Positions 1-64,000 of a stretch of 64,000 nt of DNA are shown here, one piece after another. Location of the stretch: assembly GCA_000953695.1 (NCBI GenBank), contig LN554847.1, forward strand, positions 1,367,801 to 1,431,800. Direction: 5' to 3'. Below the pieces are notes generated by a model. The model was not told the DNA's origin and searched no databases. It saw only the letters and a list, made by a program, of their open reading frames with translations. Both the position numbers and the translations under genes were made by a program. The stretch is from Aliivibrio wodanis (GTDB lineage: Bacteria; Pseudomonadota; Gammaproteobacteria; Enterobacterales; Vibrionaceae). Numbering within the stretch: position 1 is the first letter of the stretch; every line of letters starts with the position of its first letter.

Positions 1-2
1 AA

Positions 3-530
3 CGCGGTACTGATATTATTGATATCGCTTCTTTTTTCTTAAAGAAATACGCTAAAGAAGATAATAAAAAATTCGCCTCAATGAAGCGAGATGTTGAATT
101 AAAGCTATGCAATTATTCATGGCCTGGAAATGTGCGTCAATTACAAAACATCATTCGCAATGTAGTCGTACTTCATAATGATACTCAAGTTGCTATTGAG
201 CACCTCCCACCACCATTGAATCAGCCACTTGCAGCATCGACAGTTAAACCACGAACGGTTATTGCCCCAACAACATCCCCAGAAACAGCTCAAGCTTCTC
301 AATTCCATGAAGTCGTGCCTCAATCGTCAAGTGAAGATCCTCCAATAGTGAATCAAATTAATACCAACTCTATTCGTCCGATGGCTGATATTGAAAGAGA
401 AGCCATCCAAAATGCAATTGACCATTGTGATGGAAATGTTCTCAATGCCGCAGTATTACTTGAGCTAAGCCCATCAACTCTATATCGTAAAAAACAAGCT
501 TGGGAAGCCTATGAAGAGTCAGACTCCTAA
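3..530 (+). CDS. sypG: SypG-like sigma-54-dependent response regulator, C-terminal part
   Basis: The gene enters from the left edge. The open frame runs from base 3 and contains the end of the AAA+ domain followed by a Fis-type HTH. Visible marks are RGTDIIDIASFFLKKYA (the stretch before the AAA+ lid, as in LuxO/NtrC-type activators), the sigma-54 activator signature WPGNVRQLQN, a poorly conserved linker rich in P, T and S, and a C-terminal DNA-binding helix pair ending near LELSPSTLYRKKQAW. The internal ATG at 81 is not the true start. In V. fischeri SypG activates the syp promoters with sigma-54; the three sigma-54 promoters downstream in this window fit that role. Its last 20 bases overlap the next gene, so the two are probably translationally coupled. 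The receiver domain lies outside the window. Confidence 0.88.
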   Translation, partial: RGTDIIDIASFFLKKYAKEDNKKFASMKRDVELKLCNYSWPGNVRQLQNIIRNVVVLHNDTQVAIEHLPPPLNQPLAASTVKPRTVIAPTTSPETAQASQFHEVVPQSSSEDPPIVNQINTNSIRPMADIEREAIQNAIDHCDGNVLNAAVLLELSPSTLYRKKQAWEAYEESDS

Positions 531-1539
531 ATCTACCAATGATATTTGGTTACTACTCGACAGTCGGGATATAGGGGGTATCGAATCCCATATTTTACAG
601 CTTGCACAGGGCTTAACGTCCTTTAATCATTCCGTGCGAGTGGTTTTCCTCTGCCAGTATGAAAATACACACCCATTAACATTAGCGTTAAATAACGCTA
701 ATGTTTCTTATCAATTTCTGAAGGGTTCGTTTCGTGATTTACTCCATAATGTACACCATAATACACCAGCAGTGATTCACACTCATGGCTACAAAGCGGC
801 TCTATATTCTCGCTTATTGCGTCTATCTTTATTAACTTCCCATCAAAAAATTCGTTTTATTAATACCTTTCATGCAGGAGAAATCAATAAAGGGAAACTT
901 GCCTATTATGATTTAGCAGATAGATGGAGCGCTTGGCTTAGTCATTATAACTTCTCAGTGAGTGAGAGAATTGATAAACGAGTACCTTGGCATACTACAA
1001 TTCTGAATAATTTTGTTAATACTGCGACACTTTCTCAATCTCAAGGTAGAGAAATTGCTTTTGTCGGACGATTAAACCATGAAAAAGCCCCAGATCGATT
1101 TATTCAATTAGCTAAACGCCACCCTGAACACAACTTCCATATTTATGGCTCAGGGCCAATGGAAAAAGAGCTTATAGATCAAGAAAGTTGCAATGTGATT
1201 TTTCATGGCCATCAATTTTCTATGGACTCGCTCTGGCAAAATATAGGTTTATTAATCATATGCTCTCGCTATGAGGGATTACCGATGACAGCACTAGAAG
1301 CGATGGCAAGAGGGATCCCTGTCATTTCAACTCCTGTAGGTAATCTTCATCGTCTAATCAAGCATGGCAATAATGGTTGGATAAATGAGCCAGAACAGCT
1401 ATCGGATTCACTGACACATTGGCTTTCACTTTCTTCTCAGCAAAAAAAACCAATACAACAAGCCGCAAAACAAACAATTCAAGATGCTTTTTCAACAGAA
1501 GCCATTGTGCCAATAATAATAAAAGCTTATAAAAGCTAA
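511..1539 (+). CDS. sypH: SypH-like GT4 family glycosyltransferase
   Basis: This 342-residue protein has a GT-B fold glycosyltransferase pattern. The N-terminal Rossmann half contains a glycine-rich acceptor loop (DIGGIESH) and a histidine-rich strand (AVIHTHGYKAA). The C-terminal half begins near AFVGRLNHEKAPDRF and carries the GT4 donor-binding region RYEGLPMTALEAMARGIPVI, with the two glutamates usual for a retaining enzyme. It would add a sugar to a lipid-linked polysaccharide repeat at the cytoplasmic face of the inner membrane. The start overlaps sypG by 20 bases. Position directly after sypG matches sypH of V. fischeri; the sugar specificity cannot be read. Confidence 0.82.
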   Translation: MKSQTPKSTNDIWLLLDSRDIGGIESHILQLAQGLTSFNHSVRVVFLCQYENTHPLTLALNNANVSYQFLKGSFRDLLHNVHHNTPAVIHTHGYKAALYSRLLRLSLLTSHQKIRFINTFHAGEINKGKLAYYDLADRWSAWLSHYNFSVSERIDKRVPWHTTILNNFVNTATLSQSQGREIAFVGRLNHEKAPDRFIQLAKRHPEHNFHIYGSGPMEKELIDQESCNVIFHGHQFSMDSLWQNIGLLIICSRYEGLPMTALEAMARGIPVISTPVGNLHRLIKHGNNGWINEPEQLSDSLTHWLSLSSQQKKPIQQAAKQTIQDAFSTEAIVPIIIKAYKS

Positions 1540-1746
1540 TCTATTACTCGGTTCTCGGTTATTCTTCGGATCGAGGAAGCAGCTCCTAACACCTCTTATT
1601 CTCAATTTGAAAGACAGTTCTCAATTTGCGAAATTCACCTTCCAAAGAATAGAAATAACAAATTAAATCATATAGATATAAACATTAACAATGTGGCATT
1701 ACCCTTGCTCTCTTTACTATAAGACAAAATAAGTAGGAGAAAGGCA
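1540..1746 (+). promoter_or_regulatory. Sigma-54 promoter and SypG-type enhancer sites upstream of sypL
   Basis: TGGCAT-N5-TTGCT at 1694-1709 matches the sigma-54 consensus TGGCAC-N5-TTGCW, with GG and GC correctly spaced. Upstream are two TTCTCA boxes, TTCTCAATTTGAAAG (1599-1613) and TTCTCAATTTGCGAA (1618-1632), 19 bp apart. The second fits exactly the SypG enhancer consensus TTCTCANNNTGCDWN as I recall it from V. fischeri work. A Shine-Dalgarno AGGAG (1735-1739) precedes the ATG at 1747. In V. fischeri a promoter of this kind precedes sypI; here it directly precedes the polymerase gene. Confidence 0.8.
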
Positions 1747-3138
1747 ATGAATAATACGCCACTGCAATCAACCCCCCTACAATGGTTTACAGCCGTTACC
1801 TGCTCGCTTTTTGCTGGGGTTTTATGGCGCTTATTTCCTCATCCTGCTTTAATCGTCGTTTTAGGACTCCTTCCTTTGGCAGTGCTTTATATCCTAAATC
1901 GTCCTTTTTTAATGGTTTTGTTTTTTGTTATTTTTTCATTCTTTCGCATTCATGAGGTTTTCCCTCAACTATATTCTTTAAAAATTCCTTTACTCCTCTC
2001 TCTTGGCTCACTTGCTGCATTGGGCTGGCAAGTTGGCATAACTAAAAAAATTAAATTATTTTGGTGTAAAGAATTTACTTTACTAACCTGCTTTCTCGTG
2101 TTGATTATTATTGGTATTGCTTTAGCCAGTAATCGTCCCATTGCCCTTGATTATTTTAAAAGTATTTATTGGAAAATTATCCTTATGACTTTCGCTATTG
2201 CGGTTTTAGTCCGTAGTCCTCAACAGTTAGCATTCACATTGAAGGCTATTACCATATCAGGTGTTCTTGTTGGTATTGTCGCAATTCAAAACAAATTAGG
2301 AGGGATTGGGTTAGTTGAAGGCTCTCGCGTTACGATTGGTCGGGAATTTGGCTCTATGCTTGGTGATCCTAACGATCTCGCATTAGTGTTAATGTTCCCC
2401 ACTTCTTTTGCCGTTGGATTACTCGTTACCCACCAACTTCCATGGTATCAACGTATGATTGGAGTGGTATCTATTCCCATCCTTTTTTGGGCCGTAATGG
2501 CAACTCAAAGCCGAGGCGGATTATTAGGAATGATAGCTGTATTTGGTATTTATGGTCTACAACGTATCAAATCAAAAGCTCTGCTAATAGCTATCGGAGT
2601 CCTTGCTGGTGCTATCTTATTTATCGTTGCAGGCATATCAGATCGATCCTCAGGTGGGGCTGCCGAAGAAGGGGTTGATGCTTCTGCAATGGGACGTATA
2701 TATGCATGGGAGGCCGCTTTTAAAATGGCGCTTTCTCACCCATTCACAGGAGTGGGTTTAGATAACTTCCTCGCAAATTATTTTTATTATAGCCCTCATT
2801 GGGATGGACTAAATCACGCCGTTCATAGCACGTGGTTTGGAGTATTAGCTGAAACTGGATTTCTAGGTTTTATTGTATTTATCAGCTTGATTGTCGTATT
2901 AATCAAAAACGCAAACCGTACTTTAAAAGCAGTCACCCTTGTCCAAGATAAAATAGACCCTGCTATTTACACCAGTGCTCAAGCCGTTTTTGCAGGCCTC
3001 ATAGGTACTATTATTTCAGGTACGTTTTTAACCCAAGGGTTTAACTGGCCAATTTATATTTTAGCCGCCTTAGTCGTTGCTGTTGGTAAAACCAGTGAAA
3101 TTGCCTTAAATGAATTAAACACACCACCGCCAAAATAA
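1747..3138 (+). CDS. sypL: O-antigen polymerase/ligase family protein (SypL-like)
   Basis: This 463-residue protein is almost entirely hydrophobic, with about ten to twelve membrane segments and one larger periplasmic loop. Around residues 251-256 it has QSRGG, the arginine-containing motif of the Wzy_C/WaaL ligase-polymerase family, followed later by a loop with GVGLDNF and HAVHSTW, typical of this family. It would polymerise or ligate undecaprenyl-linked repeat units at the periplasmic face. It is the first gene after a sigma-54 promoter and stands alone before another such promoter. Assignment as SypL rather than another syp membrane protein rests on the Wzy_C motif and on its place before sypM. 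The flippase and two glycosyltransferases expected before it (sypI, J, K) are missing. Confidence 0.72.
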   Translation: MNNTPLQSTPLQWFTAVTCSLFAGVLWRLFPHPALIVVLGLLPLAVLYILNRPFLMVLFFVIFSFFRIHEVFPQLYSLKIPLLLSLGSLAALGWQVGITKKIKLFWCKEFTLLTCFLVLIIIGIALASNRPIALDYFKSIYWKIILMTFAIAVLVRSPQQLAFTLKAITISGVLVGIVAIQNKLGGIGLVEGSRVTIGREFGSMLGDPNDLALVLMFPTSFAVGLLVTHQLPWYQRMIGVVSIPILFWAVMATQSRGGLLGMIAVFGIYGLQRIKSKALLIAIGVLAGAILFIVAGISDRSSGGAAEEGVDASAMGRIYAWEAAFKMALSHPFTGVGLDNFLANYFYYSPHWDGLNHAVHSTWFGVLAETGFLGFIVFISLIVVLIKNANRTLKAVTLVQDKIDPAIYTSAQAVFAGLIGTIISGTFLTQGFNWPIYILAALVVAVGKTSEIALNELNTPPPK

Positions 3139-3160
3139 TAAATTGCACTAGTCAAATCGA

Positions 3161-3263
3161 TTCTCAGAATGAGAAAATACAAGAGCATTAACTAAAATAT
3201 AAAACAGAACTAAAGTAACTAGTTGAATAATAAGTAAAAAAAATAATTGGCACAATCCATGAA
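3161..3263 (+). promoter_or_regulatory. Sigma-54 promoter and palindromic SypG-type enhancer upstream of sypM
   Basis: The enhancer is a perfect inverted repeat, TTCTCAGAATGAGAA, at 3161-3175. A sigma-54 -24 box TGGCAC lies at 3248-3253 and is followed after five bases by ATGAA (3259-3263), so the -12 GC is replaced by GA. The -24 half is ideal and the -12 half weak. Placement about 40 bases before the sypM ATG and 73 bases after the enhancer mirrors the other two syp promoters in the window. Confidence 0.68.
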
Positions 3264-3295
3264 ATACTCTTAGTAAGAGCAATCAAAAAAGGAAT

Positions 3296-4057
3296 ATGAC
3301 TATGAGTACTTTATCCATTTATCGATTAAAACAGTGGCTAAAAGAGGGAGATACCCCACTAGCCTTAACTTTATTTCGAGTTGCTAAATCCATTCATCAT
3401 TTCGAGTTACCTACTCCTCGTCTAATAAATCAGGTTTTGTATGGATTACACAAAACCCTTACCACTCAGTGGCAAGCACTTACTCATTTAATCTTTTATG
3501 TCCCCGCTTTTAAAGGACGATTAGACTCCTACGGAAAACGAACCATACTATATGGCGGCCTACCTTTTTTTAGTGGTCCTTTAACCATGACAATTGGTGA
3601 TGATTGTCGTATTTCAGGACAAACAACTTTCAGTGGCCGTACTAACTCAACTAACCCAACGTTAAGCGTGGGAAACAATGTCGATATCTGCTGGCAAACA
3701 ACTATTGCCGTTGGTAATAAGGTCGTAATTGGCGATAACGTTCGCATTGCTGGGCAAGGGTTTATATGTGGCTATCCCGGCCATCCAATTAACCCTCTTG
3801 CACGGGCCTTAGGCAAAGCTGATTTAGATAGCCAAATTGGTGACATAATTTTAGAAAAAGATGTATGGCTTGGCTCCCGCGTCAGCATCATAGGCAATAT
3901 CACTGTTGGCGAAGGCACTATTGTTGCGTCGGGGAGCGTTGTAACAAAAAGTCTCCCTCCTTTTGTATTAGCAGGAGGAAATCCAGCAAAAGTTATAAAG
4001 CAATTAGATATAAACACCTCAGAAGAAATAAAAGAGGAAATACGTTATGAAGCATGA
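3296..4057 (+). CDS. sypM: Left-handed beta-helix acetyltransferase (SypM-like)
   Basis: This 253-residue protein has a helical N-terminus (about 1-80) followed by hexapeptide repeats from about residue 95 to 235, seen as repeated [LIV]-G-x-N/D elements (for example VGNNVDICWQ, IGDNVRIAGQG, LEKDVWLGSRV, NITVGEGTIVASGSVVT). The end VLAGGNPAKVIK is the canonical close of serine/maltose/virginiamycin acetyltransferases. It would O-acetylate a sugar of the polysaccharide with acetyl-CoA. The ATG at 3296 and an in-frame ATG at 3302 are both possible starts; GGAAT just upstream is the likely ribosome site. It overlaps the next gene by 11 bases. Confidence 0.82.
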   Translation: MTMSTLSIYRLKQWLKEGDTPLALTLFRVAKSIHHFELPTPRLINQVLYGLHKTLTTQWQALTHLIFYVPAFKGRLDSYGKRTILYGGLPFFSGPLTMTIGDDCRISGQTTFSGRTNSTNPTLSVGNNVDICWQTTIAVGNKVVIGDNVRIAGQGFICGYPGHPINPLARALGKADLDSQIGDIILEKDVWLGSRVSIIGNITVGEGTIVASGSVVTKSLPPFVLAGGNPAKVIKQLDINTSEEIKEEIRYEA

Positions 4058-5216
4058 TTTAATTGTTTTCGGGGAAGATTGGGGAGGTTTACCTTCTAGT
4101 ACTCAACACCTAATTACTCAACTGTCACACACTCACAAAGTCGTTTGGGTCAATTCTATTGGCTTGCGTCAACCAAAATGGTCATTACATGATATAAAAC
4201 GCGCATGGAAAAAACTAATTCAGCCAAAACTCACTCAATCAAAAGGAACCATAAAAAATAAAGTTCATTCTGCTCCTTTTCAAACTGTAAACCTGAAAAC
4301 AATTCCGGCGCCTAAAGGTTTGCTGGCTCGCTGGCTTGCTAAACAACTTATTATCAAACAACTCAAGCCCATTATTCAACAAGCTCAGCTTCAACACCCT
4401 ATTTTATGGACATCACTGCCTACAGTTGCTGATGTATGTGGAAACTTAGGGGAGTCACGCATTGTTTATTACTGTGGAGATGACTTTGGCGCATTAGCGG
4501 GCGTTGATCATGAAGTAGTACTCAAACATGAAGAAAAATTAATCCAAAAATCAGATCTTATTTTAGCAGCAAGTTCTGTCTTGTGTGCAAAGTTTCCTCA
4601 AAATAAAGTGCGACACTTACCTCATGGTGTTGATTTTCCGTTATTTAACCTACCCATAGCTCGAGCGATTGACTTGCCTAATGATGGTCGTCCAATTGCA
4701 GGATTTTATGGCAGCCTATCAAAATGGCTCGATTATGACTTACTCAATCACACCATTGAGAAAAACACTGATTGGCACTTTATATTTATCGGACAAAATG
4801 AATTGCCGAATAATCCTCTTATTGAAAGAGAAAACGTTCATATCCTTGGGGCAAGAGAACATCACCAACTACCTAGTTACAGTCAGCATTGGCAAGTAAG
4901 TCTGCTTCCTTTTGTAGATAATGAGCAAATAAGATCTTGTAACCCATTAAAATTGTTGGAATATTTAGCAACAGGAACACCGATTATTAGTACTGATTTT
5001 CCTGCGCTATCCCCTTATAAATCGACGATTCACACTGTAAATTCAGTTGAAAATTTTTCATTACAGTTAAAAAAAATCCATACAAAATGGGAAAAAGAGA
5101 ATATTACTTGCTCTGTGGAAGTTCCACATAAACAAAATCAGCAATCATCATTAATAAAATCACATACATGGCAAGCAAGATCCGCCCAATTAACCACATG
5201 GTTGGATGAATTATGA
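4047..5216 (+). CDS. sypN: Glycosyltransferase, GT4/TuaH-like (SypN-like)
   Basis: The 389-residue protein has a GT-B layout. The N-terminal half begins IVFGEDWGGLPSSTQHL, and the C-terminal half begins near IAGFYGSLSKWLDYDLL with a later nucleotide-sugar site around SCNPLKLLEYLATGTPIIST. The KLLEYLATG stretch is typical of TuaH/EpsF-like glycosyltransferases. There is no signal peptide, so it is probably a cytoplasmic or peripheral inner-membrane enzyme. The start overlaps sypM by 11 bases and the stop overlaps the sypO ATG (ATGA at 5213-5216), so sypM-N-O form one translationally coupled operon. Donor and acceptor sugars are unknown. Confidence 0.78.
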   Translation: MKHDLIVFGEDWGGLPSSTQHLITQLSHTHKVVWVNSIGLRQPKWSLHDIKRAWKKLIQPKLTQSKGTIKNKVHSAPFQTVNLKTIPAPKGLLARWLAKQLIIKQLKPIIQQAQLQHPILWTSLPTVADVCGNLGESRIVYYCGDDFGALAGVDHEVVLKHEEKLIQKSDLILAASSVLCAKFPQNKVRHLPHGVDFPLFNLPIARAIDLPNDGRPIAGFYGSLSKWLDYDLLNHTIEKNTDWHFIFIGQNELPNNPLIERENVHILGAREHHQLPSYSQHWQVSLLPFVDNEQIRSCNPLKLLEYLATGTPIISTDFPALSPYKSTIHTVNSVENFSLQLKKIHTKWEKENITCSVEVPHKQNQQSSLIKSHTWQARSAQLTTWLDEL

Positions 5217-6712
5217 TCACATTAAGCCAACGATTTCTAATTATTTTTGAGTCAGCATGGCGTCGTCGCTACCTCATCGTCATACCTATTTTATTAATGC
5301 CTATCATTGGGTTAACAATAGGCAAGCTTGCGCCAAAATATTATGATTCACACACAAGTATGTTAATTCAAGAAACAGCCAAGATGAATCCGTTTCTTGA
5401 AGATCTTGCCGTTTCTAGCATGCTAAAAGAGCGATTGAGTTCACTTCAAACCTTATTACACAGTCGCCACATATTAGGGCTTGTTGCGGAGGAAAGAGGC
5501 TACACACACCAATCAATGAGTCCTCAAGCGATTGATAATGCAGTAGCAGAACTCTCTAACAACTTATCAGTAACAATGGCAGGGAAAGATTTAATCCGTA
5601 TTGATTACCGCTCACATAACCCTGAAGGAATGAGAGATACTTTAGATGCGGTAAGTCGTCATTTTACAGAACAATTATTAGCCCCTGAACGATCATCAAT
5701 GAAAGATTCTAGCCAATTTTTAGCCGACAATATTGATCAACGCCGTAAAGGACTAAATATAGCAGAAGAAAAACTAGCGGCATTTAAAAGTCGTAAAGAT
5801 ACTATTCTTCCTGAAATGCAAATCTCCAGTTTAGACAGGTTAACTAAACTTAAACAACGCTTATATGAGCGACAAGCTGAACTTGCTGGTGCAGAAAAAC
5901 GTTTAGGTTCTCTTGATTTACAATTATCGAAAACGAATCCTGTTATTGGGAAGATAGAGGAGCAAATTATCCGTATTCGTGGAGAATTAACATTGCTTCA
6001 AGCCCAATACACCCCTTTACACAGTAAGGTGCAGGGTAAAATAAGAAATCTAAATCGTTTAGAAGAAGAGCGCTCTCGTCTTCTTTCTCAAACTCAACCA
6101 GGACTCAGTAGCGAGCAATTATGGGACATCGCAAGTAGTAATAGCGTAGAAGACTTAGCTAAAGCCCCGCCAATTTTACTCTCACAACTTGAAGAATTAC
6201 AAAAAGCGACCAGTAAAGTTGACGCGTTAACTGAAGAAACTCGCGTTCTCGAAAGCATGATCAAGGATATTGAAGAGCAAGCAACACAATTTGGACAGAA
6301 TGAAAAAGAATTACATCAGTTACAACGTGATTTAGTATTAAAAAGAGAACTCTACAACGACTTAGTTGAACGCTTTGAAATGGCAAAACTGACGCATTCT
6401 CTAGGGGTTTTTGAACAAGAAAAACGCGTTAAGATCATAGATCGACCTTATAAACCAAGTAGCCCATCTAATCTACCTAATATTCTTTTTATTATCGCAG
6501 GGTTAGCTGGAGGTATTGGGTTGGGAATTGGATTAGCTGTTATTGCAGAGTTATGCGATACCACGATTCGAAGAAAAGATGAAATCATGGCACTTAGCTC
6601 TGCTCCTGTACTTAGTCGTATACCACCACAACCTGTTAAATGCTTTCACCTATACCAAAATAAGCGATCCATTCCCGATCACTGTTATACGTCACGTCCA
6701 TTTTCAAATTAA
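5213..6712 (+). CDS. sypO: Polysaccharide chain-length determinant, Wzz/GumC type (SypO-like)
   Basis: The 499-residue protein has the polysaccharide co-polymerase arrangement: a first membrane segment at about 19-39, a Wzz domain, a long periplasmic coiled-coil region (about 160-390), and a second membrane segment at about 423-447. After the second segment it reads DTTIRRKDEIMALSSAPVLS, the sequence usually leading either to a short end or to a BY-kinase domain. No Walker A kinase follows. The last 26 or so residues (from 6636 on) are encoded by DNA that is also the 3' end of the convergent barrel gene and look unlike any Wzz tail. Either the native end was lost when that gene arrived, or this is a kinase-less type 2a co-polymerase with an extended tail. 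It would set chain length with the polymerase. Confidence 0.75.
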   Translation: MITLSQRFLIIFESAWRRRYLIVIPILLMPIIGLTIGKLAPKYYDSHTSMLIQETAKMNPFLEDLAVSSMLKERLSSLQTLLHSRHILGLVAEERGYTHQSMSPQAIDNAVAELSNNLSVTMAGKDLIRIDYRSHNPEGMRDTLDAVSRHFTEQLLAPERSSMKDSSQFLADNIDQRRKGLNIAEEKLAAFKSRKDTILPEMQISSLDRLTKLKQRLYERQAELAGAEKRLGSLDLQLSKTNPVIGKIEEQIIRIRGELTLLQAQYTPLHSKVQGKIRNLNRLEEERSRLLSQTQPGLSSEQLWDIASSNSVEDLAKAPPILLSQLEELQKATSKVDALTEETRVLESMIKDIEEQATQFGQNEKELHQLQRDLVLKRELYNDLVERFEMAKLTHSLGVFEQEKRVKIIDRPYKPSSPSNLPNILFIIAGLAGGIGLGIGLAVIAELCDTTIRRKDEIMALSSAPVLSRIPPQPVKCFHLYQNKRSIPDHCYTSRPFSN

Positions 6713-7808
6713 TACGCTCTTTTGGTAAAATAGTATAGCGGTAACCAAAACCAACTGCCGTTAACGTATCAGCTTCTGAAAATGACGTTTTCTGAAACTC
6801 ACTACACCATTTTCTTCGACAGTAATCAAACTGAACTAACTGCTCACCAAATACTTTACCAGCCCCAGCAATGGCAACAAGTATCGACTTATCTAACCAT
6901 TGATAATCCGTATTTTTGAAAGCATATCGATATTCAGCTTCTACATTGGCAAGATGAGAAGCGGTATAATCACCAACAACAAAACCACGTTGGATCTCAC
7001 GGCCTTGACGCCCATAAGTCGTGTACGCACTAGTGGGCGCATTTTCTGCATCCAATAAATAGCGTCCTACCCATTTTGTTGCTAAAACATGCTGCTCATT
7101 ATCATCTAAGCTGTAGTAATGGCGATAATCACCATAAACTGATGAATACGTATTTTCAGCGTTATTCCCCATCCACTCAGCATGTTCTTCATACACCAAC
7201 TTCCACATAACTCCATTATGCGGATAATAATAATGGTCTCTAGAGTCCCACTTTATAGAAGCTCTAATCCCTATATCTGTCTCAAATTCAGAAGGAAGGT
7301 CCACAGCAAACAAAATTGTATCATCAACATCATCCGCACCAAGATAACGCGTCGATTTTATATTCGCTCCTAAGCCAATAAAAAAGTTATCGTGCAGCTT
7401 ATAAAACACGTCTCCATCAATCGATAACTCTTCATGGGCAGCCTCTGCTTCAAGCTGAAGTGAGCTTAGGTCCAATACATCAAAAGTCATATTGGTATGG
7501 CTATATTTCATCTCTGTCGTTACTTGAAGAGTATCATCCATCAAAATAAAATCGGAGTTTAGCTTTGCAATATAGCTGTCATTTTGAGTATAAATCAACG
7601 ATAACGAAACAGAGGACGCTTCAGAGCTAGATTCATCAGGATAAAAAGCCCAGATAGGCATTACAGTAATACCAGCATCTGTACTTGGATCATAAAAAGG
7701 CATCACTACAAAGCGATATTGGTCTTCTCTTGTTGCTTCTTCTGAGGCAATAAGGCTTGGTGAGATAAATAATGCAAAAACGCTAGCTGTGAATAATGAA
7801 TATTTCAT
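6636..7808 (-). CDS. BamA/Omp85-like surface antigen beta-barrel protein
   Basis: The 390-residue product starts with a signal peptide (MKYSLFTASVFALFISPSLIAS) and continues with alternating aromatic/polar strands of an outer-membrane barrel. The region RQGREIQRGFVVGDY followed by NVEAEYRY resembles the C-terminal barrel of the bacterial surface antigen (D15/TamA-like) family. The length is that of a barrel without POTRA domains. It ends GIGESI, whereas such barrels normally end in F or W. It lies on the opposite strand between sypO and sypP and overlaps the sypO 3' end by 77 bases, so it is not part of the syp transcription units. Substrate or role is unknown. Confidence 0.65.
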   Translation of the reverse strand: MKYSLFTASVFALFISPSLIASEEATREDQYRFVVMPFYDPSTDAGITVMPIWAFYPDESSSEASSVSLSLIYTQNDSYIAKLNSDFILMDDTLQVTTEMKYSHTNMTFDVLDLSSLQLEAEAAHEELSIDGDVFYKLHDNFFIGLGANIKSTRYLGADDVDDTILFAVDLPSEFETDIGIRASIKWDSRDHYYYPHNGVMWKLVYEEHAEWMGNNAENTYSSVYGDYRHYYSLDDNEQHVLATKWVGRYLLDAENAPTSAYTTYGRQGREIQRGFVVGDYTASHLANVEAEYRYAFKNTDYQWLDKSILVAIAGAGKVFGEQLVQFDYCRRKWCSEFQKTSFSEADTLTAVGFGYRYTILPKERINLKMDVTYNSDREWIAYFGIGESI

Positions 7809-8135
7809 AGCATAACCTCAATGGTTTTCATTTGATTTTGCATTATAGCCTCTATTTTTGAACCGACTTCAAATTCACATTAATAAAAACACCATTCCGT
7901 TAACAATAATTGAACGTTGTTCTGACATAGTATACCGTATAGACCAATATTTACTACTATTAAATAATCTCATTTACCCCCACTATTTTTCTTGATAAAA
8001 AACTATATTCTCTTTCGTAAATTCATTCTCATTTTGAGAATTACAAAATAAAAACACATAACCTATTGAATATAAAATATAAAAAAAATGGCATAAACTC
8101 TGCAACTCTTTATTTAGATTAAAAAGGAGTGCGCA
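7809..8135 (+). promoter_or_regulatory. sypP promoter region: SypG-type enhancer and sigma-54 promoter
   Basis: This 327-base gap lies between the divergent barrel gene and sypP. At 8026-8040 there is a perfect inverted repeat TTCTCATTTTGAGAA, the same 15-base pattern as the site before sypM. At 8089-8104 TGGCAT-N5-CTGCA gives a sigma-54 promoter with GG and GC correctly spaced. AAAGGAG just before the ATG at 8136 is a strong ribosome site. The left half, next to the barrel gene start, shows no recognisable motif. Confidence 0.78.
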
Positions 8136-9224
8136 ATGAAAACGATAACCCATGTAGTACAACATCTTTCTCCTGGCGGATTAGAAAGTATGGTATTAGA
8201 TATGTTGGAATTCACTGATTGTGAACACAATATTATAATCGTCAGCTTAGAAGGCACTGTAGATGAAGCCATTAATCATTGGCCTCGGTTAGAACGATAC
8301 AGAGATCAAATTCTTTGCTTAAATAAATCCGAAGGTTTCTCATTTACTATTATAAAAAAATTACTAGGCATTTTTAAGCAGCATAACGTTGATGTCGTTC
8401 ATTCCCATCATATTGGCCCACTTCTCTATTCAAGCTGTGCTGTTATGCTAAGTAATAATATTAATCATATTCACACCGAACATGATGCTTGGCACCTAAG
8501 CGCAAAGAAGCATCGTTACCTACAACGTTTGGCGTTATCATTATCGCACCCCAAATTAGTCGCAGACGCTGCTTTCGTAAAAAAATCACTGTCTCTAATC
8601 TTTAATAAATACCCAATTTACACAATTAAGAATGGCATAAACCCTTATAAATTTAAAATAGGAAACAAACAAAAAGCACGAGCCGATTTACAATTGCACC
8701 TACCTGAATATTCCATTGTTATTGGTAATGCGGCTCGACTAGAAGTGGTAAAAGGACAAGAAAACTTAATTGAAGCTTTTCGATTTTTAGGCTCTAAATA
8801 TCACCTTGTACTTGCGGGATCTGGCTCGCAAAAAGAATGGCTAAACATATTAGTTAATCGCTACCACTTAGAAAACAGAGTCCATTTTTTGGGACATATT
8901 GACCAAATGCCTACATTTTATCACGCTCTGGATTTATTCTGCTTGCCATCAAATAATGAAGGTTTTCCTCTTTCAACATTAGAAGCTCAAGCCTGTGGTA
9001 TACCTTGTATTGCAAATGATGTCGGAGGGGTGAGTGAAACACTATGCCCAAATAACAGTATTTTAGTTCCAAATAACAATGCGACCACATTATCAAATGC
9101 GATTGAATCTCTGACTTATCAAACTATCACTAGCTCATCAAGACGATTCATTTTAGAAAACAATCACGCTAAATCAATGGCTACAGCCTATGAGCATTTA
9201 TACTTTCAAGGAGTGACGCTATGA
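8136..9224 (+). CDS. sypP: GT4 family glycosyltransferase (SypP-like)
   Basis: The 362-residue GT-B enzyme has the acceptor loop HLSPGGLESMVLDML near the N-terminus, the strand VVHSHHIGPL, and in the C-terminal half AARLEVVKGQENLIEAF followed by SNNEGFPLSTLEAQACG. The last is the E-x7-E donor-site pattern of retaining GT4 enzymes. It is the first gene of the third sigma-54 transcription unit, with a strong ribosome site, and overlaps sypQ by four bases (ATGA). It would transfer a sugar onto the growing lipid-linked repeat. The assignment as SypP rests on order and promoter. Confidence 0.82.
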   Translation: MKTITHVVQHLSPGGLESMVLDMLEFTDCEHNIIIVSLEGTVDEAINHWPRLERYRDQILCLNKSEGFSFTIIKKLLGIFKQHNVDVVHSHHIGPLLYSSCAVMLSNNINHIHTEHDAWHLSAKKHRYLQRLALSLSHPKLVADAAFVKKSLSLIFNKYPIYTIKNGINPYKFKIGNKQKARADLQLHLPEYSIVIGNAARLEVVKGQENLIEAFRFLGSKYHLVLAGSGSQKEWLNILVNRYHLENRVHFLGHIDQMPTFYHALDLFCLPSNNEGFPLSTLEAQACGIPCIANDVGGVSETLCPNNSILVPNNNATTLSNAIESLTYQTITSSSRRFILENNHAKSMATAYEHLYFQGVTL

Positions 9225-10405
9225 CTCTATTTCTTATCATTATTACCTCTATCAGTATAATAGCTGTCATTTATCATCATGCTTTATACCCTATTATTTT
9301 GCATATTATTTCAACTCTCTCCCCCCAAAAAGAGACAGTATTTACACATCGTAAGTTTTATAAATCAAAAAAGGACAGAGTATTACCAAGTATTACCATT
9401 ATTATTCCTGCTTATAATGAAGAGCAATGGATCGCTGATAAAATATACAATTTGTCATGCTTAGATTATCCATCCAAAAAACTAACTATTATTATTGCAT
9501 GCGATGGCTGTACCGATAATACCCTTACCATTGCCAATAATACTATCCAAGAGGCCATGTGCTCTGAAGTGCATATAGAAGTCCTTTCATTTGAAAAAAA
9601 TCAAGGCAAAGTCGCGCTACTAAATCAATTAATCCCCCAGTATCATAGTGATATTATTGCGTTAAGTGATGTTTCGGCACTTCTTTCTTATGATTCACTA
9701 TTGATCTCAGCAAAACACTTTGAAGATCCAAGTATTGGTGTCGTTAATCCAACTTATCTACTATTAACCCCCAATTCAGAGGGGGAAAAAAGATACTGGG
9801 AGTATCAAACAAAAATCAAACAACAAGAAGCAATTTTAGGTGATAGTTTAGGATCTCATGGTGCTTTTTATCTATTTCGCTCTGAGTTATTTACACCATT
9901 AGATAAAGATACAATTAATGATGACTTTATTTTACCAATGAAAATTATCGAACAAGGCTATCGTGCAATTTATGAGCCTAACATCTGCGCATTGGAGCTT
10001 GAACCTTCTCTTCAAGATGACGACTTTTCTCGACGCTTGCGTATATCAGCAGGAAATATTCAACAACTTTTACGTCTATTTCCGCTATTCAATCCTAAAT
10101 ATCGAGGAACCGCTTTTACTTTTTTTTCAGGTAAAGGATTAAGAGTCATCATGCCTTACTTTATGATCTTAGCTTATATCGGATCAGCACTATTGCTTTC
10201 TTACCCTGTATTCCTTATTTCTTTCATTGGCCAAACTGTCGGCTATTCACTGGGGATTTTAAGTTTTTTATTCCCTAGCATTTTTTCGAATAAATATTGT
10301 CAGACAATCGCTTATCTTATCGCAGGGCACCTTGCTAACTTCCTCGGTGGGCTCAATTATTTATTCAATAAACCAACGAGTCCTTGGACCCGTATACATA
10401 AATAA
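9221..10405 (+). CDS. sypQ: GT2 family membrane glycosyltransferase (SypQ-like)
   Basis: The 394-residue protein has one N-terminal membrane segment (about 1-30), a cytoplasmic GT-A domain (about 50-290) and two or three C-terminal membrane segments. The GT-A domain shows IIIPAYNEEQWI and ACDGCTDNT, the nucleotide-binding pair of family 2, then SDVSALLS, then NDDFILP, and a processive-type region DDDFSRRLRISAGNIQQLL in place of the usual QxxRW. The architecture resembles IcaA/PgaC-like and other membrane GT2 enzymes. It overlaps sypP by four bases and precedes sypR by 16. It contains an intact run of eight T (10120-10127) in frame, useful when judging the homopolymer frameshifts elsewhere. 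Confidence 0.82.
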   Translation: MTLFLIIITSISIIAVIYHHALYPIILHIISTLSPQKETVFTHRKFYKSKKDRVLPSITIIIPAYNEEQWIADKIYNLSCLDYPSKKLTIIIACDGCTDNTLTIANNTIQEAMCSEVHIEVLSFEKNQGKVALLNQLIPQYHSDIIALSDVSALLSYDSLLISAKHFEDPSIGVVNPTYLLLTPNSEGEKRYWEYQTKIKQQEAILGDSLGSHGAFYLFRSELFTPLDKDTINDDFILPMKIIEQGYRAIYEPNICALELEPSLQDDDFSRRLRISAGNIQQLLRLFPLFNPKYRGTAFTFFSGKGLRVIMPYFMILAYIGSALLLSYPVFLISFIGQTVGYSLGILSFLFPSIFSNKYCQTIAYLIAGHLANFLGGLNYLFNKPTSPWTRIHK

Positions 10406-10421
10406 TCAAAGGGAAATTACT

Positions 10422-11066
10422 ATGATGGATTCTTCTTATACAATAAATCACTCAACCGTTAAGGCTAAAAGAGTGTTCGATGTCTGCCTATCCCTTATTG
10501 GTTTAGGTCTGACTTTACCTTTATTTCCTTTGATAGCACTTGCGATAAAACTCAATTCCAAAGGACCTGTTTTCTACCGTCAATTACGTGTTGGTAAGGC
10601 AATGCCTACGCAAGTTCATGTTTTTGAAATGATTAAATTTAGAAGTATGGTGCAAGATGCCGAAGTGAATACAGGAGCAACCCTCGCTATCGAAGGAGAT
10701 TGTCGTATCACACTTGTAGGCCGCTTTTTAAGAAAAACACGTTTAGATGAACTACCTCAATTTTTCAATGTTCTTAATGGAGATATGTCTTTAGTCGGTC
10801 CTAGACCTGAGAGACCAACATTTTACAATAAACTTGAACATGAGATCCCTTACTTCAGCGAACGCACTTACGGTGTATTACCAGGAATAACAGGTCTTGC
10901 TCAAGTGAATCAAGGCTATGATACTTGTATTGAAGATGTCCGCTCTAAAGTGGGGTTTGACCATAGTTATGCTTTGTCGCTAAGCTCGATCTCTAGCTGG
11001 ATAAGAATTGATATGTATATTTTATTAATGACGGTTAAAGTGATGATTTTTGCACGTGGACAATAA
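10422..11066 (+). CDS. sypR: Undecaprenyl-phosphate sugar-1-phosphate transferase (SypR-like)
   Basis: This monotopic phosphoglycosyl transferase of the bacterial sugar transferase family (WcaJ/EpsL/PglC type) would start repeat synthesis by loading the first sugar phosphate onto undecaprenyl phosphate. It has the re-entrant membrane helix at about 19-44, then GPVFYRQLRVGK, MIKFRSMVQDAE, the catalytic region RKTRLDELPQFFNVLNGDMS and LVGPRPERP. I chose the ATG at 10422 (214 residues) because it has GGGAAA upstream and gives the normal short N-terminus. The open frame extends back to 10332 inside sypQ, but that extension is the sypQ 3' end in another frame. Confidence 0.87.
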   Translation: MMDSSYTINHSTVKAKRVFDVCLSLIGLGLTLPLFPLIALAIKLNSKGPVFYRQLRVGKAMPTQVHVFEMIKFRSMVQDAEVNTGATLAIEGDCRITLVGRFLRKTRLDELPQFFNVLNGDMSLVGPRPERPTFYNKLEHEIPYFSERTYGVLPGITGLAQVNQGYDTCIEDVRSKVGFDHSYALSLSSISSWIRIDMYILLMTVKVMIFARGQ

Positions 11067-11071
11067 AGTAA

Positions 11072-11110
11072 AAGCCCTTCCATCAATATCTAATGAAAGG
11101 GCGATACCTT
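11072..11110. terminator. Possible bidirectional terminator between sypR and the convergent MCP gene
   Basis: GCCCTT at 11072 and AAGGGC ending near 11103 can pair across a loop of about 18 bases. T-rich sequence follows on the plus strand and A-rich sequence flanks on the other side. It lies between two convergent stop codons only 50 bases apart. The stem is short, so confidence is moderate. Confidence 0.45.
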
Positions 11111-11116
11111 ATTGTT

Positions 11117-12757
11117 TTATTTAGTTGTTTTAAATTGATTCATTAAGTTTTCTAACTCGTTACCATGTTCAATCAATTGTTCACTTACCTGACTAATATC
11201 TTCAGCTTGTTGAAGATTCGAACTAGAACTCTCAGACATATTAGTAATATTTTGATTAATTTCATCCGTCGCAGTCGCTTGTTGAGAACTAGCATCGGCG
11301 ATTTGATGATTCAATTCACTAATATCTTTTACTTTACTTAAAATATCCGTTAATGCTTGTCGTGTTAATTCCGCTTTCTCTAACGTTGAATCTGATTGAT
11401 GTCTTGTTGTTCTCATTGAATTAGATACTTGCTGAGATGACGCTTGCAAGTTATCAATAATACTCGATATTTCATTTGTACTGGCTTGAGTTCGAGTCGC
11501 TAAAGTACGAACTTCATCAGCAACCACAGCAAAACCTCGTCCTTGCTCCCCGGCACGAGCAGCCTCTATCGCTGCATTTAAGGCCAATAAATTCGTTTGC
11601 TCCGCAATACCTCTAATTACTTCAACAACTGAGCTTATTGTATTAGCTTGCTCTGCCAATGCTTCTGTATTTTTTTCAGTTTCAAGAAGTGACCCTGCTA
11701 GTTCAGCCATATGCTCTGAGGTAGAATCCACAATAGCAATACCTTTAAGCCCCTCTTTATCCGCCTCTTCTGCGGTTAATGCGGCATTTGATGCCGCTTG
11801 TGCAACCTCCTGGTTACTGGCTAATAGCTCGTTCATAGCTGCAGCAACACTATCTACATTTCTAAATTGCTCACTGGTATTTTGCTTTGCTGTCGTTGCA
11901 ACTTGTGCAAACTTTTCTGCTGAGCTCAACAGCTCTTCAGTAACAGGCTTAACATGATTAACCGTCATATTCAGCTTATTAGTAAATAAATTAAACGCAC
12001 GAGCAATATCACTAAGCTCATCCGTTCCTGTCTCATCTAATTTCTTGGTTAAATCCCCCTCACCCTCGGCAATATCTTTCATTGCCACCGCAGAATTTTT
12101 AGCTGGTACAACAATACTTTGTGAAATTTTCCAAGCAAGTGGCAACATAATAATCAACGAAATTAAAACCTTGTACATATTCTCAAAAAGAAAATTATTA
12201 TAAGTACTAGCAACATCATCGACATAAACTCCAGTACCAATAATCCAACCCCATGGTTTAAATAAAGAAATATATGAGATCTTATCTACAGGTGTATCAA
12301 CACCTGGTTGTGCCCACTGATAATCAACATAACCAGAGCCTTCACGACTCGCTACCTGCACCATTTCTTTAAATAAATATTTACCGTTAGGATCCGCTAA
12401 AGAAGACAGGTCTTTCCCATTTAATTGAGGCTTAATTGGGTGCATTATCATCATTGCAGAAAGATCATTAATCCAATAATAATTACTTCCATCATAGCGC
12501 ATTGCTGCAATCGCTTTTTTTGCTAAAGCTTTTGCATCTTCTTCATTCATGAAACCCGTTGTTGCTTGATCATAAAAAGATTGGATGACCGAATGTGCAA
12601 CAGAGACTAATTGCTTAGTTTCAATGCGCTTTGATTCTAAGAGGTTATTTTTATAATCCATAGAAGATAAAAATAGCGGAACTAGCATAAATAAAGTCAC
12701 TGTAAATGTTAAAAAATACAAGCGCACATTAATTGAAACCTTTCTCAATGACACCAT
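11117..12757 (-). CDS. Methyl-accepting chemotaxis protein with sCache sensor
   Basis: The 546-residue chemoreceptor has a first membrane segment near 12-30, a periplasmic single-Cache domain (about 40-185) marked by [12 protein letters not shown] and the run from [13 protein letters not shown] to [13 protein letters not shown], a second membrane segment at about 190-210, a HAMP domain and a long helical signalling domain. The hairpin tip reads [20 protein letters not shown] near 375-395. sCache_2 domains of this type commonly bind small carboxylates, but the ligand is not readable here. There is no CheR-binding pentapeptide at the C-terminus. It probably feeds the polar CheA array. It stands alone and is convergent with sypR. 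Confidence 0.9.
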
Positions 12758-13048
12758 ACAACCTCCTTAAAATCACAAAAAAAACCACCTACATCATAAA
12801 TGCTAGCAGCTACGCAACTAAATGATAATATTATCAACTCAAAGAAGCACTTATAATTACATCAATTATAAGTAACCTCTATAAATAACAACTACCTATG
12901 AACGCCATGCATTAGTTTTTGTAACAAAAATCGAAATATTATAAAAAAAGACAAGTAAAAGTATCAAATATAAGACAATTATTTAGCATCATAACCTGAT
13001 AATATGAACATTATGTTATTAGCTTTTTAGTAGTTACCGGATACAAAC

Positions 13049-14947
13049 ATGACTCAATCGTCCACTTGTCCTATTATTGTTCCTGATAAGATGCAACTTG
13101 ACTGGCAAAATATGCTGAATTTATTAGCTAAACTTGTTAACGTTCCTGCTGCACTTATCATGCGTATCGATAATAATGAAAATTCAATTGAAGTGTTTTC
13201 ATCTAGTCATACTCTTAACAATCCCTATAAAAAAGGGAATAAAGAAAAACTAAGAAAAGAGCTATATTGTGAGTATGTTGTTCAGCATAAAAAACAGCTC
13301 ATTATAACAAATGCATTAAAATCTCATGAATGGGAAAATAACCCAGATATAGCATTAAATATGATTGCCTACTGCGGACTCCCATTATTTTGGCCAGATA
13401 ACACACCTTTTGGCACAATTTGTCTTCTTGATGAAAAAGAAAATTCTTTTGATCCGACCAGCCAAGAGTTGTTAAACACATACCAACAATTGATTGAAGC
13501 CCAACTTAGTACTTTATATCAACATAATGAATTATTAAAAAGCCACAGAATATTACAAAAAGAAATAACAACAACAACACGATATATCAATGATATAAAT
13601 GTAAAACTAGCAAATGAAATTGATTGTCGACGAGCAGCTGAACAGAAAGTTGATTATCATAAAAATCATGATATAGGGACAGGTTTTTTAAACCCGATAG
13701 CTCTTTATCAACATATGGATAAATTGATAGATACCAATAAACAGTTTGTACTGTTACACATTCATTTTGCTAATAGTCGAAAAATACAGCAAGAACATGG
13801 GCATTCAGTTTTTGATTTTCTGCTTACTAAATATCGTTCTAAATTAACTAAAATTACCGAAACCTCTGTTACTGGACGCTTAGATTCTTCTGATATTTTA
13901 TTAGTTATTCATACTGATAAAGAAAAATTACCTCAGCTATGCCGACATTTTTCGGAAATCGGGCAAGCTTCTTTCTTTAATAATGGAGAACCAATACATT
14001 TACAAAGTTATATTGGAGCTATTCATTCAAAAGATAACGCTTCTCGATCTGAATTACTTCAGTGTGCATACAATACTGTCGTTGAATGCCAAAACTTAGG
14101 TAAAACCTTTACGATATCTGATAGCTCTTTACCTATTAAATCAAGTTTATCTGAACATAAAATCGAAGGCTATTTATTAGAAGCTGTACGTAATAATGAT
14201 CTTTTTTTAAACTATCAACCTAAAATTTGCCCTCACTCGAAACGTTGGTTAGGTTGTGAAGCATTATTGCGTTGGAATCACCCTCACTTAGGTACTATAT
14301 CTAATGACTTATTAATCCAGCTAGCTGAACGAAATGGCTTAATTTATGAGCTAGGAAATTTTGCTCTGAGAAGCGCCATCCAACAAACGGCTGAGTGGAT
14401 TTTACATTCACAGCATTTTATCACTGCCGTTAATATTTCAGCTTTCCAATTGAAGGATCCTCATTTTGTTCAGCACATAAAAGATTTACTAGAGCTTTAT
14501 CACCTTCCTCCTCACAATTTAGAACTAGAAGTAACCGAAAGTGGACTTATTGCAGATGAAGCTTTAGCAATTGATACATTAACTCAATTACATGAGATGG
14601 GTGTTGCTATTGCATTAGATGATTTTGGCACAGGCTATGCTTCGTTCCAATACTTAAAAAAATACCCATTTGATACTCTTAAAATAGACAAAAGCTTCAT
14701 TGCTAATGTTGAATACAGCAGCGCTGATCAAAATATTGTATGTGCAATGATCAATATAGCCAAAAAGCTGAATTTAAAAGTAGTCGCCGAAGGCGTTGAA
14801 AACAAACATCAGGAGAAGTTTGTTATCCGTGAAGGAGTGGATATTATTCAAGGTTACCTCTACTCAAGACCAATTACCGCTGAGAAATTCAAAGAAGGTT
14901 TATTTAATCAATCATCTATTGGCACTCCTTATTTTCAATTTATGTAG
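13049..14947 (+). CDS. GAF / degenerate GGDEF / EAL cyclic-di-GMP phosphodiesterase
   Basis: The 632-residue cytoplasmic protein has an N-terminal GAF domain (about 15-150, with IAYCGLPLFWPD and FGTICLLDEKE), a coiled linker, a GGDEF-like domain at about 205-355 and an EAL domain at about 370-615. The GGDEF active site is replaced by RLDSSDILL, so cyclase activity is not expected. The EAL site is intact: CEALLRW, ELEVTESG, LDDFGTGYASFQYL, KIDKSFI and VVAEGVEN. It should hydrolyse c-di-GMP, perhaps under GAF control. It shares the same domain plan and many sequence blocks with the gene at 19960-21890, so the two are paralogues. Because c-di-GMP controls biofilm in this group, its nearness to syp may matter, but no sequence link is seen. 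Confidence 0.87.
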   Translation: MTQSSTCPIIVPDKMQLDWQNMLNLLAKLVNVPAALIMRIDNNENSIEVFSSSHTLNNPYKKGNKEKLRKELYCEYVVQHKKQLIITNALKSHEWENNPDIALNMIAYCGLPLFWPDNTPFGTICLLDEKENSFDPTSQELLNTYQQLIEAQLSTLYQHNELLKSHRILQKEITTTTRYINDINVKLANEIDCRRAAEQKVDYHKNHDIGTGFLNPIALYQHMDKLIDTNKQFVLLHIHFANSRKIQQEHGHSVFDFLLTKYRSKLTKITETSVTGRLDSSDILLVIHTDKEKLPQLCRHFSEIGQASFFNNGEPIHLQSYIGAIHSKDNASRSELLQCAYNTVVECQNLGKTFTISDSSLPIKSSLSEHKIEGYLLEAVRNNDLFLNYQPKICPHSKRWLGCEALLRWNHPHLGTISNDLLIQLAERNGLIYELGNFALRSAIQQTAEWILHSQHFITAVNISAFQLKDPHFVQHIKDLLELYHLPPHNLELEVTESGLIADEALAIDTLTQLHEMGVAIALDDFGTGYASFQYLKKYPFDTLKIDKSFIANVEYSSADQNIVCAMINIAKKLNLKVVAEGVENKHQEKFVIREGVDIIQGYLYSRPITAEKFKEGLFNQSSIGTPYFQFM

Positions 14948-15033
14948 CATGATATTTGTATTCATGGATACAGAAAAACAATATTGAATCTGTTATTCTT
15001 GCTAAAAATAACAAGAGCAGTAATAAGTCAGAC

Positions 15034-15582
15034 ATGAATATTCAAAAAATAGAGCAAGAAGTTCAACAATGGTTAGAAGATGTGGTGATCGGCCTTAATC
15101 TTTGCCCATTTGCAGCCAAGCCTAACCGTAATAAACAAATCAAAGTTTTTGTATCTGAAGCAACAACAGAAGAAGTTCTGCTTGAAGACGTACTGCAAGA
15201 ATTAATGAACCTAGATTCTAAAACAGCAGAAGAGTTAGAAACAACATTAGTTGCTATTCCAAACATGCTGCAAGACTTCATGGATTATAACTTCTTCTTA
15301 GACTGGGTTGATGCACTTGTCAAACAACAAGAATGGGAAGGCATTTACCAAATCGCCACTTTCCATCCTGACTACTGCTTTGGCGGCGCTGAACCTGAAG
15401 ACGATGAGAACTTAACAAATCGCTCTCCATATCCAGTTCTTCACCTTATTCGTGAAGAGAGCATGGAAAAGGTGCTAAAACACTATCCAAACCCTGAAGC
15501 TATTCCTGATACAAATATTGCTCGTGTTGAAGCACTAAGTCCAGAAGAGCGTCGTAAGTTATTCCCTTACTTGTTTGTATAA
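15034..15582 (+). CDS. DUF1415 family protein
   Basis: This 182-residue cytoplasmic protein has the marks of the DUF1415 family: VQQWLEDVVIGLNLCPFA near the N-terminus, FLDWVDALV, the central IATFHPDYCFGGAEPED, and a closing NRSPYPVLHLIREES and LSPEERRKLFPYL. The Cys in NLCPF and in DYCFGG are candidate metal or redox ligands. The function is unknown. An upstream in-frame ATG at 14956 exists, but the extension (lysine/asparagine rich, overlapping the previous gene's tail region) is not family-like, so I chose 15034. It is followed 42 bases later by a small glutaredoxin, possibly in one operon ending at the terminator at 15876. Confidence 0.85.
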   Translation: MNIQKIEQEVQQWLEDVVIGLNLCPFAAKPNRNKQIKVFVSEATTEEVLLEDVLQELMNLDSKTAEELETTLVAIPNMLQDFMDYNFFLDWVDALVKQQEWEGIYQIATFHPDYCFGGAEPEDDENLTNRSPYPVLHLIREESMEKVLKHYPNPEAIPDTNIARVEALSPEERRKLFPYLFV

Positions 15583-15624
15583 ACTACGCTAATTGTATAA
15601 CCAGATTTACTTAGAGAGATAATA

Positions 15625-15852
15625 ATGAAACGTGTTGTTTTATATGTCGCTGACAAATGCCCACATTGCAAAGACGCACAGCGTTACCTTGATTCTAAAA
15701 AAATTGCATATAGGTTGACCAATGCAAAAATGCAACGAGGACGCAAGGAATTACAAGCCATGGGCGCTCGTTCTATCCCTGTTCTTAAAATTGGCGATCA
15801 AGTAATGGTTGGTTGGAATCAGAAGAATTTCGATAAGATGTATAACAGTTAA
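15625..15852 (+). CDS. Small glutaredoxin-like protein
   Basis: The 75-residue protein has a thioredoxin-fold mini-glutaredoxin pattern: the N-terminal strand VVLYVADKCPHC with a CPHC active site at residues 11-14, then the cis-proline motif GARSIPVLKIGD, and a C-terminal helix. It is of the NrdH/YruB-like size class, shorter than classical glutaredoxins. A dithiol CxxC site suits disulfide reduction. AGAGAT at 15614-15619 precedes the ATG. A strong terminator follows the stop. Confidence 0.83.
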   Translation: MKRVVLYVADKCPHCKDAQRYLDSKKIAYRLTNAKMQRGRKELQAMGARSIPVLKIGDQVMVGWNQKNFDKMYNS

Positions 15853-15875
15853 TCGCTCTCTATCGAAGAATAGTA

Positions 15876-15906
15876 AAAATGGAGCCTAATTGGCTCCATT
15901 TTTTTA
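15876..15906 (+). terminator. Rho-independent terminator after the glutaredoxin gene
   Basis: AATGGAGCC and GGCTCCATT form a perfect stem with a five-base loop (TAATT), followed by a run of seven T. It closes the DUF1415-glutaredoxin unit. Confidence 0.88.
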
Positions 15907-15917
15907 TTCTTTAGATC

Positions 15918-16082
15918 TAATACCATTCTGGATAAGTAGTTGTTCAGATAATTGCGTAGGAAAAATCGATTAGAGCAAGGCATAAATTACAGTAACTAGT
16001 GGGTCTAATTACAAAATTTATAACGCAGATATAATCAATTTTAACAAACAAGAATGATCAAATACTTATGTAGATTGGTATA
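15918..16082. repeat. Dispersed intergenic repeat, copy 1 (ends GATTGGTAT)
   Basis: A noncoding block of about 165 bases begins AATACCATTC and ends GATTGGTATAAG, so its termini are imperfect inverted repeats. Internal landmarks are GATAAGTAGTTGTT, GAGCAAGGC and a tail TAACGCAGAT...TTTTAAC...AATGATCAAATA...GATTGGTAT. The same landmarks occur at 45268-45437 (reverse orientation) and, in part, at 33953-34051. Confidence 0.6.
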
Positions 16083-16089
16083 AGCTTTA

Positions 16090-16527
16090 TTATCCAAAGA
16101 TCTTACTCCAAATACTTGGGTTACGCTTTTTGTGATACTCAACTCGTAGTTCGTCAACTTGCTCAAGAGCCGCTTGTGCTTTTTCTAAATCACCCGCATC
16201 TAACTCTGTTTTAACTAACGCAACAGAAGCCGATAACTTATTGAATCCCTCTTGATACATAGCTTGTTTTTCTGGGGTGTATTCGCCCTGCTTTAACTGA
16301 TCAATAAGTGACTCTAATTTAGTCACAACTTGATTCATATCCTCAATAGAGGTCGCTCGCTCACCTAACTTATACTCTAATCTCATCTTTTTCATGACGG
16401 CTTTCATATCTACAGATACGCTAGAAATCGTTGGGTTACTCTCAATCACATCAGTTGAGTCAGTGTTCGTATTTGCAGCAACGCCAGCAGAAAAAGTCAA
16501 GGCTAACGTTAAAAATAGAGTTCTCAT
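16090..16527 (-). CDS. Periplasmic cytochrome b562 family protein
   Basis: The 145-residue product has a signal peptide (MRTLFLTLALTFSAGVAA) and then a helix-bundle domain. The mature part resembles cytochrome b562: methionines in VDMKAVMKKMRLEY near the first helix and, near the end, EQVDELRVEYHKKRNP, where the histidine is placed like the distal haem ligand of E. coli cytochrome b562. A family match is therefore likely; haem binding is inferred from these Met and His positions. Electron-transfer partners are not visible. It is monocistronic, with a repeat downstream. Confidence 0.72.
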   Translation of the reverse strand: MRTLFLTLALTFSAGVAANTNTDSTDVIESNPTISSVSVDMKAVMKKMRLEYKLGERATSIEDMNQVVTKLESLIDQLKQGEYTPEKQAMYQEGFNKLSASVALVKTELDAGDLEKAQAALEQVDELRVEYHKKRNPSIWSKIFG

Positions 16528-16686
16528 GGTAATCCTTTAAATAAACTAAGTGTGCAGTGTAATGTATCCACCTCAAGGCTTACAGAGTTAATATGTTTCT
16601 ATTCATAATTCACGGCAGGTTAAAGCTATAGTGACAAATGAATAACGGTTAACATTCCTTATCTGAAATATATTCGCTAAACAGTA

Positions 16687-16722
16687 AAAACCAACTCTTT
16701 ATATCCAAAAGTTGGTTTTATT
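16687..16722. terminator. Terminator hairpin downstream of the CHASE3 MCP gene
   Basis: AAAACCAACT (16687-16696) pairs with AGTTGGTTTT (16710-16719). Reading on the minus strand, the stem follows the MCP stop at 16731 and is followed by T-rich sequence; the plus strand also has a T-rich tail, so it may work in both directions. Confidence 0.75.
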
Positions 16723-16730
16723 TTATATAT

Positions 16731-18362
16731 CTAATTCACTTTGAAAAAAGATAATTCTTGGCTTTGTGTTTCTGCTAATGACGCTAACTCTTGCGCTGCA
16801 TGTTTTGTCTGGTTTACTGCTGCTACATTTTCATTCACTAAATCAAATGTTCTCGTTGTATTTTTAGCAATATCTTCAGTAACACTATATTGCTCTTGTG
16901 AAGCAGTCGCGACGAGGGCATTAATATCAGAAATAGTTTGAACTGATTGTGCAATGTCATCAAACGAAGATTTTACATTATGAGATAATGCAACAGAGTC
17001 TTGAATCGATGTAACATTTGCCACCATATTATCATTCGCTTTTTCTGATTGCGCTTGCAGTTTAGAAATTATCCCTTGAATATTTTTGGTTGATTCTTGA
17101 GTCTTAGCTGCTAAGTTTCGTACCTCATCCGCAACTACTGCGAATCCTCTTCCTTGCTCTCCTGCACGAGCAGCTTCAATTGCCGCATTCAATGCTAATA
17201 AATTAGTCTGTTCTGAAATAGAACTAATTACATTAGTAACTTCCCCTATATTAATGGCGCTGTTCTTTAACTCTTCAATCATCTCAGCAGTCTCCTGAAC
17301 TGATTCATTAATATTTTGAGTTAATAAAATAGATTGGTCTAATGCCTTATTTCCATCAATTACATTATCAATTGCTTTTTTGGTTTCATCTTCAGCTTGA
17401 AGCGCATTTGAAGAAACTTCTTTTGAAGTACTTGATAACTCACTAATAGCCGTTGAAATTTCTTCAACTTGCGCCAATTCACTTTGAGTGTTTTTGGCTG
17501 TATTTTGCATGACAATAGTTAACGCCTCTGAAGAAGAACTTGTATTTTCAGCTGAAACAGTTAATTCCTTTATCAGGTTTGATAGTCTCTCAATTGATTT
17601 ATTAAATTCTTGCTTAATTTTAAAAAATTCATTTTTAGAAGGAGATATAGGTAATGGTTTTAAAACACCCTCAGCCAATAAAGCAATCGCTGATGACATT
17701 TCATTTACATTTTTATTAAGAATTTTATTGATAAAGAAAAATAAAATACCAGAAACAAAACAACCAACAAAGGTTAGTAGCAAGGTTATTGAAATTAAGT
17801 TACTGAGTGATTCATCCAAAGATTCTGAACGTTGAATAAGAAACTCTTCCTCTTCTGCTGAGATCTCATCAAATATCACCCTCATTTCATTTACATAGCT
17901 TCCACCATTCGCTTTATCTATAAACTCTAAAGCTTCATTTAAGCTGCTAGTAGTACGAATATCTATTCCTTTATCAATCACATTCTTTTTCCAATTAGAA
18001 TATGTATTTTTCAGTAAATTTAATTTATTCGTTTGAACATCGGTTGGATTATTCAAAAAAAGTGTAGATAGTTCATCCAAATCAGCATTAATTGAGCTAA
18101 CCCCCATTTCATAAGGCATTAATGATGATTTATCATTAGTTAGCATATACCCCCTAAAACCTGTTTCTATATTTATTACTTGCTCCAAAGAGTGCTGAAC
18201 CAAACCCATAATCGCGTAAGTTTTTTCTACTGCATCACTGTTTTTTTTAATATCTGAGTTAGAGTTATCTACAGAAATAAAAATAGACATGAATGAGATA
18301 AATGTTACAAAGAAAGCGATAAGCATTAATAATTTTGTTGGTAAGTTTGTTAACTTATTCAT
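16731..18362 (-). CDS. Methyl-accepting chemotaxis protein with CHASE3 sensor
   Basis: The 543-residue receptor has an N-terminal membrane segment (about 10-30), a periplasmic CHASE3 domain (about 40-180) with the signature [15 protein letters not shown], a second membrane segment at about 188-212, a poorly conserved HAMP region, and a signalling domain whose tip reads [20 protein letters not shown] at about 384-403. CHASE3 ligands are unknown. It ends SFFKVN without a pentapeptide tether. It is probably monocistronic with its own terminator. Confidence 0.88.
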
Positions 18363-18648
18363 TTTAACCTTTAGCCTTTAATTAGAATTTATAACAATTT
18401 AACCTGATAAACTTGGCAGAATCATTATAAAGCTCAAGGCTACACTTAAATATTGAACCACTCTCACAACATGAGACTTACTCAATTATTTATTTTTAAA
18501 TTAAAACAATCTCATTATGTAATAAATGATTAATAATCAAGACGTATAAGTCTGTTAAATAATAATGACAAAGTCATACATTACAACGACAGTAAATTAC
18601 ATTTCATTCAAATAGACTACATTACATCATCTCAACTGGAAGTCACAA

Positions 18649-19761
18649 ATGAATAATTACCGCACTTTTTTATTAGCAGCCCCTCTTATCTTATTAGCTG
18701 GTTGTAACTCAGGATCAAGCAATAATTCTTCTACAACCAAACCACTTTTAAAGCCTGCTGCTAATTACCAATTTACTGATGCTGCTCGTGATGAGTTACT
18801 CGAAGAGCGACAAGACATTCTTAATTCAATGATGTTATCTTACGATGGAAAAGCATATTCTAACGTCAAGTTTGCTGAATCCTTAGGTGACGAAAATACC
18901 TTAATACAGCTTGCTGATGATAATGGAAACAGCATTGACCTTTATTTATTAGGCGCAGATGAAGTAGAAGAGTGCATCATTTATCATGAAGCAAGCAACC
19001 GTATAGACAGCTTTCAATGCGGTGCTGATAAACGTTCAATCTCTAACGATACAACGTTAATTCAAACTACGACGACTCATACAAGCTTACCAATTCAAGT
19101 TGAATATAATCACGAAGCCGCAGAATATATCACTAGTATTGGTTCAACCATTTTAACGGCTGTAGATAACCAAAACCAAATTAATATCACGACTTCTTTT
19201 GCTTTTGAAGGTTTCTTCCGTGACCTTATATGTCAGCCAAGTTGTGATGAAAAAACACCATCAACCCTTGGTGTAACTACATTTTTGCAACTTAAGGATA
19301 TTACTGAACAATACAAAGGCAGTAACATGACAGTGCGATTTAATAACCCTATTGGTGGCAGTGTCGACGACGATATCAATATGTATACAGGGTTAATGAT
19401 CAACAAAAATCAGATGACAACGATCGTAACTCCAACAGGGTCTGTTTTCTCTGGCGGTACTGATTTATTTGCTGCTGGAAACGAACGAATCTTAGAGCGT
19501 GCTACAGCAAACACAGCAATTGAAGCTGATAAGCAAGTTGGTGTTCATAGTTGGGCTGAAGGTGATAAGACCGCTAAAGAATTCCCATATACCGATGAAA
19601 GCCACCGTAAACAAGCTACATATTTTGATACTGTAATGGGCAGCAAAGGCGTCGATTTTTACCTATTCACTTTAGATTCTGCTCCTGCAAGCGGTGAGCA
19701 CTGGGTAACTAAAGCGGACTCAGAAAAGTATAACTTCATCACTAAAATCATTCAGCTTTAA
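18649..19761 (+). CDS. Uncharacterised lipoprotein
   Basis: The 370-residue protein begins with a type II signal peptide and lipobox LLAGC (Cys 19), followed by a serine/asparagine-rich linker (GSSNNSSTTK) and no Asp at +2, so outer-membrane sorting is expected. I do not recognise the family. Visible features are paired cysteines (EECIIYHEA, SFQCGAD, LICQPSCDE) that could form disulfides, and a C-terminal globular region ending KIIQL. A hairpin terminator follows. There is no evident operon partner; the neighbours are signalling genes. Confidence 0.75.
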   Translation: MNNYRTFLLAAPLILLAGCNSGSSNNSSTTKPLLKPAANYQFTDAARDELLEERQDILNSMMLSYDGKAYSNVKFAESLGDENTLIQLADDNGNSIDLYLLGADEVEECIIYHEASNRIDSFQCGADKRSISNDTTLIQTTTTHTSLPIQVEYNHEAAEYITSIGSTILTAVDNQNQINITTSFAFEGFFRDLICQPSCDEKTPSTLGVTTFLQLKDITEQYKGSNMTVRFNNPIGGSVDDDINMYTGLMINKNQMTTIVTPTGSVFSGGTDLFAAGNERILERATANTAIEADKQVGVHSWAEGDKTAKEFPYTDESHRKQATYFDTVMGSKGVDFYLFTLDSAPASGEHWVTKADSEKYNFITKIIQL

Positions 19762-19792
19762 TATCATTTTTTAGAATTTTTAGTCACTAAAT

Positions 19793-19834
19793 AAAAAGCC
19801 AATCTTTTAACATTAAAGGGTTGGTTTTTTTATG
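19793..19834 (+). terminator. Rho-independent terminator after the lipoprotein gene
   Basis: AAGCCAATCTTT pairs with AAAGGGTTGGTTT (with G-T pairs) and is followed by a run of T. It lies about 35 bases after the stop codon. Confidence 0.75.
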
Positions 19835-19959
19835 CCTAAAAATCTCACCAAACCACCAATGCTACAAGATTGTTTAATTTCTGTTGTATCACAGATTATT
19901 TTCAAAATAAGAACTACAATTATTAGATCATAAGTGGAGTATCGTAAGGATTCATACAA

Positions 19960-21890
19960 ATGCCATATAAAGATGAGCTGAAAAAGCTGCAATATGAACA
20001 TTTATTTGATCATTTAACGATTAATACAGCTCAAATAATCGTATCTGATGACATATTTAATGGTTGGCAGCAAACCCTTGATCTACTAGCTGAAATAATC
20101 GACAGCCCAGCCGTTCTTATTATGCGTGTTAGCGAAAAAAAATATCGGTCTTCACTTCGAGTAACAGTGAAGGTAATCCATATAAACAGCACGATAGTGA
20201 AAGTTTAGGCAAGGGTTTATATTGTGAGACTGTAATTAAAAATCAGTGTGAATTGCATGTCCCTAACGCCTTAAAAGATAAAGAGTGGGATCAGAACCCC
20301 GATATTGAATTAGGGATGATTGCTTATTGTGGTTTACCATTAACTTGGCCAGATCAAAGTGTTTTTGGTACTTTATGTATGCTAGATAGTAAAGAACGAG
20401 AATATAGCCAACCTTTTCGCCACTTACTCGAGCGTTTCCAAAATGCAATTAATGCGAACCTAGCCAGTTTATATCAACAATCTGAGTTACAATATCTGAA
20501 TCAAATCCTTGAGAATAAAGTTCAAAAACGCACTACTGAGCTAGTAAAACTCAGTGGTAAGATAATGAGAGAAATAGAAAGCCGCCAAGCGATTGAGCAC
20601 TCACTTGATTATCATAAAAGTTACGACGCACTGACTGGTTTACCTAATCGATTGAACATTATCAACACATTATCTCAGCAATTAAACACTCAGGTATCCG
20701 AGCATACCACTGTTATCTATTTTGCGTTGAGGAATTTTAAATCCATCAATAATAGCTATGGTTATGTCATGGGCGACAAAGTGTTGCAATTATTTACTCA
20801 ACGTATTAAACGCTGTTTAACTAACAATACCTTATTTGCTAGGGTATCTGGCGCTGAATTCGTTATTGCTCTATCAAACAGTGAATCAGTAAATAATATA
20901 TCGTTAATTAATAAGATAATCTCCTGCAGTAACACACCATTTAATATCGCTGAGTTTTCTATTACGATACCTTGCTGCATAGGGGTCGCTCAAGCACCTC
21001 TCGATACCTGTGATGCCGCCGAATTGATTCAAAAAGCGGGAGCAGCAATGGGGATTAGTAAGGCTGATGGCTCCCCATATACATTTTTTACTAAGCAGGC
21101 TCAACTTAACATTGAACAGCGCTATCATCTTGAATCTAATTTAGTTGATGCTTTAAAGAATCAAGAGTTAAGCCTTAATTATCAACCATTTTTCTGCTTA
21201 AAAACGAATAAAGTAATTGGCGCTGAAGCCTTATTACGATGGAATAATCCGATATTAGGTAACGTTCCTCCAGATCAATTTATTAGCTTAGCTGAGCATA
21301 ATGGTCAAATTCATGAGATCGGTAATTTTGTGTTACATACGGCGATGGCTCAAGCTGTAAAGTGGCATATAATGCAACAGGGGAATTTTCGCATCGCGAT
21401 TAATATCTCACCAATGCAATTTAAATATTCAGGCTTTGCCGAACATATTGCTGATCTATTAAATTTATACAACTTACCCGCCTCCTCGTTAGAACTTGAG
21501 ATAACAGAGGGGATCTTATTACAAAATGAGCACATGGCTCAAAAAACGATTAAACAACTACAGAAGTTAGGAGTTCGTATCTCATTAGATGATTTTGGGA
21601 CTGGGTATTCTTCTTTAAGCTATTTGCAGAAATACTCTTTTGATACTATCAAAATTGATCGTTGCTTTATTATGAATATCGAAAAAAACAAACAAGATCG
21701 AGAGCTCACTAAAGCCATCATAGCAATAGGGAAAAAACTAGATCTTCATGTAATAGCTGAGGGAGTAGAGACTCAATCTCAAGATGATTTCATTAAATTT
21801 GAAGAGTGTGATTATGGTCAGGGTTTCCTCTATGGTAAACCTGCCACTACAGAATGGTTTGAAGCTCATTACATATGCTCACAGGGTTAA
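19960..21890 (+). pseudogene. GAF / GGDEF-like / EAL protein, split by a frameshift in an A8 run
   Basis: The first part (19960-20208) encodes the start of a GAF domain (WQQTLDLLAEIIDSPAVLIM). After the run of eight A at 20135-20142 the frame drifts to a stop. In the -1 frame the sequence continues SVFTSSNSEGNPYKQHDSES and joins the second open part (ATG at 20253), which holds the rest of the GAF domain, a GGDEF-like domain with SGAEF in place of GGDEF, and an EAL domain with intact GAEALLRW, ELEITEGIL, LDDFGTGYSSLSYL, KIDRCFI and VIAEGVET. The paralogue at 13049-14947 shows the intact reading through this point. One extra A would restore it. If the loss is real the N-terminal sensor is cut from the phosphodiesterase; the 545-residue downstream part could still be made from an internal start. 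Confidence 0.83.
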
Positions 21891-21946
21891 TGCGGTTCAA
21901 TTCATAACACAGTGAGCATTTATATGACTCTTTAAGAAAGTATGGA

Positions 21947-24424
21947 TTACTTCAGTGGCTTCAATAGTTGCTTAATCACACTCACCAAACTCATAAATAC
22001 AATAATCATGGCAAGTAATGGCAGCACAATCCACATGCCTATGTGCAATGTAGGTTCAAGTTTAAAACCCCATTTCACTAAGCTAAATACGATGACCTCT
22101 GCGCCCATCACAGCAACAAAACCTGCGGCTAATGCCATTACCCCGTATTCACTCCATAACGTCTGGCTAATACGCTGACGGCTTGCACCAAGGGTTCGAT
22201 AAAGGGTAATTTCACGTTGACGCTGATACAAACTCAACCGAAGCAAAGTGAATATCAATAACACGCCACTCACCACACCTAAGCCTGCTAATACACTTAA
22301 CGACCACGTAATTTGAGCGAGCATGGCTTGAATTTTTCCACCCATGGTTCTAAAATCCAATAAACTCACGGTTGGGTAATCACGAGCCAATTGATTCAAT
22401 AAGGTGTTTTCGTTGTCATCTATTTTAAAACTAACTAACCAAGTGGCAGGTAAATCGGCAATCACATCCGGCGTGAAGATAAAATAGAAGTTCGGTTTCA
22501 TGCTCTGCCAGTCAACAATTCGAATCGAATTAACTACAGCAGAAAATGGCTGACTGTTAACCGAAAAACTCAATGTATCACCAATTTCAATGCCCAAATC
22601 ATTAGCAACATCTTGCTCTACAGAGACTCCATTTTCTTTCGTCCATGCCCCTGCTGTGACTTGATTATGAACCGGCAATTCATCACGCCAAGTAAAGTTA
22701 ATCTCACGACGTAGTGCATCTGAGCCTTGTCCTTCACCTTTCATTTTCTCTTTGGTACTTTCCCCGTTAATTTCAGTTAAACGACCCCGAATAATTGGAT
22801 AACCATCCGATCTATCTAGCTTTTCATTATCTAATGCTTGTAAGTATTCTTGTTGCTCATAAGGGGCAATGTTCATCGCAAATACATTCGGTGCATCAGG
22901 TGGTAGCGTTTGTTGCCAATCCCCTAGTAAATCGGTTCTCACTAGCCAGATCACGGCAACTAACATTAATGAACCCGACAATGCGGCTAATTGCATCATG
23001 CTGTTTTTTGGAGAACGTTTAATGCGACTAAGCGCTAGAGTCATCGCTGCACCCCATTTAAAGCGTCCAAACAGATGCACTAAGCCATAACTAATACCTG
23101 CAAGTAAAACAAACAGTACCACTAAGCCAACCGATACCATCCAGACTAGGCTGTTATTGCCGTACATAAATAAGAAAGCGACTACTGGTACCGCAATTAA
23201 CCACAAGCCTTTTTTAGAAGGTGCGGTCATTTGAGATTGAAGTACCGCAATGGCAGGAGTATCTAATAAGCGCAATAATGGAATACCCAACGCAGGTAAA
23301 CCAATAAACAACGCAACGACAGAACCAAACGCAAACGGCTGCCAACCATAACTTGGTAAATTCTCAGGTAGGATCCCCGCTAATGGAATACGTAGTAATA
23401 ATTCTAAACCTAGACCAATAAGAGAGCCCGCAACTACGCCAGTAAAGAACATCAAACCCACTTGGCTTAATAACCAACGTTTCAACCATTGTTTACTCGC
23501 GCCCATGCTTTTTAACATCGCAACGGTATTGGCACGACTGGTCGCGTAATGCTGACACGTTAACACCAAGGTAACCGATGCCATTAGTATCACCATCAAG
23601 ATAGTCAGCGATAAATACTGCTTGGCTTTTTGCATTAAATCGGCGGTTCGACCTTGAGTTTCTTCGCTTATCCAACGCTCTCCTGCTTGCAATTCATAAT
23701 CACTTTGCAGTAACGATATTGCACTATCTTCACCTTTAAATAGGGTTCGATATTGCACACGACTGCCCAGTTGAATCGCACCAGTTTTATCTAAATCAGA
23801 CTGATGAATAAACACACTTGGCATGGTTCTAAATGGGTTAAACGCTAACTCTGGTTCCGATTCAATTACACCACTGATTGGCAGTTCAGCATCACCAATA
23901 GCAATGACATCACCAATACTCAGCTCTAATAACGATAAGAGGCGCTCGGCGATCCATACTTCTCCTGATTTAACTTGATTATGGATTTGGTTATCTGCCC
24001 CATTTAATAAGAGCTCACCGCGAAGTGGGTAATTACTTTCAACCGATTTCACACTCACTAATTGCATACCAGTGTCGCTGAATGCCATAGTTTGAAAACG
24101 CACTTGAGAAGATAAAACTAAATTTTGGTCATGCGCTTGTTGCAGAATAAATTCGGGGGTTGGATTCGCGGAACGAAACACAAGATCGGCAGCCATCATT
24201 GAGCGACCTTGGTCTGTCATTACCTTTTCAACTCGGATAGCCAAAGCAGATAAAGCCACCACACAAGAAACTATCAAAGTTAAAGCAGCCATCACAGGCC
24301 ATAGTTGGCCTTGCCATATCTCACGCCAACTCCAGCGGAATATCATTTTTTTTCCAGAAGATACTTCGCTCCCTGAAGGTAGATTATTTCCTGAGGGATT
24401 TGGCCTCACAGATTGCTCACTCAT
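21947..24424 (-). CDS. ybbP: FtsX-family ABC permease (YbbP-like)
   Basis: The 825-residue membrane protein has the duplicated MacB/FtsX architecture: a first membrane segment near 33-55, a large periplasmic domain, a group of three membrane segments around 270-400, a second set beginning near 410-500, another periplasmic domain, and the final three membrane segments around 700-820. It overlaps the ATPase gene upstream by four bases, so the two form one transporter. YbbA-YbbP pairs are type VII (mechanotransmission-type) ABC systems; the substrate is unknown and lipid or lipoprotein extraction is only inference. The N-terminus begins with an unusual Ser/Gly/Pro-rich stretch of about 25 residues. 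Confidence 0.86.
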   Translation of the reverse strand: MSEQSVRPNPSGNNLPSGSEVSSGKKMIFRWSWREIWQGQLWPVMAALTLIVSCVVALSALAIRVEKVMTDQGRSMMAADLVFRSANPTPEFILQQAHDQNLVLSSQVRFQTMAFSDTGMQLVSVKSVESNYPLRGELLLNGADNQIHNQVKSGEVWIAERLLSLLELSIGDVIAIGDAELPISGVIESEPELAFNPFRTMPSVFIHQSDLDKTGAIQLGSRVQYRTLFKGEDSAISLLQSDYELQAGERWISEETQGRTADLMQKAKQYLSLTILMVILMASVTLVLTCQHYATSRANTVAMLKSMGASKQWLKRWLLSQVGLMFFTGVVAGSLIGLGLELLLRIPLAGILPENLPSYGWQPFAFGSVVALFIGLPALGIPLLRLLDTPAIAVLQSQMTAPSKKGLWLIAVPVVAFLFMYGNNSLVWMVSVGLVVLFVLLAGISYGLVHLFGRFKWGAAMTLALSRIKRSPKNSMMQLAALSGSLMLVAVIWLVRTDLLGDWQQTLPPDAPNVFAMNIAPYEQQEYLQALDNEKLDRSDGYPIIRGRLTEINGESTKEKMKGEGQGSDALRREINFTWRDELPVHNQVTAGAWTKENGVSVEQDVANDLGIEIGDTLSFSVNSQPFSAVVNSIRIVDWQSMKPNFYFIFTPDVIADLPATWLVSFKIDDNENTLLNQLARDYPTVSLLDFRTMGGKIQAMLAQITWSLSVLAGLGVVSGVLLIFTLLRLSLYQRQREITLYRTLGASRQRISQTLWSEYGVMALAAGFVAVMGAEVIVFSLVKWGFKLEPTLHIGMWIVLPLLAMIIVFMSLVSVIKQLLKPLK

Positions 24425-25104
24425 ACTGCTTTTACCTCTTCATTAACCTGTCCGGCATTAATGGTAAGTGTGCGCTCACATCGCTGTGCAAGCTTAGGGT
24501 CATGAGTGATAAGAACTAATGTAGTGCCATGTTTTTGGTTCATATCAAACAAAAGTTCAATGATATGTTCTGCGGTAGATTGATCGAGATTTCCTGTTGG
24601 TTCATCAGCAAATAAAATACGAGGCTGAGTCATAAACGCACGAGCCAATGCTACGCGCTGCTGCTCACCACCAGACAGTTGAGAAGGAAGATGCGTTTCT
24701 CGCCCAGCAAGGCCAACTGAATCTAACAACTGTTTTGCTTTTCCAATATCTTCACCTTCACCTCGTAAAATCGCAGGTAAGGTAACATTTTCAAGTGCCG
24801 TTAAAGAAGGGATAAGCAAGAAACTTTGAAACACAAAACCAATAGATTCACTGCGAATTTGAGCGCGAGCTTCATCATCTAATTGAGAAAGGCTTTGTCC
24901 TAATAATTCAATATCACCAGAAGTAGGGATATCTAATCCTGCTAGCAAAGTCATTAACGTTGATTTACCGGCACCAGAGGTTCCTACAATCGCTACACTT
25001 TGGCCTGACTGAACCTCAAAAGAGATATCTTTTAAAATAGTTAATTCTGCTTCATTAGAAAGTACTGATTTTCCTACTGAGCTCACTTTTATGGCAACGG
25101 TCAT
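24421..25104 (-). CDS. ybbA: ABC transporter ATP-binding protein (YbbA/LolD family)
   Basis: The 227-residue ATPase has Walker A GTSGAGKST (about 41-49), Q-loop FVFQSFLLIPS, signature LSGGEQQRVALAR, Walker B ILFADEPTGNLD and the H-loop ITHD. It belongs to the LolD/MacB/YbbA group that partners with FtsX-type permeases. It is the first gene of the ybbA-ybbP unit, with a four-base overlap (ATGA). In many gamma-proteobacteria ybbA is divergent from tesA; here the tesA gene lies almost 7 kb away, beyond the ynb-like module. Confidence 0.88.
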   Translation of the reverse strand: MTVAIKVSSVGKSVLSNEAELTILKDISFEVQSGQSVAIVGTSGAGKSTLMTLLAGLDIPTSGDIELLGQSLSQLDDEARAQIRSESIGFVFQSFLLIPSLTALENVTLPAILRGEGEDIGKAKQLLDSVGLAGRETHLPSQLSGGEQQRVALARAFMTQPRILFADEPTGNLDQSTAEHIIELLFDMNQKHGTTLVLITHDPKLAQRCERTLTINAGQVNEEVKAV

Positions 25105-25419
25105 GACTCTTTCCTTTTGAGATTATTCTTATGCTATTACTCGTATTGTATACGCAAGTGCCCGTGGAACAGCAATTTCATTTACACTTCTTTAACTAAA
25201 GATTACAAGGTATCTAAAGTATGTTTAATACGAACCTCATTGCATTTAGGATTACTTGTTAACTGCATTTAAGTTTTACGGAAGGGATACTGCTCGTAAT
25301 ATAACCATTTAGTGTTGCTCAAAAATAGACATAATGATACCTCTGGAATAAGCTAAGCTGTATCGATCGTAGTAATAACAAACATCATAATCTTCTTCTC
25401 AGTAAGGTTTCTCATCCCT
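25105..25419. other. Intergenic region between ybbA and the ynb-like module
   Basis: This 315-base gap separates two divergent transcription units. I see no open frame of note, no strong hairpin and no recognisable operator. It presumably carries promoters for ybbA (minus) and ynbA (plus); no ideal -35/-10 pair stands out. A weak AAGG ribosome site lies before the ATG at 25420. Confidence 0.5.
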
Positions 25420-26007
25420 ATGAGCATTTATCAGCTTAAACCTAAGTTTCAATCTCTCTTACGCCCTGGTGTTAATCGACTTGCTCATTCTGGAGTTACC
25501 GCAAATCAAGTCACACTATTTACACTTGTTTTTACGCTTGTGAGCTCTATAACCCTCTTTACTATTGGGGCAAGTGTATGGTGGGGGATTTTACCTATTG
25601 TTCTTTTTATACGCATGGCTTTAAATGCCGTTGACGGTATGCTTGCACGAGAACACAACATGGCCTCTTCACTTGGGTTAGTGTTAAATGAAGTGTGCGA
25701 CTTAATTTCTGATGCTGCTATCTATTTAAGTTTTATCGCGATAACAGGATTTAACGCCTATGCATTATTTGGCTTAGTTCTGCTTGCGTGGTTAAGCGAA
25801 GTGATTGCAATTCTCTCTGTTCAAATAACAAAAAAACGAGCTAATCAAGGTCCTCTTGGGAAAAGTGACCGGGCTTTCTTATTTGGGTTGCTAGGCTTAT
25901 TAATTGCGTTTGAGGTAGATTTCACATCAAGCGGTCTTTGGATAATTCTTATCGCCAATCTCGCGTTAGTTATCACCATATATAAACGTTTACACACCAT
26001 TATTTAG
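25420..26007 (+). CDS. ynbA: CDP-alcohol phosphatidyltransferase (YnbA-like)
   Basis: The 195-residue integral membrane enzyme has about five or six membrane segments. The catalytic signature starts at residue 72 as DGMLAR, followed by eight residues, G, LVL, then N where the consensus has Asp, EVC and D. The motif is DGx2ARx8Gx3Dx3D, so one of the metal-binding aspartates is Asn. As I recall, E. coli YnbA has the same Asn (GAILNETGD), so this is a subfamily trait, not decay. The enzyme would join CDP-diacylglycerol to an alcohol, of unknown identity. It starts the six-gene lipid module and precedes ynbC by seven bases. Confidence 0.84.
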   Translation: MSIYQLKPKFQSLLRPGVNRLAHSGVTANQVTLFTLVFTLVSSITLFTIGASVWWGILPIVLFIRMALNAVDGMLAREHNMASSLGLVLNEVCDLISDAAIYLSFIAITGFNAYALFGLVLLAWLSEVIAILSVQITKKRANQGPLGKSDRAFLFGLLGLLIAFEVDFTSSGLWIILIANLALVITIYKRLHTII

Positions 26008-26014
26008 GTAAATT

Positions 26015-27658
26015 ATGACATTAGAACACCACAGCTTTTCGTCTTGGGATGAGACAAAGATAATCTACCGCTCTTGGAACCAACAACCAGATACGAAAGG
26101 CATCATCTTGTTGTTACACCGAGGGCATGAACATTCAGGAAGAATGGAGGCGATGGCTGATTTCTTTGTGAACCATAATTACACAGTCTATGCTTGGGAT
26201 GCACGCGGTAATGGATTATCCGAAGGGCCACGAGATGACGCAAAAAGTTTCTCTGTCTTTGCTAAAGACCTTCAACTTTTTGTAGAAAAAATTAGTAACG
26301 AAACCCAACGTTCAACTGAAGATATGTTTATTATTGCCAGTAGCATGGGAGCTGTTATTGCGGCAAGTTGGGTTCATGATTATGCGCCAAATATTCGAGG
26401 GATGATCCTTGCAACTCCTGCGTTTAATATTCGTCTATATGTCCCTTTTGCTATTCCACTGTTAAAAGTAGCAAGGCAACTCTCACTGTTACCTAAAGTC
26501 ACCAGTTACGTAAAATCAAAAGTTCTGACTCATGATAGATCTCAACAGGCGATTTATAATCAAGACCCACTTATTTCAAACTCTATCTCAACAGATCTTT
26601 TAATTGATACCTACCAAACAGGACAACGGATCATTGATGATGCAGAAGCTATCCATACGCCAACCTTAGTTCTGTGTGCAGGCCAAGATTGGGTTGTCAG
26701 TCGCTCAGCACAGCGTAAATTTTATAATCGCCTCTCTTCAACAAAAAAAGAATGGGCTTATTATCCTGATCTTTACCACGCTATTTTCCATGAAGATAAA
26801 ACAACAGACGTCTTCAACAGATGCCAAACCTTTCTTGATGAATGCTTTGTGCAACCTATCATTAAAGTTAATTACGACAACGCCAATCACTATGGTACAA
26901 GCAAAGATAAGATGGATTCGCTTTTACTGCCAAGCATACATCCAATCTACCCAATAACTAAAGCCGTGCTGAACTCTATTGGCCGTTTAAGCCAAGGGAT
27001 CAATATTGGTTTACAGCATGGGTTTGATTCAGGTCAATCACTCGATAACGTCTATACCAATAAAGCAGAAGGGACTACCTTTATAGGTAAAATAGTGGAT
27101 CGAATTTACCTCGACAGTCCAGGCTGGAAAGGCATTCGTTGTAGAAAAGAAATCATAGCTAAACTGCTCGAAAAGTACCTTGATACTACACGACCATTTC
27201 ATGTACTTGATATTGCCAGTGGTAACGGGCGTTACCTGTTTGACCTTATGGATTCAAACCCTCTGACTTCGGTTGAAATGAGAGATTTTGACTCATCAAA
27301 CATTCAAATAATGGCTTCACGTATCGAAAGCATGAATTTAGCATCACGAGCGAATGCTGTTCAAGCCGACGCTTTTTCTAAAGAGAATTACCTTAATGAA
27401 TCAAACTATGATCTTGCCATTGTCTCGGGGTTATTTGAACTTTTCCCTGATAACACCTTAATTAAAACGGCCTTGAAAGGCATGGTTGAACAGCTAGCTC
27501 CCGGAGGATATTTATTGTATACCAATCAACCTTGGCACCCACAACAAGAGTTCATAGCAAGAACACTTAATAATCATAGAGGGAAACCATGGATAATGCG
27601 CTGTCGCTCTCAAGCGGAAATGGATGCTTTAGTCACAGAAGCAGGACTAAAAAAATAG
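26015..27658 (+). CDS. ynbC: Alpha/beta hydrolase-methyltransferase fusion (YnbC-like), C-terminus frameshifted
   Basis: The 547-residue protein has an N-terminal monoacylglycerol-lipase-like hydrolase (about 1-280: HRGHEHSGRMEAMADFF, YAWDARGNGLSEGPR, nucleophile elbow ASSMGA, acid LCAGQDWVVS, His in YPDLYHAIFH) and a C-terminal class I SAM methyltransferase (about 380-547: VLDIASGNGRYLFDL). This hydrolase-methyltransferase fusion is characteristic of YnbC. The frame stops at 27656 just after a run of seven A (27649-27655). With one more A it continues KIDMNIDPSGIFTVSIAQKNL and stops at 27715-27717, two bases before the next ATG. That tail resembles the usual methyltransferase end, so about 20 residues appear lost. 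The substrate is unknown, probably a lipid. Confidence 0.82.
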   Translation: MTLEHHSFSSWDETKIIYRSWNQQPDTKGIILLLHRGHEHSGRMEAMADFFVNHNYTVYAWDARGNGLSEGPRDDAKSFSVFAKDLQLFVEKISNETQRSTEDMFIIASSMGAVIAASWVHDYAPNIRGMILATPAFNIRLYVPFAIPLLKVARQLSLLPKVTSYVKSKVLTHDRSQQAIYNQDPLISNSISTDLLIDTYQTGQRIIDDAEAIHTPTLVLCAGQDWVVSRSAQRKFYNRLSSTKKEWAYYPDLYHAIFHEDKTTDVFNRCQTFLDECFVQPIIKVNYDNANHYGTSKDKMDSLLLPSIHPIYPITKAVLNSIGRLSQGINIGLQHGFDSGQSLDNVYTNKAEGTTFIGKIVDRIYLDSPGWKGIRCRKEIIAKLLEKYLDTTRPFHVLDIASGNGRYLFDLMDSNPLTSVEMRDFDSSNIQIMASRIESMNLASRANAVQADAFSKENYLNESNYDLAIVSGLFELFPDNTLIKTALKGMVEQLAPGGYLLYTNQPWHPQQEFIARTLNNHRGKPWIMRCRSQAEMDALVTEAGLKK

Positions 27659-27719
27659 ATATGAACATTGACCCCAGCGGCATATTTACGGTTTCTATTG
27701 CTCAAAAGAATCTCTAGTT

Positions 27720-28793
27720 ATGATCGCAAATCCCAAGAATAACCACGCACATGAATACCACAATACAAATAAGCCTTTTAAGCATTCAATGTTGATGTCT
27801 GGTGGCGGCTCACGATTTGGTTATTATCTTGGGATGTATGCAGCAGCCATTGCCTCGAACAAAAAACCGGACGCCATTTTTGCAACTTGCGGTGGAGCTA
27901 TCGCCGCTGGAATTGTTGGGTCATTTGAGTCAATTAAAGAGCAAAAAGAAGCCTTGCTTAGTCATGAAATCCATCAAATGTCTCAACGAATTCAATATAA
28001 TAAAAGACACTCTCTTATCAATGTATTTTTAGATATTGGTAAGCGATATCTCCATCGTAGAGCAACTGATATTTTTCCTGATCTTCATCATGATGCCCTT
28101 TTTAATATAAATGATAATGACACACCTCTGTTTCCTTTCACTCCTAACTACGCTTCAAACAACTGTACCATTGCGATTATTGGATCAAAACTCTGCTTTA
28201 ACAATAATCAAGTAGGAACAAAAAGGCACGCTTCGCCTCTGTTTGAAGAAGTAATTTTTAGTAATAGAAAAGGAATATCAGCACTAATAAATGCCCCTTA
28301 CTCTCCCCACTCTTCACTTATAAAAAACACGTTTAAAAAAGAAGATTCCGTCTCTTTTCAGGATGCAATTCGTATCTCTGTGTCTGATATTTATTACCTA
28401 CCACCATACTCAGTTGCAGGAGAGAACTACATGGGAGGAATGTTGGATCTAGTCCCTTTTCATCTAGCTCAACATTGTTCAACAACACTCTCCTTAGAAG
28501 CAAAACAACCCTTCTCAAATTTCAGTGCCGTCCCCGCTTTTTTGTATCTTCTGGGTTATAATCCCAATGATGTTCAACAAGCGATCCCACACAGACCACA
28601 AGATATTTGGATCAACACTTCGGATTCTCCAAAAGAACTAAAAGCCCATCAAATTAACAAAAAAATTGACTTGTTATCTAATCAAATAGTGATTGATACA
28701 CCAAGTTATGACCAATTTTGTACCATGATGCAAGCTCAATGGGACTATGGTTATCAACGAGCATTAATTGCATTTAAACAACACCACAAATAA
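27720..28793 (+). CDS. Patatin-like protein with altered catalytic dyad
   Basis: The 357-residue protein has the patatin opening SGGGSRFGYYLGM (residues 27-39), an oxyanion-type glycine loop, and the nucleophile-elbow region AIFATCGGAIAAG. Where patatins have GxSxG with catalytic Ser, this protein has ATCGG with Cys 57. The second catalytic motif DGG appears as YMGGMLDLVP near residue 237, with Met in place of the Asp. The fold is recognisable but both dyad residues are changed, so it may be inactive, use another chemistry, or act as a lipid-binding or acyl-transfer protein. It follows ynbC almost directly and precedes the SDR gene by nine bases. It is not part of the E. coli ynbABCD set. Confidence 0.7.
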   Translation: MIANPKNNHAHEYHNTNKPFKHSMLMSGGGSRFGYYLGMYAAAIASNKKPDAIFATCGGAIAAGIVGSFESIKEQKEALLSHEIHQMSQRIQYNKRHSLINVFLDIGKRYLHRRATDIFPDLHHDALFNINDNDTPLFPFTPNYASNNCTIAIIGSKLCFNNNQVGTKRHASPLFEEVIFSNRKGISALINAPYSPHSSLIKNTFKKEDSVSFQDAIRISVSDIYYLPPYSVAGENYMGGMLDLVPFHLAQHCSTTLSLEAKQPFSNFSAVPAFLYLLGYNPNDVQQAIPHRPQDIWINTSDSPKELKAHQINKKIDLLSNQIVIDTPSYDQFCTMMQAQWDYGYQRALIAFKQHHK

Positions 28794-28802
28794 GGAACAC
28801 AC

Positions 28803-29537
28803 ATGAATGTCATCATTATTGGTGGAACAAGTGGTATTGGCCTTGCGCTAGCAAAACATTATGTAAACTCTGATCATCAAGTGGTTATTTGTGGGCGAGA
28901 TATTACCAAAGTACCTACAGAGTTAAAAACACCCTCATTATCCATGATGAATGTAGATGTGAGTCAGCAGAATGATCTCATTCAATTTTTTGATTCGTTA
29001 AAAGATAATCCAATGGATATTGTAATCTATTGTGCCGGAAAATATTTTAATGAAAGGCGCTTAGATCTCAATCAAGATGAGCAAAACGAAATGAGAGCAG
29101 TAAACGCAACAGGGTTTAATCTCTGTTTTGAGCTTGCATCACAAAAGATGATATCTCAAGGCTACGGTCATTTGGTGACCATAGCTTCAATAGCAGGGTT
29201 AGTACACTCTTCTTCACCAACACTTTATAGTCGCTTAAAAGCCGATATGATCACACAAGCAAAGCACTATGCGGCAACCTTAGAAAATCACAATATCAAC
29301 GTGACAGCTATCGCACCCGGTTATATTAATACCCAAAAACTCAGAGAGTTAAATGGAGGAGACGCTTCTCATAAGCCTTTTTTATTAGAAGAGCATCAAG
29401 CGGTAAGTTGCATAATCAAAGCCATTAAAAAGAAGAAAATTCTCAGTGTCTTTCCTCTAAGAATGAAGCTACTTGTCAGTTTTTTAAATTACTTACCTTT
29501 ACACCTTGTTAGTGAAGTCTTAAGAGCTCGACGATAA
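28803..29537 (+). CDS. Short-chain dehydrogenase/reductase
   Basis: This 244-residue classical SDR has the nucleotide site GGTSGIG (residues 7-13), the strand NVDVSQ, the CAGK version of NNAG, the catalytic serine in TIASIAG, and YSRLK as the YxxxK pair. The Arg in CGRD favours NADP(H). It ends the plus-strand half of the lipid module, and its last 29 bases overlap the convergent ynbB gene. It probably reduces or oxidises a lipid-linked hydroxyl or keto group, which is inference from context. AAGGAAC lies just before the ATG. Confidence 0.82.
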   Translation: MNVIIIGGTSGIGLALAKHYVNSDHQVVICGRDITKVPTELKTPSLSMMNVDVSQQNDLIQFFDSLKDNPMDIVIYCAGKYFNERRLDLNQDEQNEMRAVNATGFNLCFELASQKMISQGYGHLVTIASIAGLVHSSSPTLYSRLKADMITQAKHYAATLENHNINVTAIAPGYINTQKLRELNGGDASHKPFLLEEHQAVSCIIKAIKKKKILSVFPLRMKLLVSFLNYLPLHLVSEVLRARR

Positions 29538-30402
29538 AGAAAAATATCGGTGTAGCTAAAAGTAAACTATCAATACGATCAAGTATTCCGCCATGTCCTG
29601 GGAGTAAATCCCCCATATCTTTAACACCAAACTTGCGCTTAACCCAAGAGACACTAACATCACCTGAAACGCCTAATACAGTTAAAGTAAAACTGATCAC
29701 CATAGCTGAAATAAGAGAAAAAGGGGTAATAGATAGAGCAACCACAGTCGCTAACAATGATACAATTAGCCCTCCTCCAATTGCCCCTTCTACCGTTTTA
29801 TTAGGACTGATTGTGGGACACAGTTGATGTTTACCAAATTTCTTCCCAACAAAATATTGAATCGCATCATTAAATTGCGTCGTAAATATAAGATACAGCA
29901 CATAGCTCATCGCTAATTCACTGTCTTTATTATTAAGTAATAACCTAAAAGAGAAAAGAAAAGCAGCAAGTAATATTATAATACTTAAAATTGGGATGAT
30001 CTTATTGCTCCCCCCCATAATAAAGCCATTTTGGGATATAAACAAACACGTTAAAATACAAACAAATCCTATAACACCGGTTATCAGCATGATATAAAAA
30101 GACCAATAGCTTAATAGTATTGGTAGCGTCATTGACGCCATCAAAATACAAGTCATTAATGTGTTTAATCGACTCACCGTTGCTATTTCTTTTGCTCCCA
30201 TTAACGCTAAAAATGAGATAAATAGAGGCATAAATGAGATAGGTAGTAACACAAAGAATGTGAGAACCAATAACATCCACCACCATGACCTAACACGTAA
30301 GTAAAACTCAGAACTAAGAGACTCTTTTTTGATAAAAGCAGCAACCATAGCGATAGAGATACAAGTAAATATTATCAACATAAAAATTAGGTTAGAGCTC
30401 AT
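29509..30402 (-). CDS. ynbB: CDP-diglyceride synthase family protein (YnbB/CdsA-like)
   Basis: The 297-residue membrane protein has about eight hydrophobic segments and ends with the CdsA signature: SWVKRKFGVKDMGDLLPGHG followed by GILDRID (about residues 254-280), matching the S-x-x-K-R...K-D...P-G-H-G-G...D-R-x-D pattern. It would make CDP-diacylglycerol from phosphatidic acid and CTP, the substrate of the YnbA-like transferase. The main cellular cdsA is not in this window, so this is likely a second, dedicated copy. Its ATG overlaps the ynbD stop (TAATG), so translation is coupled. Confidence 0.85.
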   Translation of the reverse strand: MSSNLIFMLIIFTCISIAMVAAFIKKESLSSEFYLRVRSWWWMLLVLTFFVLLPISFMPLFISFLALMGAKEIATVSRLNTLMTCILMASMTLPILLSYWSFYIMLITGVIGFVCILTCLFISQNGFIMGGSNKIIPILSIIILLAAFLFSFRLLLNNKDSELAMSYVLYLIFTTQFNDAIQYFVGKKFGKHQLCPTISPNKTVEGAIGGGLIVSLLATVVALSITPFSLISAMVISFTLTVLGVSGDVSVSWVKRKFGVKDMGDLLPGHGGILDRIDSLLLATPIFFFIVELLRLH

Positions 30403-31625
30403 TATTTGCCTCTCTCCACGCTATATTCGCTCAACTTCTGTAATAATTCTTGTTCTAAATAACGTTCTCTTAACATAGCATGAGGATTTAACGTAGATAA
30501 ATACGCCTTAACCTTACACGGTTCACACTCACCAGACCACACAAGATAACTTGCTATCATGGCATAGCTTCGACTGATCCCCATCGTACAATGCACATAA
30601 ACAGAAAAGGCTTCATTGCTGTTTTTTATTACTTCTAAAGATTCACAAAAAAGCACGGCATCAGCCATTGTGATTGGCTGTAAATCCAATAAAGGTAAAC
30701 ATCTATATTGATTCTCTCCTTGATATGCATCATCGTAATGAAGAGTCGACATTAGCGATAATTCTGAACTTAAATCAATAACATGTGTAAAATTTCTTGG
30801 TTTATCCATCATTGATAATCGTCGACCAACACTTAACCATGGCAAGACAGAAACCACTGGCTGTTTATCAACCAAAGAACGAATATTCCACATAAACCAA
30901 TACATAAATCGATAAGGAAATAGGCAAATAAGATGAGCCATTCCCACCTTACCATCACAACGCTTACCGAGTGCATAAGGTTTATTCATAAAATAAGCAA
31001 TAAATAGCAGCCCAAACCCTATTGATAAATAACCAAACAATAGACTTAACATAGGATTAAAGCTCGTCAATATCATGCTCAATAACCAACAGGTCGATGT
31101 TAACGATAAATAGATTTGTGACAGATAACTCAAAAGACAATATCGAGTGAAGCCTAGCACTCCAACAGAAACAACAAGCCCACTAAGCACATCAATGATT
31201 CGATGCTGATAAGTAAATAGCGTTGATACCAACATTAGTGTAATACCCATCGTAATAACCCAATTTACTGCACGATTAAATCGCCCAAGTAGTGAGAACC
31301 ATAATAAAATACCGTAGACAATATGCAGGGAAGGTGCTTGATTATAAGGCTTATCAAAAAAATAAACCCCATCAAAACCGAGCTTCCAAGGATAACTGCT
31401 CACTAATTCAATCGAACCAAAATATAATGGATATAAATAAAAACACCAGCCAGAGATTAAGGCAGCAAATAACATATTTTGATTTAATTGTTGATATTTT
31501 TTAGGTTCATCAATATAAAAAAAGGCAAGTAAGAAATAAATAACAGAACTTAAATAAGGAATGATCATCCATTCAATAAAAGGAAGCGCTAAATCGAACC
31601 CAGTAATGACACTTCGAGTAATCAT
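30402..31625 (-). CDS. ynbD: PAP2 / dual-specificity phosphatase fusion (YnbD-like)
   Basis: The 407-residue protein has an N-terminal membrane PAP2-like region (about 1-220, with YNQAPSLHIVYGILLW and YQHRIIDVLSG, the SxH and HxxxD elements of the superfamily) and a C-terminal cytoplasmic dual-specificity phosphatase domain with HCTMGISRSYAM at about 346-357, an intact HCx5R loop. The same fusion occurs in YnbD. It could remove a phosphate from a phosphatidyl-alcohol phosphate, as PGP phosphatases of the PTPMT1 type do; this is inference. It is the first gene of the minus-strand pair ynbD-ynbB. Its upstream region holds a three-copy 10-bp tandem repeat. Confidence 0.84.
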   Translation of the reverse strand: MITRSVITGFDLALPFIEWMIIPYLSSVIYFLLAFFYIDEPKKYQQLNQNMLFAALISGWCFYLYPLYFGSIELVSSYPWKLGFDGVYFFDKPYNQAPSLHIVYGILLWFSLLGRFNRAVNWVITMGITLMLVSTLFTYQHRIIDVLSGLVVSVGVLGFTRYCLLSYLSQIYLSLTSTCWLLSMILTSFNPMLSLLFGYLSIGFGLLFIAYFMNKPYALGKRCDGKVGMAHLICLFPYRFMYWFMWNIRSLVDKQPVVSVLPWLSVGRRLSMMDKPRNFTHVIDLSSELSLMSTLHYDDAYQGENQYRCLPLLDLQPITMADAVLFCESLEVIKNSNEAFSVYVHCTMGISRSYAMIASYLVWSGECEPCKVKAYLSTLNPHAMLRERYLEQELLQKLSEYSVERGK

Positions 31626-31950
31626 TTGATTTTCTGCATACCAATTATTACTGGTATAAATCAGTGTAAATCAGTGTAAATCAGTGTAAATATAAGAGTT
31701 TGAAATAATATCAACGTGATTTTTATAATAACTGAGGTCGTATTATTGTTAGTATTATCATGCACGAGGTTTTCAATGTCCTTATTGATAAACAAGCGGC
31801 TACTTAATGCAATGAAGTCTATGTTAATTTATTAATGATGTCTAATACGAACAACTGACAGACTTTCATTACTAAAATCAAAATAAACATTGCAATATGA
31901 ATGTATTTTTTCCATTGTATGCTTCAATATATTTACTATTTGAGAATATT
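31626..31950. other. Intergenic region between ynbD and tesA
   Basis: This 325-base AT-rich gap lies between two divergent genes. It contains three perfect tandem copies of a 10-base unit near the ynbD start and otherwise no clear gene. The open frame reaching back from tesA to 31897 is not used as coding because its extension precedes a good signal peptide start. No classical operator was recognised. Confidence 0.5.
31658..31691. repeat. Three-copy 10-bp tandem repeat (TCAGTGTAAA)
   Basis: TCAGTGTAAA occurs perfectly at 31661-31670, 31671-31680 and 31681-31690, preceded by a degenerate unit CTGGTATAAA. It lies 33-66 bases upstream of the ynbD start. A unit of 10 bp is about one helical turn, so copy-number change would shift promoter elements while keeping their face of the helix. 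Confidence 0.9.
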
Positions 31951-32568
31951 ATGCGCAAGATTTTTACTTTTTTTTTAATTGTCTTTCCTAGCTTATTTCT
32001 TCCATTTAAAAGTGCTTATAGCCAAACCTTGTTGATCCTCGGAGACAGCTTAAGTGCAGGTTATAGCATGCCAATCGAGCAAAGTTGGCCATCACTATTA
32101 CCAGATCAACTAGCTAAAATAAATAAACCTATGACGGTCGTCAATGGCAGTATTTCTGGAGATACGACAGGAAATGGGTTAGACCGATTACAAAACTTAC
32201 TTAACCTGCATCAACCAAATTATGTATTAATCGAACTAGGAGCAAATGATGGCTTACGTGGATTCCCACCACAAAAAGTAAAAGCAAACTTGGAGCTGCT
32301 TTTTGCTCAAATTAAATCAGCTGACGCGCAACCTTTGTTAATGCAAATTCAAGTTCCACCGAATTATGGTAAGCGTTATAGCCAATCGTTTGGTTCGATT
32401 TACCCTGCATTAAGTGAGAAATACGATATTCCTTTACTTCCATTTTTCTTAGAGCAAGTAATTATTAAACCAGAATGGATGATGAAAGACGGCTTGCACC
32501 CTAAACCAGAAGCACAGCCATGGATTGCAGAATTTATGGCGCAAGAACTATCACCTTATTTAAAATAA
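31951..32568 (+). CDS. tesA: Acyl-CoA thioesterase I / lysophospholipase L1 (TesA-like)
   Basis: The 205-residue periplasmic SGNH hydrolase starts with a signal peptide (MRKIFTFFLIVFPSLFLPFK, cleaved near AYSQ). Block I is GDSLSAGYSM with the catalytic Ser, block II is NGSISGDTTGNG, block III is ELGANDGLRG, and block V is DGLHPKPEAQ with Asp and His. The length matches TesA. I chose the ATG at 31951 over the upstream 31897 because it gives a normal signal peptide. It hydrolyses thioesters and lysophospholipids in the periplasm. It is divergent from ynbD rather than from ybbA. Confidence 0.87.
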   Translation: MRKIFTFFLIVFPSLFLPFKSAYSQTLLILGDSLSAGYSMPIEQSWPSLLPDQLAKINKPMTVVNGSISGDTTGNGLDRLQNLLNLHQPNYVLIELGANDGLRGFPPQKVKANLELLFAQIKSADAQPLLMQIQVPPNYGKRYSQSFGSIYPALSEKYDIPLLPFFLEQVIIKPEWMMKDGLHPKPEAQPWIAEFMAQELSPYLK

Positions 32569-32572
32569 ATAG

Positions 32573-32618
32573 AAAGCCTGGTCTTGCTTTAGAGAAAGTA
32601 AATAACAGGCTTTTTATA
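32573..32618 (+). terminator. Possible terminator after tesA
   Basis: AAAGCCTG (32573-32580) can pair with CAGGCTTT (32606-32613) across a loop of 25 bases, followed by a T run. The loop is long, but the position five bases after the stop codon and the T tract support it. Confidence 0.5.
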
Positions 32619-32636
32619 TTTTATTTATCTAAGTAA

Positions 32637-32963
32637 TCAATCATCATCTGATGAATAGTTATCTTCACTATTGTCAGAAGTTCGTTGAGTACCGCACAAA
32701 GTAAAGTATTTTGGCTTAAAATTAATCTTGTTTTGATACTTTAACCAACATTGTGCAAATTCTGAAATTTCCGTTGGTTGATGCTGTACTTGCTCAACAA
32801 ATCGTATTTCTGCATCTGACTCTGGTGTAAATGCACCACTTAGTAAAGACTGCATAGTGCGGCCATACGTTTCCAAAATCGTTGATTCACGGATTGTGAA
32901 ACCACTACGGCTAAAACCTCTTTTGAAGTTTTTATCATCATAAAACTTAGTTGTTATTCTCAT
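32637..32963 (-). CDS. maoP: MaoP/YifE family protein (Ori macrodomain factor)
   Basis: This 108-residue protein has the YifE/MaoP (UPF0438) pattern: FYDDKNFKRGFSRSGFTI near the N-terminus, ESTILETYGRTMQSL, FAQCWLKYQNKINFKPKYFTL, and an acidic tail NSEDNYSSDDD. In E. coli MaoP acts with the maoS site to organise the Ori macrodomain and is divergent from hdfR, exactly as here. I chose the ATG at 32963, which gives the family N-terminus (MRITTKFYDD); the upstream extension to 33026 is Leu/Tyr-rich and not family-like. No maoS-like site could be recognised by eye. Confidence 0.83.
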   Translation of the reverse strand: MRITTKFYDDKNFKRGFSRSGFTIRESTILETYGRTMQSLLSGAFTPESDAEIRFVEQVQHQPTEISEFAQCWLKYQNKINFKPKYFTLCGTQRTSDNSEDNYSSDDD

Positions 32964-33084
32964 TGATGTTTCTTTATAACCACAGAAAACGTATATGTAA
33001 TTCAGAGTGAGTAGCTTGTAAAACAAAAAATATTCGCGCTTTCAATCAAAATATTTTATTGTTGTTAATACCACCATCAAAGAG

Positions 33085-33954
33085 ATGAAACACTTGGATA
33101 CTGATCTGCTTAAAACCTTCTTAGAAGTGACAAAAACTCGCCATTTCGGACGTGCTGCAGAGCATCTATTTCTCACACAGTCAGCTGTGAGTTTCCGTGT
33201 TCGCCAATTGGAATCACAGTTAGGCAATCCACTATTCACTCGTCAGCGTCATAATGTTCAATTAACTGCTGCTGGCGAGCGACTTCTGCCTTATGCTGAA
33301 GCCATTTTGCAAACATGGGGACGCGCCAAGCAAGACGTAGCTCTTACTGAAGATTACAACTCTCAAATCACCATTGGTGCGAGCGCGCTCATTTGGGAGT
33401 TTGATGGTATTTCTGATTGGATTAATGGCATTTATGACACCGTTCAAGGGCTAGCTCTGCGATTAGAGTCTATTCCTCGACAAGATCTAGCAAAATCCTT
33501 GCTCGATAAAAGTGTCGATCTATTTATTACTAGTGAACCCCCTAAAATTGATGGGATACGTGTTCATAAAATACGAGATTATCAGTTACAATTAGTTACT
33601 AATCAGACAGATAGTACAATTAACAGCATTCACTCTCTACCATTAGTTTACTTAGATTGGGGAGCGCGCTTTGCGATTCAGCACAGCAAAATAAATGAAT
33701 TACAAAAAACACCTATTCTTCATACTCACTCATCAAGAATGGCGTTAGATTATTTAATTGCACACCCAAGTGCCGGATATTTACCAGCCCCAGTAATTAA
33801 TCAATGCGTTGATAATAAAGAATTATATGTCGTTGAAGGTGCACCTATTATGGAACAAGCCTTGTATTTAGTATGGCAAGAGAAAAGTGATAAGGCCGAT
33901 CTTATTAAACAAATTACTGACGTGAACCCTAACCAAGTAACAAAAAGTGTGTAA
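33085..33954 (+). CDS. hdfR: LysR-family regulator HdfR
   Basis: The 289-residue regulator has a winged HTH at about 3-62 (LDTDLLKTFLEVTKTRHFGR, then LTQSAVSFRVRQLESQLG) and a periplasmic-binding-type effector domain. The HTH text and the divergent maoP neighbour match HdfR, known in enterobacteria as a repressor of flhDC and a regulator of other genes. The effector domain ends at DVNPNQVTKSV. The targets here are unknown. It is followed by a dispersed repeat and a weak hairpin. Confidence 0.82.
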   Translation: MKHLDTDLLKTFLEVTKTRHFGRAAEHLFLTQSAVSFRVRQLESQLGNPLFTRQRHNVQLTAAGERLLPYAEAILQTWGRAKQDVALTEDYNSQITIGASALIWEFDGISDWINGIYDTVQGLALRLESIPRQDLAKSLLDKSVDLFITSEPPKIDGIRVHKIRDYQLQLVTNQTDSTINSIHSLPLVYLDWGARFAIQHSKINELQKTPILHTHSSRMALDYLIAHPSAGYLPAPVINQCVDNKELYVVEGAPIMEQALYLVWQEKSDKADLIKQITDVNPNQVTKSV

Positions 33955-34051
33955 TACCAATCACAGTAAGTAAGTACTCAGAAATTTCAACGCTGTTATC
34001 GAGTATTTTAACCAGCTAGGATGATCAGTTATTTACAGCGATTGGTATAAT
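33953..34051. repeat. Dispersed intergenic repeat, short copy (ends GATTGGTAT)
   Basis: About 99 bases start TAATACCAATC and end GATTGGTATAATT, giving inverted termini. It shares the conserved tail with the copy at 15918-16082: CAACGCTG, TTTTAACCAGCTAGGATGAT and the terminal GATTGGTAT. The left part of the longer copies is missing. It begins at the hdfR stop codon. Confidence 0.6.
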
Positions 34052-34077
34052 TAACCTGATTTAACAAAAATGAAACT

Positions 34078-34097
34078 AAGGGCTCTAAGGAGTCCTT
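34078..34097 (+). terminator. Weak hairpin in the mgtE leader / after hdfR
   Basis: AAGGGCTC and GAGTCCTT form an 8-bp stem with one G-T pair and a TAAG loop, without a clean T run. It could end the hdfR transcript or be part of the mgtE leader. The evidence is slight. Confidence 0.3.
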
Positions 34098-34178
34098 AAC
34101 TTTATCTATCATTATGATAAATAAGATCATTAAAGGGTTTAATAAAATAAATCTAATTACTATAATCACGTATTACTT

Positions 34179-35555
34179 TTGACCCCTGCTTCCCCATGGA
34201 GTACGACATTGAACGAACATCAAGATTTATCATTTCAAATTGAAACACTATTCAATGCCGACCAACAAGAACAGATCAATTTACTCGGTGAGTTTGTAGA
34301 AGATGGTCTAGACATAGGCTCTGTTGCTCGTATTTTAGAAGCTTTTCCAGTTGACGATCGTGTGCAATTATGGCGACACTTGCCATTAGAAATGCACATT
34401 GAAGTATTAACAGAAATGCGCGCGGACGCTCGTGTCGCTATTTTAGAAGAACTCTCGGAAGCGGAATTAAACTTCACCTTAGCCAAACTGGATAACTTAT
34501 CGTTAATCGAATGGGCAGAGTCTCTTCCTGACGACATATTCAGTCTTGCTCTACAACTTATCAGCCGAGATGAGTTAGATTTATATGATGATGCAAAACA
34601 ATACGAAGATGATGAAGTCGGTCATTGGGCTGACCGTAAAATTGCAACTCTGCCTTTTAATGTCAGCGTTGGGCGAGCAAAAAAACTATTAAAAACGAAC
34701 TTATTTGAGTCTCACCAATACATGCACTTGATTAACCGAGCGCATAAATTTCACGGTATTGTGCAATACACAGATATTTTGACTGCTGATGATTCAGTTA
34801 AAATCAACACATTGAAGTTAGAAGATTGCTTAGTTCTTAATGTACATCAACCTCTCAATGAAAGTATTGAAGCCGTTGAACACTCAGCCGTACCAAGTGT
34901 GGCGATTATCGACGACGATAACGTTTTAATTGGGCAACTTGATTGGCAATTTGCGATTAATACCCAACGTGAAATTTACGAAACTCGCTTAATGGCCGGT
35001 ACTGGTATGGATGAAGGCGATGACCTTTTCTCTCCTATCATTAAGAGTTCTAAAAAACGTGGCGTTTGGCTTGGTATTAATTTACTTACCGCTATCTTAG
35101 CTTCTGTAACGATCGGGTTATTTGAAGATGTGATCACTCAAGTCGTTGCACTGGCAGTATTAATGCCAATCGTGGCCTCTATGGGCGGTATCGCTGGTAG
35201 CCAAACATTAACCTTGATGGTTCGCGCAATGGCATTGAATCAAATTACCCCAGGTAACCGCTTTGCGTTATTGAAAAACGAACTTGGCATTGGTTCCATC
35301 AATGGGTTGTTATGGTCATTAATCATCGGTGGTCTTGCTGGTGCTTGGTTCCAGTCGTTCGCGTTAGGTGCCACTATTTCACTGGCTATTATCGTTAATA
35401 TCATCACCGCGGCCTTGTTTGGTGTACTTATTCCTATCACGTTAGATAAGTTTAAGTTAGATCCTGCACTGGCTGGTTCTGTAATTTTAACAACAGTGAC
35501 TGATGTTGTTGGTTTCTTCGCTTTCTTAGGAACGGCCAGCTTAGTAATGATGTAA
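34179..35555 (+). CDS. mgtE: Magnesium transporter MgtE
   Basis: The 458-residue protein has a superhelical MgtE_N domain (about 30-130, with VARILEAFPVDDRVQLWRHL and LSEAELNFTLAKLDNL), a CBS pair region (about 145-260), and a membrane domain from about 288 with five segments, including the pore-forming stretch MGGIAGSQTLTLMVRAMAL and the PITLDKFKLDPALAGSVILT region. It is a magnesium-gated Mg2+ channel in the inner membrane. No ATG is available in frame near the N-terminus. The frame opens at a TTG (34179), with another TTG at 34209 (giving LNEHQDLS as the N-terminus); the true start is uncertain. A terminator-like stem follows at 35567. Confidence 0.88.
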   Translation: MTPASPWSTTLNEHQDLSFQIETLFNADQQEQINLLGEFVEDGLDIGSVARILEAFPVDDRVQLWRHLPLEMHIEVLTEMRADARVAILEELSEAELNFTLAKLDNLSLIEWAESLPDDIFSLALQLISRDELDLYDDAKQYEDDEVGHWADRKIATLPFNVSVGRAKKLLKTNLFESHQYMHLINRAHKFHGIVQYTDILTADDSVKINTLKLEDCLVLNVHQPLNESIEAVEHSAVPSVAIIDDDNVLIGQLDWQFAINTQREIYETRLMAGTGMDEGDDLFSPIIKSSKKRGVWLGINLLTAILASVTIGLFEDVITQVVALAVLMPIVASMGGIAGSQTLTLMVRAMALNQITPGNRFALLKNELGIGSINGLLWSLIIGGLAGAWFQSFALGATISLAIIVNIITAALFGVLIPITLDKFKLDPALAGSVILTTVTDVVGFFAFLGTASLVMM

Positions 35556-35566
35556 TGTCACATCAA

Positions 35567-35600
35567 AACACTGAGTCAATCTCAATGGCTCAGTGTTGCT
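35567..35600 (+). terminator. Hairpin after mgtE
   Basis: AACACTGAG (35567-35575) pairs perfectly with CTCAGTGTT (35589-35597). The following sequence GCTCTCTCATT is only partly T-rich, so this may be a transcript-end stabilising hairpin rather than a strong intrinsic terminator. Confidence 0.6.
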
Positions 35601-35621
35601 CTCTCATTCCTCGATATTTAC

Positions 35622-36153
35622 GAGTCTTCTGCGTTTCTTGTTGGAGTAGAACCCAGTAACCATAAGGGTTAGAATGTAGTCTTGATTTCAAAACGTCCTG
35701 CTTTTTATGAAAGATTTACGCATTCCACTAGGTATTAAAACTCTTGACATTGAATCACAACTCATTGATTCAAAGGTCGAATAGTAATTACTGTCACAAG
35801 TACTCAAACTGACTGCCATAAATATGGAAAAACCGCGACAAAATACTATACTCATCTCCAATTAAAATTAGGCATACCTCAATTTTTGATACTCAAGTCC
35901 TATTAAAAATCAGACCGGTTCGTTATCAATGTGAGCACCAAAGATAAGTACGGTGCATTAACTGTGATTGCTGTCCTTGATGATTGAAAGCAAGAGACGG
36001 TGAAAGCGTTTTTTGATTCAATACCTGAGCACCTAAGAAGAACGCTGAAATGTGTCTGCACAGATATTCATGATGGTTTTGTCTACCCTGCGATAGAAGT
36101 TTCGGAAAACAAGCAGTTATCATTGATAGGTGTCATGTAGCTAAGCTCTATGG
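35622..36153 (+). mobile_element. Decayed ISL3-family element, copy A (left end and middle of transposase)
   Basis: The left terminus GAGTCTTCTGCGTTTCTTGTT (35622-35642) matches the ends of copy B. The first frame starts MKDLRIPLGIKTLDIESQLI and stops at the second codon after a frameshift. Reading in other frames recovers RIVITVTSTQTDCHKYGKTA, then RHTSIFDTQVLLKIRPVRYQ, then KDKYGALTVIAVLDD, KAFFDSIPEHLRRTLKC and DRCHVAKLYG, which are the successive parts of an ISL3 transposase. There are at least two frameshifts and a stop, and the right end is missing after about 36153. The first 289 bases are nearly identical to copy B. Confidence 0.85.
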
Positions 36154-36261
36154 TGTATTTTGATATATCATTTTATTTAGTTGACTTAGAGTCTTCATTA
36201 TGTACCCATCACTCTCACAGAGTATACGTATTAATTAGTGTTAATTTGATATAGATCTGTT

Positions 36262-36773
36262 TTATTTTAAGTCAAAGATAATAAATAGTAATGGCATAAT
36301 CACTACTGAACTTATATTCCATAACATATGAGAAATAAAAACAGAAAGGCAAGCATAAATATTACCATATCTCATCCGTACATATTCGAATGTTAAAGCT
36401 AGAGCAAGTCCAGTTGCCAATACTATAACTGCGTTTATCGTAGAATTACTTAGGTGACACAAAGAAAATATAGTAGCTGAACCTACAATTGAGAATGTTG
36501 GGCTTCCTTTTGCGTGACGAAGGATCGTTTGTATAAAACATTGAAATATTAGAGTCTCAGTAAATGGTGCATCAATTAATAAAAAAAATAACACAGAAAA
36601 AAATTTATCATCACTAGTGTCAAGAAGAATATTGCCAAAGCCCTTGAAAAGGAAATAATCAAAAAAAGAAAGATTAATGCCCATAGCAATGCTAACCCGT
36701 AAACACGAATAAAAAACTTTTTACTATTTAATTCTAACGTAGAGTAAATTAAACAATTCATCCGATTAATCAA
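36262..36773 (-). pseudogene. CPBP-family intramembrane metalloprotease-like gene, frameshifted
   Basis: Two overlapping frames make one protein. The N-terminal frame (36773 downwards) reads MNCLIYSTLELNSKKFFIRV and a first membrane segment. After a run of seven T on the coding strand (complement of 36661-36667) the other frame continues FDYFLFKGFGNILLDTSDD. The C-terminal part has the CPBP motifs in the ETLIFQ variant (residues PFTETLIFQCF), FSLCH and ISHMLWN, with three or four membrane segments. One extra T would join the two. The family includes CAAX-like proteases and bacteriocin-immunity-type proteins. It lies between two decayed ISL3 copies, is very AT-rich, and has no visible operon partners. 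Confidence 0.7.
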
Positions 36774-37065
36774 ATCAAATCTCCATATTTAGTACTAATT
36801 AAATATACAATGCCTCATGAAAAATAGATGAGAAATATATTAATTTAAGTTTATTTTAATAGTCCGAAAATTATAAAATAAACTATAAACCTGTAAGTAG
36901 CATATCAATAACAGCTATTTAATCCATATACCTCAGCATAAATAAATATCAGTGCATTTTTATTGTTAATAATTAATCATATTCTATTCACGCCAAATGT
37001 GACATATACCACATTCACTTATTTCCTATATGAAAAATAAGATTTAAAATATAGAAATAAAGCTC
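36774..37065. other. AT-rich intergenic stretch
   Basis: About 290 bases of very AT-rich DNA lie between the CPBP-like gene start and ISL3 copy B. I see no convincing open frame, no hairpin terminator and no recognisable operator. It would contain the CPBP gene promoter. Confidence 0.5.
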
Positions 37066-37550
37066 GGGTCTTCTGCGTTTCTTGTTGAAGTAGAACCCAG
37101 TAACCATAAGGGTTAGAATGTAGTCTTGATTTCAAAACGTCCTGCTTTTTATGAAAGATTTACGTATCCCACTAGGTATTAAAACTCTTGACATTGAATC
37201 ACAACTCATTAATTCAAAGGTCGAATAGTAATTACTGTCACAAGTACTCAAACTGACTGCCATAAATATGGAAAAACCGCGACAAAATACTATACTCATC
37301 TCCAATTAAAATCAGGCATACCTCAATTTTTGATACTCAAGTCCTATTAAAAATACAAAGAGTACATAGCTAATTATTTTAAGACGCGAAATACGAGTGG
37401 TTTTGTCGAAGGACTAAATAATAAAATCAAAATAATAAAACGACGTTGCTATAGATTTTTTAAAACGAAGTCATTATTTCAGAGATTGGTTCTGGATTTG
37501 CAGGAGTATAAAATGTTCGCATTTTGAACAACAAGAAATGCAGAAGACCC
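37066..37550 (+). mobile_element. Internally deleted ISL3-family element, copy B, with both terminal inverted repeats
   Basis: This 485-bp element is bounded by a left terminus at 37066-37086 (starting GGGTCTTCTGC) and a right terminus at 37530-37550 (ending GCAGAAGACCC). These are 21-bp inverted repeats with one mismatch. Inside, the first 289 bases repeat copy A including its frameshift and stop, then the sequence jumps to the transposase C-terminus: YFKTRNTSGFVEGLNNKIKI followed by IKRRCYRFFKTKSLFQRLVL, the typical ISL3 end. The middle of the gene is deleted, so it cannot make its own transposase and is MITE-like. No matching 8-bp target duplication is seen at its edges. Its right end is four bases from the stop codon of the LysR gene. 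Confidence 0.88.
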
Positions 37551-37554
37551 ATAC

Positions 37555-38481
37555 TCACTCACCCGCTTTCATCGCATCAAATCTCTCAAACAGAAAATCT
37601 AAAAATAATCGAATTCGCTTCGGCTGATATTTTTTACTTATATACACCACATTTAAATCGGCACTGGATACCGACGTCGATGTATTGAAATTCGCCATAT
37701 AACCATTAAGCACTGTCACAAGGCGTAAGTTATTAATATCATCCTGCACATCTAATATCGACTTCAAAGCAATTCCTGCACCTTCTAATGCCCAATATCG
37801 AACGACTTCACCATCATCTGAAAATCGTTTAGGTAATACCGTTATTACGTTCTTTTTATTTGTATCTTGAAAATGCCACGTCTTAAGTTCTTCATTACTG
37901 CGTACCATCGCAAGGCAATTATGATTAACTAAATCTTGTGGGGTTAAAGGGGTTCCATGCTTAGCTAAATACTCAGGAGAGGCACACAATACTCGATGAC
38001 TGGACGATAATCGTCGAGATATCAAACTACTGTCAGCAAGCTCACCATATCGTATAACGATATCAATACCCGATTCAGCAATATTTGAAACATCGTCGTT
38101 TAAATATAGATAAGGAACGACATCTGGATATAATTCACAAAATTCAGACAAAATAGGCAGGATATATTGCTTACCAATGTCTTTAGGTGCTGCGATTCGC
38201 AATGCACCTTTTACTTCTTTAACTCCGTTTAGGATTAAATTTTCTGTCTCTTTGACATTATCAAGGATCTCAAGACAAGCGCTATGGTAGAGATCGCCTG
38301 AATCAGTCAGGGAAATATGCCTTGTACTTCGATTGAGTAACTTTACTCCATACCTTTCTTCCAAGCCTTGCAGCCTTGCCGTCATCGTTGCAGGAGAAAG
38401 GCCTAACTCTCGCCCTGCTGCCGCTAATCCTTGATGTTTAACCACACTTACGAACATCGCCATATCAGAGAACTTATCCAT
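37555..38481 (-). CDS. LysR-family transcriptional regulator
   Basis: The 308-residue regulator has an HTH at about 3-60 (MFVSVVKHQGLAAAGRELGL, then SPATMTARLQGLEERYG) and a substrate-binding effector domain of the AaeR/DmlR group (KGALRIAAPKDIGKQYILP). It is divergent from the MFS gene, with 161 bases between them, and is the likely regulator of the MFS-SDR-OYE cluster. An ISL3 remnant ends four bases past its stop codon, so the last residues may be altered; the end DAMKAGE looks normal. Confidence 0.85.
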   Translation of the reverse strand: MDKFSDMAMFVSVVKHQGLAAAGRELGLSPATMTARLQGLEERYGVKLLNRSTRHISLTDSGDLYHSACLEILDNVKETENLILNGVKEVKGALRIAAPKDIGKQYILPILSEFCELYPDVVPYLYLNDDVSNIAESGIDIVIRYGELADSSLISRRLSSSHRVLCASPEYLAKHGTPLTPQDLVNHNCLAMVRSNEELKTWHFQDTNKKNVITVLPKRFSDDGEVVRYWALEGAGIALKSILDVQDDINNLRLVTVLNGYMANFNTSTSVSSADLNVVYISKKYQPKRIRLFLDFLFERFDAMKAGE

Positions 38482-38642
38482 CTCTTGCCCTTATCGTTTT
38501 TCACTCTTAAGACTGTTAATTACCATTATTCAGAAAAACCGAATAATGATTTTATATTTTACTCAATTATCAAATTAAAGTGAACAGATAGAATAGCTGT
38601 CATTAAGTAATAACGACAAAGAATAAGTTAAAGGTAAACCTC

Positions 38643-39830
38643 ATGAATAAAGAAAAAATGCCATTTCAAGTCTGGATCCTAACACTAGCTGCTTTTGCAA
38701 TTGGTACTGCTGAATTTGTTATTGCGGGTATCCTTCCACAAATAGCTACGTCACTGTCTATTACTGAAGGTCAAGCTGGCTACTTAATCAGTGCCTATGC
38801 ATTAGCCATTGTTATTGGCGGTCCTATCTTAACCATTTATTTAGCCCGTTTTAATAAGAAGCTTGTTTTAACAGGATTAATGGCTCTATTTATTATCGGT
38901 AATATTTTATCAGCATTAGCGCCGACCTATCACTTACTGCTCATTAGCCGCATTATTTCTGGTCTTGTTCAAGGGCCTTTTTATGGCATTGGTGCTGTTG
39001 TTGCTACCAATTTAGTCTCTGAAAAAATGGCTGGGCGCGCTGTAGGTCAAATGTTTGCGGGCTTAACGCTTGCCAATGTTCTTGGTGTTCCAGCAGGTAC
39101 TTGGATCAGTTTACAGTTCGGATGGCACACGACTTTCTTTACAGTTGCAGCCTTTGGTGCCATTGCAATGATTTCAATTCTAACCTCAATTAAATCAACA
39201 GGACACGGTGAAGCGAAAGACATTAAAACTCAGCTTGCTGCATTCAAAAACCCAATGTTGATCATTAGCTTAGCGATCACTGCATTATCATGGTCAGGTT
39301 TTATGACTCTGTATGGTTACCTTGCGCCTATTGCTATGCATACAACGGGTTATGGTGAAGCCGCTGTAACATGGATTTTAGTTATTGTTGGTGCGGGTCT
39401 AATCATTGGTAATATTTTAGGGGGTCGCTCTTCTGACAAAAACCTAAACAAAGCATCTATGTTCTGGGCTGTTGCAATGATCATTTCATTAATTGTTGTT
39501 GGCCTGGTTGTTGATAACAAGATCCTCTTTGTGATTGCTGCGTTTATCTTTGGTATTGCCTCATTTGCGAATGTACCCGCTATGCAACTTCGAGTAATGA
39601 ATCACGGCGGTGAAGGTCAAGAGCTAGCAGCAACTGCAAATATCTCAGCGTTTAACTTAGCTAATGCGTTCGGTGGCTTCCTTGGCGGCATGGTACTTGA
39701 TAGCCAATTTGGAGCAAGCATGATCCCTTTCACTGCCGTCATTGTCCCTATCATTGGATTGTTCTTTATTGCAAAAGCAAACCGTAGTGACAAAACATCC
39801 GCAACATCAATATCTAACTTAGCTAGATAA
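38643..39830 (+). CDS. MFS transporter, DHA1 (AraJ/YdhP-like) family
   Basis: The 395-residue protein has twelve membrane segments. The N-terminus FAIGTAEFVIAGILPQIA and the loop SISEGQ-like stretch LSITEGQAGYLISAYALAIV are typical of the AraJ/YdhP/SotB branch of drug/sugar efflux DHA1 proteins, and RIISGLVQGPFYGIGAV matches motif C-like positions. It is probably a proton-driven exporter of a small compound. It is the first gene of the cluster controlled by the divergent LysR. AAAGGT precedes the ATG, and a terminator hairpin follows at 39841. Confidence 0.85.
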   Translation: MNKEKMPFQVWILTLAAFAIGTAEFVIAGILPQIATSLSITEGQAGYLISAYALAIVIGGPILTIYLARFNKKLVLTGLMALFIIGNILSALAPTYHLLLISRIISGLVQGPFYGIGAVVATNLVSEKMAGRAVGQMFAGLTLANVLGVPAGTWISLQFGWHTTFFTVAAFGAIAMISILTSIKSTGHGEAKDIKTQLAAFKNPMLIISLAITALSWSGFMTLYGYLAPIAMHTTGYGEAAVTWILVIVGAGLIIGNILGGRSSDKNLNKASMFWAVAMIISLIVVGLVVDNKILFVIAAFIFGIASFANVPAMQLRVMNHGGEGQELAATANISAFNLANAFGGFLGGMVLDSQFGASMIPFTAVIVPIIGLFFIAKANRSDKTSATSISNLAR

Positions 39831-39838
39831 CTCTTTAA

Positions 39839-39866
39839 ATAAAGGCTCATCACCTGAGCCTTTTAT
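39839..39866 (+). terminator. Terminator after the MFS gene
   Basis: AAAGGCTCA (39841-39849) pairs with TGAGCCTTT (39855-39863) with a loop of five bases and is followed by T and A-rich sequence. It is a compact stem of nine pairs. Confidence 0.75.
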
Positions 39867-39875
39867 CAAAGGAAT

Positions 39876-40055
39876 ATGACGATGCCTCTCAATTTTGTTA
39901 CTGGAATAAAACCATCACATAAAACAACGATTAATGAAATTTCCTTCGGTTTTACCGCCGATGATATCGATATTTTTAATTACTCATTGCTACAAAAAAT
40001 AGAAAAATCTCTGATTATTTGCTCACTGTTCTTTATGTATTTGTATGTAAATTAG
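39876..40055 (+). CDS. Small hypothetical ORF
   Basis: The 59-codon frame MTMPLNFVTGIKPSHKTTIN... ends FFMYLYVN. It has a good ribosome site (AAAGGA, 39868-39873) seven bases before the ATG but immediately follows the terminator hairpin. I recognise no family. The C-terminal part is hydrophobic (IICSLFFMYLYV). It may be the decayed 5' remnant of a longer gene, since the ribosome site is good but the protein ends abruptly. Confidence 0.3.
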   Translation: MTMPLNFVTGIKPSHKTTINEISFGFTADDIDIFNYSLLQKIEKSLIICSLFFMYLYVN

Positions 40056-40106
40056 CGCTTATTTTCTCAACACAAAACCATAATTATTTTTTAAAAGGGA
40101 CTCATT

Positions 40107-40775
40107 ATGAATCAAGAAAAAACCTCATTCGTTATTATTGGCGGTACTTCTGGCATTGGTGAAGCAATCGCACAGCAGTTGACTAACGAAAGAAATATTA
40201 TTTATGTTGCTAGCCGCTCAACAGGTCTAGATATCAGCAATGAAAAGTCAGTTCAACACTACTTTGAATCTATTGGCCCAATTGATCATCTTATTGTCAC
40301 GGCAGGATCATTTGCTCCATCAGGAAAAGTAGTTGATGTGGTAACCGAAGAAGCAAAAAACGCCTTTGATACTAAGTTTTGGGGTTCAATTCATGCGGCA
40401 AAAAATGCAGCTCGATATCTAAAACCAAATGGTTCTATCACCCTTACTACGGGGATGTTGTCACGTAAAGTTGTGGCAAATACCTATGTAAAATCAGCAA
40501 TGAATGCCGCATTAGAAACCGTAACTAAAGTTCTTGCGAAAGAGCTTGCACCAATACGAGTCAACGCGGTAAGCCCCGGCTTAACAGCCACCACAGCTTA
40601 TCAAAATATGGATGAAAAATATCGCAAGTCTATGTATGACAACGCTAAACAAAATTTACCTGTTAGGCACATTGGTCAAGCTTCAGATATTGCGATGGCC
40701 TATGTGATGGCAATTGCAAACCCATACATGACAGGCTCAATCATCGATGTTGATGGCGGCGCACTAATTAATTAA
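40107..40775 (+). CDS. Short-chain dehydrogenase/reductase
   Basis: The 222-residue short SDR has the coenzyme motif GGTSGIG (12-18), ASRSTGLDIS (Arg and Asp positions consistent with NADP), VTAGSF in place of NNAG, and a catalytic region where the usual Tyr is in NTYVKSAMNAALE (YxxxA rather than YxxxK). The end MTGSIIDVDGGALIN is the common C-terminal loop. It lies in the cluster with the OYE reductase. The replaced catalytic Lys should be noted; a shifted alignment could give another Tyr/Lys pair, but none is visible next to it. Confidence 0.75.
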   Translation: MNQEKTSFVIIGGTSGIGEAIAQQLTNERNIIYVASRSTGLDISNEKSVQHYFESIGPIDHLIVTAGSFAPSGKVVDVVTEEAKNAFDTKFWGSIHAAKNAARYLKPNGSITLTTGMLSRKVVANTYVKSAMNAALETVTKVLAKELAPIRVNAVSPGLTATTAYQNMDEKYRKSMYDNAKQNLPVRHIGQASDIAMAYVMAIANPYMTGSIIDVDGGALIN

Positions 40776-40852
40776 CAGAATACTAATTTCACATTAAAAA
40801 ACGACCAGACTTCTTCAATACTTACGATGAAAAAACAAAGAGGCATACAATC

Positions 40853-41968
40853 ATGAATTCATTATTTGAAAAAACAAAACTAAACAATCTGAACTTACAA
40901 AATCGAGTTGTCATGGCTCCAATGACTCGCGCACGTACTAGCCAGCCGGGTAACATTCCAAATGACATGATGGCGATCTATTATAAGCAACGTGCAACTG
41001 CCGGATTAATTATCTCTGAAGCGACTCAAATCTCAGATGACTCGCAAGGATATTCATTCACTCCTGGTGTATATACCGATGAACAAGTGAAAGGATGGCA
41101 ATCAATAACCAAATCAGTTCATAAAGAAGGGGCTACGATGTTCTGTCAATTATGGCATGTGGGTCGTGTATCTCATCCTACTTTCCAAAAAGGTGAATTG
41201 CCCATTGCGCCATCCGCACTTGCTCCTATCGAAACCAAAGTGTGGATTTCGGATGAACAAGGTAACGGTAATATGGTTGATTGTATTCAGCCACGCGCAA
41301 TGACTCATGACGACATCAATCGAGTCATTCAAGATTTCGCTTACTCAGCAAAGCGCGCAATCGAAGCCGGTTTTGATGGTGTTGAAATCCACGGAGGAAA
41401 TGGATATCTGATTGATCAATTTCTTCGTACTAACTCTAACCATAGAACGGATAGGTATGGGGACTCTCGTGAGAACCGTATTCGCTTTCTTCTTGAAGTC
41501 GTCGATGCCGTCAGTAAAGAGATCGGTTCAGAGAAAATTGGCGTTCGCCTTGCGCCCTTCATTACATTCAAAGACATGGATTGCCCAGATATTGTCCCTA
41601 CGATTCTTGAAGCCTCAAAGGAATTGCAAGCTCGTGATATTGCTTATTTGCATTTATCTGAAGCAGATTGGGACGATGCGCCTGTTATTCCTGAAAACTT
41701 CCGCATTGAACTAAGAAAACGGTTCACCAATTCTATTATTGTTGCAGGTAGCTACACACAAGAACGTGCAAATGAGATCCTAAATAAAGGCTATGCCGAT
41801 CTTATCGCTTTTGGTCGCCCATTCGTATCAAACCCAGACTTGGTATCACGTTTAGAAAACAATCATGACCTCGCTACATTAGATGGCAATACGTTATTTG
41901 GCGGTAATGAACAAGGTTATATTGACTACCCAGCCTACAGTGAAAAAATACTAGAGACGGAGCTATGA
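40853..41968 (+). CDS. Old yellow enzyme family alkene reductase (NemA-like)
   Basis: The 371-residue TIM-barrel flavoprotein begins LFEKTKLNNLNLQNRVVMAP with MTRARTS, typical of OYE/NemA. The sites include ISEATQIS, QLWHVGRVSHP, the catalytic pair and FMN-binding stretch HGGNGYLIDQFLRTNSNHRT and DRYGGS-like DRYGDSRENR, and the C-terminal IAFGRPFVSNPDLVSRL. It would reduce activated double bonds or nitro compounds with NAD(P)H. Its stop overlaps the ATG of the next gene (ATGA at 41965-41968), so translation is coupled. Confidence 0.87.
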   Translation: MNSLFEKTKLNNLNLQNRVVMAPMTRARTSQPGNIPNDMMAIYYKQRATAGLIISEATQISDDSQGYSFTPGVYTDEQVKGWQSITKSVHKEGATMFCQLWHVGRVSHPTFQKGELPIAPSALAPIETKVWISDEQGNGNMVDCIQPRAMTHDDINRVIQDFAYSAKRAIEAGFDGVEIHGGNGYLIDQFLRTNSNHRTDRYGDSRENRIRFLLEVVDAVSKEIGSEKIGVRLAPFITFKDMDCPDIVPTILEASKELQARDIAYLHLSEADWDDAPVIPENFRIELRKRFTNSIIVAGSYTQERANEILNKGYADLIAFGRPFVSNPDLVSRLENNHDLATLDGNTLFGGNEQGYIDYPAYSEKILETEL

Positions 41969-42744
41969 AAAACAAAATAATCCTTGGTGTCACGGATCTT
42001 TCTTTTCATCGAGTAACGGCATCCATCATTTCACATATTTTAACTAATATGGGTTTTGATGTTGAACGTATTTATTCTCCACACCAAGAAAATTTTGAGA
42101 AATTAAAATCTGGCGACATTGATATGCTCGCTTCTGCTTGGCTTCCCTCTAGTCACGGGATATACAAATCTGATGTAGAAGAAAAAGTCGAATTGCTTGA
42201 ATTAGGGCTACATTATAAACCATATGCTCATTGGGGAGTTCCTGATTACATCCCAGAAAGTTCTATCTCTGAAGTAAAAGATTTGCTGAAACCAGACGTC
42301 GTTTCACGCATGAACAATACAATTCAGGGCATTAATCCGGGGGCGGGAATTACCCGATTTTCAATTAAAATGATGGAAACATACGGTTTAAACAACGCAG
42401 GTTACACCTTCTATACCGGAAGCGAGGAAGATTGCTTTAATGCATTTGAACACGCTGTCGAGAATAAAGAATGGGTTATTGTTCCATTATGGAAGCCGCA
42501 ATTTCTACATCATAAATACAATATCCGTGAAATTTCCGAACCTGAAGGATTATTGGGGATAGTTGATCGTGCGGTTTTATTACTTCGACAAGATAAATCG
42601 ATTAACTTCACTCAAGAACAGCTTGAAACATTAGATGCTCTTAAATTCTCTAATGAAATTATCGCTGAACTCGATTATCAAGTTTCCCGAGAAGGAAAAG
42701 CGATTGATGAAGTAACCAAACAATGGCTTAGTCAACAATCATAA
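41965..42744 (+). CDS. OpuAC-type substrate-binding domain protein without signal peptide
   Basis: The 259-residue protein has the glycine-betaine-type (OpuAC) substrate-binding fold: a start like VTDLSFHRVTASIISHILTN, GDIDMLASAWLPSSHG, and the C-terminal lobe. The SAWLPSSHG strip resembles the LGNWMPTME of the ChoX protein in this same window, with Trp conserved. There is no signal peptide or lipobox: it begins MKNKIILGVTD directly, and no permease or ATPase gene is nearby. It is translationally coupled to the OYE gene. It may be a cytosolic ligand-binding or sensor protein. A terminator follows. Confidence 0.75.
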   Translation: MKNKIILGVTDLSFHRVTASIISHILTNMGFDVERIYSPHQENFEKLKSGDIDMLASAWLPSSHGIYKSDVEEKVELLELGLHYKPYAHWGVPDYIPESSISEVKDLLKPDVVSRMNNTIQGINPGAGITRFSIKMMETYGLNNAGYTFYTGSEEDCFNAFEHAVENKEWVIVPLWKPQFLHHKYNIREISEPEGLLGIVDRAVLLLRQDKSINFTQEQLETLDALKFSNEIIAELDYQVSREGKAIDEVTKQWLSQQS

Positions 42745-42783
42745 CCAACAAAGACGATGTTGTTACTTAAACGTCAACCATAA

Positions 42784-42820
42784 AAAACGCCTAAAGCAAT
42801 TAACTTTAGGCGTTTTATTT
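42784..42820 (+). terminator. Rho-independent terminator after the OYE operon
   Basis: AAAACGCCTAAAG (42784-42796) pairs perfectly with CTTTAGGCGTTTT (42804-42816), followed by a T-rich tail. It closes the plus-strand operon and faces the universal stress gene. Confidence 0.88.
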
Positions 42821-42908
42821 GTATTTAAGTTTAATTTATATATCAATAATTAACGTATTAACAATAAAGGCACTTCACTTTTTATTAATACCTTGGTTGT
42901 GTTACTGC

Positions 42909-43694
42909 CTAAAAAAACTGTCTTAGCGCTGAATGTCCATAAGCACCCATTACCATCATGCCTATCTGGTGATCTTTCTGGTAATTCAGCAAAGCATCAT
43001 CAACCGATCCTGACAGTATGTCTTCATGCACACTAAGTCCTGCATTTTTTAATTTAATGGCCGCTTTCTCAAAAGCCGCACTTTTTTCTGAAAAATCATC
43101 CACCATCACTAAATGACAATCCAATCCCAAAAGCAGAGGCGTATTGATTGCTTTTTCAATCAGTTTTTCACTCGTTGGGCTGCCATCAAAAGCAATGAGA
43201 TAAGACGTTGGGATAGAAAATGGCGCATTCACCACTAACGTATGGGATTTAATAGAACGAATAACACTCTCAAGTTGAGAGCCTATCGTTTTATTACTGT
43301 CCTGCTCTTCACCTAATTTACCAATCACTAATACTCTTAGTTCATTTTCTAAATCAATCAGGCTTTCCAGTAAACTTCCATGACGTTGTAGTTGAACAAC
43401 ATGGTTAATGCCTTTATTCATGACCCATTCAGCCGCTTCTTCCAGCAATTGTTTTCCATGCTTGAGTGCGACTTTACTGCGAGCTTCATCCAATTTTGCA
43501 AGTTCATTAAGCAACTCTTCTTGGCTGCCTAATCCTATTTGCCCTGAAAGCTCACTCACAACAGGTCTGGTCGTTTTATCAAGAGCGTGCAATAAGACAA
43601 GCGGCGCATTAATCTTAGATGCAACCCATGCACTCGCTTCACACGTTGCAAGCGTCATCGGAGAACCATCAATACAAGCTATTATATTTTTCAT
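42909..43694 (-). CDS. Universal stress protein (tandem UspA domains), C-terminus frameshifted
   Basis: This 261-residue protein has two UspA-type domains; the first starts NIIACIDGSPMTLATCEA and the second SYLIAFDGSPTSEKLIEKA, ending in VMGAYGHSALRQFF. Usp domains normally continue GS...VPLLLLR. Here the frame stops at 42909 after a run of seven T on the coding strand (complement of 42911-42917). With eight T the frame continues LGSNTTKVLIKSEVPLLLIR and stops at 42850. The lost strand belongs to the ATP-binding GxxGS region of domain 2. It is nine bases from the SulP gene and probably cotranscribed. Confidence 0.82.
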   Translation of the reverse strand: MKNIIACIDGSPMTLATCEASAWVASKINAPLVLLHALDKTTRPVVSELSGQIGLGSQEELLNELAKLDEARSKVALKHGKQLLEEAAEWVMNKGINHVVQLQRHGSLLESLIDLENELRVLVIGKLGEEQDSNKTIGSQLESVIRSIKSHTLVVNAPFSIPTSYLIAFDGSPTSEKLIEKAINTPLLLGLDCHLVMVDDFSEKSAAFEKAAIKLKNAGLSVHEDILSGSVDDALLNYQKDHQIGMMVMGAYGHSALRQFF

Positions 43695-43704
43695 TTTCTA
43701 ATCC

Positions 43705-45192
43705 TTAATGTCCAGCCAACAGTTTTTCAACTTCTTCTGGTTTGTCATGTACACCAAATTTATCAACAATCGTCTGGGTTGCTTGGTTCATTCCAATAAG
43801 CTCGACTTGAGTCCCCTCTCGGCGAAACTTGACCACCACTTTATCCAATGCAGAGACTGAAGTAACATCCCAGAAATGCGCAGCCGATAAATCAATCGTC
43901 ACGCTCTCGATCACTTCTTTAAAATCAAAAGAAGTAATAAATTTATCCGATGAGGCGAAAAACACTTGCCCTATTACGGTATATTCACGCGATTTATGTG
44001 CGTCCGAATTATTCTTTATCACCATCATACGACTGATTTTATTAGCAAAGAACAATGACGCAAGCAAGACACCGACCAGAACACCAATTGCTAAATTATG
44101 CGTCATTACCACAATAATCACCGTGGCTAACATAACAATATTGGTTGATATTGGGTGCTTTCTTAAATCAGTAATTGAACTCCATGAAAAAGTACCAATA
44201 GATACCATTATCATCACAGCAACTAAGGCTGCCATTGGGATTTGTTTTAACCACGGACCAAGAAAAACCACCATAATTAACAAAAACACGCCAGCAGATA
44301 ACGTTGATAAACGTCCACGGCCGCCCGACTTTATATTAATCATTGATTGTCCGATCATCGCACAACCTGCCATACCACCAAGAAAACCCGTAAAGATATT
44401 GGCAAGCCCTTGGCCTTTACACTCGCGGTTTTTATCGCTGCTGGTATCGGTGAGATCATCGACAATCGTTGCTGTCATCATGGATTCTAATAAACCCACC
44501 ACAGCCAAACCAATAGAATACGGCAAGATAATTAATAGCGTTTCTAGGTTTAAAGGCACATCAGGCCATAAGAAAATTGGCAAGGTATCAGGTAAGTTCC
44601 CCATGTCTCCCACGGTACGAATATCAATATTAAATGACATCGAAATGGCGGTTAATACGATAATACAAACTAAAGGCGAAGGAATTAATTTACCGATAAC
44701 CGGTAGGTATGGGAACAGATAGATAATTCCTAAACCGGCGGCTGTCATGGCGTAAACATGCCAAGTTACATTGGTTAATTCAGGAAGTTGCGCCATAAAA
44801 ATAAGTATGGCTAACGCATTCACAAAACCGGTAACCACTGAGCGAGAAACAAAACGCATCAAGCTACCGAGTTTTAAATAACCCGCTAAAATCTGTAGTA
44901 CACCAGTAAGAACCGTCACAGCAAGTAAGTATTCTAGCCCGTGTTCTTTAACTAATGTGACCATCAATAGTGCCATGGCACCCGTTGCGGCTGAGATCAT
45001 CCCAGAGCGACCGCCAGTAAAAGCAATAACAACTGAAATACTGAAAGAAGCGTATAACCCAATTTTAGGATCAACACCTGCGATAATAGAAAAAGCGATG
45101 GCTTCAGGGATTAGAGCAAGAGCAACAACGATGCCCGCAAGGAGATCACCACGGACATTAGACATCCAGTCAGTTTTGAAATTTTTAAACAT
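43705..45192 (-). CDS. SulP family inorganic anion transporter with STAS domain
   Basis: The 495-residue transporter has about ten to fourteen membrane segments starting at about residue 14 ([20 protein letters not shown]), the SulP signature region, and a C-terminal STAS domain (about 405-485) with [20 protein letters not shown]. Substrates of the family include sulfate, bicarbonate and dicarboxylates; this branch (YbaR/YvdB-like, short C-terminus) is often annotated as sulfate permease but is a candidate bicarbonate transporter. It pairs with the following universal stress protein, an arrangement seen in other vibrios. Confidence 0.86.
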
Positions 45193-45705
45193 TGAATTCT
45201 CAATTTATGCACGGCAATACGCACCAGAAATAGATCTGGGGTGTAAATAGGTGCTTCTTTGATAATACCAATTCCAGTAATTCTCTAGTCATTATTACTG
45301 GTTAAATCACATAATAGCTTCGTTAAAAATTATTTAAGTAGAATAACTACTTATCAGAATTTTTGCCTTGCTCTTAAGTGGTTTTCCTGCGTAATAAATA
45401 GACTATTTAATTAATGGCAATGGTATGAGTTTTAGCGCGGAAAAGTAGCCGAAAGTACGGCAAGGAATTAACAAGCGCAAAGAGTTAAGCCGAATACTCA
45501 GTCGAGTACAGTGCTTAGGTTAGCAATGAGAGCTATAGGGGGGATGGAGCGTTTAAGGCGGCGTAATTAACACAGTGATTAATATTCTCTAAATCAAACA
45601 GGAGGCCAGTCTATATTTACGAGAGTATCAATACAATTTCCATTATCGGTTCTTTAGGTTTCATTAATATGCCTATGAAAAGTAGAGTATTAATGGAAGC
45701 TATTA
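45193..45705. other. Noncoding region with a dispersed repeat and a GC-richer block
   Basis: This 513-base gap has no credible coding frame. The left part (about 45268-45437) is a copy of the dispersed repeat. The middle (about 45437-45580) is visibly richer in G, with GCGCGG, AGGCGGCG and a G-run near 45539, unlike the AT-rich surroundings, and contains no long frame; it could be a noncoding RNA or an uncommon extension of the repeat. The right part is AT-rich and may hold the terminator of the EamA gene. No tRNA-like fold was recognised. Confidence 0.55.
45268..45437. repeat. Dispersed intergenic repeat, copy in reverse orientation
   Basis: Begins AATACCAATTCC and ends CAATGGTATGAG. Read on the minus strand it shows the same order of landmarks as the copy at 15918-16082: TACCATT, ACGCAGGAAAA, GAGCAAGGC, then TTTTTAACGAAG, TTTAACCAGTAATAATGA and a terminal GGAATTGGTATT. 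Confidence 0.6.
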
Positions 45706-46593
45706 TTACATCAGCTTGCTAGGCAGTAACTTCCTATAAAATCCCGTTACAAACATAGTTCCAGTCACAACTAAAATAGTGCCTATAATCGCATTAATTC
45801 CAACAGTTTCCCCTAAGAATAAATAACCCCACAAAATACCAAACGCAGGAATAAGAAAAGTAACAGAAAGCGCTGAAGATGCACCTAAATCATTTATTAA
45901 TCGGAAATACAATAAATACGCAAGACCGGTGCAGACCGCACCAAGCGCAAATACTGACAACATAATATCTGAGCTAATTGTTTCTCTTACTGGAATAAAA
46001 GGAACCAACGGTAGCACCAAGATTACAGAAGCCCACATACTGCCGTGCGCATTATTAAAGGGTTCAACACTTGGGGCATTCTTTGCGTAGTTTGTAGCAA
46101 TACCGTAGCTAAATGCCCCCATCAAGGCTGCAATCATTGGAATTATCGCTTCATCACCGACATTAATAGCTTCCCAGCCAACAAGAACACTAACTCCAAT
46201 CATACCTAGAACCAAACCAAACACGACTTCTTTAGTTAACCAAGTTCGAGTCCATACCGCACCAATAATCGCTCCCCAGATCGGCGCTGTAGAATTAAGA
46301 ATAGCTAACGTAGATACGTTTAATATCTGAGCTGAATAGGCGAATAGCAAGAAAGGCAACGCGGAGTTAAACAGACCTAAGGTGAGGAAATGCTTAATAT
46401 TGGACATAAAGCGTAAAGACTTTTTCAAAAAGAATGAAACGACAAGTAAAGTGACTGCTGCAAAAGCAACACGAGCTTCAATTAACACTGCAGGGCCAAG
46501 TGGATTTGCGGCAATCCTGACAAACAAGAATGACCCTCCCCACAAAGCTGCTAAGGTAAATAAGCTCAGTATATTAATCATCCATGACTCCAA
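45706..46593 (-). CDS. EamA-family (DMT) transporter
   Basis: The 295-residue protein has ten membrane segments in two EamA repeats. The first begins LFTLAALWGGSFLFVRIAAN and the second starts around GDEAIIPMIAALMGAFSYGI. The end of repeat two, SVTFLIPAFGILWGYLFLGE, is the standard signature. Such proteins export amino acids, nucleosides or other metabolites; the substrate is not readable. It is monocistronic, on the same strand as the SnoaL-like gene upstream. Confidence 0.85.
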   Translation of the reverse strand: MESWMINILSLFTLAALWGGSFLFVRIAANPLGPAVLIEARVAFAAVTLLVVSFFLKKSLRFMSNIKHFLTLGLFNSALPFLLFAYSAQILNVSTLAILNSTAPIWGAIIGAVWTRTWLTKEVVFGLVLGMIGVSVLVGWEAINVGDEAIIPMIAALMGAFSYGIATNYAKNAPSVEPFNNAHGSMWASVILVLPLVPFIPVRETISSDIMLSVFALGAVCTGLAYLLYFRLINDLGASSALSVTFLIPAFGILWGYLFLGETVGINAIIGTILVVTGTMFVTGFYRKLLPSKLM

Positions 46594-46669
46594 ACGACGG
46601 GGTAATTTTTAAGTGTGAGTTATAATAACAAATTACTCAACCCCATCGCTTAGAAAATGACCTCTAGCT

Positions 46670-47044
46670 CTAGCGCTCGCCTTGCACTTCAAAATCATCT
46701 GCAATTAAACGAGCCTTACCATCTTCTTGAATCGTCCAATGCTCATTATGTACTACACCAAACGCTTTATTCATCGTCCAGCTCGCTGTTAGCAAATAAC
46801 CATTATCGCCAATTTTTTCCCATTTAACATCGGTATAATCCACATCAGAAAAACCTTGATCCATGATGTTTTGCCAAAATGCTTGGATCTCTTCACGGCC
46901 AGTAAACGTTCCAAATGGACGCGCTTCCATAACCGTGCCTTCAGCGTATTGAGCAGCACAACCAGCAGCGTCTTGAGAATTAAAAGCCTGTTGCCATGCT
47001 GAAATACCGGCTTTGCATGCTGCTAAAATTTGTTCTTGAGTCAT
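46670..47044 (-). CDS. SnoaL/NTF2-like domain protein
   Basis: The 124-residue protein (start ATG at 47044, preceded by GGAGAAAC) has the SnoaL-like cone fold: ISAWQQAFNSQDAAGCAAQY, EGTVMEARPFGTFTGREEIQ, an end with the strand pair DNGYLLTASWTMNKA and WTIQEDGKARLIADDFE. The longer frame to 47143 has a hydrophobic leader that does not look like a signal peptide and is out of register with the ribosome site. The function is unknown; ligand-binding or isomerase-like activity is typical of the family. It is divergent from the LysR gene, which likely controls it. Confidence 0.78.
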   Translation of the reverse strand: MTQEQILAACKAGISAWQQAFNSQDAAGCAAQYAEGTVMEARPFGTFTGREEIQAFWQNIMDQGFSDVDYTDVKWEKIGDNGYLLTASWTMNKAFGVVHNEHWTIQEDGKARLIADDFEVQGER

Positions 47045-47159
47045 GATTGTTTCTCCTAATGTTTGTATGAGATGAACTATACGTGCATTATTAACAGTGA
47101 AAAACAGACAAATAAGAAAACACTGTTTAATAAAATAGAACAATAGGATTTAAAAGAGC

Positions 47160-48026
47160 ATGAATAAACTTAAACAAATGACCCTTTTTATGACGATTGT
47201 TGAAACAGGATCAATTACTAAAGCGGCTGAGAAATTAGAACTGTCTAAGTCTGTTATTAGCCAACATATCAAACAATTAGAAGCGGACTTAGGTTTACCT
47301 TTATTAAAGCGAACGACCCGAAAACAGAGTCTTACAGCTTCAGGTGAGCATTTTTATTTACAATGTTGCGAAATGCATCGATTAGCTGAAAAAGCTTGGA
47401 GTGATATTTTACATCAACAAGAATTTCCACAAGGAAAACTGACAGTAACCGCCCCTCACGCCTTAATGAATGACATTATTATTCCGGCGTTAAGTAGCGT
47501 ATTTAGCGCCCACAAAGACGTAAAATTAAATCTAATAGCGCATGATGGTCAACTCGACCTAATGCAAGAAGACATTGATTTGGCTATTCGTGTTGGTGAA
47601 TCAAAATTAAGTAACCTAAAGCAAAAGCGCATTGGAACCATACAAGACGTATTATGTATTGCCAAAGACTATCCAGAATTTACTATTGATAGCATTGAAG
47701 TCCTTCCTTACATTGCAAACCATTGGCAGCCAAAAAATATCTCACATCAGTTAGTAAATACGACAACACAATCTTCTCGAGTTATACACTTTACTGCTAC
47801 GCATCAAGTGAACACGGTTCAAAATAGTTTAGCGTTAATTAAAAATGGATTAGGCATTGGGCTTCTACCTGAATTTATTTACTTACAACACCAAGATGAA
47901 TTAAGAACTGTATTACCTACTTTTGAAATGAAAGCGTCTAATGTCTATGCGCTTCATCCCTTTCATGGGCAAATTCCAATTAGTGTAAGAATGGCAATTG
48001 ATGCCATTGAAAGTGCATTAGCCTAG
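47160..48026 (+). CDS. LysR-family transcriptional regulator
   Basis: The 288-residue regulator has an HTH at about 5-65 (MTLFMTIVETGSITKAAEKL and ELSKSVISQHIKQLE) and an effector domain of the DmlR/CrgA group beginning QGKLTVTAPHALMND. It is divergent from the SnoaL-like gene with 115 bases between them, which suggests local regulation. The effector is unknown. Confidence 0.83.
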   Translation: MNKLKQMTLFMTIVETGSITKAAEKLELSKSVISQHIKQLEADLGLPLLKRTTRKQSLTASGEHFYLQCCEMHRLAEKAWSDILHQQEFPQGKLTVTAPHALMNDIIIPALSSVFSAHKDVKLNLIAHDGQLDLMQEDIDLAIRVGESKLSNLKQKRIGTIQDVLCIAKDYPEFTIDSIEVLPYIANHWQPKNISHQLVNTTTQSSRVIHFTATHQVNTVQNSLALIKNGLGIGLLPEFIYLQHQDELRTVLPTFEMKASNVYALHPFHGQIPISVRMAIDAIESALA

Positions 48027-48164
48027 TTATCTACCTGCTACACTTCGTTTTATTCATTGAATTATGAATTGTCTCAATATTTAGCAAAGTACCAACCAAA
48101 GAAAAAGGTATTATGTACGGATACATTTATCACGCATTAACCCTTTATATCCAAAGGAAAAATT

Positions 48165-48557
48165 ATGAAAATTCGTTTTTATCTTTTCGCAGCACTCACT
48201 ATGACCTCACTTTTTGGCTGCGCAGAAGGCAAACAATCTCTAAAAGTAACCGCAAGTGCATACACATCAAGTGTTGGTGAAACCGATGACACACCAAATC
48301 TTGCTGCTTGGGGCGATACATTGAAACCAGGAATGAAATCAATCGCAGTATCAAGAGATCTTATTGAGATGGGGCTGACTCACAATCAAGAAGTAAGAAT
48401 CGAAGGACTTGATGGTACATACCGAGTACTTGATAAAATGAATAAACGCTGGAAAAAGAAAATTGATATCTACATGGGTGAAGATGTTGAAAAAGCAAGA
48501 CAATGGGGTAAGAAAGAAGTCGTTATCTATTGGACTGTAGAAGAAGAAAAGAAGTAG
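48165..48557 (+). CDS. Lipoprotein with 3D (double-psi barrel) domain
   Basis: The 130-residue protein has a signal peptide with lipobox LFGCA (Cys 19), then a 3D domain: VTASAYTSSVGETDDTPNLA, then AWGDTL, IAVSRDL, and the Asp-containing VLDKMNKRWKKKIDIYMGE. The three Asp positions (SVGETD..., SRDL, VLDKM/KIDIYM) are those of the 3D family related to MltA and YabE-type enzymes that act on peptidoglycan. Lytic activity is inference. It is expected in the outer membrane or periplasm. A strong terminator follows. Confidence 0.82.
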   Translation: MKIRFYLFAALTMTSLFGCAEGKQSLKVTASAYTSSVGETDDTPNLAAWGDTLKPGMKSIAVSRDLIEMGLTHNQEVRIEGLDGTYRVLDKMNKRWKKKIDIYMGEDVEKARQWGKKEVVIYWTVEEEKK

Positions 48558-48591
48558 ACACTTAATAACTATCACTTCAACACTTTCAATT

Positions 48592-48623
48592 AAAGTGGCC
48601 TCGTAATGAGGCCACTTTTTTAT
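48592..48623 (+). terminator. Rho-independent terminator between the 3D lipoprotein and PhoX-like genes
   Basis: AAAGTGGCCTC (48592-48602) pairs with GAGGCCACTTT (48608-48618) with a five-base loop and is followed by a T run. It lies between convergent genes and can serve both. Confidence 0.88.
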
Positions 48624-48640
48624 ATCTAAATATAGCGATC

Positions 48641-50506
48641 CTAACTGCCGATCACACCACCATTATCTTTAGTCACCATCACAATAGTTGAGCGTGGTTT
48701 ACTATCTCCCCCTTGAGGAAAGTGCCCAGATGGATGCTGCACGCCAACAAACATGGTTTTTTGATCTTCAGAAAACGTCAATCCTGTAATTTCGCAGCCA
48801 ATTGGGCCCGTTAAGAAGCGACGAATCTCACCTGTATTAGGATCACCACACAACATTTGATTGTTACCTTGACCTGCAAAATCGCCTTTGTTTGAGTAAT
48901 TACCATCAGTTTGAATCCATAGACGTCCTGCTTTATCAAAACCAATACCATCAGGACTATTAAACATATTGTCTTTATTGATGTTGTCACTGCCAGCGTA
49001 CAAATTGCCTTTATGAACCGTTGGATTCCCTGCTATTAGGTACAAATCCCATTGGAATGTATCACTCACATGATTTGCATTAGTTGGTGCCCAACGCACA
49101 ATTTGACCATAATGGTTTTCAGCTCGAGGATTAACACCATCAACCTCTTGGCCTTCTTTAACACCACGGTATTTGTTGTTAGTTAATGTGCAAAAAACGT
49201 GTTTTTTATCTGGATGAACCGCAACCCATTCAGGTCTATCCATTGTTGTTGCCCCTACTTGTGTCGCGGCACGTCGAGCAAAAATCATCACTTCTGCTTG
49301 GCTATTAAATCCGTTTTCTTTAGTTAACCCATTCTTACCGTAAGTCAGCTCTAGCCATTGGCCATCACCTTCTAATTTATCACCTTTCATTACAAACTTA
49401 GCAACGTAAAGTGTCCCTTCTTCTAACAAGTCTCGGTTGGCTGATTTATTACCTTCTTGGTATTTGTTTTTTGATACAAATTTGTAAAGATGCTCACCAC
49501 GTTCATCATCACCAAGATACACCACCACATGACCATCATCGTTCACAACCAATGCCGCATTTTCATGCTTAAATCGACCTAATGCGGTTCTTTTTAATGG
49601 TGTAGACGTTGGATCATTAGGGTCAATTTCAACCACCCAGCCAAAACGATTTGGTTCATTTGGGTTTTTAGAAATATCAAAACGCTCATCAAAATTATGC
49701 CATTGATAATCACTTTGCTCTGCTTTAATACCATAGCGTTTATCATCGGCAGTTAAGGTTGCGTTTTGCTCTGAACCAAAGAAATCATTAAAATTTTCTT
49801 CACAAGTTAAATAAGTGCCCCAAGGTGTTTCACCATTTGCGCAATTATTGAAAGTACCCAAAACTTTTTTTCCTGTTGGGTCTGCTTTGGTTTTTAATAA
49901 ATCGTGACCTGCTGCTGGCCCTGTTACTAACATCTCTGTATTTGCGGTAATACGGCGGTTTGCTTTACCTGTTGGATCCATCATCCATTGACCGTTCTTT
50001 CTTACGATTTCAACAATGGTAATTCCTACCGCAGCTTGTGCTTTTGCAACATCGTCAGCTGTCATTGCTTTACCTTCATGAACAAACAGGTATTCGTAAT
50101 TGGTGTATTCATTATTCACCGCAAGAATGGCGCGATCTTTTGATAAAGGAAATACACTCATACCATCGGTATTATCACCAAATTGCAGCGCTTGTGCTTT
50201 TGAATCTTGTTTGCCATTAGAATTAAATTGAGGAGCATTAGCAAAAATGGGATCACCCCATGACATTAACGTACTAGAGCGATACCCTTTTGGAACAATA
50301 ATGTTATCGCTTGTTGATACCGAGATAGCCTCAAAATTTAATAACGAGCTGTCCATACTACCCGCAATCGCTTTTGCCACTGGATTCAATGCTAAAAATG
50401 CACCAGTACTTGCTGCTGCCGTCCCCATCAAAAATCCTCGACGAGATAAACGTGCGTTAACCATGTTACTAAAATCTGATTCTTTCTCTACAAAATTGCT
50501 CATCAT
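48641..50506 (-). CDS. PhoX-family alkaline phosphatase (DUF839), Tat-exported
   Basis: The 621-residue protein starts with a Tat signal: LSRRGFLMGTAAASTGAFLA, with twin arginines at residues 22-23 after a 20-residue leader. The mature part is the PhoX/DUF839 beta-propeller: PKGYRSSTLMSWGDPIF, DGMSVFPL, NNEYTNYEYLF, TWGTYLTCEENFND, and EIDPNDPTSTPLKRTALGRF. PhoX enzymes are monomeric Ca/Fe phosphomonoesterases of the periplasm. A tandem Pho box directly upstream (see 50576-50604) supports phosphate-starvation control. It is monocistronic and is convergent with the 3D lipoprotein. Confidence 0.87.
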   Translation of the reverse strand: MMSNFVEKESDFSNMVNARLSRRGFLMGTAAASTGAFLALNPVAKAIAGSMDSSLLNFEAISVSTSDNIIVPKGYRSSTLMSWGDPIFANAPQFNSNGKQDSKAQALQFGDNTDGMSVFPLSKDRAILAVNNEYTNYEYLFVHEGKAMTADDVAKAQAAVGITIVEIVRKNGQWMMDPTGKANRRITANTEMLVTGPAAGHDLLKTKADPTGKKVLGTFNNCANGETPWGTYLTCEENFNDFFGSEQNATLTADDKRYGIKAEQSDYQWHNFDERFDISKNPNEPNRFGWVVEIDPNDPTSTPLKRTALGRFKHENAALVVNDDGHVVVYLGDDERGEHLYKFVSKNKYQEGNKSANRDLLEEGTLYVAKFVMKGDKLEGDGQWLELTYGKNGLTKENGFNSQAEVMIFARRAATQVGATTMDRPEWVAVHPDKKHVFCTLTNNKYRGVKEGQEVDGVNPRAENHYGQIVRWAPTNANHVSDTFQWDLYLIAGNPTVHKGNLYAGSDNINKDNMFNSPDGIGFDKAGRLWIQTDGNYSNKGDFAGQGNNQMLCGDPNTGEIRRFLTGPIGCEITGLTFSEDQKTMFVGVQHPSGHFPQGGDSKPRSTIVMVTKDNGGVIGS

Positions 50507-50575
50507 ACTTCCCTTTTGAAATCATTATTTTTATAAGTGCGTTTTATATAATTAGATGTAGCCTAAAGGGGATTT

Positions 50576-50604
50576 ATGACAGTTTTGTAGAAGATTTATG
50601 GCAG
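50576..50604 (-). promoter_or_regulatory. Tandem Pho box upstream of the PhoX-like gene
   Basis: On the minus strand, three 7-base units repeat every 11 bases: CTGCCAT (50604-50598), CTTCTAC (50593-50587) and CTGTCAT (50582-50576), with A/T spacers AAAT and AAAA. The PhoB consensus is CTGTCAT repeats with 4-base A/T spacers, so two of the three units are good. TAGGCT begins about ten bases after the last unit and could be the -10 element. It lies about 70 bases upstream of the start codon. Confidence 0.8.
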
Positions 50605-50767
50605 TTTGATTGCTTATGATTAAATATCTAGGTGTCTCTTAATTTCATAGTAAAAAACGTAATAAATTAAGATATTAATAAGATGCCCTATTATCAATTT
50701 TCTGATATAAATTTCACCAATAAATATCGATAACATCGAACATATTACTTAAGAAAAAGGAACGATT

Positions 50768-50947
50768 ATGCATAAGCACACCACATTTATTCTCACTATT
50801 GGTCTATTATTTACACTCAATGGATGTGCAGAACTTAAAGACGTAGGTAGAACCATTGGCCATACAACTCGCGATACGACAAAAGCCATCGGACATGCAT
50901 CACGCGATGCCGTGAACTCAGTAAAAGATGATTTAGAATCAAATTAA
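50768..50947 (+). CDS. Small entericidin-like lipoprotein
   Basis: The 59-residue peptide has a signal peptide and lipobox TLNGC (Cys 21) followed by AELKDVGRTIGHTTRDTTKA and a repeat of the form IGHxxRDxxxxI/V (IGHTTRDTTKA, IGHASRDAVNS). This resembles entericidin and other small envelope lipoproteins. AAAGGAACG at 50757-50765 is a good ribosome site. Too short to be called with certainty, but the lipobox, ribosome site and amphipathic repeat support it. It is probably outer-membrane anchored. Confidence 0.78.
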   Translation: MHKHTTFILTIGLLFTLNGCAELKDVGRTIGHTTRDTTKAIGHASRDAVNSVKDDLESN

Positions 50948-51172
50948 ATCGCCATAATTTCTTCCATCCTCACCTTTGCTTAACGCAAAAAAGTTACACC
51001 TCAAATGTTTATAGTTCAAATATTAATATTTTTAACACAATAAATACCCACTCACCAACCCTTCATAATGCGTTGTTTTTTATAAATAAAAAAGACAACG
51101 CTGCGCCTAAAGATCAAAAGTCCATAAAATAATAATTTGAACTCTAACTATTTTTCTGTCATTTTATAATTA

Positions 51173-51186
51173 ATTGAACGTTCAAT
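51173..51186. promoter_or_regulatory. betI: BetI operator (ATTGAACGTTCAAT)
   Basis: A perfect 14-base palindrome ATTGAACGTTCAAT lies 21 bases before the betI start. This type of sequence around a TGAACGTTCA core is the known BetI-binding pattern in enterobacteria and vibrios. It should mediate choline-relieved autorepression of the bet/cho operon. Confidence 0.82.
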
Positions 51187-51207
51187 AAAAAATAAAAGGA
51201 CAGAAAG

Positions 51208-51819
51208 ATGCCCAAGGTTGGGATGCCTGACATTAGAAAACCACAGCTTGTAAAAGCAACAATGAAGGTCATTGATCGTGTTGGTTTGCACGCCGCTAGC
51301 ATTGCTTTAATTAGTAAAGAGGCAGGTGTATCAACAGGGATCATAAATCACTATTTCGGTGGTAAGCACGGTCTACTTGAAGAAACCATGCGTGAGATCC
51401 TTCGCCAACTCTCCAATACCATTACATCTCAATTAAAATCCTTACCTGTTGACGCCCATCAACTACGCATCAATGCCATTATCAATGGTAATTTTGAAGG
51501 CTATCAAGCAGAAAATGAAGTCGCTAAAACTTGGCTAGCATTCTGGTCTTACTCGATGCATGACGAACAACTAAAGCGTCTACAACGTGTAAATGAAAGG
51601 CGTTTACTGTCTCACCTACGAATTGAACTAAAAGCCATGTTGAATAACCAACAAGCAGAACTCGTTGCTCACGGGATCGCATCATTAATTGATGGTGTTT
51701 GGTTAAGAGGTACATTAAACCCTGAAGGCATTAACGCTGATAAAGCACGCGCCATCATCAATGACTACCTTGAAAAACAACTTTCCTTTTATTCAAGTCA
51801 GCCAATAAATCACTCATAA
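51208..51819 (+). CDS. betI: BetI, TetR-family repressor of the choline operon
   Basis: The 203-residue protein begins [20 protein letters not shown], a start strongly conserved in BetI, and has the Tet[24 protein letters not shown] at about 32-51. The C-terminal domain includes [14 protein letters not shown], the usual BetI text. It senses choline and represses the operon that it heads. An operator sits just upstream. AAAGGA (51195-51200) precedes the ATG. The next gene starts 24 bases after the stop. Confidence 0.92.
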
Positions 51820-51842
51820 TAATTATTAAGTCAGAGATTAAA

Positions 51843-53303
51843 ATGGAAATGAATTCGTTATACATCGATGGTCAGTCTATTCAGGCAACGTCTGGAGAAA
51901 CCTTCACTAGCATTAATCCTGCTAATGGCGAACCAATTGCACAGCTAGGCCAAGCCTCTCAAGCCGATCTTGAGCTTGCTATTGAATCGGCAAAGCGTGG
52001 TTTCACGGTATGGTCTGCAATGTCACCGATTGAACGCAGCCGTATTCTTCTCAATGCAGTAAAAATACTTAGAGAACGAAACAATGAGCTTGCCGTGCTT
52101 GAGGTTATGGATACCGGTAAACCGCTTCAAGAGGCATTAGAAGTTGATGTAGCTTCTGGTGCCGATGTGATTGAATACTTCGCAGGGTTAGTTCCTGCAA
52201 TGCAAGGTGACCAACAACCACTGGGTGAAAGCCAATTTTTTTACACTCGTCGTGAGCCACTTGGTATTTGTGCAGGTATCGGTGCCTGGAACTACCCTAT
52301 CCAGATCGCTATGTGGAAATCAGCACCTGCATTGGCAGCGGGTAATGCAATGATCTTCAAACCATCAGAAGAAACGCCATTAACAGCATTGAAACTGGCC
52401 GAAATATTTACCGAAGCGGGATTGCCAGATGGCGTGTTCAACGTCGTTCAAGGTGATTATCGTGTCGGTCAAATGCTGACTGCACACCCTGATATCGCAA
52501 AAGTGTCTTTCACTGGTGAAACAGGAACAGGCAAAGCGGTAATGGCTGACAGTGCGAAAACACTAAAACCTGTCACGATGGAACTGGGTGGGAAGTCCCC
52601 AATGGTCGTCTTTGATGACGCAAAATTGGATGATGCTGTTTCTGCTGCGATGGTGGCAAACTTTTATACTCAAGGTGAAGTGTGCACCAATGGCACTCGT
52701 GTTTTTGTTCATGAAAGCCTTTATGACGATTTCATTAGCCAGCTTAAAGTTCGTACTGAAAAACTGATTGTCGGCGACCCAATGGACATCGAAACCCAAG
52801 TCGGAGCTTTGATTTCAAAAGCGCATTTAGCGAAAGTGCTAGAAGCGATTGAACAAGCCAAACAGTCAGGTGCAACTCTGCTTACCGGTGGCTATCAAGT
52901 GATTGATAAAGGGTTAGAAAACGGTAACTTTGTGGTTCCTACTGTCTTTGTAAATTGCGAAGACGATATGCCACACGTTCAACAAGAAATCTTTGGCCCT
53001 GTTATGTCTGTTCTGAAATTCACAGACGAAGACGAGGTTATTCGCCGCGCAAACGACACTAAGTATGGGCTTGCTGCCGGTATTTTCACTCAAAACTTAT
53101 CACGAGCTCACCGAGTTATTCATCAAATGCAAGCGGGTATTTGTTGGGTAAACACGTGGGGAGACTCTCCTGCAGAAATGCCAGTAGGCGGTTATAAACA
53201 CTCGGGGGTTGGACGTGAAAATGGCCCTGAAACGCTACTGCATTACACGCAAACCAAAAGCATATTAATAGAGCTTGGTGATTTCGCTAGCCCTTACGCT
53301 TAA
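51843..53303 (+). CDS. betB: Betaine-aldehyde dehydrogenase BetB
   Basis: The 486-residue NAD(P)+ aldehyde dehydrogenase oxidises betaine aldehyde to glycine betaine. It has the ALDH motifs: the Asn of [25 protein letters not shown], the NAD site [12 protein letters not shown], the general base region [11 protein letters not shown], and the catalytic Cys in [15 protein letters not shown]. The end shows the family tail with [12 protein letters not shown]. Length and order match bet operons. It is the second gene of betIBA. Confidence 0.93.
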
Positions 53304-53362
53304 TTTACCCTTCCAATAAAAACGTCTAGCCCTATGCGCTAGACGTCACGGAGAATACCAAC

Positions 53363-55063
53363 ATGGAACAACGCTACGATTATATTATCGTCGGCGCGGG
53401 TTCGGCCGGCTGTGTGTTAGCAGATAGACTAACCGAAAGCGGTCAACACAGCGTTTTATTATTAGAAGCAGGCGGGACGGATAAGAGTATTTTTATCCAA
53501 ATGCCGACGGCTCTTTCTTATCCTATGAATTCTGAAAAGTACGCATGGCAGTTCGAGACTCAACAAGAATCAGGACTCGATGGACGCCAACTACACTGCC
53601 CTCGCGGCAAAGTTCTTGGTGGAAGCTCATCGATCAACGGCATGGTTTATGTTCGTGGTCACGCGTGTGATTATGACGAATGGGAAGAAAATGGCGCGAC
53701 AGGTTGGAACTATCAAGCCTGCTTACCTTACTTCCGTAAAGCAGAAACATGGAGCAAAGGTGCTGATCAATATCGCGGAGGCGAAGGCCCTTTAGGTACG
53801 TGTAATGGTAATGACATGACACTTAACCCTCTATATCAAGCCTTCATCAATGCAGGTAAAGACGCGGGATATCCAGAAACATCAGACTACAACGGCTATC
53901 AGCAAGAAGGTTTTGGTCCAATGCACATGACGGTAGATAAAGGCGTTAGAGCATCAACCTCAAACGCATATCTTCGTCGTGCTTTAAAGCGTCCTAACTT
54001 AACGCTAATGAAAGGAATTATCGCAAGAAAAATCCTACTTGAAGACAAGAAAGCCGTTGGTATTGAGTTTGAAAAATCAGGAAAAATTATCAATGTGCAT
54101 GCGAATAAAGAAGTCATTTCAAGTGCAGGTTCAATTGGCTCCGTTCAATTACTTCAACTGTCAGGCATTGGTCCAAAAACCGTCTTAGAAAACGCAGGCG
54201 TAGAGGTAAAACATCAACTCTCTGGTGTTGGTGAAAACCTGCAAGATCACCTTGAAATTTACTTCCAATACCACTGTAAAGAACCGATTACTCTTAACAG
54301 TAAGCTGGGCTTGGTAAGTAAAGGCTTAATAGGCACAGAATGGATACTAACTCGCAAAGGGTTAGGCGCAACAAACCACTTTGAATCGTGTGCTTTTATT
54401 CGCTCTCGTAAAGGTTTGAAATGGCCAAACCTTCAATATCATTTCTTACCTGCAGCGATGCGTTATGACGGACAAGCCGCGTTTGATGGTCATGGATTTC
54501 AAGTTCATGTTGGTCCAAATAAACCAGAAAGCCGCGGAACAGTATCAATAACCTCAGCGGATCCTCACGCAAAACCAAAGATCGTTTTTAACTACATTTC
54601 GACTGAACAAGATCGCCAAGATTGGCGCGATTGTATCCGCCTTACTCGTGAAATTTTATCCCAACCATCAATGGATTCATTCCGTGGTGATGAAATACAA
54701 CCGGGTATCGAAATCACGTCTGATGAGGCGATTGATGAATGGGTTAAACAAAATGTAGAAAGTGCTTACCACCCTTCTTGTGGTTGCAAAATAGGTAAAG
54801 AAGAGGACCCAATGGCCGTACTTGACGAAGAGTGCCGTGTACGTGGGATTGAAAATTTACGCGTGGTCGATTCTTCTGTGTTCCCAACGATTCCAAACGG
54901 AAACTTAAATGCTCCCACTATAATGGTTGCAGAACGTGCCGCCGATTTCATTCTTGGCAACCCTATGCTCACAGGGGAACACGCACCCGTTTGGATAGCA
55001 CCAGAATGGGAAAAGAAACAACGAATAAACGCACCAATAAGAGAAGCAAACACGCTTTCTTAA
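53363..55063 (+). CDS. betA: Choline dehydrogenase BetA
   Basis: The 566-residue GMC oxidoreductase starts with the FAD-binding [16 protein letters not shown] and has the second GMC signature region [16 protein letters not shown] and the C-terminal [20 protein letters not shown]. It oxidises choline to betaine aldehyde at the inner membrane with an electron acceptor. Length and order fit E. coli BetA. CGGAG lies 11 bases before the ATG. The stop is followed 77 bases later by choX. Confidence 0.93.
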
Positions 55064-55140
55064 ATAATAAGAAACACAAAAAATACAGTCAGCAGCGCCG
55101 TTATACCCAATGGCGAAAGGAATCATTACAAGGAATTATT

Positions 55141-56082
55141 ATGTCACTTACAAAAAAGACACTTGCCACATTAGCGATCAGCTCATTCGCTTTTAACGTG
55201 TATGCCAATCAATGTGAAACCGTACGTTTTGCGGATGTCGGTTGGACAGACATCACCGCAACAACCGCAGTAACCTCTGAACTACTTAAAGGCATGGGCT
55301 ATAAAACTAAAACCGATCTTCTTTCTGTTCCCGTCACTTACTCTTCAATGGCAAATGGCGACATTGATGTCTTCTTAGGTAACTGGATGCCAACAATGGA
55401 AGGGGATATCGCTAAATACCGTGAAGCGGGCACGGTAGAAACCGTTCGTGCCAATTTAGAAGGCGCTAAATACACACTTGCCGTACCAAAATATGTGTAC
55501 GACGCAGGCGTTACAAGCTTTGCAGATTTAGCTAAAAATGCCGACAAGTTCAAAGACCGCATCTACGGAATCGAACCGGGTAATGATGGTAACCGTATCA
55601 TTCAATCAATGATTGATTCTGACGCGTTTGGTCTTAAAGAGTTTAGTGTTGTTGAATCAAGTGAAGCCGGTATGGTTTCTCAAGTATCACGCGCCGTTCG
55701 TCGCAGTCAATGGATAGTGTATTTAGGCTGGGCTCCACACCCAATGAACAGTAATGTAGAAATGGAATACTTATCAGGCGGTGATGAATTCTTTGGTGCC
55801 AACTATGGCGGTGCAAGCGTTTATACCAACGTTCGCTCTAACTACCTTTCAGAATGTAAAAATGTTGGTCAGCTATTACAAAATCTAGCGTTCAGTCTTG
55901 AGATGGAGAATGAATTGATGGAAAACATTCTAAATCAAAAAATGACGCCAGAGAAAGCGGCTCAACAGTGGTTAAACAAAAATCCACAACAAGTAAAAGC
56001 ATGGCTTGAGAATGTGAGATCACTGCAAGGTGACGCCGCAAATAAATCAGTTACTGAATACCTAAAACAAGTTAAAGCTTAA
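55141..56082 (+). CDS. choX: Choline/betaine ABC transporter, periplasmic substrate-binding protein
   Basis: The 313-residue protein (start ATG at 55141, not the upstream in-frame ATGs) begins with a signal peptide (MSLTKKTLATLAISSFAFNV, cleaved after YANQ). It has the OpuAC/ProX-type substrate-binding pattern: FADVGWTDITATTAVTSELL, YSSMANGDIDVFLGNWMPTM, GIEPGNDGNRII and YLGWAPHPMN, where aromatic Trp/Tyr residues usually line the quaternary-amine pocket. Choline is the likely ligand given the bet genes. CAAGGA lies nine bases before the ATG. Only the wide cleft residues, not the ligand, are certain. Confidence 0.88.
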   Translation: MSLTKKTLATLAISSFAFNVYANQCETVRFADVGWTDITATTAVTSELLKGMGYKTKTDLLSVPVTYSSMANGDIDVFLGNWMPTMEGDIAKYREAGTVETVRANLEGAKYTLAVPKYVYDAGVTSFADLAKNADKFKDRIYGIEPGNDGNRIIQSMIDSDAFGLKEFSVVESSEAGMVSQVSRAVRRSQWIVYLGWAPHPMNSNVEMEYLSGGDEFFGANYGGASVYTNVRSNYLSECKNVGQLLQNLAFSLEMENELMENILNQKMTPEKAAQQWLNKNPQQVKAWLENVRSLQGDAANKSVTEYLKQVKA

Positions 56083-56086
56083 TCAA

Positions 56087-56110
56087 TAATGGTGGGTTTC
56101 TGCCCACCAG
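56087..56110 (+). promoter_or_regulatory. Intercistronic hairpin between choX and choW
   Basis: TGGTGGG (56089-56095) and CCCACCA (56102-56108) form a perfect 7-bp GC-rich stem with a six-base loop, without a T run after it. It lies between the stop of the binding protein gene and the permease start. Such hairpins stabilise the 3' end of the upstream message and lower downstream expression, so it could give more ChoX than ChoW. Confidence 0.7.
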
Positions 56111-56127
56111 TCATTTAAGGAAATATT

Positions 56128-56970
56128 GTGAATTTTATTACAGAGCACAAAATCCCTGTTGGGCAATGGATGGAAACAGGCGTTGACTGGTTAACTATCA
56201 ATGCCGCTGGTTTTTTTGATGCCATTTCATTTTTTCTAGAAACTATTATCCTATTTTTAGTCGATGTATTTAAATGGATGCCACCTGCGCTTCCTATTCT
56301 TATGACCGCTGCTATTGCGTGGTATTTACACAGAAAACCATCATTAGTGATTTTTGTCGTCGTCGCATTACTCACTATTCTAAACCTTGGCTATTGGCAA
56401 GAAATGCTGGAAACCTTTGTCCTTGTTTTTGCAGCGACAACGATTTCCGTATTAATTGGCGTACCGATTGGAATAATGGCTGCACACCGACCTTGGCTCT
56501 ATACCGTGTTAAGACCAATCCTTGATTTAATGCAAACTGTACCCACTTTTGTCTACTTAATTCCAACTCTCGTTTTATTCGGTTTAGGTATTGTTCCTGG
56601 GTTAATTTCTACCATTATTTTTGCTATCGCCGCCCCTATTCGTCTTACGTATCTTGGTGTCACAAAAGTGCCGGGAGAATTAATTGAAGCAGGCAAAGCG
56701 TTTGGTGCAAGCCGCATGAAATTATTACTCAAAGTAGAATTACCAGCAGCACTACCAAGCATTATGGCCGGCATCACCCAATGTATAATGTTGTCGTTAT
56801 CAATGGTGGTTATTGCCGCACTTGTTGGTGCTGATGGCTTAGGTAAACCTGTTGTTCGAGCGCTTAATACCGTGAATATCTCACAAGGTTTTGAAGCCGG
56901 ATTAGCCATTGTTCTTGTCGCTATTATTCTTGACCGCTTATGTAAAGCACCAAATCAGAAGGAAGTATAA
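56128..56970 (+). CDS. choW: Choline/betaine ABC transporter, permease
   Basis: The 280-residue integral membrane protein has about six segments and the binding-protein-dependent permease motif EAGKAFGASRMKLLLKVELP followed by ALPSIMAG (about residues 190-217). The start codon is GTG, preceded by AAGGAAA. It sits between choX and choV in the usual order and forms the channel with a ChoV dimer. Confidence 0.88.
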   Translation: MNFITEHKIPVGQWMETGVDWLTINAAGFFDAISFFLETIILFLVDVFKWMPPALPILMTAAIAWYLHRKPSLVIFVVVALLTILNLGYWQEMLETFVLVFAATTISVLIGVPIGIMAAHRPWLYTVLRPILDLMQTVPTFVYLIPTLVLFGLGIVPGLISTIIFAIAAPIRLTYLGVTKVPGELIEAGKAFGASRMKLLLKVELPAALPSIMAGITQCIMLSLSMVVIAALVGADGLGKPVVRALNTVNISQGFEAGLAIVLVAIILDRLCKAPNQKEV

Positions 56971-56972
56971 TC

Positions 56973-58160
56973 ATGGATGCCATTACTATAAAAAACCTCG
57001 ATGTGGTGTTTGGAAAAAAAACTAAACAAGCGTTGGAATTATTAGACCAAGGGAAAACTCGCCAAGAGATTATCGACGAGATAGGCCAAGTTGTCGGTGT
57101 TGATAATGTCTCTCTTTCAGTTAAAGAAGGCGAGATTTGCGTTCTAATGGGATTATCCGGTTCAGGTAAATCAAGTCTGCTTCGCGCCGTGAACGGGTTA
57201 AATGAAGTAAGCCGCGGTGAGCTCATGATTAAGAATGGCGACAAACTTGTCGATGTCGCTCTGTGTGATGAAGAAACCTTACGCCATTTACGTACTCAAC
57301 GTGTTTCGATGGTTTTCCAAAACTTTGCATTAATGCCATGGCTTACTGTGCTTGATAACGTCGCTTTTGGTTTAGAAATGCAAGGCATCGCAAAAAATGA
57401 ACGCCGAGCAAGAGCACGTGAACAAATTGAAATGGTTGGCCTTGCAGAATGGGAAACAAAATACCCTCATGAACTTTCAGGCGGTATGCAACAACGGGTT
57501 GGTTTAGCCCGAGCGTTTACGATGGATACCGACATTCTATTAATGGATGAACCATTTTCGGCACTTGATCCTCTTATTCGATCTCAGCTTCAAGATGAAC
57601 TTCTTCTATTACAAACAAAGCTAAATAAAACCATTTTATTTGTTAGCCATGATTTAGATGAAGCATTAAAAATTGGCAATAACATTGCGATCATGGAATC
57701 GGGTAAATTAATTCAACACGGTAAACCAGAAGACATCGTGCTTAACCCGAAAACAGAATACGTGAAAGATTTTGTCGCTCATACTAATCCATTGAATGTA
57801 TTAAAAGGTCGTTCATTAATGCAGCCTTTAGACTCACTTAAACAAGAAAATAACTGTTGGAAAATTTGTGATGCTAAAGATCTTTGGATAAATCAGCGCC
57901 AAGGTAAATTGAATATTGAAGACCAACCAACGCTAACTTTAATTGAATGGAATGAATCAACGACAAATTTGTCTTCGATCAATCACTCAACACTGGTTAT
58001 CGCAAATCCAGAGATTAGTATGCGTGATGCAATAAAGCTAAAACAGCGAAGCAATCACCCTATTTTACTGGTTGAACATAATCAATTAGTCGGGATTTTG
58101 GATAATAGCGAATTCTATAATGCGCTTATTGGTGATTTTCAGCTAAATAGTGCAGCGTAA
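56973..58160 (+). CDS. choV: Choline/betaine ABC transporter, ATPase
   Basis: The 395-residue ATPase has Walker A GLSGSGKSS (about 59-67), Q-loop MVFQNFALMPW, signature LSGGMQQRV, Walker B DILLMDEPFSALD, the H-loop FVSHDLDEAL and a C-terminal CBS-like domain (about 280-395) typical of ProV/OpuAA. The N-terminal region KQALELLDQGKTRQEI (about 15-30) also matches ProV-type proteins. It powers choline import. It begins three bases after choW ends and is followed by a large palindrome. Confidence 0.9.
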   Translation: MDAITIKNLDVVFGKKTKQALELLDQGKTRQEIIDEIGQVVGVDNVSLSVKEGEICVLMGLSGSGKSSLLRAVNGLNEVSRGELMIKNGDKLVDVALCDEETLRHLRTQRVSMVFQNFALMPWLTVLDNVAFGLEMQGIAKNERRARAREQIEMVGLAEWETKYPHELSGGMQQRVGLARAFTMDTDILLMDEPFSALDPLIRSQLQDELLLLQTKLNKTILFVSHDLDEALKIGNNIAIMESGKLIQHGKPEDIVLNPKTEYVKDFVAHTNPLNVLKGRSLMQPLDSLKQENNCWKICDAKDLWINQRQGKLNIEDQPTLTLIEWNESTTNLSSINHSTLVIANPEISMRDAIKLKQRSNHPILLVEHNQLVGILDNSEFYNALIGDFQLNSAA

Positions 58161-58167
58161 TACATAA

Positions 58168-58201
58168 TCATAAAGTGATGATAGCTCTCATCACTTTATG
58201 A
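58168..58201. terminator. Long perfect hairpin after choV
   Basis: TCATAAAGTGATGA (58168-58181) and TCATCACTTTATGA (58188-58201) form a perfect 14-bp stem with a six-base loop. No T run follows, so it may end the operon by another mechanism or stabilise the message. Confidence 0.72.
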
Positions 58202-58356
58202 TCAAGACCAATCCGAGTTATTAATTGAAAGAAAAAATGACACTCTATAAGCAAGCAAGACTAGAAAAGATTGAGAATAGTACCAACATCAGTACAATGC
58301 GGAAATCAACAACGTTGTAAACCATTCAATTTTGCATTTATACAAAGGTCTGTTAC

Positions 58357-58830
58357 GTGGATAAACATGAAGAAGTTTTGGTCGCTATTCGTCAGATAAT
58401 TCGAGCTATCGATTTACAATCGAAAAAACTGAACAAAGAATATGGATTAACCGGTCCTCAACTTATTTTAATGCGTGCGATTCAAAGTATGCATAATGTA
58501 ACGATCAAAGAGCTGTCAAATCACACAAATGTAAGCCAAGCGACAACGACTACTATTATTGATCGCTTAGAACATAACGGCTACGTTCAACGTATTCGTA
58601 GCGAATCTGATCGACGAAAAGTACATGCTAATTTGACAGAGAAAGGAACTGAATTACTCAACAATGCTCCTCTCTCTTTGCAAGATAACTTTGTGAACAA
58701 ATTCCATAAGTTAGAATCATGGGAGCAGAGCTTACTGTTATCATCAATGCAACGAGTATCTTCTATGATGAACGCTGAAGATATCGATGCCGCACCAGTA
58801 TTGCAACTTGAAAGTATTGCAAAAATTTAA
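58357..58830 (+). CDS. MarR-family transcriptional regulator
   Basis: The 157-residue protein has a winged HTH: QLILMRAIQSMHNVTIKELS, SNHTNVSQATTTTIIDRLEH, and the wing NGYVQRIRSESDRRKVHANL with its DRR motif. The start is a GTG with AAAGG eight to nine bases before it. It follows the cho operon by 196 bases. It resembles the EctR group that regulates osmolyte genes, but that is only context. A terminator follows. Confidence 0.83.
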   Translation: MDKHEEVLVAIRQIIRAIDLQSKKLNKEYGLTGPQLILMRAIQSMHNVTIKELSNHTNVSQATTTTIIDRLEHNGYVQRIRSESDRRKVHANLTEKGTELLNNAPLSLQDNFVNKFHKLESWEQSLLLSSMQRVSSMMNAEDIDAAPVLQLESIAKI

Positions 58831-58861
58831 GTAGCTTGAGCTTGTTGCTCCAATAGTAAAT

Positions 58862-58893
58862 AAAAGCCTCTATTTCAAAAGAGGCTTTTTCTA
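58862..58893 (+). terminator. Rho-independent terminator after the MarR gene
   Basis: AAAAGCCTC (58862-58870) pairs with GAGGCTTTT (58881-58889) and is followed by a T run. The stem is GC-rich at its centre and lies about 30 bases after the stop codon. Confidence 0.85.
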
Positions 58894-58992
58894 TTTATCC
58901 AATCAAAGATACATACACCTTAATTACCATACTGCAAGTTGATTAATTCTGTGTAAAATAAAACATTCTTAACTTACGCATAAAGAGAAAGC

Positions 58993-59948
58993 ATGGATAA
59001 TTTTATCACTCAACTGTGGTTTTCAGCATCAATCACTGGGCCGATTTGCTTAATGCTTTTTCTAGGTGTTGCCCTTAAACGCATTCATTTAATTAACGAT
59101 AATTTTATTGAAGTCGCTTCAAAGCTAGTATTCCAAGTAACCTTACCTGCTATGTTATTTTTGAGTATCGTAAATGCTGAACATGATTTTTCATCCAGTA
59201 GCCGTCTAATTATTTACGGATTAATCGCAAACTTTCTCTTTTTTTATTCACAGTTTTTTCAACTAAGTTTATCTTTAAAAACAAGCAAGACCATGGTGTG
59301 ATTATTCAGGGTGGATTCCGTGCAAATACAGCCATCATTGCACTTGCTTATGTTGCTAATGCGTATGGCGATTCAGGCGTAGCTCTTGCTGCTATTTATG
59401 TAGCTGCGACAACTGTCCTCTACAACATTCAAGCAGTCATCGCGTTAACACCAAAAGAAAAGCATAGCGAGAAGCAAGCCTTTGGTGTAATAGTTAAAAC
59501 TCTCACTAAAAACCCATTAATCATCTCTATAATATTAGGTGTTGTGTGCTCACTTCTCTCTATTCCGATTCCAGATATGGTAACTCAAGCGGGGCAATAT
59601 TTTGCAAACATGACACTACCTCTTGCCCTACTATGTGCAGGTGGCTCATTAAATCTCAATTCGATGAGAGAAAATCAAAGACCAACCTGGTTTGCAACAA
59701 GTTATAAACTTATCTTAAGCCCACTATTTATTACCCTTGGGGGTATGCTGTTAGGCTTTAGAGGGCTAGATTTAGGTCTTTTATTCTTTATGAGTGCAGC
59801 TCCTACAGCCGCCGCTAGTTATGTAATGGCAAGAGCAATGGGGGGGAATTCAACACTAGCTGCAAATATAATAGCTCAAACAACAGTGGCATCATTAGTT
59901 ACATGTACATTGGGAATATTTATTTTGTCTTCATTCAACTTACTTTAA
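58993..59948 (+). pseudogene. Auxin efflux carrier (AEC) family transporter, split by a frameshift in a T7 run
   Basis: Two frames together make one AEC permease of about 318 residues. The first part (58993-59301) has membrane segments ASITGPICLMLFLGVALKRI and VFQVTLPAMLFLSIVNAE. Frame 1 runs on to a stop at 59299, but the natural reading changes at the run of seven T (59239-59245): with eight T the sequence continues LFTVFSTKFIFKNKQDHGVI and joins IIQGGFRANTAIIALAYVAN of the second part (ATG at 59298). The second part holds the remaining segments and ends FILSSFNLL. If the loss is real the gene is inactive. Confidence 0.82.
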
Positions 59949-60207
59949 CGAGATATTCATTAGATGAATTATTTGGTGTTAAGTAAAAATTAAAACAATA
60001 CGTTAATATCACCTTTTTTCTTTTTCTATAATCGTATGACTTAATGATTAACTAAACACTAAAAATGTTGATTTCACTGCATAAATCACAAGATAAGAAT
60101 AAATCAACGCGACTAAAGTACAAATCCACCTCACGTCACAAAAGTTTATAAATGTTTCAGTATATTGAGCGCATTATTGTTATCAATCTATCAAAATAAG
60201 GCTCTTT

Positions 60208-61914
60208 ATGAACATTTCTAAATCACTACTCGTACTTTCAGTCAGTTTAGCAATGGCTGGCTGTGGCTCAGATAGCAACGATTCTCCTACAACTTGTGAG
60301 ACCGCTGATTCATGTACTAAGTTTACTGTTCTTCATACTAACGATAATCACGGCAGATTTTGGGAAAATAGTAAGGGCGAGTACGGCATGGCTGCTCGAA
60401 AAACACTTATTGACCAAATCCGTGCTGAAGTAAAAGAGAATGGTGGCGAATCTATTTTATTATCTGGTGGTGATATTAATACAGGTGTTCCAGAATCAGA
60501 TATGCAGGATGCTGTGCCAGACTTTGTTGGTATGAATCTTTTAGGCTATGACGCAATGGCTCTTGGCAATCACGAATTCGATAATGCATTAGATGTACTT
60601 GAGATGCAATCCGAGCTAGCTGATTTCCCAATGCTTGCTGCAAATATTTATGTAAAAGATACAGATGGTAATGTAACTGAAGAGCGCCTATTTGAACCAT
60701 ATAAAGTATTTACGATTAATGGATTGAAAGTTGCAGTGATTGGCTTAACCACAAAAGACACTGCGAAACTGGTTAATCCTGACAATGTATCAACTATCCA
60801 TTTTGCAGATCCTCAAATTGAAATTGAAAAAGTCATTACTGAAATCAAAGAAAATGAAAACGTTGATTTAATTTTTGCAACAACCCACATGGGTCATTAT
60901 GCTAATGGACAACATGGTAGTGAAGCTCCCGGTGATGTGCTATTAGCTCGCTCTCTAGAAGAGGGGCAATTAAACGCAATTATTGGTGGACACTCTCAAA
61001 ACCCTGTATGTATGGAAGGTAATGAATACGCAGACTTTAACCCTGGCGATGCGTGTAAACCTGATCAACAAAATGGAACTTATATCATGCAGGCACATGA
61101 GTGGGGCAAATACGTTGGTCGTGCAGATTTCGAATTCTATGATGGTAAACTTCATTTAGCAAAATACGATTTAGTACCCGTAAATCTTAAAGAAAAAGAC
61201 GAAAATGGTGACTACCAATACATTCAATCAGAAATAAAACCAGACGCTACGGTTAAATCTATTCTTTTACCATACCAACAAGAAGGTCAAGAACTACTAG
61301 ATGTGGTGATCTCACATACTGATGACGTCCTTGTTGGTGACCGTAGTGTCGTTCGTTCAGAGCAAACTAACCTTGGTCACCTTTTAGGTCATGCATATCG
61401 CACTTATAACCTTGTTAATGCCGACTTTGGTGTGATGAACTCAGGAGGTGTACGTGATTCGATTCAACCAGGTGATGTAGCTTATCGTGATGTGTTAACA
61501 GTGCAACCGTTTGGTAACTTTGTAACTAAAGCAACAATGACAGGTCAAGAAGTTAAAGAGTACCTGGATGTTGTCGCGACAAAAACTGCGGGTTCTGGTG
61601 CTTATGCTCAACTGGATAATATCAGTTTAACCGTTGATTGTGATCTAAGCGACGTGACTATTCGTGATATTAACGGTAGAGGATTTGATTTACAGGATAC
61701 ATATACTTTCTCTGTGATCAGTTTTAGTGCTGCGGGTGGCGATGACTATCCAATCATTGATGTTGAATCAACACAAATAACAGACGCATCAGTACTTAGA
61801 GAATTCTTTGTTAATAACCAGCAAGTAACAGCAGCTGATTACGCACCGACTGATGGTAAATTGATTTACCTCAGCAGTGGTCAAGAAGTAAAAGGCTGCC
61901 CTGCGGTTCAATAA
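60208..61914 (+). CDS. ushA: 5'-nucleotidase/UDP-sugar hydrolase, UshA-like lipoprotein
   Basis: The 568-residue protein has a lipobox-type signal (MAGCGSD, Cys 19) followed by a metallophosphatase domain: FTVLHTNDNHGRFWENS, LLSGGDINTG, DAMALGNHEFDNALD and ATTHMGHYANGQHGS, the dinuclear metal ligands D, H, D, N, H, H. The C-terminal 5'-nucleotidase domain holds NFGVMNSGGVRDSI-type nucleotide contacts and VQPFGNFVTKATMTG, DDYPIIDV. Length and text match UshA. The lipoprotein anchoring resembles V. parahaemolyticus NutA; the closest sequence text is UshA. It hydrolyses extracellular nucleotides for uptake. A terminator follows. Confidence 0.88.
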   Translation: MNISKSLLVLSVSLAMAGCGSDSNDSPTTCETADSCTKFTVLHTNDNHGRFWENSKGEYGMAARKTLIDQIRAEVKENGGESILLSGGDINTGVPESDMQDAVPDFVGMNLLGYDAMALGNHEFDNALDVLEMQSELADFPMLAANIYVKDTDGNVTEERLFEPYKVFTINGLKVAVIGLTTKDTAKLVNPDNVSTIHFADPQIEIEKVITEIKENENVDLIFATTHMGHYANGQHGSEAPGDVLLARSLEEGQLNAIIGGHSQNPVCMEGNEYADFNPGDACKPDQQNGTYIMQAHEWGKYVGRADFEFYDGKLHLAKYDLVPVNLKEKDENGDYQYIQSEIKPDATVKSILLPYQQEGQELLDVVISHTDDVLVGDRSVVRSEQTNLGHLLGHAYRTYNLVNADFGVMNSGGVRDSIQPGDVAYRDVLTVQPFGNFVTKATMTGQEVKEYLDVVATKTAGSGAYAQLDNISLTVDCDLSDVTIRDINGRGFDLQDTYTFSVISFSAAGGDDYPIIDVESTQITDASVLREFFVNNQQVTAADYAPTDGKLIYLSSGQEVKGCPAVQ

Positions 61915-61947
61915 GACTTAACATATAAGAATTATTATCTACACACT

Positions 61948-61984
61948 AAGACCGAGTTATTCGATAACTTGGTCTTTATTTTTT
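61948..61984 (+). terminator. Rho-independent terminator after the nucleotidase gene
   Basis: AAGACCGAGTTAT (61948-61960) pairs with ATAACTTGGTCTT (61964-61976), with one G-T pair and a TCG loop, followed by a T-rich tail. Strong by stem length. Confidence 0.87.
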
Positions 61985-62211
61985 AAACAGAGTAAAACAT
62001 CTCAAAAAGTCATACCAGAACTTGTGTTAAAGCCACTCTATAGTCTCTAAACGAAAAGAAATAATGCTCTCACTGTAACCTATGATAAAAATAACTACCC
62101 TTCAAAACTTGTGAGAAAGCAGAATATAGGCATAATGCCCTTTAAATTTTAATGTATAGTTCAAAAATACGTCACGATTTACGACGTTTATCTACGCTCA
62201 TATGAGGTGCA

Positions 62212-63069
62212 ATGAAAATACCAAACAGATTACTACCACTAGTTGAAGATGGTTTAATAGATGAAGTTCTAACCCAATTAATGAGCGGTAAAGAAGCCTC
62301 GGTCTACATTGTTCGTAGTGGTGATAACATTCAGTGTGCCAAAGTTTACAAAGAGATTGAACAGCGCAGCTTTAAACAAGCTGTAGCGTATCGTGAAGGT
62401 CGAAAGGTAAAAAACAGCCGTCGTGCTCGTGCAATGGAAAAAGGCTCTAAATTTGGCCGTGACGAGCAAGAAAAGGTATGGCAAAACGCAGAGATTGATG
62501 CGCTATACAAGCTATCTGAAGCTGACGTTCGTGTACCGACGCCTTATGGCTGCTTTGATGGTGTTCTCTTAATGGAATTAGTGACAAACGATGAAGGCTC
62601 TGTAGCCCCTCGTTTAAATGACATCACCTTAACAAAAGAACAAGCATTACGTGATCATGATTTAATGATTCAATACGTAACTCGTATGTTATGTGTAGGT
62701 ATCGTGCATGGCGATTTATCTGAATTTAATGTATTAGTTGATCATCTAGGCCCTGTTATCATCGATTTACCTCAAGCTGTCGATGCCTCTGCAAACAACA
62801 ATGCAAAATGGATGCTTGAGCGTGATGTGAACAACATGACGACTTACTATGGTCAATACGCACCTGAATTACTTGGCACCGAATACGCTAAAGAAATGTG
62901 GGCGCTGTATGAAATAGGCGAACTGACACCAAATACCAAACTTACTGGTGTATTTATTGATGATGGAAAAGATGCTGACGTTGATGGCTTAATGGCGGAA
63001 ATTAATGCAGTAATGGAAGAGGCGCGCTTACGTAAAGAGCGCCAACTTGAAGACCAAGAACAAGATTAA
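62212..63069 (+). CDS. RIO-type serine protein kinase
   Basis: The 285-residue protein has a RIO fold kinase: GKEASVYIVR at the phosphate-binding loop (residues 26-35), the Lys in CAKVYKEIE, a catalytic loop HGDLSEFN and a metal-loop VIIDLPQAVD in place of DFG. The overall text matches bacterial RIO1-family kinases such as PA4780. AGGTG (62204-62208) lies just before the ATG. It is convergent with the lipase-like gene. The substrate is unknown. Confidence 0.88.
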   Translation: MKIPNRLLPLVEDGLIDEVLTQLMSGKEASVYIVRSGDNIQCAKVYKEIEQRSFKQAVAYREGRKVKNSRRARAMEKGSKFGRDEQEKVWQNAEIDALYKLSEADVRVPTPYGCFDGVLLMELVTNDEGSVAPRLNDITLTKEQALRDHDLMIQYVTRMLCVGIVHGDLSEFNVLVDHLGPVIIDLPQAVDASANNNAKWMLERDVNNMTTYYGQYAPELLGTEYAKEMWALYEIGELTPNTKLTGVFIDDGKDADVDGLMAEINAVMEEARLRKERQLEDQEQD

Positions 63070-63081
63070 ACAATAAATACA

Positions 63082-63765
63082 TTACAACCTAAGAGCTTCA
63101 TTGGCAGATGATGGATTATCTGCCCTATAATGCCCTCTAACCTTTTCATCTTCTCTATTAAACTTATGATGCTCGATAAAGTAATCAACTTGATTTGCGG
63201 TTTCATTCGCATAGAGTAAGCTTGTATGAGAATGTTTTAAACACAGGTGATCACTTAGTTCAGGTAACAGTGTCTCTTCTACTGTTACTGTGCCATCTGA
63301 GGGCTGTTTGTCTCTTATAATCGGAGAGCGAATACCAATAGGTAGTGTTCCTGCAATAGAACCCACAGGGCAATCAGTTGTCAATTGATTTACATCTACC
63401 AAGCCTTGCTCTTTTGAGCTTCCTAAAATAAAACCCAACTTCATATTTTTAAGTTCTTTTGCAATAGAAGAACCTTGGAGCGGTGATCCAATAGTGACGA
63501 CAGCATTGATTGGCGTATTAAGGTCTTGATGAGAATTAACAAAATGCACACCTAAAATGCCACCTAAGCTGTGCCCTACAACAACATTTTTTTGAGAAAT
63601 AGACAAACAATTATGGATCCGTTTAAAAAGTAATGACTCATTAATCCGTAAGGAATTGTAAGTAATGACTTGTACTGTATGCCCTTTTTTCCTTAACCGA
63701 GAAGCCAGTGGTTTCATTACCACCCCATGCATATACAATCCATGCAACATCACAATGTTCGCCAT
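63082..63765 (-). CDS. Alpha/beta hydrolase, lipase-like
   Basis: The 227-residue protein has an alpha/beta-hydrolase lipase pattern: NIVMLHGLYMHGVVMKPLAS at the N-terminus, the nucleophile elbow VVGHSLGGILG (Ser near residue 66), PLQGSS, a probable Asp in RDKQPSDGTVTVEE, and a His in SDHLCLKHSHTSLL. There is no signal peptide, so it is probably cytoplasmic. It resembles the PGAP1-like/lipase class 2 group. It is convergent with the RIO gene, only 12 bases apart. Confidence 0.8.
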   Translation of the reverse strand: MANIVMLHGLYMHGVVMKPLASRLRKKGHTVQVITYNSLRINESLLFKRIHNCLSISQKNVVVGHSLGGILGVHFVNSHQDLNTPINAVVTIGSPLQGSSIAKELKNMKLGFILGSSKEQGLVDVNQLTTDCPVGSIAGTLPIGIRSPIIRDKQPSDGTVTVEETLLPELSDHLCLKHSHTSLLYANETANQVDYFIEHHKFNREDEKVRGHYRADNPSSANEALRL

Positions 63766-63911
63766 TACCTTAATTCCTTTAATCCAAAGCTCTGTATTTG
63801 ACTATATCAAGTCATAATAGTTCTTACATATTAAAAATATCATTTATTACGACTCGATACACAATGAATTAATAAATCGCGATCTAGAACAAATTATTAA
63901 ATTAAAGGAGG

Positions 63912-64000
63912 TTAATTTTCAATAGAATCTGAACTTTCTTCTGCCTCATTATTCAACCATACCGTGAATAATTGATAGGTTAAACTCAATATTACAGCCC
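63912..64000 (-). CDS. C-terminal end of a membrane protein gene running off the window
   Basis: The minus-strand frame reads AVILSLTYQLFTVWLNNEAE and ends ESSDSIEN before a stop at 63912. It looks like a final hydrophobic segment followed by an acidic C-terminal tail. Too little is present to name a family. The 146 bases between it and the lipase gene hold no other feature. Confidence 0.35.
   Translation of the reverse strand, partial: AVILSLTYQLFTVWLNNEAEESSDSIEN

Follow-up and report, generated by a model that had tools for sequence, protein, structure and literature searches.

When considering a compact cluster of lipid-enzyme genes in a bacterial genome, two questions arise: do these genes belong together, and what could they make? 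The window analysed here, a 64,000-nucleotide stretch of the Aliivibrio wodanis genome (contig LN554847.1), contains six such genes, which a sequence-only reading had proposed to be an extended ynb-like module, that is, a self-contained phospholipid pathway in which a patatin-like protein and a short-chain dehydrogenase/reductase (SDR) are added to the four ynbABCD types of Escherichia coli. The window belongs to the second contig of a genome of 4.6 Mb.

Layout and present state of the locus

The six genes and their borders are arranged as follows (window coordinates).

24421..25104, minus strand: left border, ABC transporter ATPase of the ybbA type, adjoining tesA in 11 module-free Aliivibrio genomes
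25420..26007, plus strand: ynbA, CDP-alcohol phosphotransferase-like membrane protein, 195 aa (CDP-OH_P_transf, PF01066, 39 bits)
26015..27658, plus strand: ynbC, monoglyceride-lipase-like hydrolase fused to a class I SAM methyltransferase (Hydrolase_4, PF12146, and Methyltransf_20, PF12147)
27720..28793, plus strand: PAT, patatin-fold protein, 357 aa (Pfam Patatin)
28803..29537, plus strand: SDR, classical short-chain dehydrogenase/reductase (adh_short, PF00106)
29509..30402, minus strand: ynbB, CDP-diacylglycerol synthase-like protein (CTP_transf_1, PF01148, 182.7 bits)
30402..31625, minus strand: ynbD, PAP2_3 (PF14378) lipid phosphatase/phosphotransferase domain fused to a dual-specificity phosphatase (DSPc, PF00782)
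31657..31691, no strand: 10-bp tandem repeat, 3.5 perfect copies (TRF), at the ynbD frame break
31897..32568, plus strand: right border, GDSL esterase of the tesA type

All six ORFs were recovered in the two convergent groups described by the sequence-only reading, ynbA-ynbC-patatin-SDR facing ynbB-ynbD; the SDR gene and ynbB share 29 bases at their 3' ends. Each of the enzyme families that it had named is matched by Pfam, the best E-values per protein ranging from 3e-8 to 3e-84, far above chance, so that a CDP-alcohol transferase, a CDP-diacylglycerol synthase-like protein, a hydrolase-methyltransferase fusion and a PAP2-dual-specificity phosphatase (DSP) fusion, the components of a ynbABCD-type module, are all encoded at the locus. 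The base composition of the module is not distinct from that of the window (GC 0.375 and 0.378, respectively) and is uninformative, as is the promoter scan (18 sites against 25.9 expected); the terminator scan found 6 sites against 4.5 expected.

In Aliivibrio, the six-gene set is an island. A tesA match is present in 13 of the 14 genomes of the genus, with none in the fourteenth; 11 of them have the ybbA-type gene beside tesA, leaving an empty site, and in the other two, A. wodanis itself and a sibling species, the module lies between them.

The four ynb frames are not all intact in the window: comparison with the sibling species, in which the ORFs at this position are longer and uninterrupted, shows breaks in ynbC and ynbD. 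Alignment of the DNA with the sibling puts the ynbC break in a short A-run at about 27650-27658; the ORF is some 20 codons shorter than in relatives, and the remainder (GIFTVSIA...) is readable in another frame. In ynbD, some 40 codons at the beginning of the sibling ORF (in its listed form, which runs from the first start codon) are not matched in frame by the window; the ORF listed for the window starts at an internal ATG because the 10-bp repeat array at 31657-31691, which is absent from the sibling locus (L052), breaks the frame. With a single genome at hand, sequencing error, switching and decay may each account for these breaks.

Between the window and the sibling, whose patatin is 81% identical to that of the window, dN/dS is 0.13 for ynbA, 0.09 for ynbC, 0.14 for the patatin, 0.22 for the SDR, 0.22 for ynbB and 0.20 for ynbD (flanking genes: 0.05 for the ybbA-type and 0.09 for the tesA-type gene). 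These values point to purifying selection on all six genes, which would have been kept by selection until recently. They bear directly on the possibility that the association of the six genes is real but that the acquired island is in decay, or silenced, in this Aliivibrio. This possibility, which is compatible with the explanation preferred below, deserves to be taken seriously even if we would not bet on it: both breaks lie in simple repeats, and the site is empty in 11 of the 13 Aliivibrio genomes with a tesA match, but dN/dS remains at 0.09-0.22 over all six genes, the sibling ORFs are uninterrupted, and one of the breaks sits in a homopolymer, a frequent site of sequencing errors.

Recurrence of the gene set

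The obvious reference for this locus is E. coli ynbABCD (b1408-b1411), to which the YnbA, YnbB, YnbC and YnbD proteins of the window are 42, 31, 41 and 27% identical, respectively. Both the hydrolase-methyltransferase and the PAP2-DSP fusions are common to the two systems; in E. coli, however, the genes form a single operon in the order A-B-C-D, and the patatin and the SDR, as well as the PlsC-type acyltransferase discussed below, are absent from the cluster. Of 5426 E. coli genomes, 4579 have a match to the operon, which covers 80% or more of it in 4242, yet among the matches listed in the open-licence literature searched, none assigned a function to it. As regards the pathway, the description of ynbABCD as uncharacterised agrees with this result, although data on individual genes do exist. 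According to excerpts of the respective papers, overproduction of YnbB raises the level of MPIase while a ynbB knockout causes no significant change, and YnbB is unable to replace CdsA (PMC6362211); YnbD complements neither bacA (C55-PP phosphatase) nor pgpABC (PGP phosphatase) strains (PMC7413402); a ynbC disruptant accumulates polyphosphate, possibly via stress and with polar effects possible (PMC2435150); and in a persister study ynbC bears a substitution and is listed as up 1.48 (PMC13313352). The first of these observations could be taken to mean that the module makes a glycolipid of the GlcNAc-PP-diacylglycerol type as a back-up for MPIase in membrane protein insertion. We consider this very improbable, given the unchanged MPIase level in the knockout, as stated in the excerpt of PMC6362211, and given that YnbA, YnbC, YnbD, the patatin and the SDR would all be left unexplained. 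Searches of the open-licence literature for PF12147 or Methyltransf_20, and for the gene combination of the module, found no publication.

YnbC (PF12147) is present in 2 of 14 genomes of the genus, in 11 of 329 Vibrionaceae and in 16 of 369 genomes of a class sample, the last figure comprising 10 strong matches (286 bits or more, counting that of the window itself), 3 weak ones above the cut-off and 3 below it. The patatin, at E <= 1e-10, occurs in 5 of the 329 Vibrionaceae, each of which belongs to the 11 YnbC carriers; a hand calculation puts the chance of such an overlap at ~1.5e-8 under the assumption of independent genomes, which these are not. The remaining 6 of the 11 have no patatin, as is the case for 9 of the 10 strong-YnbC genomes in the class sample, where the sole strong patatin match is the window's own (614.6 bits; all others <=28.3). 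Hence, the patatin and the SDR are extras confined to a single group of carriers.

Within the Vibrionaceae, the same set at unrelated genomic positions, which the sequence-only reading would have counted against its proposal, was in fact found: Vibrio xiamenensis (L047, L053, L054) carries the full convergent set at a place unrelated to that in Aliivibrio. Yet this finding argues the other way, since it indicates that the set travels as a unit. Variants of the set exist in the family as well, one without a local YnbD, which is matched elsewhere in that genome (L048), one without a recognised YnbA (L051), and one with YnbA, YnbC and YnbB from which the patatin and the SDR are absent (L050). A mobilizable plasmid of Moraxella osloensis bears YnbC, the patatin, the SDR, YnbB and a PAP2 protein among transposases; its YnbC is annotated in the C-terminal part only, but the DNA match spans query residues 6-547. 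A search of plasmids with YnbC yielded 67 records, some of which are 4.8-Mb E. coli records and 38 of which cover <80% of the query, so that they do not serve as a count of plasmid carriers; a search of viral_contigs with YnbC found no relative.

A neighbourhood survey of the YnbC fusion for patatin and SDR genes, as had been suggested from the sequence, was run by scanning a genome collection with the patatin alignment and two short peptide patterns, a procedure that misses distant relatives, and gave a positive answer. Among the 78 patatin loci found, YnbC is present within the fetched stretch in 67, YnbB in 67 and the SDR in 68. All six genes are found together in 26 loci; 40 combine the patatin, SDR, YnbB and YnbC; one has these four and a separate YnbA; one, on a short contig, has the patatin and SDR only; and 10 have the patatin alone. 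Loci with YnbC or the SDR come from Aliivibrio, Vibrio, Psychrobacter, Rhodoferax, Alysiella and several Oxalobacteraceae, that is, from beta- and gammaproteobacteria. In Oxalobacteraceae and Rhodoferax, YnbB-YnbC faces YnbA-YnbD, followed by patatin-SDR; in the Alysiella genome, YnbC and YnbA are on another contig. The ten patatin-only genomes (8 Collimonas, 2 Undibacterium) gave no PF12147 match, and in the six of them tested the matches to the YnbA profile were weak (<=28.2 bits as compared to 222 and 246 in two positive genomes); therefore, the patatin can exist, and perhaps act, outside the module. On a tree of 39 YnbC proteins, drawn from 20 of the 67 new YnbC loci and the earlier ones, the label "with patatin" requires 3 changes as compared to 12.6 for shuffled labels, with none of 500 shuffles as low, near-copies contributing to the low count. 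This low number suggests that YnbC and the patatin have long been associated and that gains or losses were few. Taken together, the four ynb types, the patatin and the SDR are a real, recurrent unit, and the extension of the ynb-like module holds in that both added genes are genuine members, albeit in a single group of carriers.

Two further variations concern the make-up of the clusters. In Psychrobacter, a single ORF contains both the YnbA motif and the beginning of YnbC at 40 of 41 loci, in one of which (L106) the frame then breaks inside YnbC; in the 41st (L121) the two are in separate frames, and outside Psychrobacter no such fusion was seen in 26 loci. The Psychrobacter clusters are devoid of YnbD, for which five genomes were tested: a match was located elsewhere in three and not found in two. 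Given that YnbD is unlinked in some hosts and that two of six frames are broken in the window genome, "self-contained" overstates the case.

The second variation is seen in the 18 patatin-free YnbC loci (L021-L030, L043-L046, L049, L050, L195, L196). In seven of these (L021, L022, L025, L027, L044, L195, L196), a PlsC-type acyltransferase adjoins YnbB, the PlsC-YnbB pair of L044 lying ~7 kb from YnbC, and the remaining 11 have neither a patatin nor a PlsC match; a SnoaL-like protein is present in three of the 18, these three being the ones tested. Conversely, no PlsC match at E <= 1e-3 was found in the patatin loci searched (the window, L032, L047, L048, L051, L052-L129, L194). In PlsC-type clusters, such as those on Shinella pShin-01 and on a Burkholderia ambifaria plasmid, YnbA, B, C and D occur together, as in the window, whereas a PlsC-type acyltransferase and a small protein of ~150 aa replace the patatin and the SDR. 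The two kinds of cluster thus look like alternative ways to handle an acyl chain.

Active-site motifs of the encoded enzymes

Several of the proteins keep the motifs of their families. The signature GHGGxLDRxD is kept in 67 of 67 YnbB relatives, and YnbB has the features of a CDP-diacylglycerol synthase; the PAP2 and DSP (HCx5R) motifs of YnbD are kept in 26 of 26 relatives; YnbC matches monoglyceride lipases; and the SDR retains S129-Y142-K146 in an alignment of 23 rows, the Gly-rich cofactor motif and the Ser-Tyr-Lys pattern both being present in the window protein and in 67 of 68 relatives, with only the second in the remaining one.

The patatin, by contrast with the phospholipases of its fold, departs from the family pattern. 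Patatin-like phospholipases are defined by a Ser-Asp catalytic dyad in the motifs GxSxG and DGG. The module protein has the patatin fold but not this dyad: Cys57 occupies the nucleophile elbow, where patatins have Ser, in all 78 rows that have a residue there, and position 238, just ahead of the conserved GG, is never Asp in the 79 rows, all of which have L, T, M, I, F or S instead. In an alignment with PlpD (5fya), which is weak, Cys57 falls on the PlpD Ser, presumably its nucleophile, and the window protein has no Asp before GG. Among the matches listed for patatin and "catalytic cysteine" in the open-licence literature, none was judged to describe a Cys-patatin. With neither Ser nor Asp, the protein could be inactive.

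These motifs bear on a catabolic or salvage interpretation, according to which the hydrolase, the patatin and the phosphatases would degrade foreign or damaged lipid while YnbA and YnbB recycle the diacylglycerol part. The hydrolase folds of YnbC and the patatin, the sporadic accessory distribution (11 of 329 Vibrionaceae) and the carriage of the set on a mobilizable plasmid are in its favour. A YnbB with an intact CDP-diacylglycerol synthase signature is, however, a biosynthetic enzyme, and the replacement of Ser by Cys in the patatin would suit transfer better than hydrolysis, so that we regard degradation as an unlikely role.

YnbA is unusual in a different way. By sequence profile, it belongs to the same fold family as mycobacterial PgsA1 (6h53) and other CDP-alcohol phosphotransferases and keeps most of their motif, but the first and third Asp are replaced by Asn in all YnbA examined, and none of these contains the full DxxDGxxAR...GxxxDxxxD. 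The resulting N-D-N-D motif (N69-D72-N90-D94) is present in 16 of 16 proteins of the alignment, in 44 of 44 found by pattern and in 23 others checked by eye; two other members of the family in the same genome are D-D-D-D. With two of the four metal-binding Asp lost, YnbA may not be catalytic in the usual way.

The affinities of YnbA might suggest a pathway of the phosphatidylinositol type, in which YnbA would make phosphatidylinositol phosphate and YnbD would dephosphorylate it: in NCBIfam, YnbA comes closest to archaetidylinositol-phosphate synthase (65.2 bits) and phosphatidylinositol-phosphate synthase (57.3 bits), the best PDB profile matches are chains of mycobacterial PIP synthase, and the phosphate-binding arginines of PgsA1, R155 and R195, have counterparts in R151 and R190 (numbering of the 16-row alignment). 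The NCBIfam scores, however, are far under the curated cut-offs of 180 and 170. Moreover, the counterpart of PgsA1 R94, a residue conserved in users of inositol phosphate according to the excerpted text of PMC6506517, is missing, the residue after the fourth motif Asp never being K or R in the YnbA examined, and the host genome yielded no Inos-1-P_synth match. The absence of a match to inositol-1-phosphate synthase, together with the missing Arg, makes this nearest annotated function improbable, and the inositol route was rejected.

A proposed pathway

We favour, with some confidence, the view that the module is an accessory, horizontally exchanged pathway that would first make and then remodel a special glycerophospholipid. 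This proposal starts from six genes that are conserved together, the YnbA-YnbC fusion, the active-site motifs, the fold of the patatin and the absence of a PlsC match from the patatin clusters examined. It agrees with the failure of E. coli YnbB and YnbD to stand in for the housekeeping CdsA, Pgp or BacA, as far as the excerpts of PMC6362211 and PMC7413402 go. On the other side, most YnbC carriers have no patatin, the patatin also occurs without YnbC, YnbD is unlinked or not found in five Psychrobacter genomes, and ynbC and ynbD are broken in the window.

The individual reactions and their order, which we infer from the enzyme families, could be envisaged as follows. YnbB would make a dedicated pool of CDP-diacylglycerol, from which YnbA, coupled to YnbC in Psychrobacter, would transfer the phosphatidyl group to an alcohol, for which inositol phosphate is an unlikely candidate. 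YnbD, with its PAP2_3 domain at the membrane and its DSP domain in the cytosol, would remove or exchange a phosphate. The hydrolase part of YnbC would remove an acyl chain or release the lipid, and its methyltransferase part would cap the head group. The Cys-patatin would add an acyl chain via a thioester intermediate, the job of the PlsC-type acyltransferase in the sister clusters, and the SDR would adjust a keto or hydroxyl group on the acyl chain or the head group. The order envisaged by the sequence-only reading, in which CDP-diacylglycerol is made, an alcohol phosphate joined, the phosphate removed and the product methylated or trimmed, with a redox step, is plausible.

The Cys in place of Ser in the patatin, the N-D-N-D motif of YnbA and the PlsC in patatin-free clusters are the new points here. 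A bolder, and tentative, generalization would be a widespread bacterial lipid pathway in which an N-D-N-D CDP-alcohol transferase and a Cys-patatin thioester acyltransferase that replaces PlsC would yield a methylated, redox-tailored phospholipid, with E. coli ynbABCD as its minimal form. The YnbA-YnbC fusion, the two alternative acyl-handling partners and the two unusual active sites offer survey handles beyond the E. coli operon, and the two partners point to a step of acyl exchange. Psychrobacter, where the patatin is present at E <= 1e-10 in 62 of 105 genomes, allows the lipids of genomes with and without it to be compared.

Cys-patatin with and without the module

The Cys-patatin, which carries Cys57 for the usual Ser, also exists outside the module, since it is encoded in eight Collimonas loci (L056, L057, L059, L061, L065, L069, L070, L115) and two Undibacterium loci (L060, L066) from genomes in which no match to PF12147, the domain used to detect YnbC, was found. 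The patatin-SDR form of the module, surrounded by transposases, is carried by the mobilizable plasmid pNP7-2 of Moraxella osloensis (L194).

Sequence features of ynbC and ynbD

window 27650-27658, frame break in ynbC: seven-A run, then TAG
window 31657-31691, 5' end of ynbD: perfect 10-bp tandem repeat, 3.5 copies

The ynbC break possibly reflects a sequencing error, decay or slippage; the seven-A run doubles as a possible slippage site. The ynbD repeat, absent from the sibling species, might represent a phase switch or decay. Three Psychrobacter genomes (L148, L149, L150) encode, elsewhere in the genome, YnbD-like ORFs of ~520-560 aa, which exceeds the length of the window's YnbD.

Additional proteins of ynb clusters

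Small proteins of ~150 aa, in patatin-free clusters with a PlsC-type acyltransferase:
L195 11064-11501
L196 11158-11610
L022 7521-7985

None of these three matched another cluster at E <= 1e-3. SnoaL-like proteins adjoin ynb genes in three genomes:
L023 11525-12121
L028 9230-9769
L029 1359-1913
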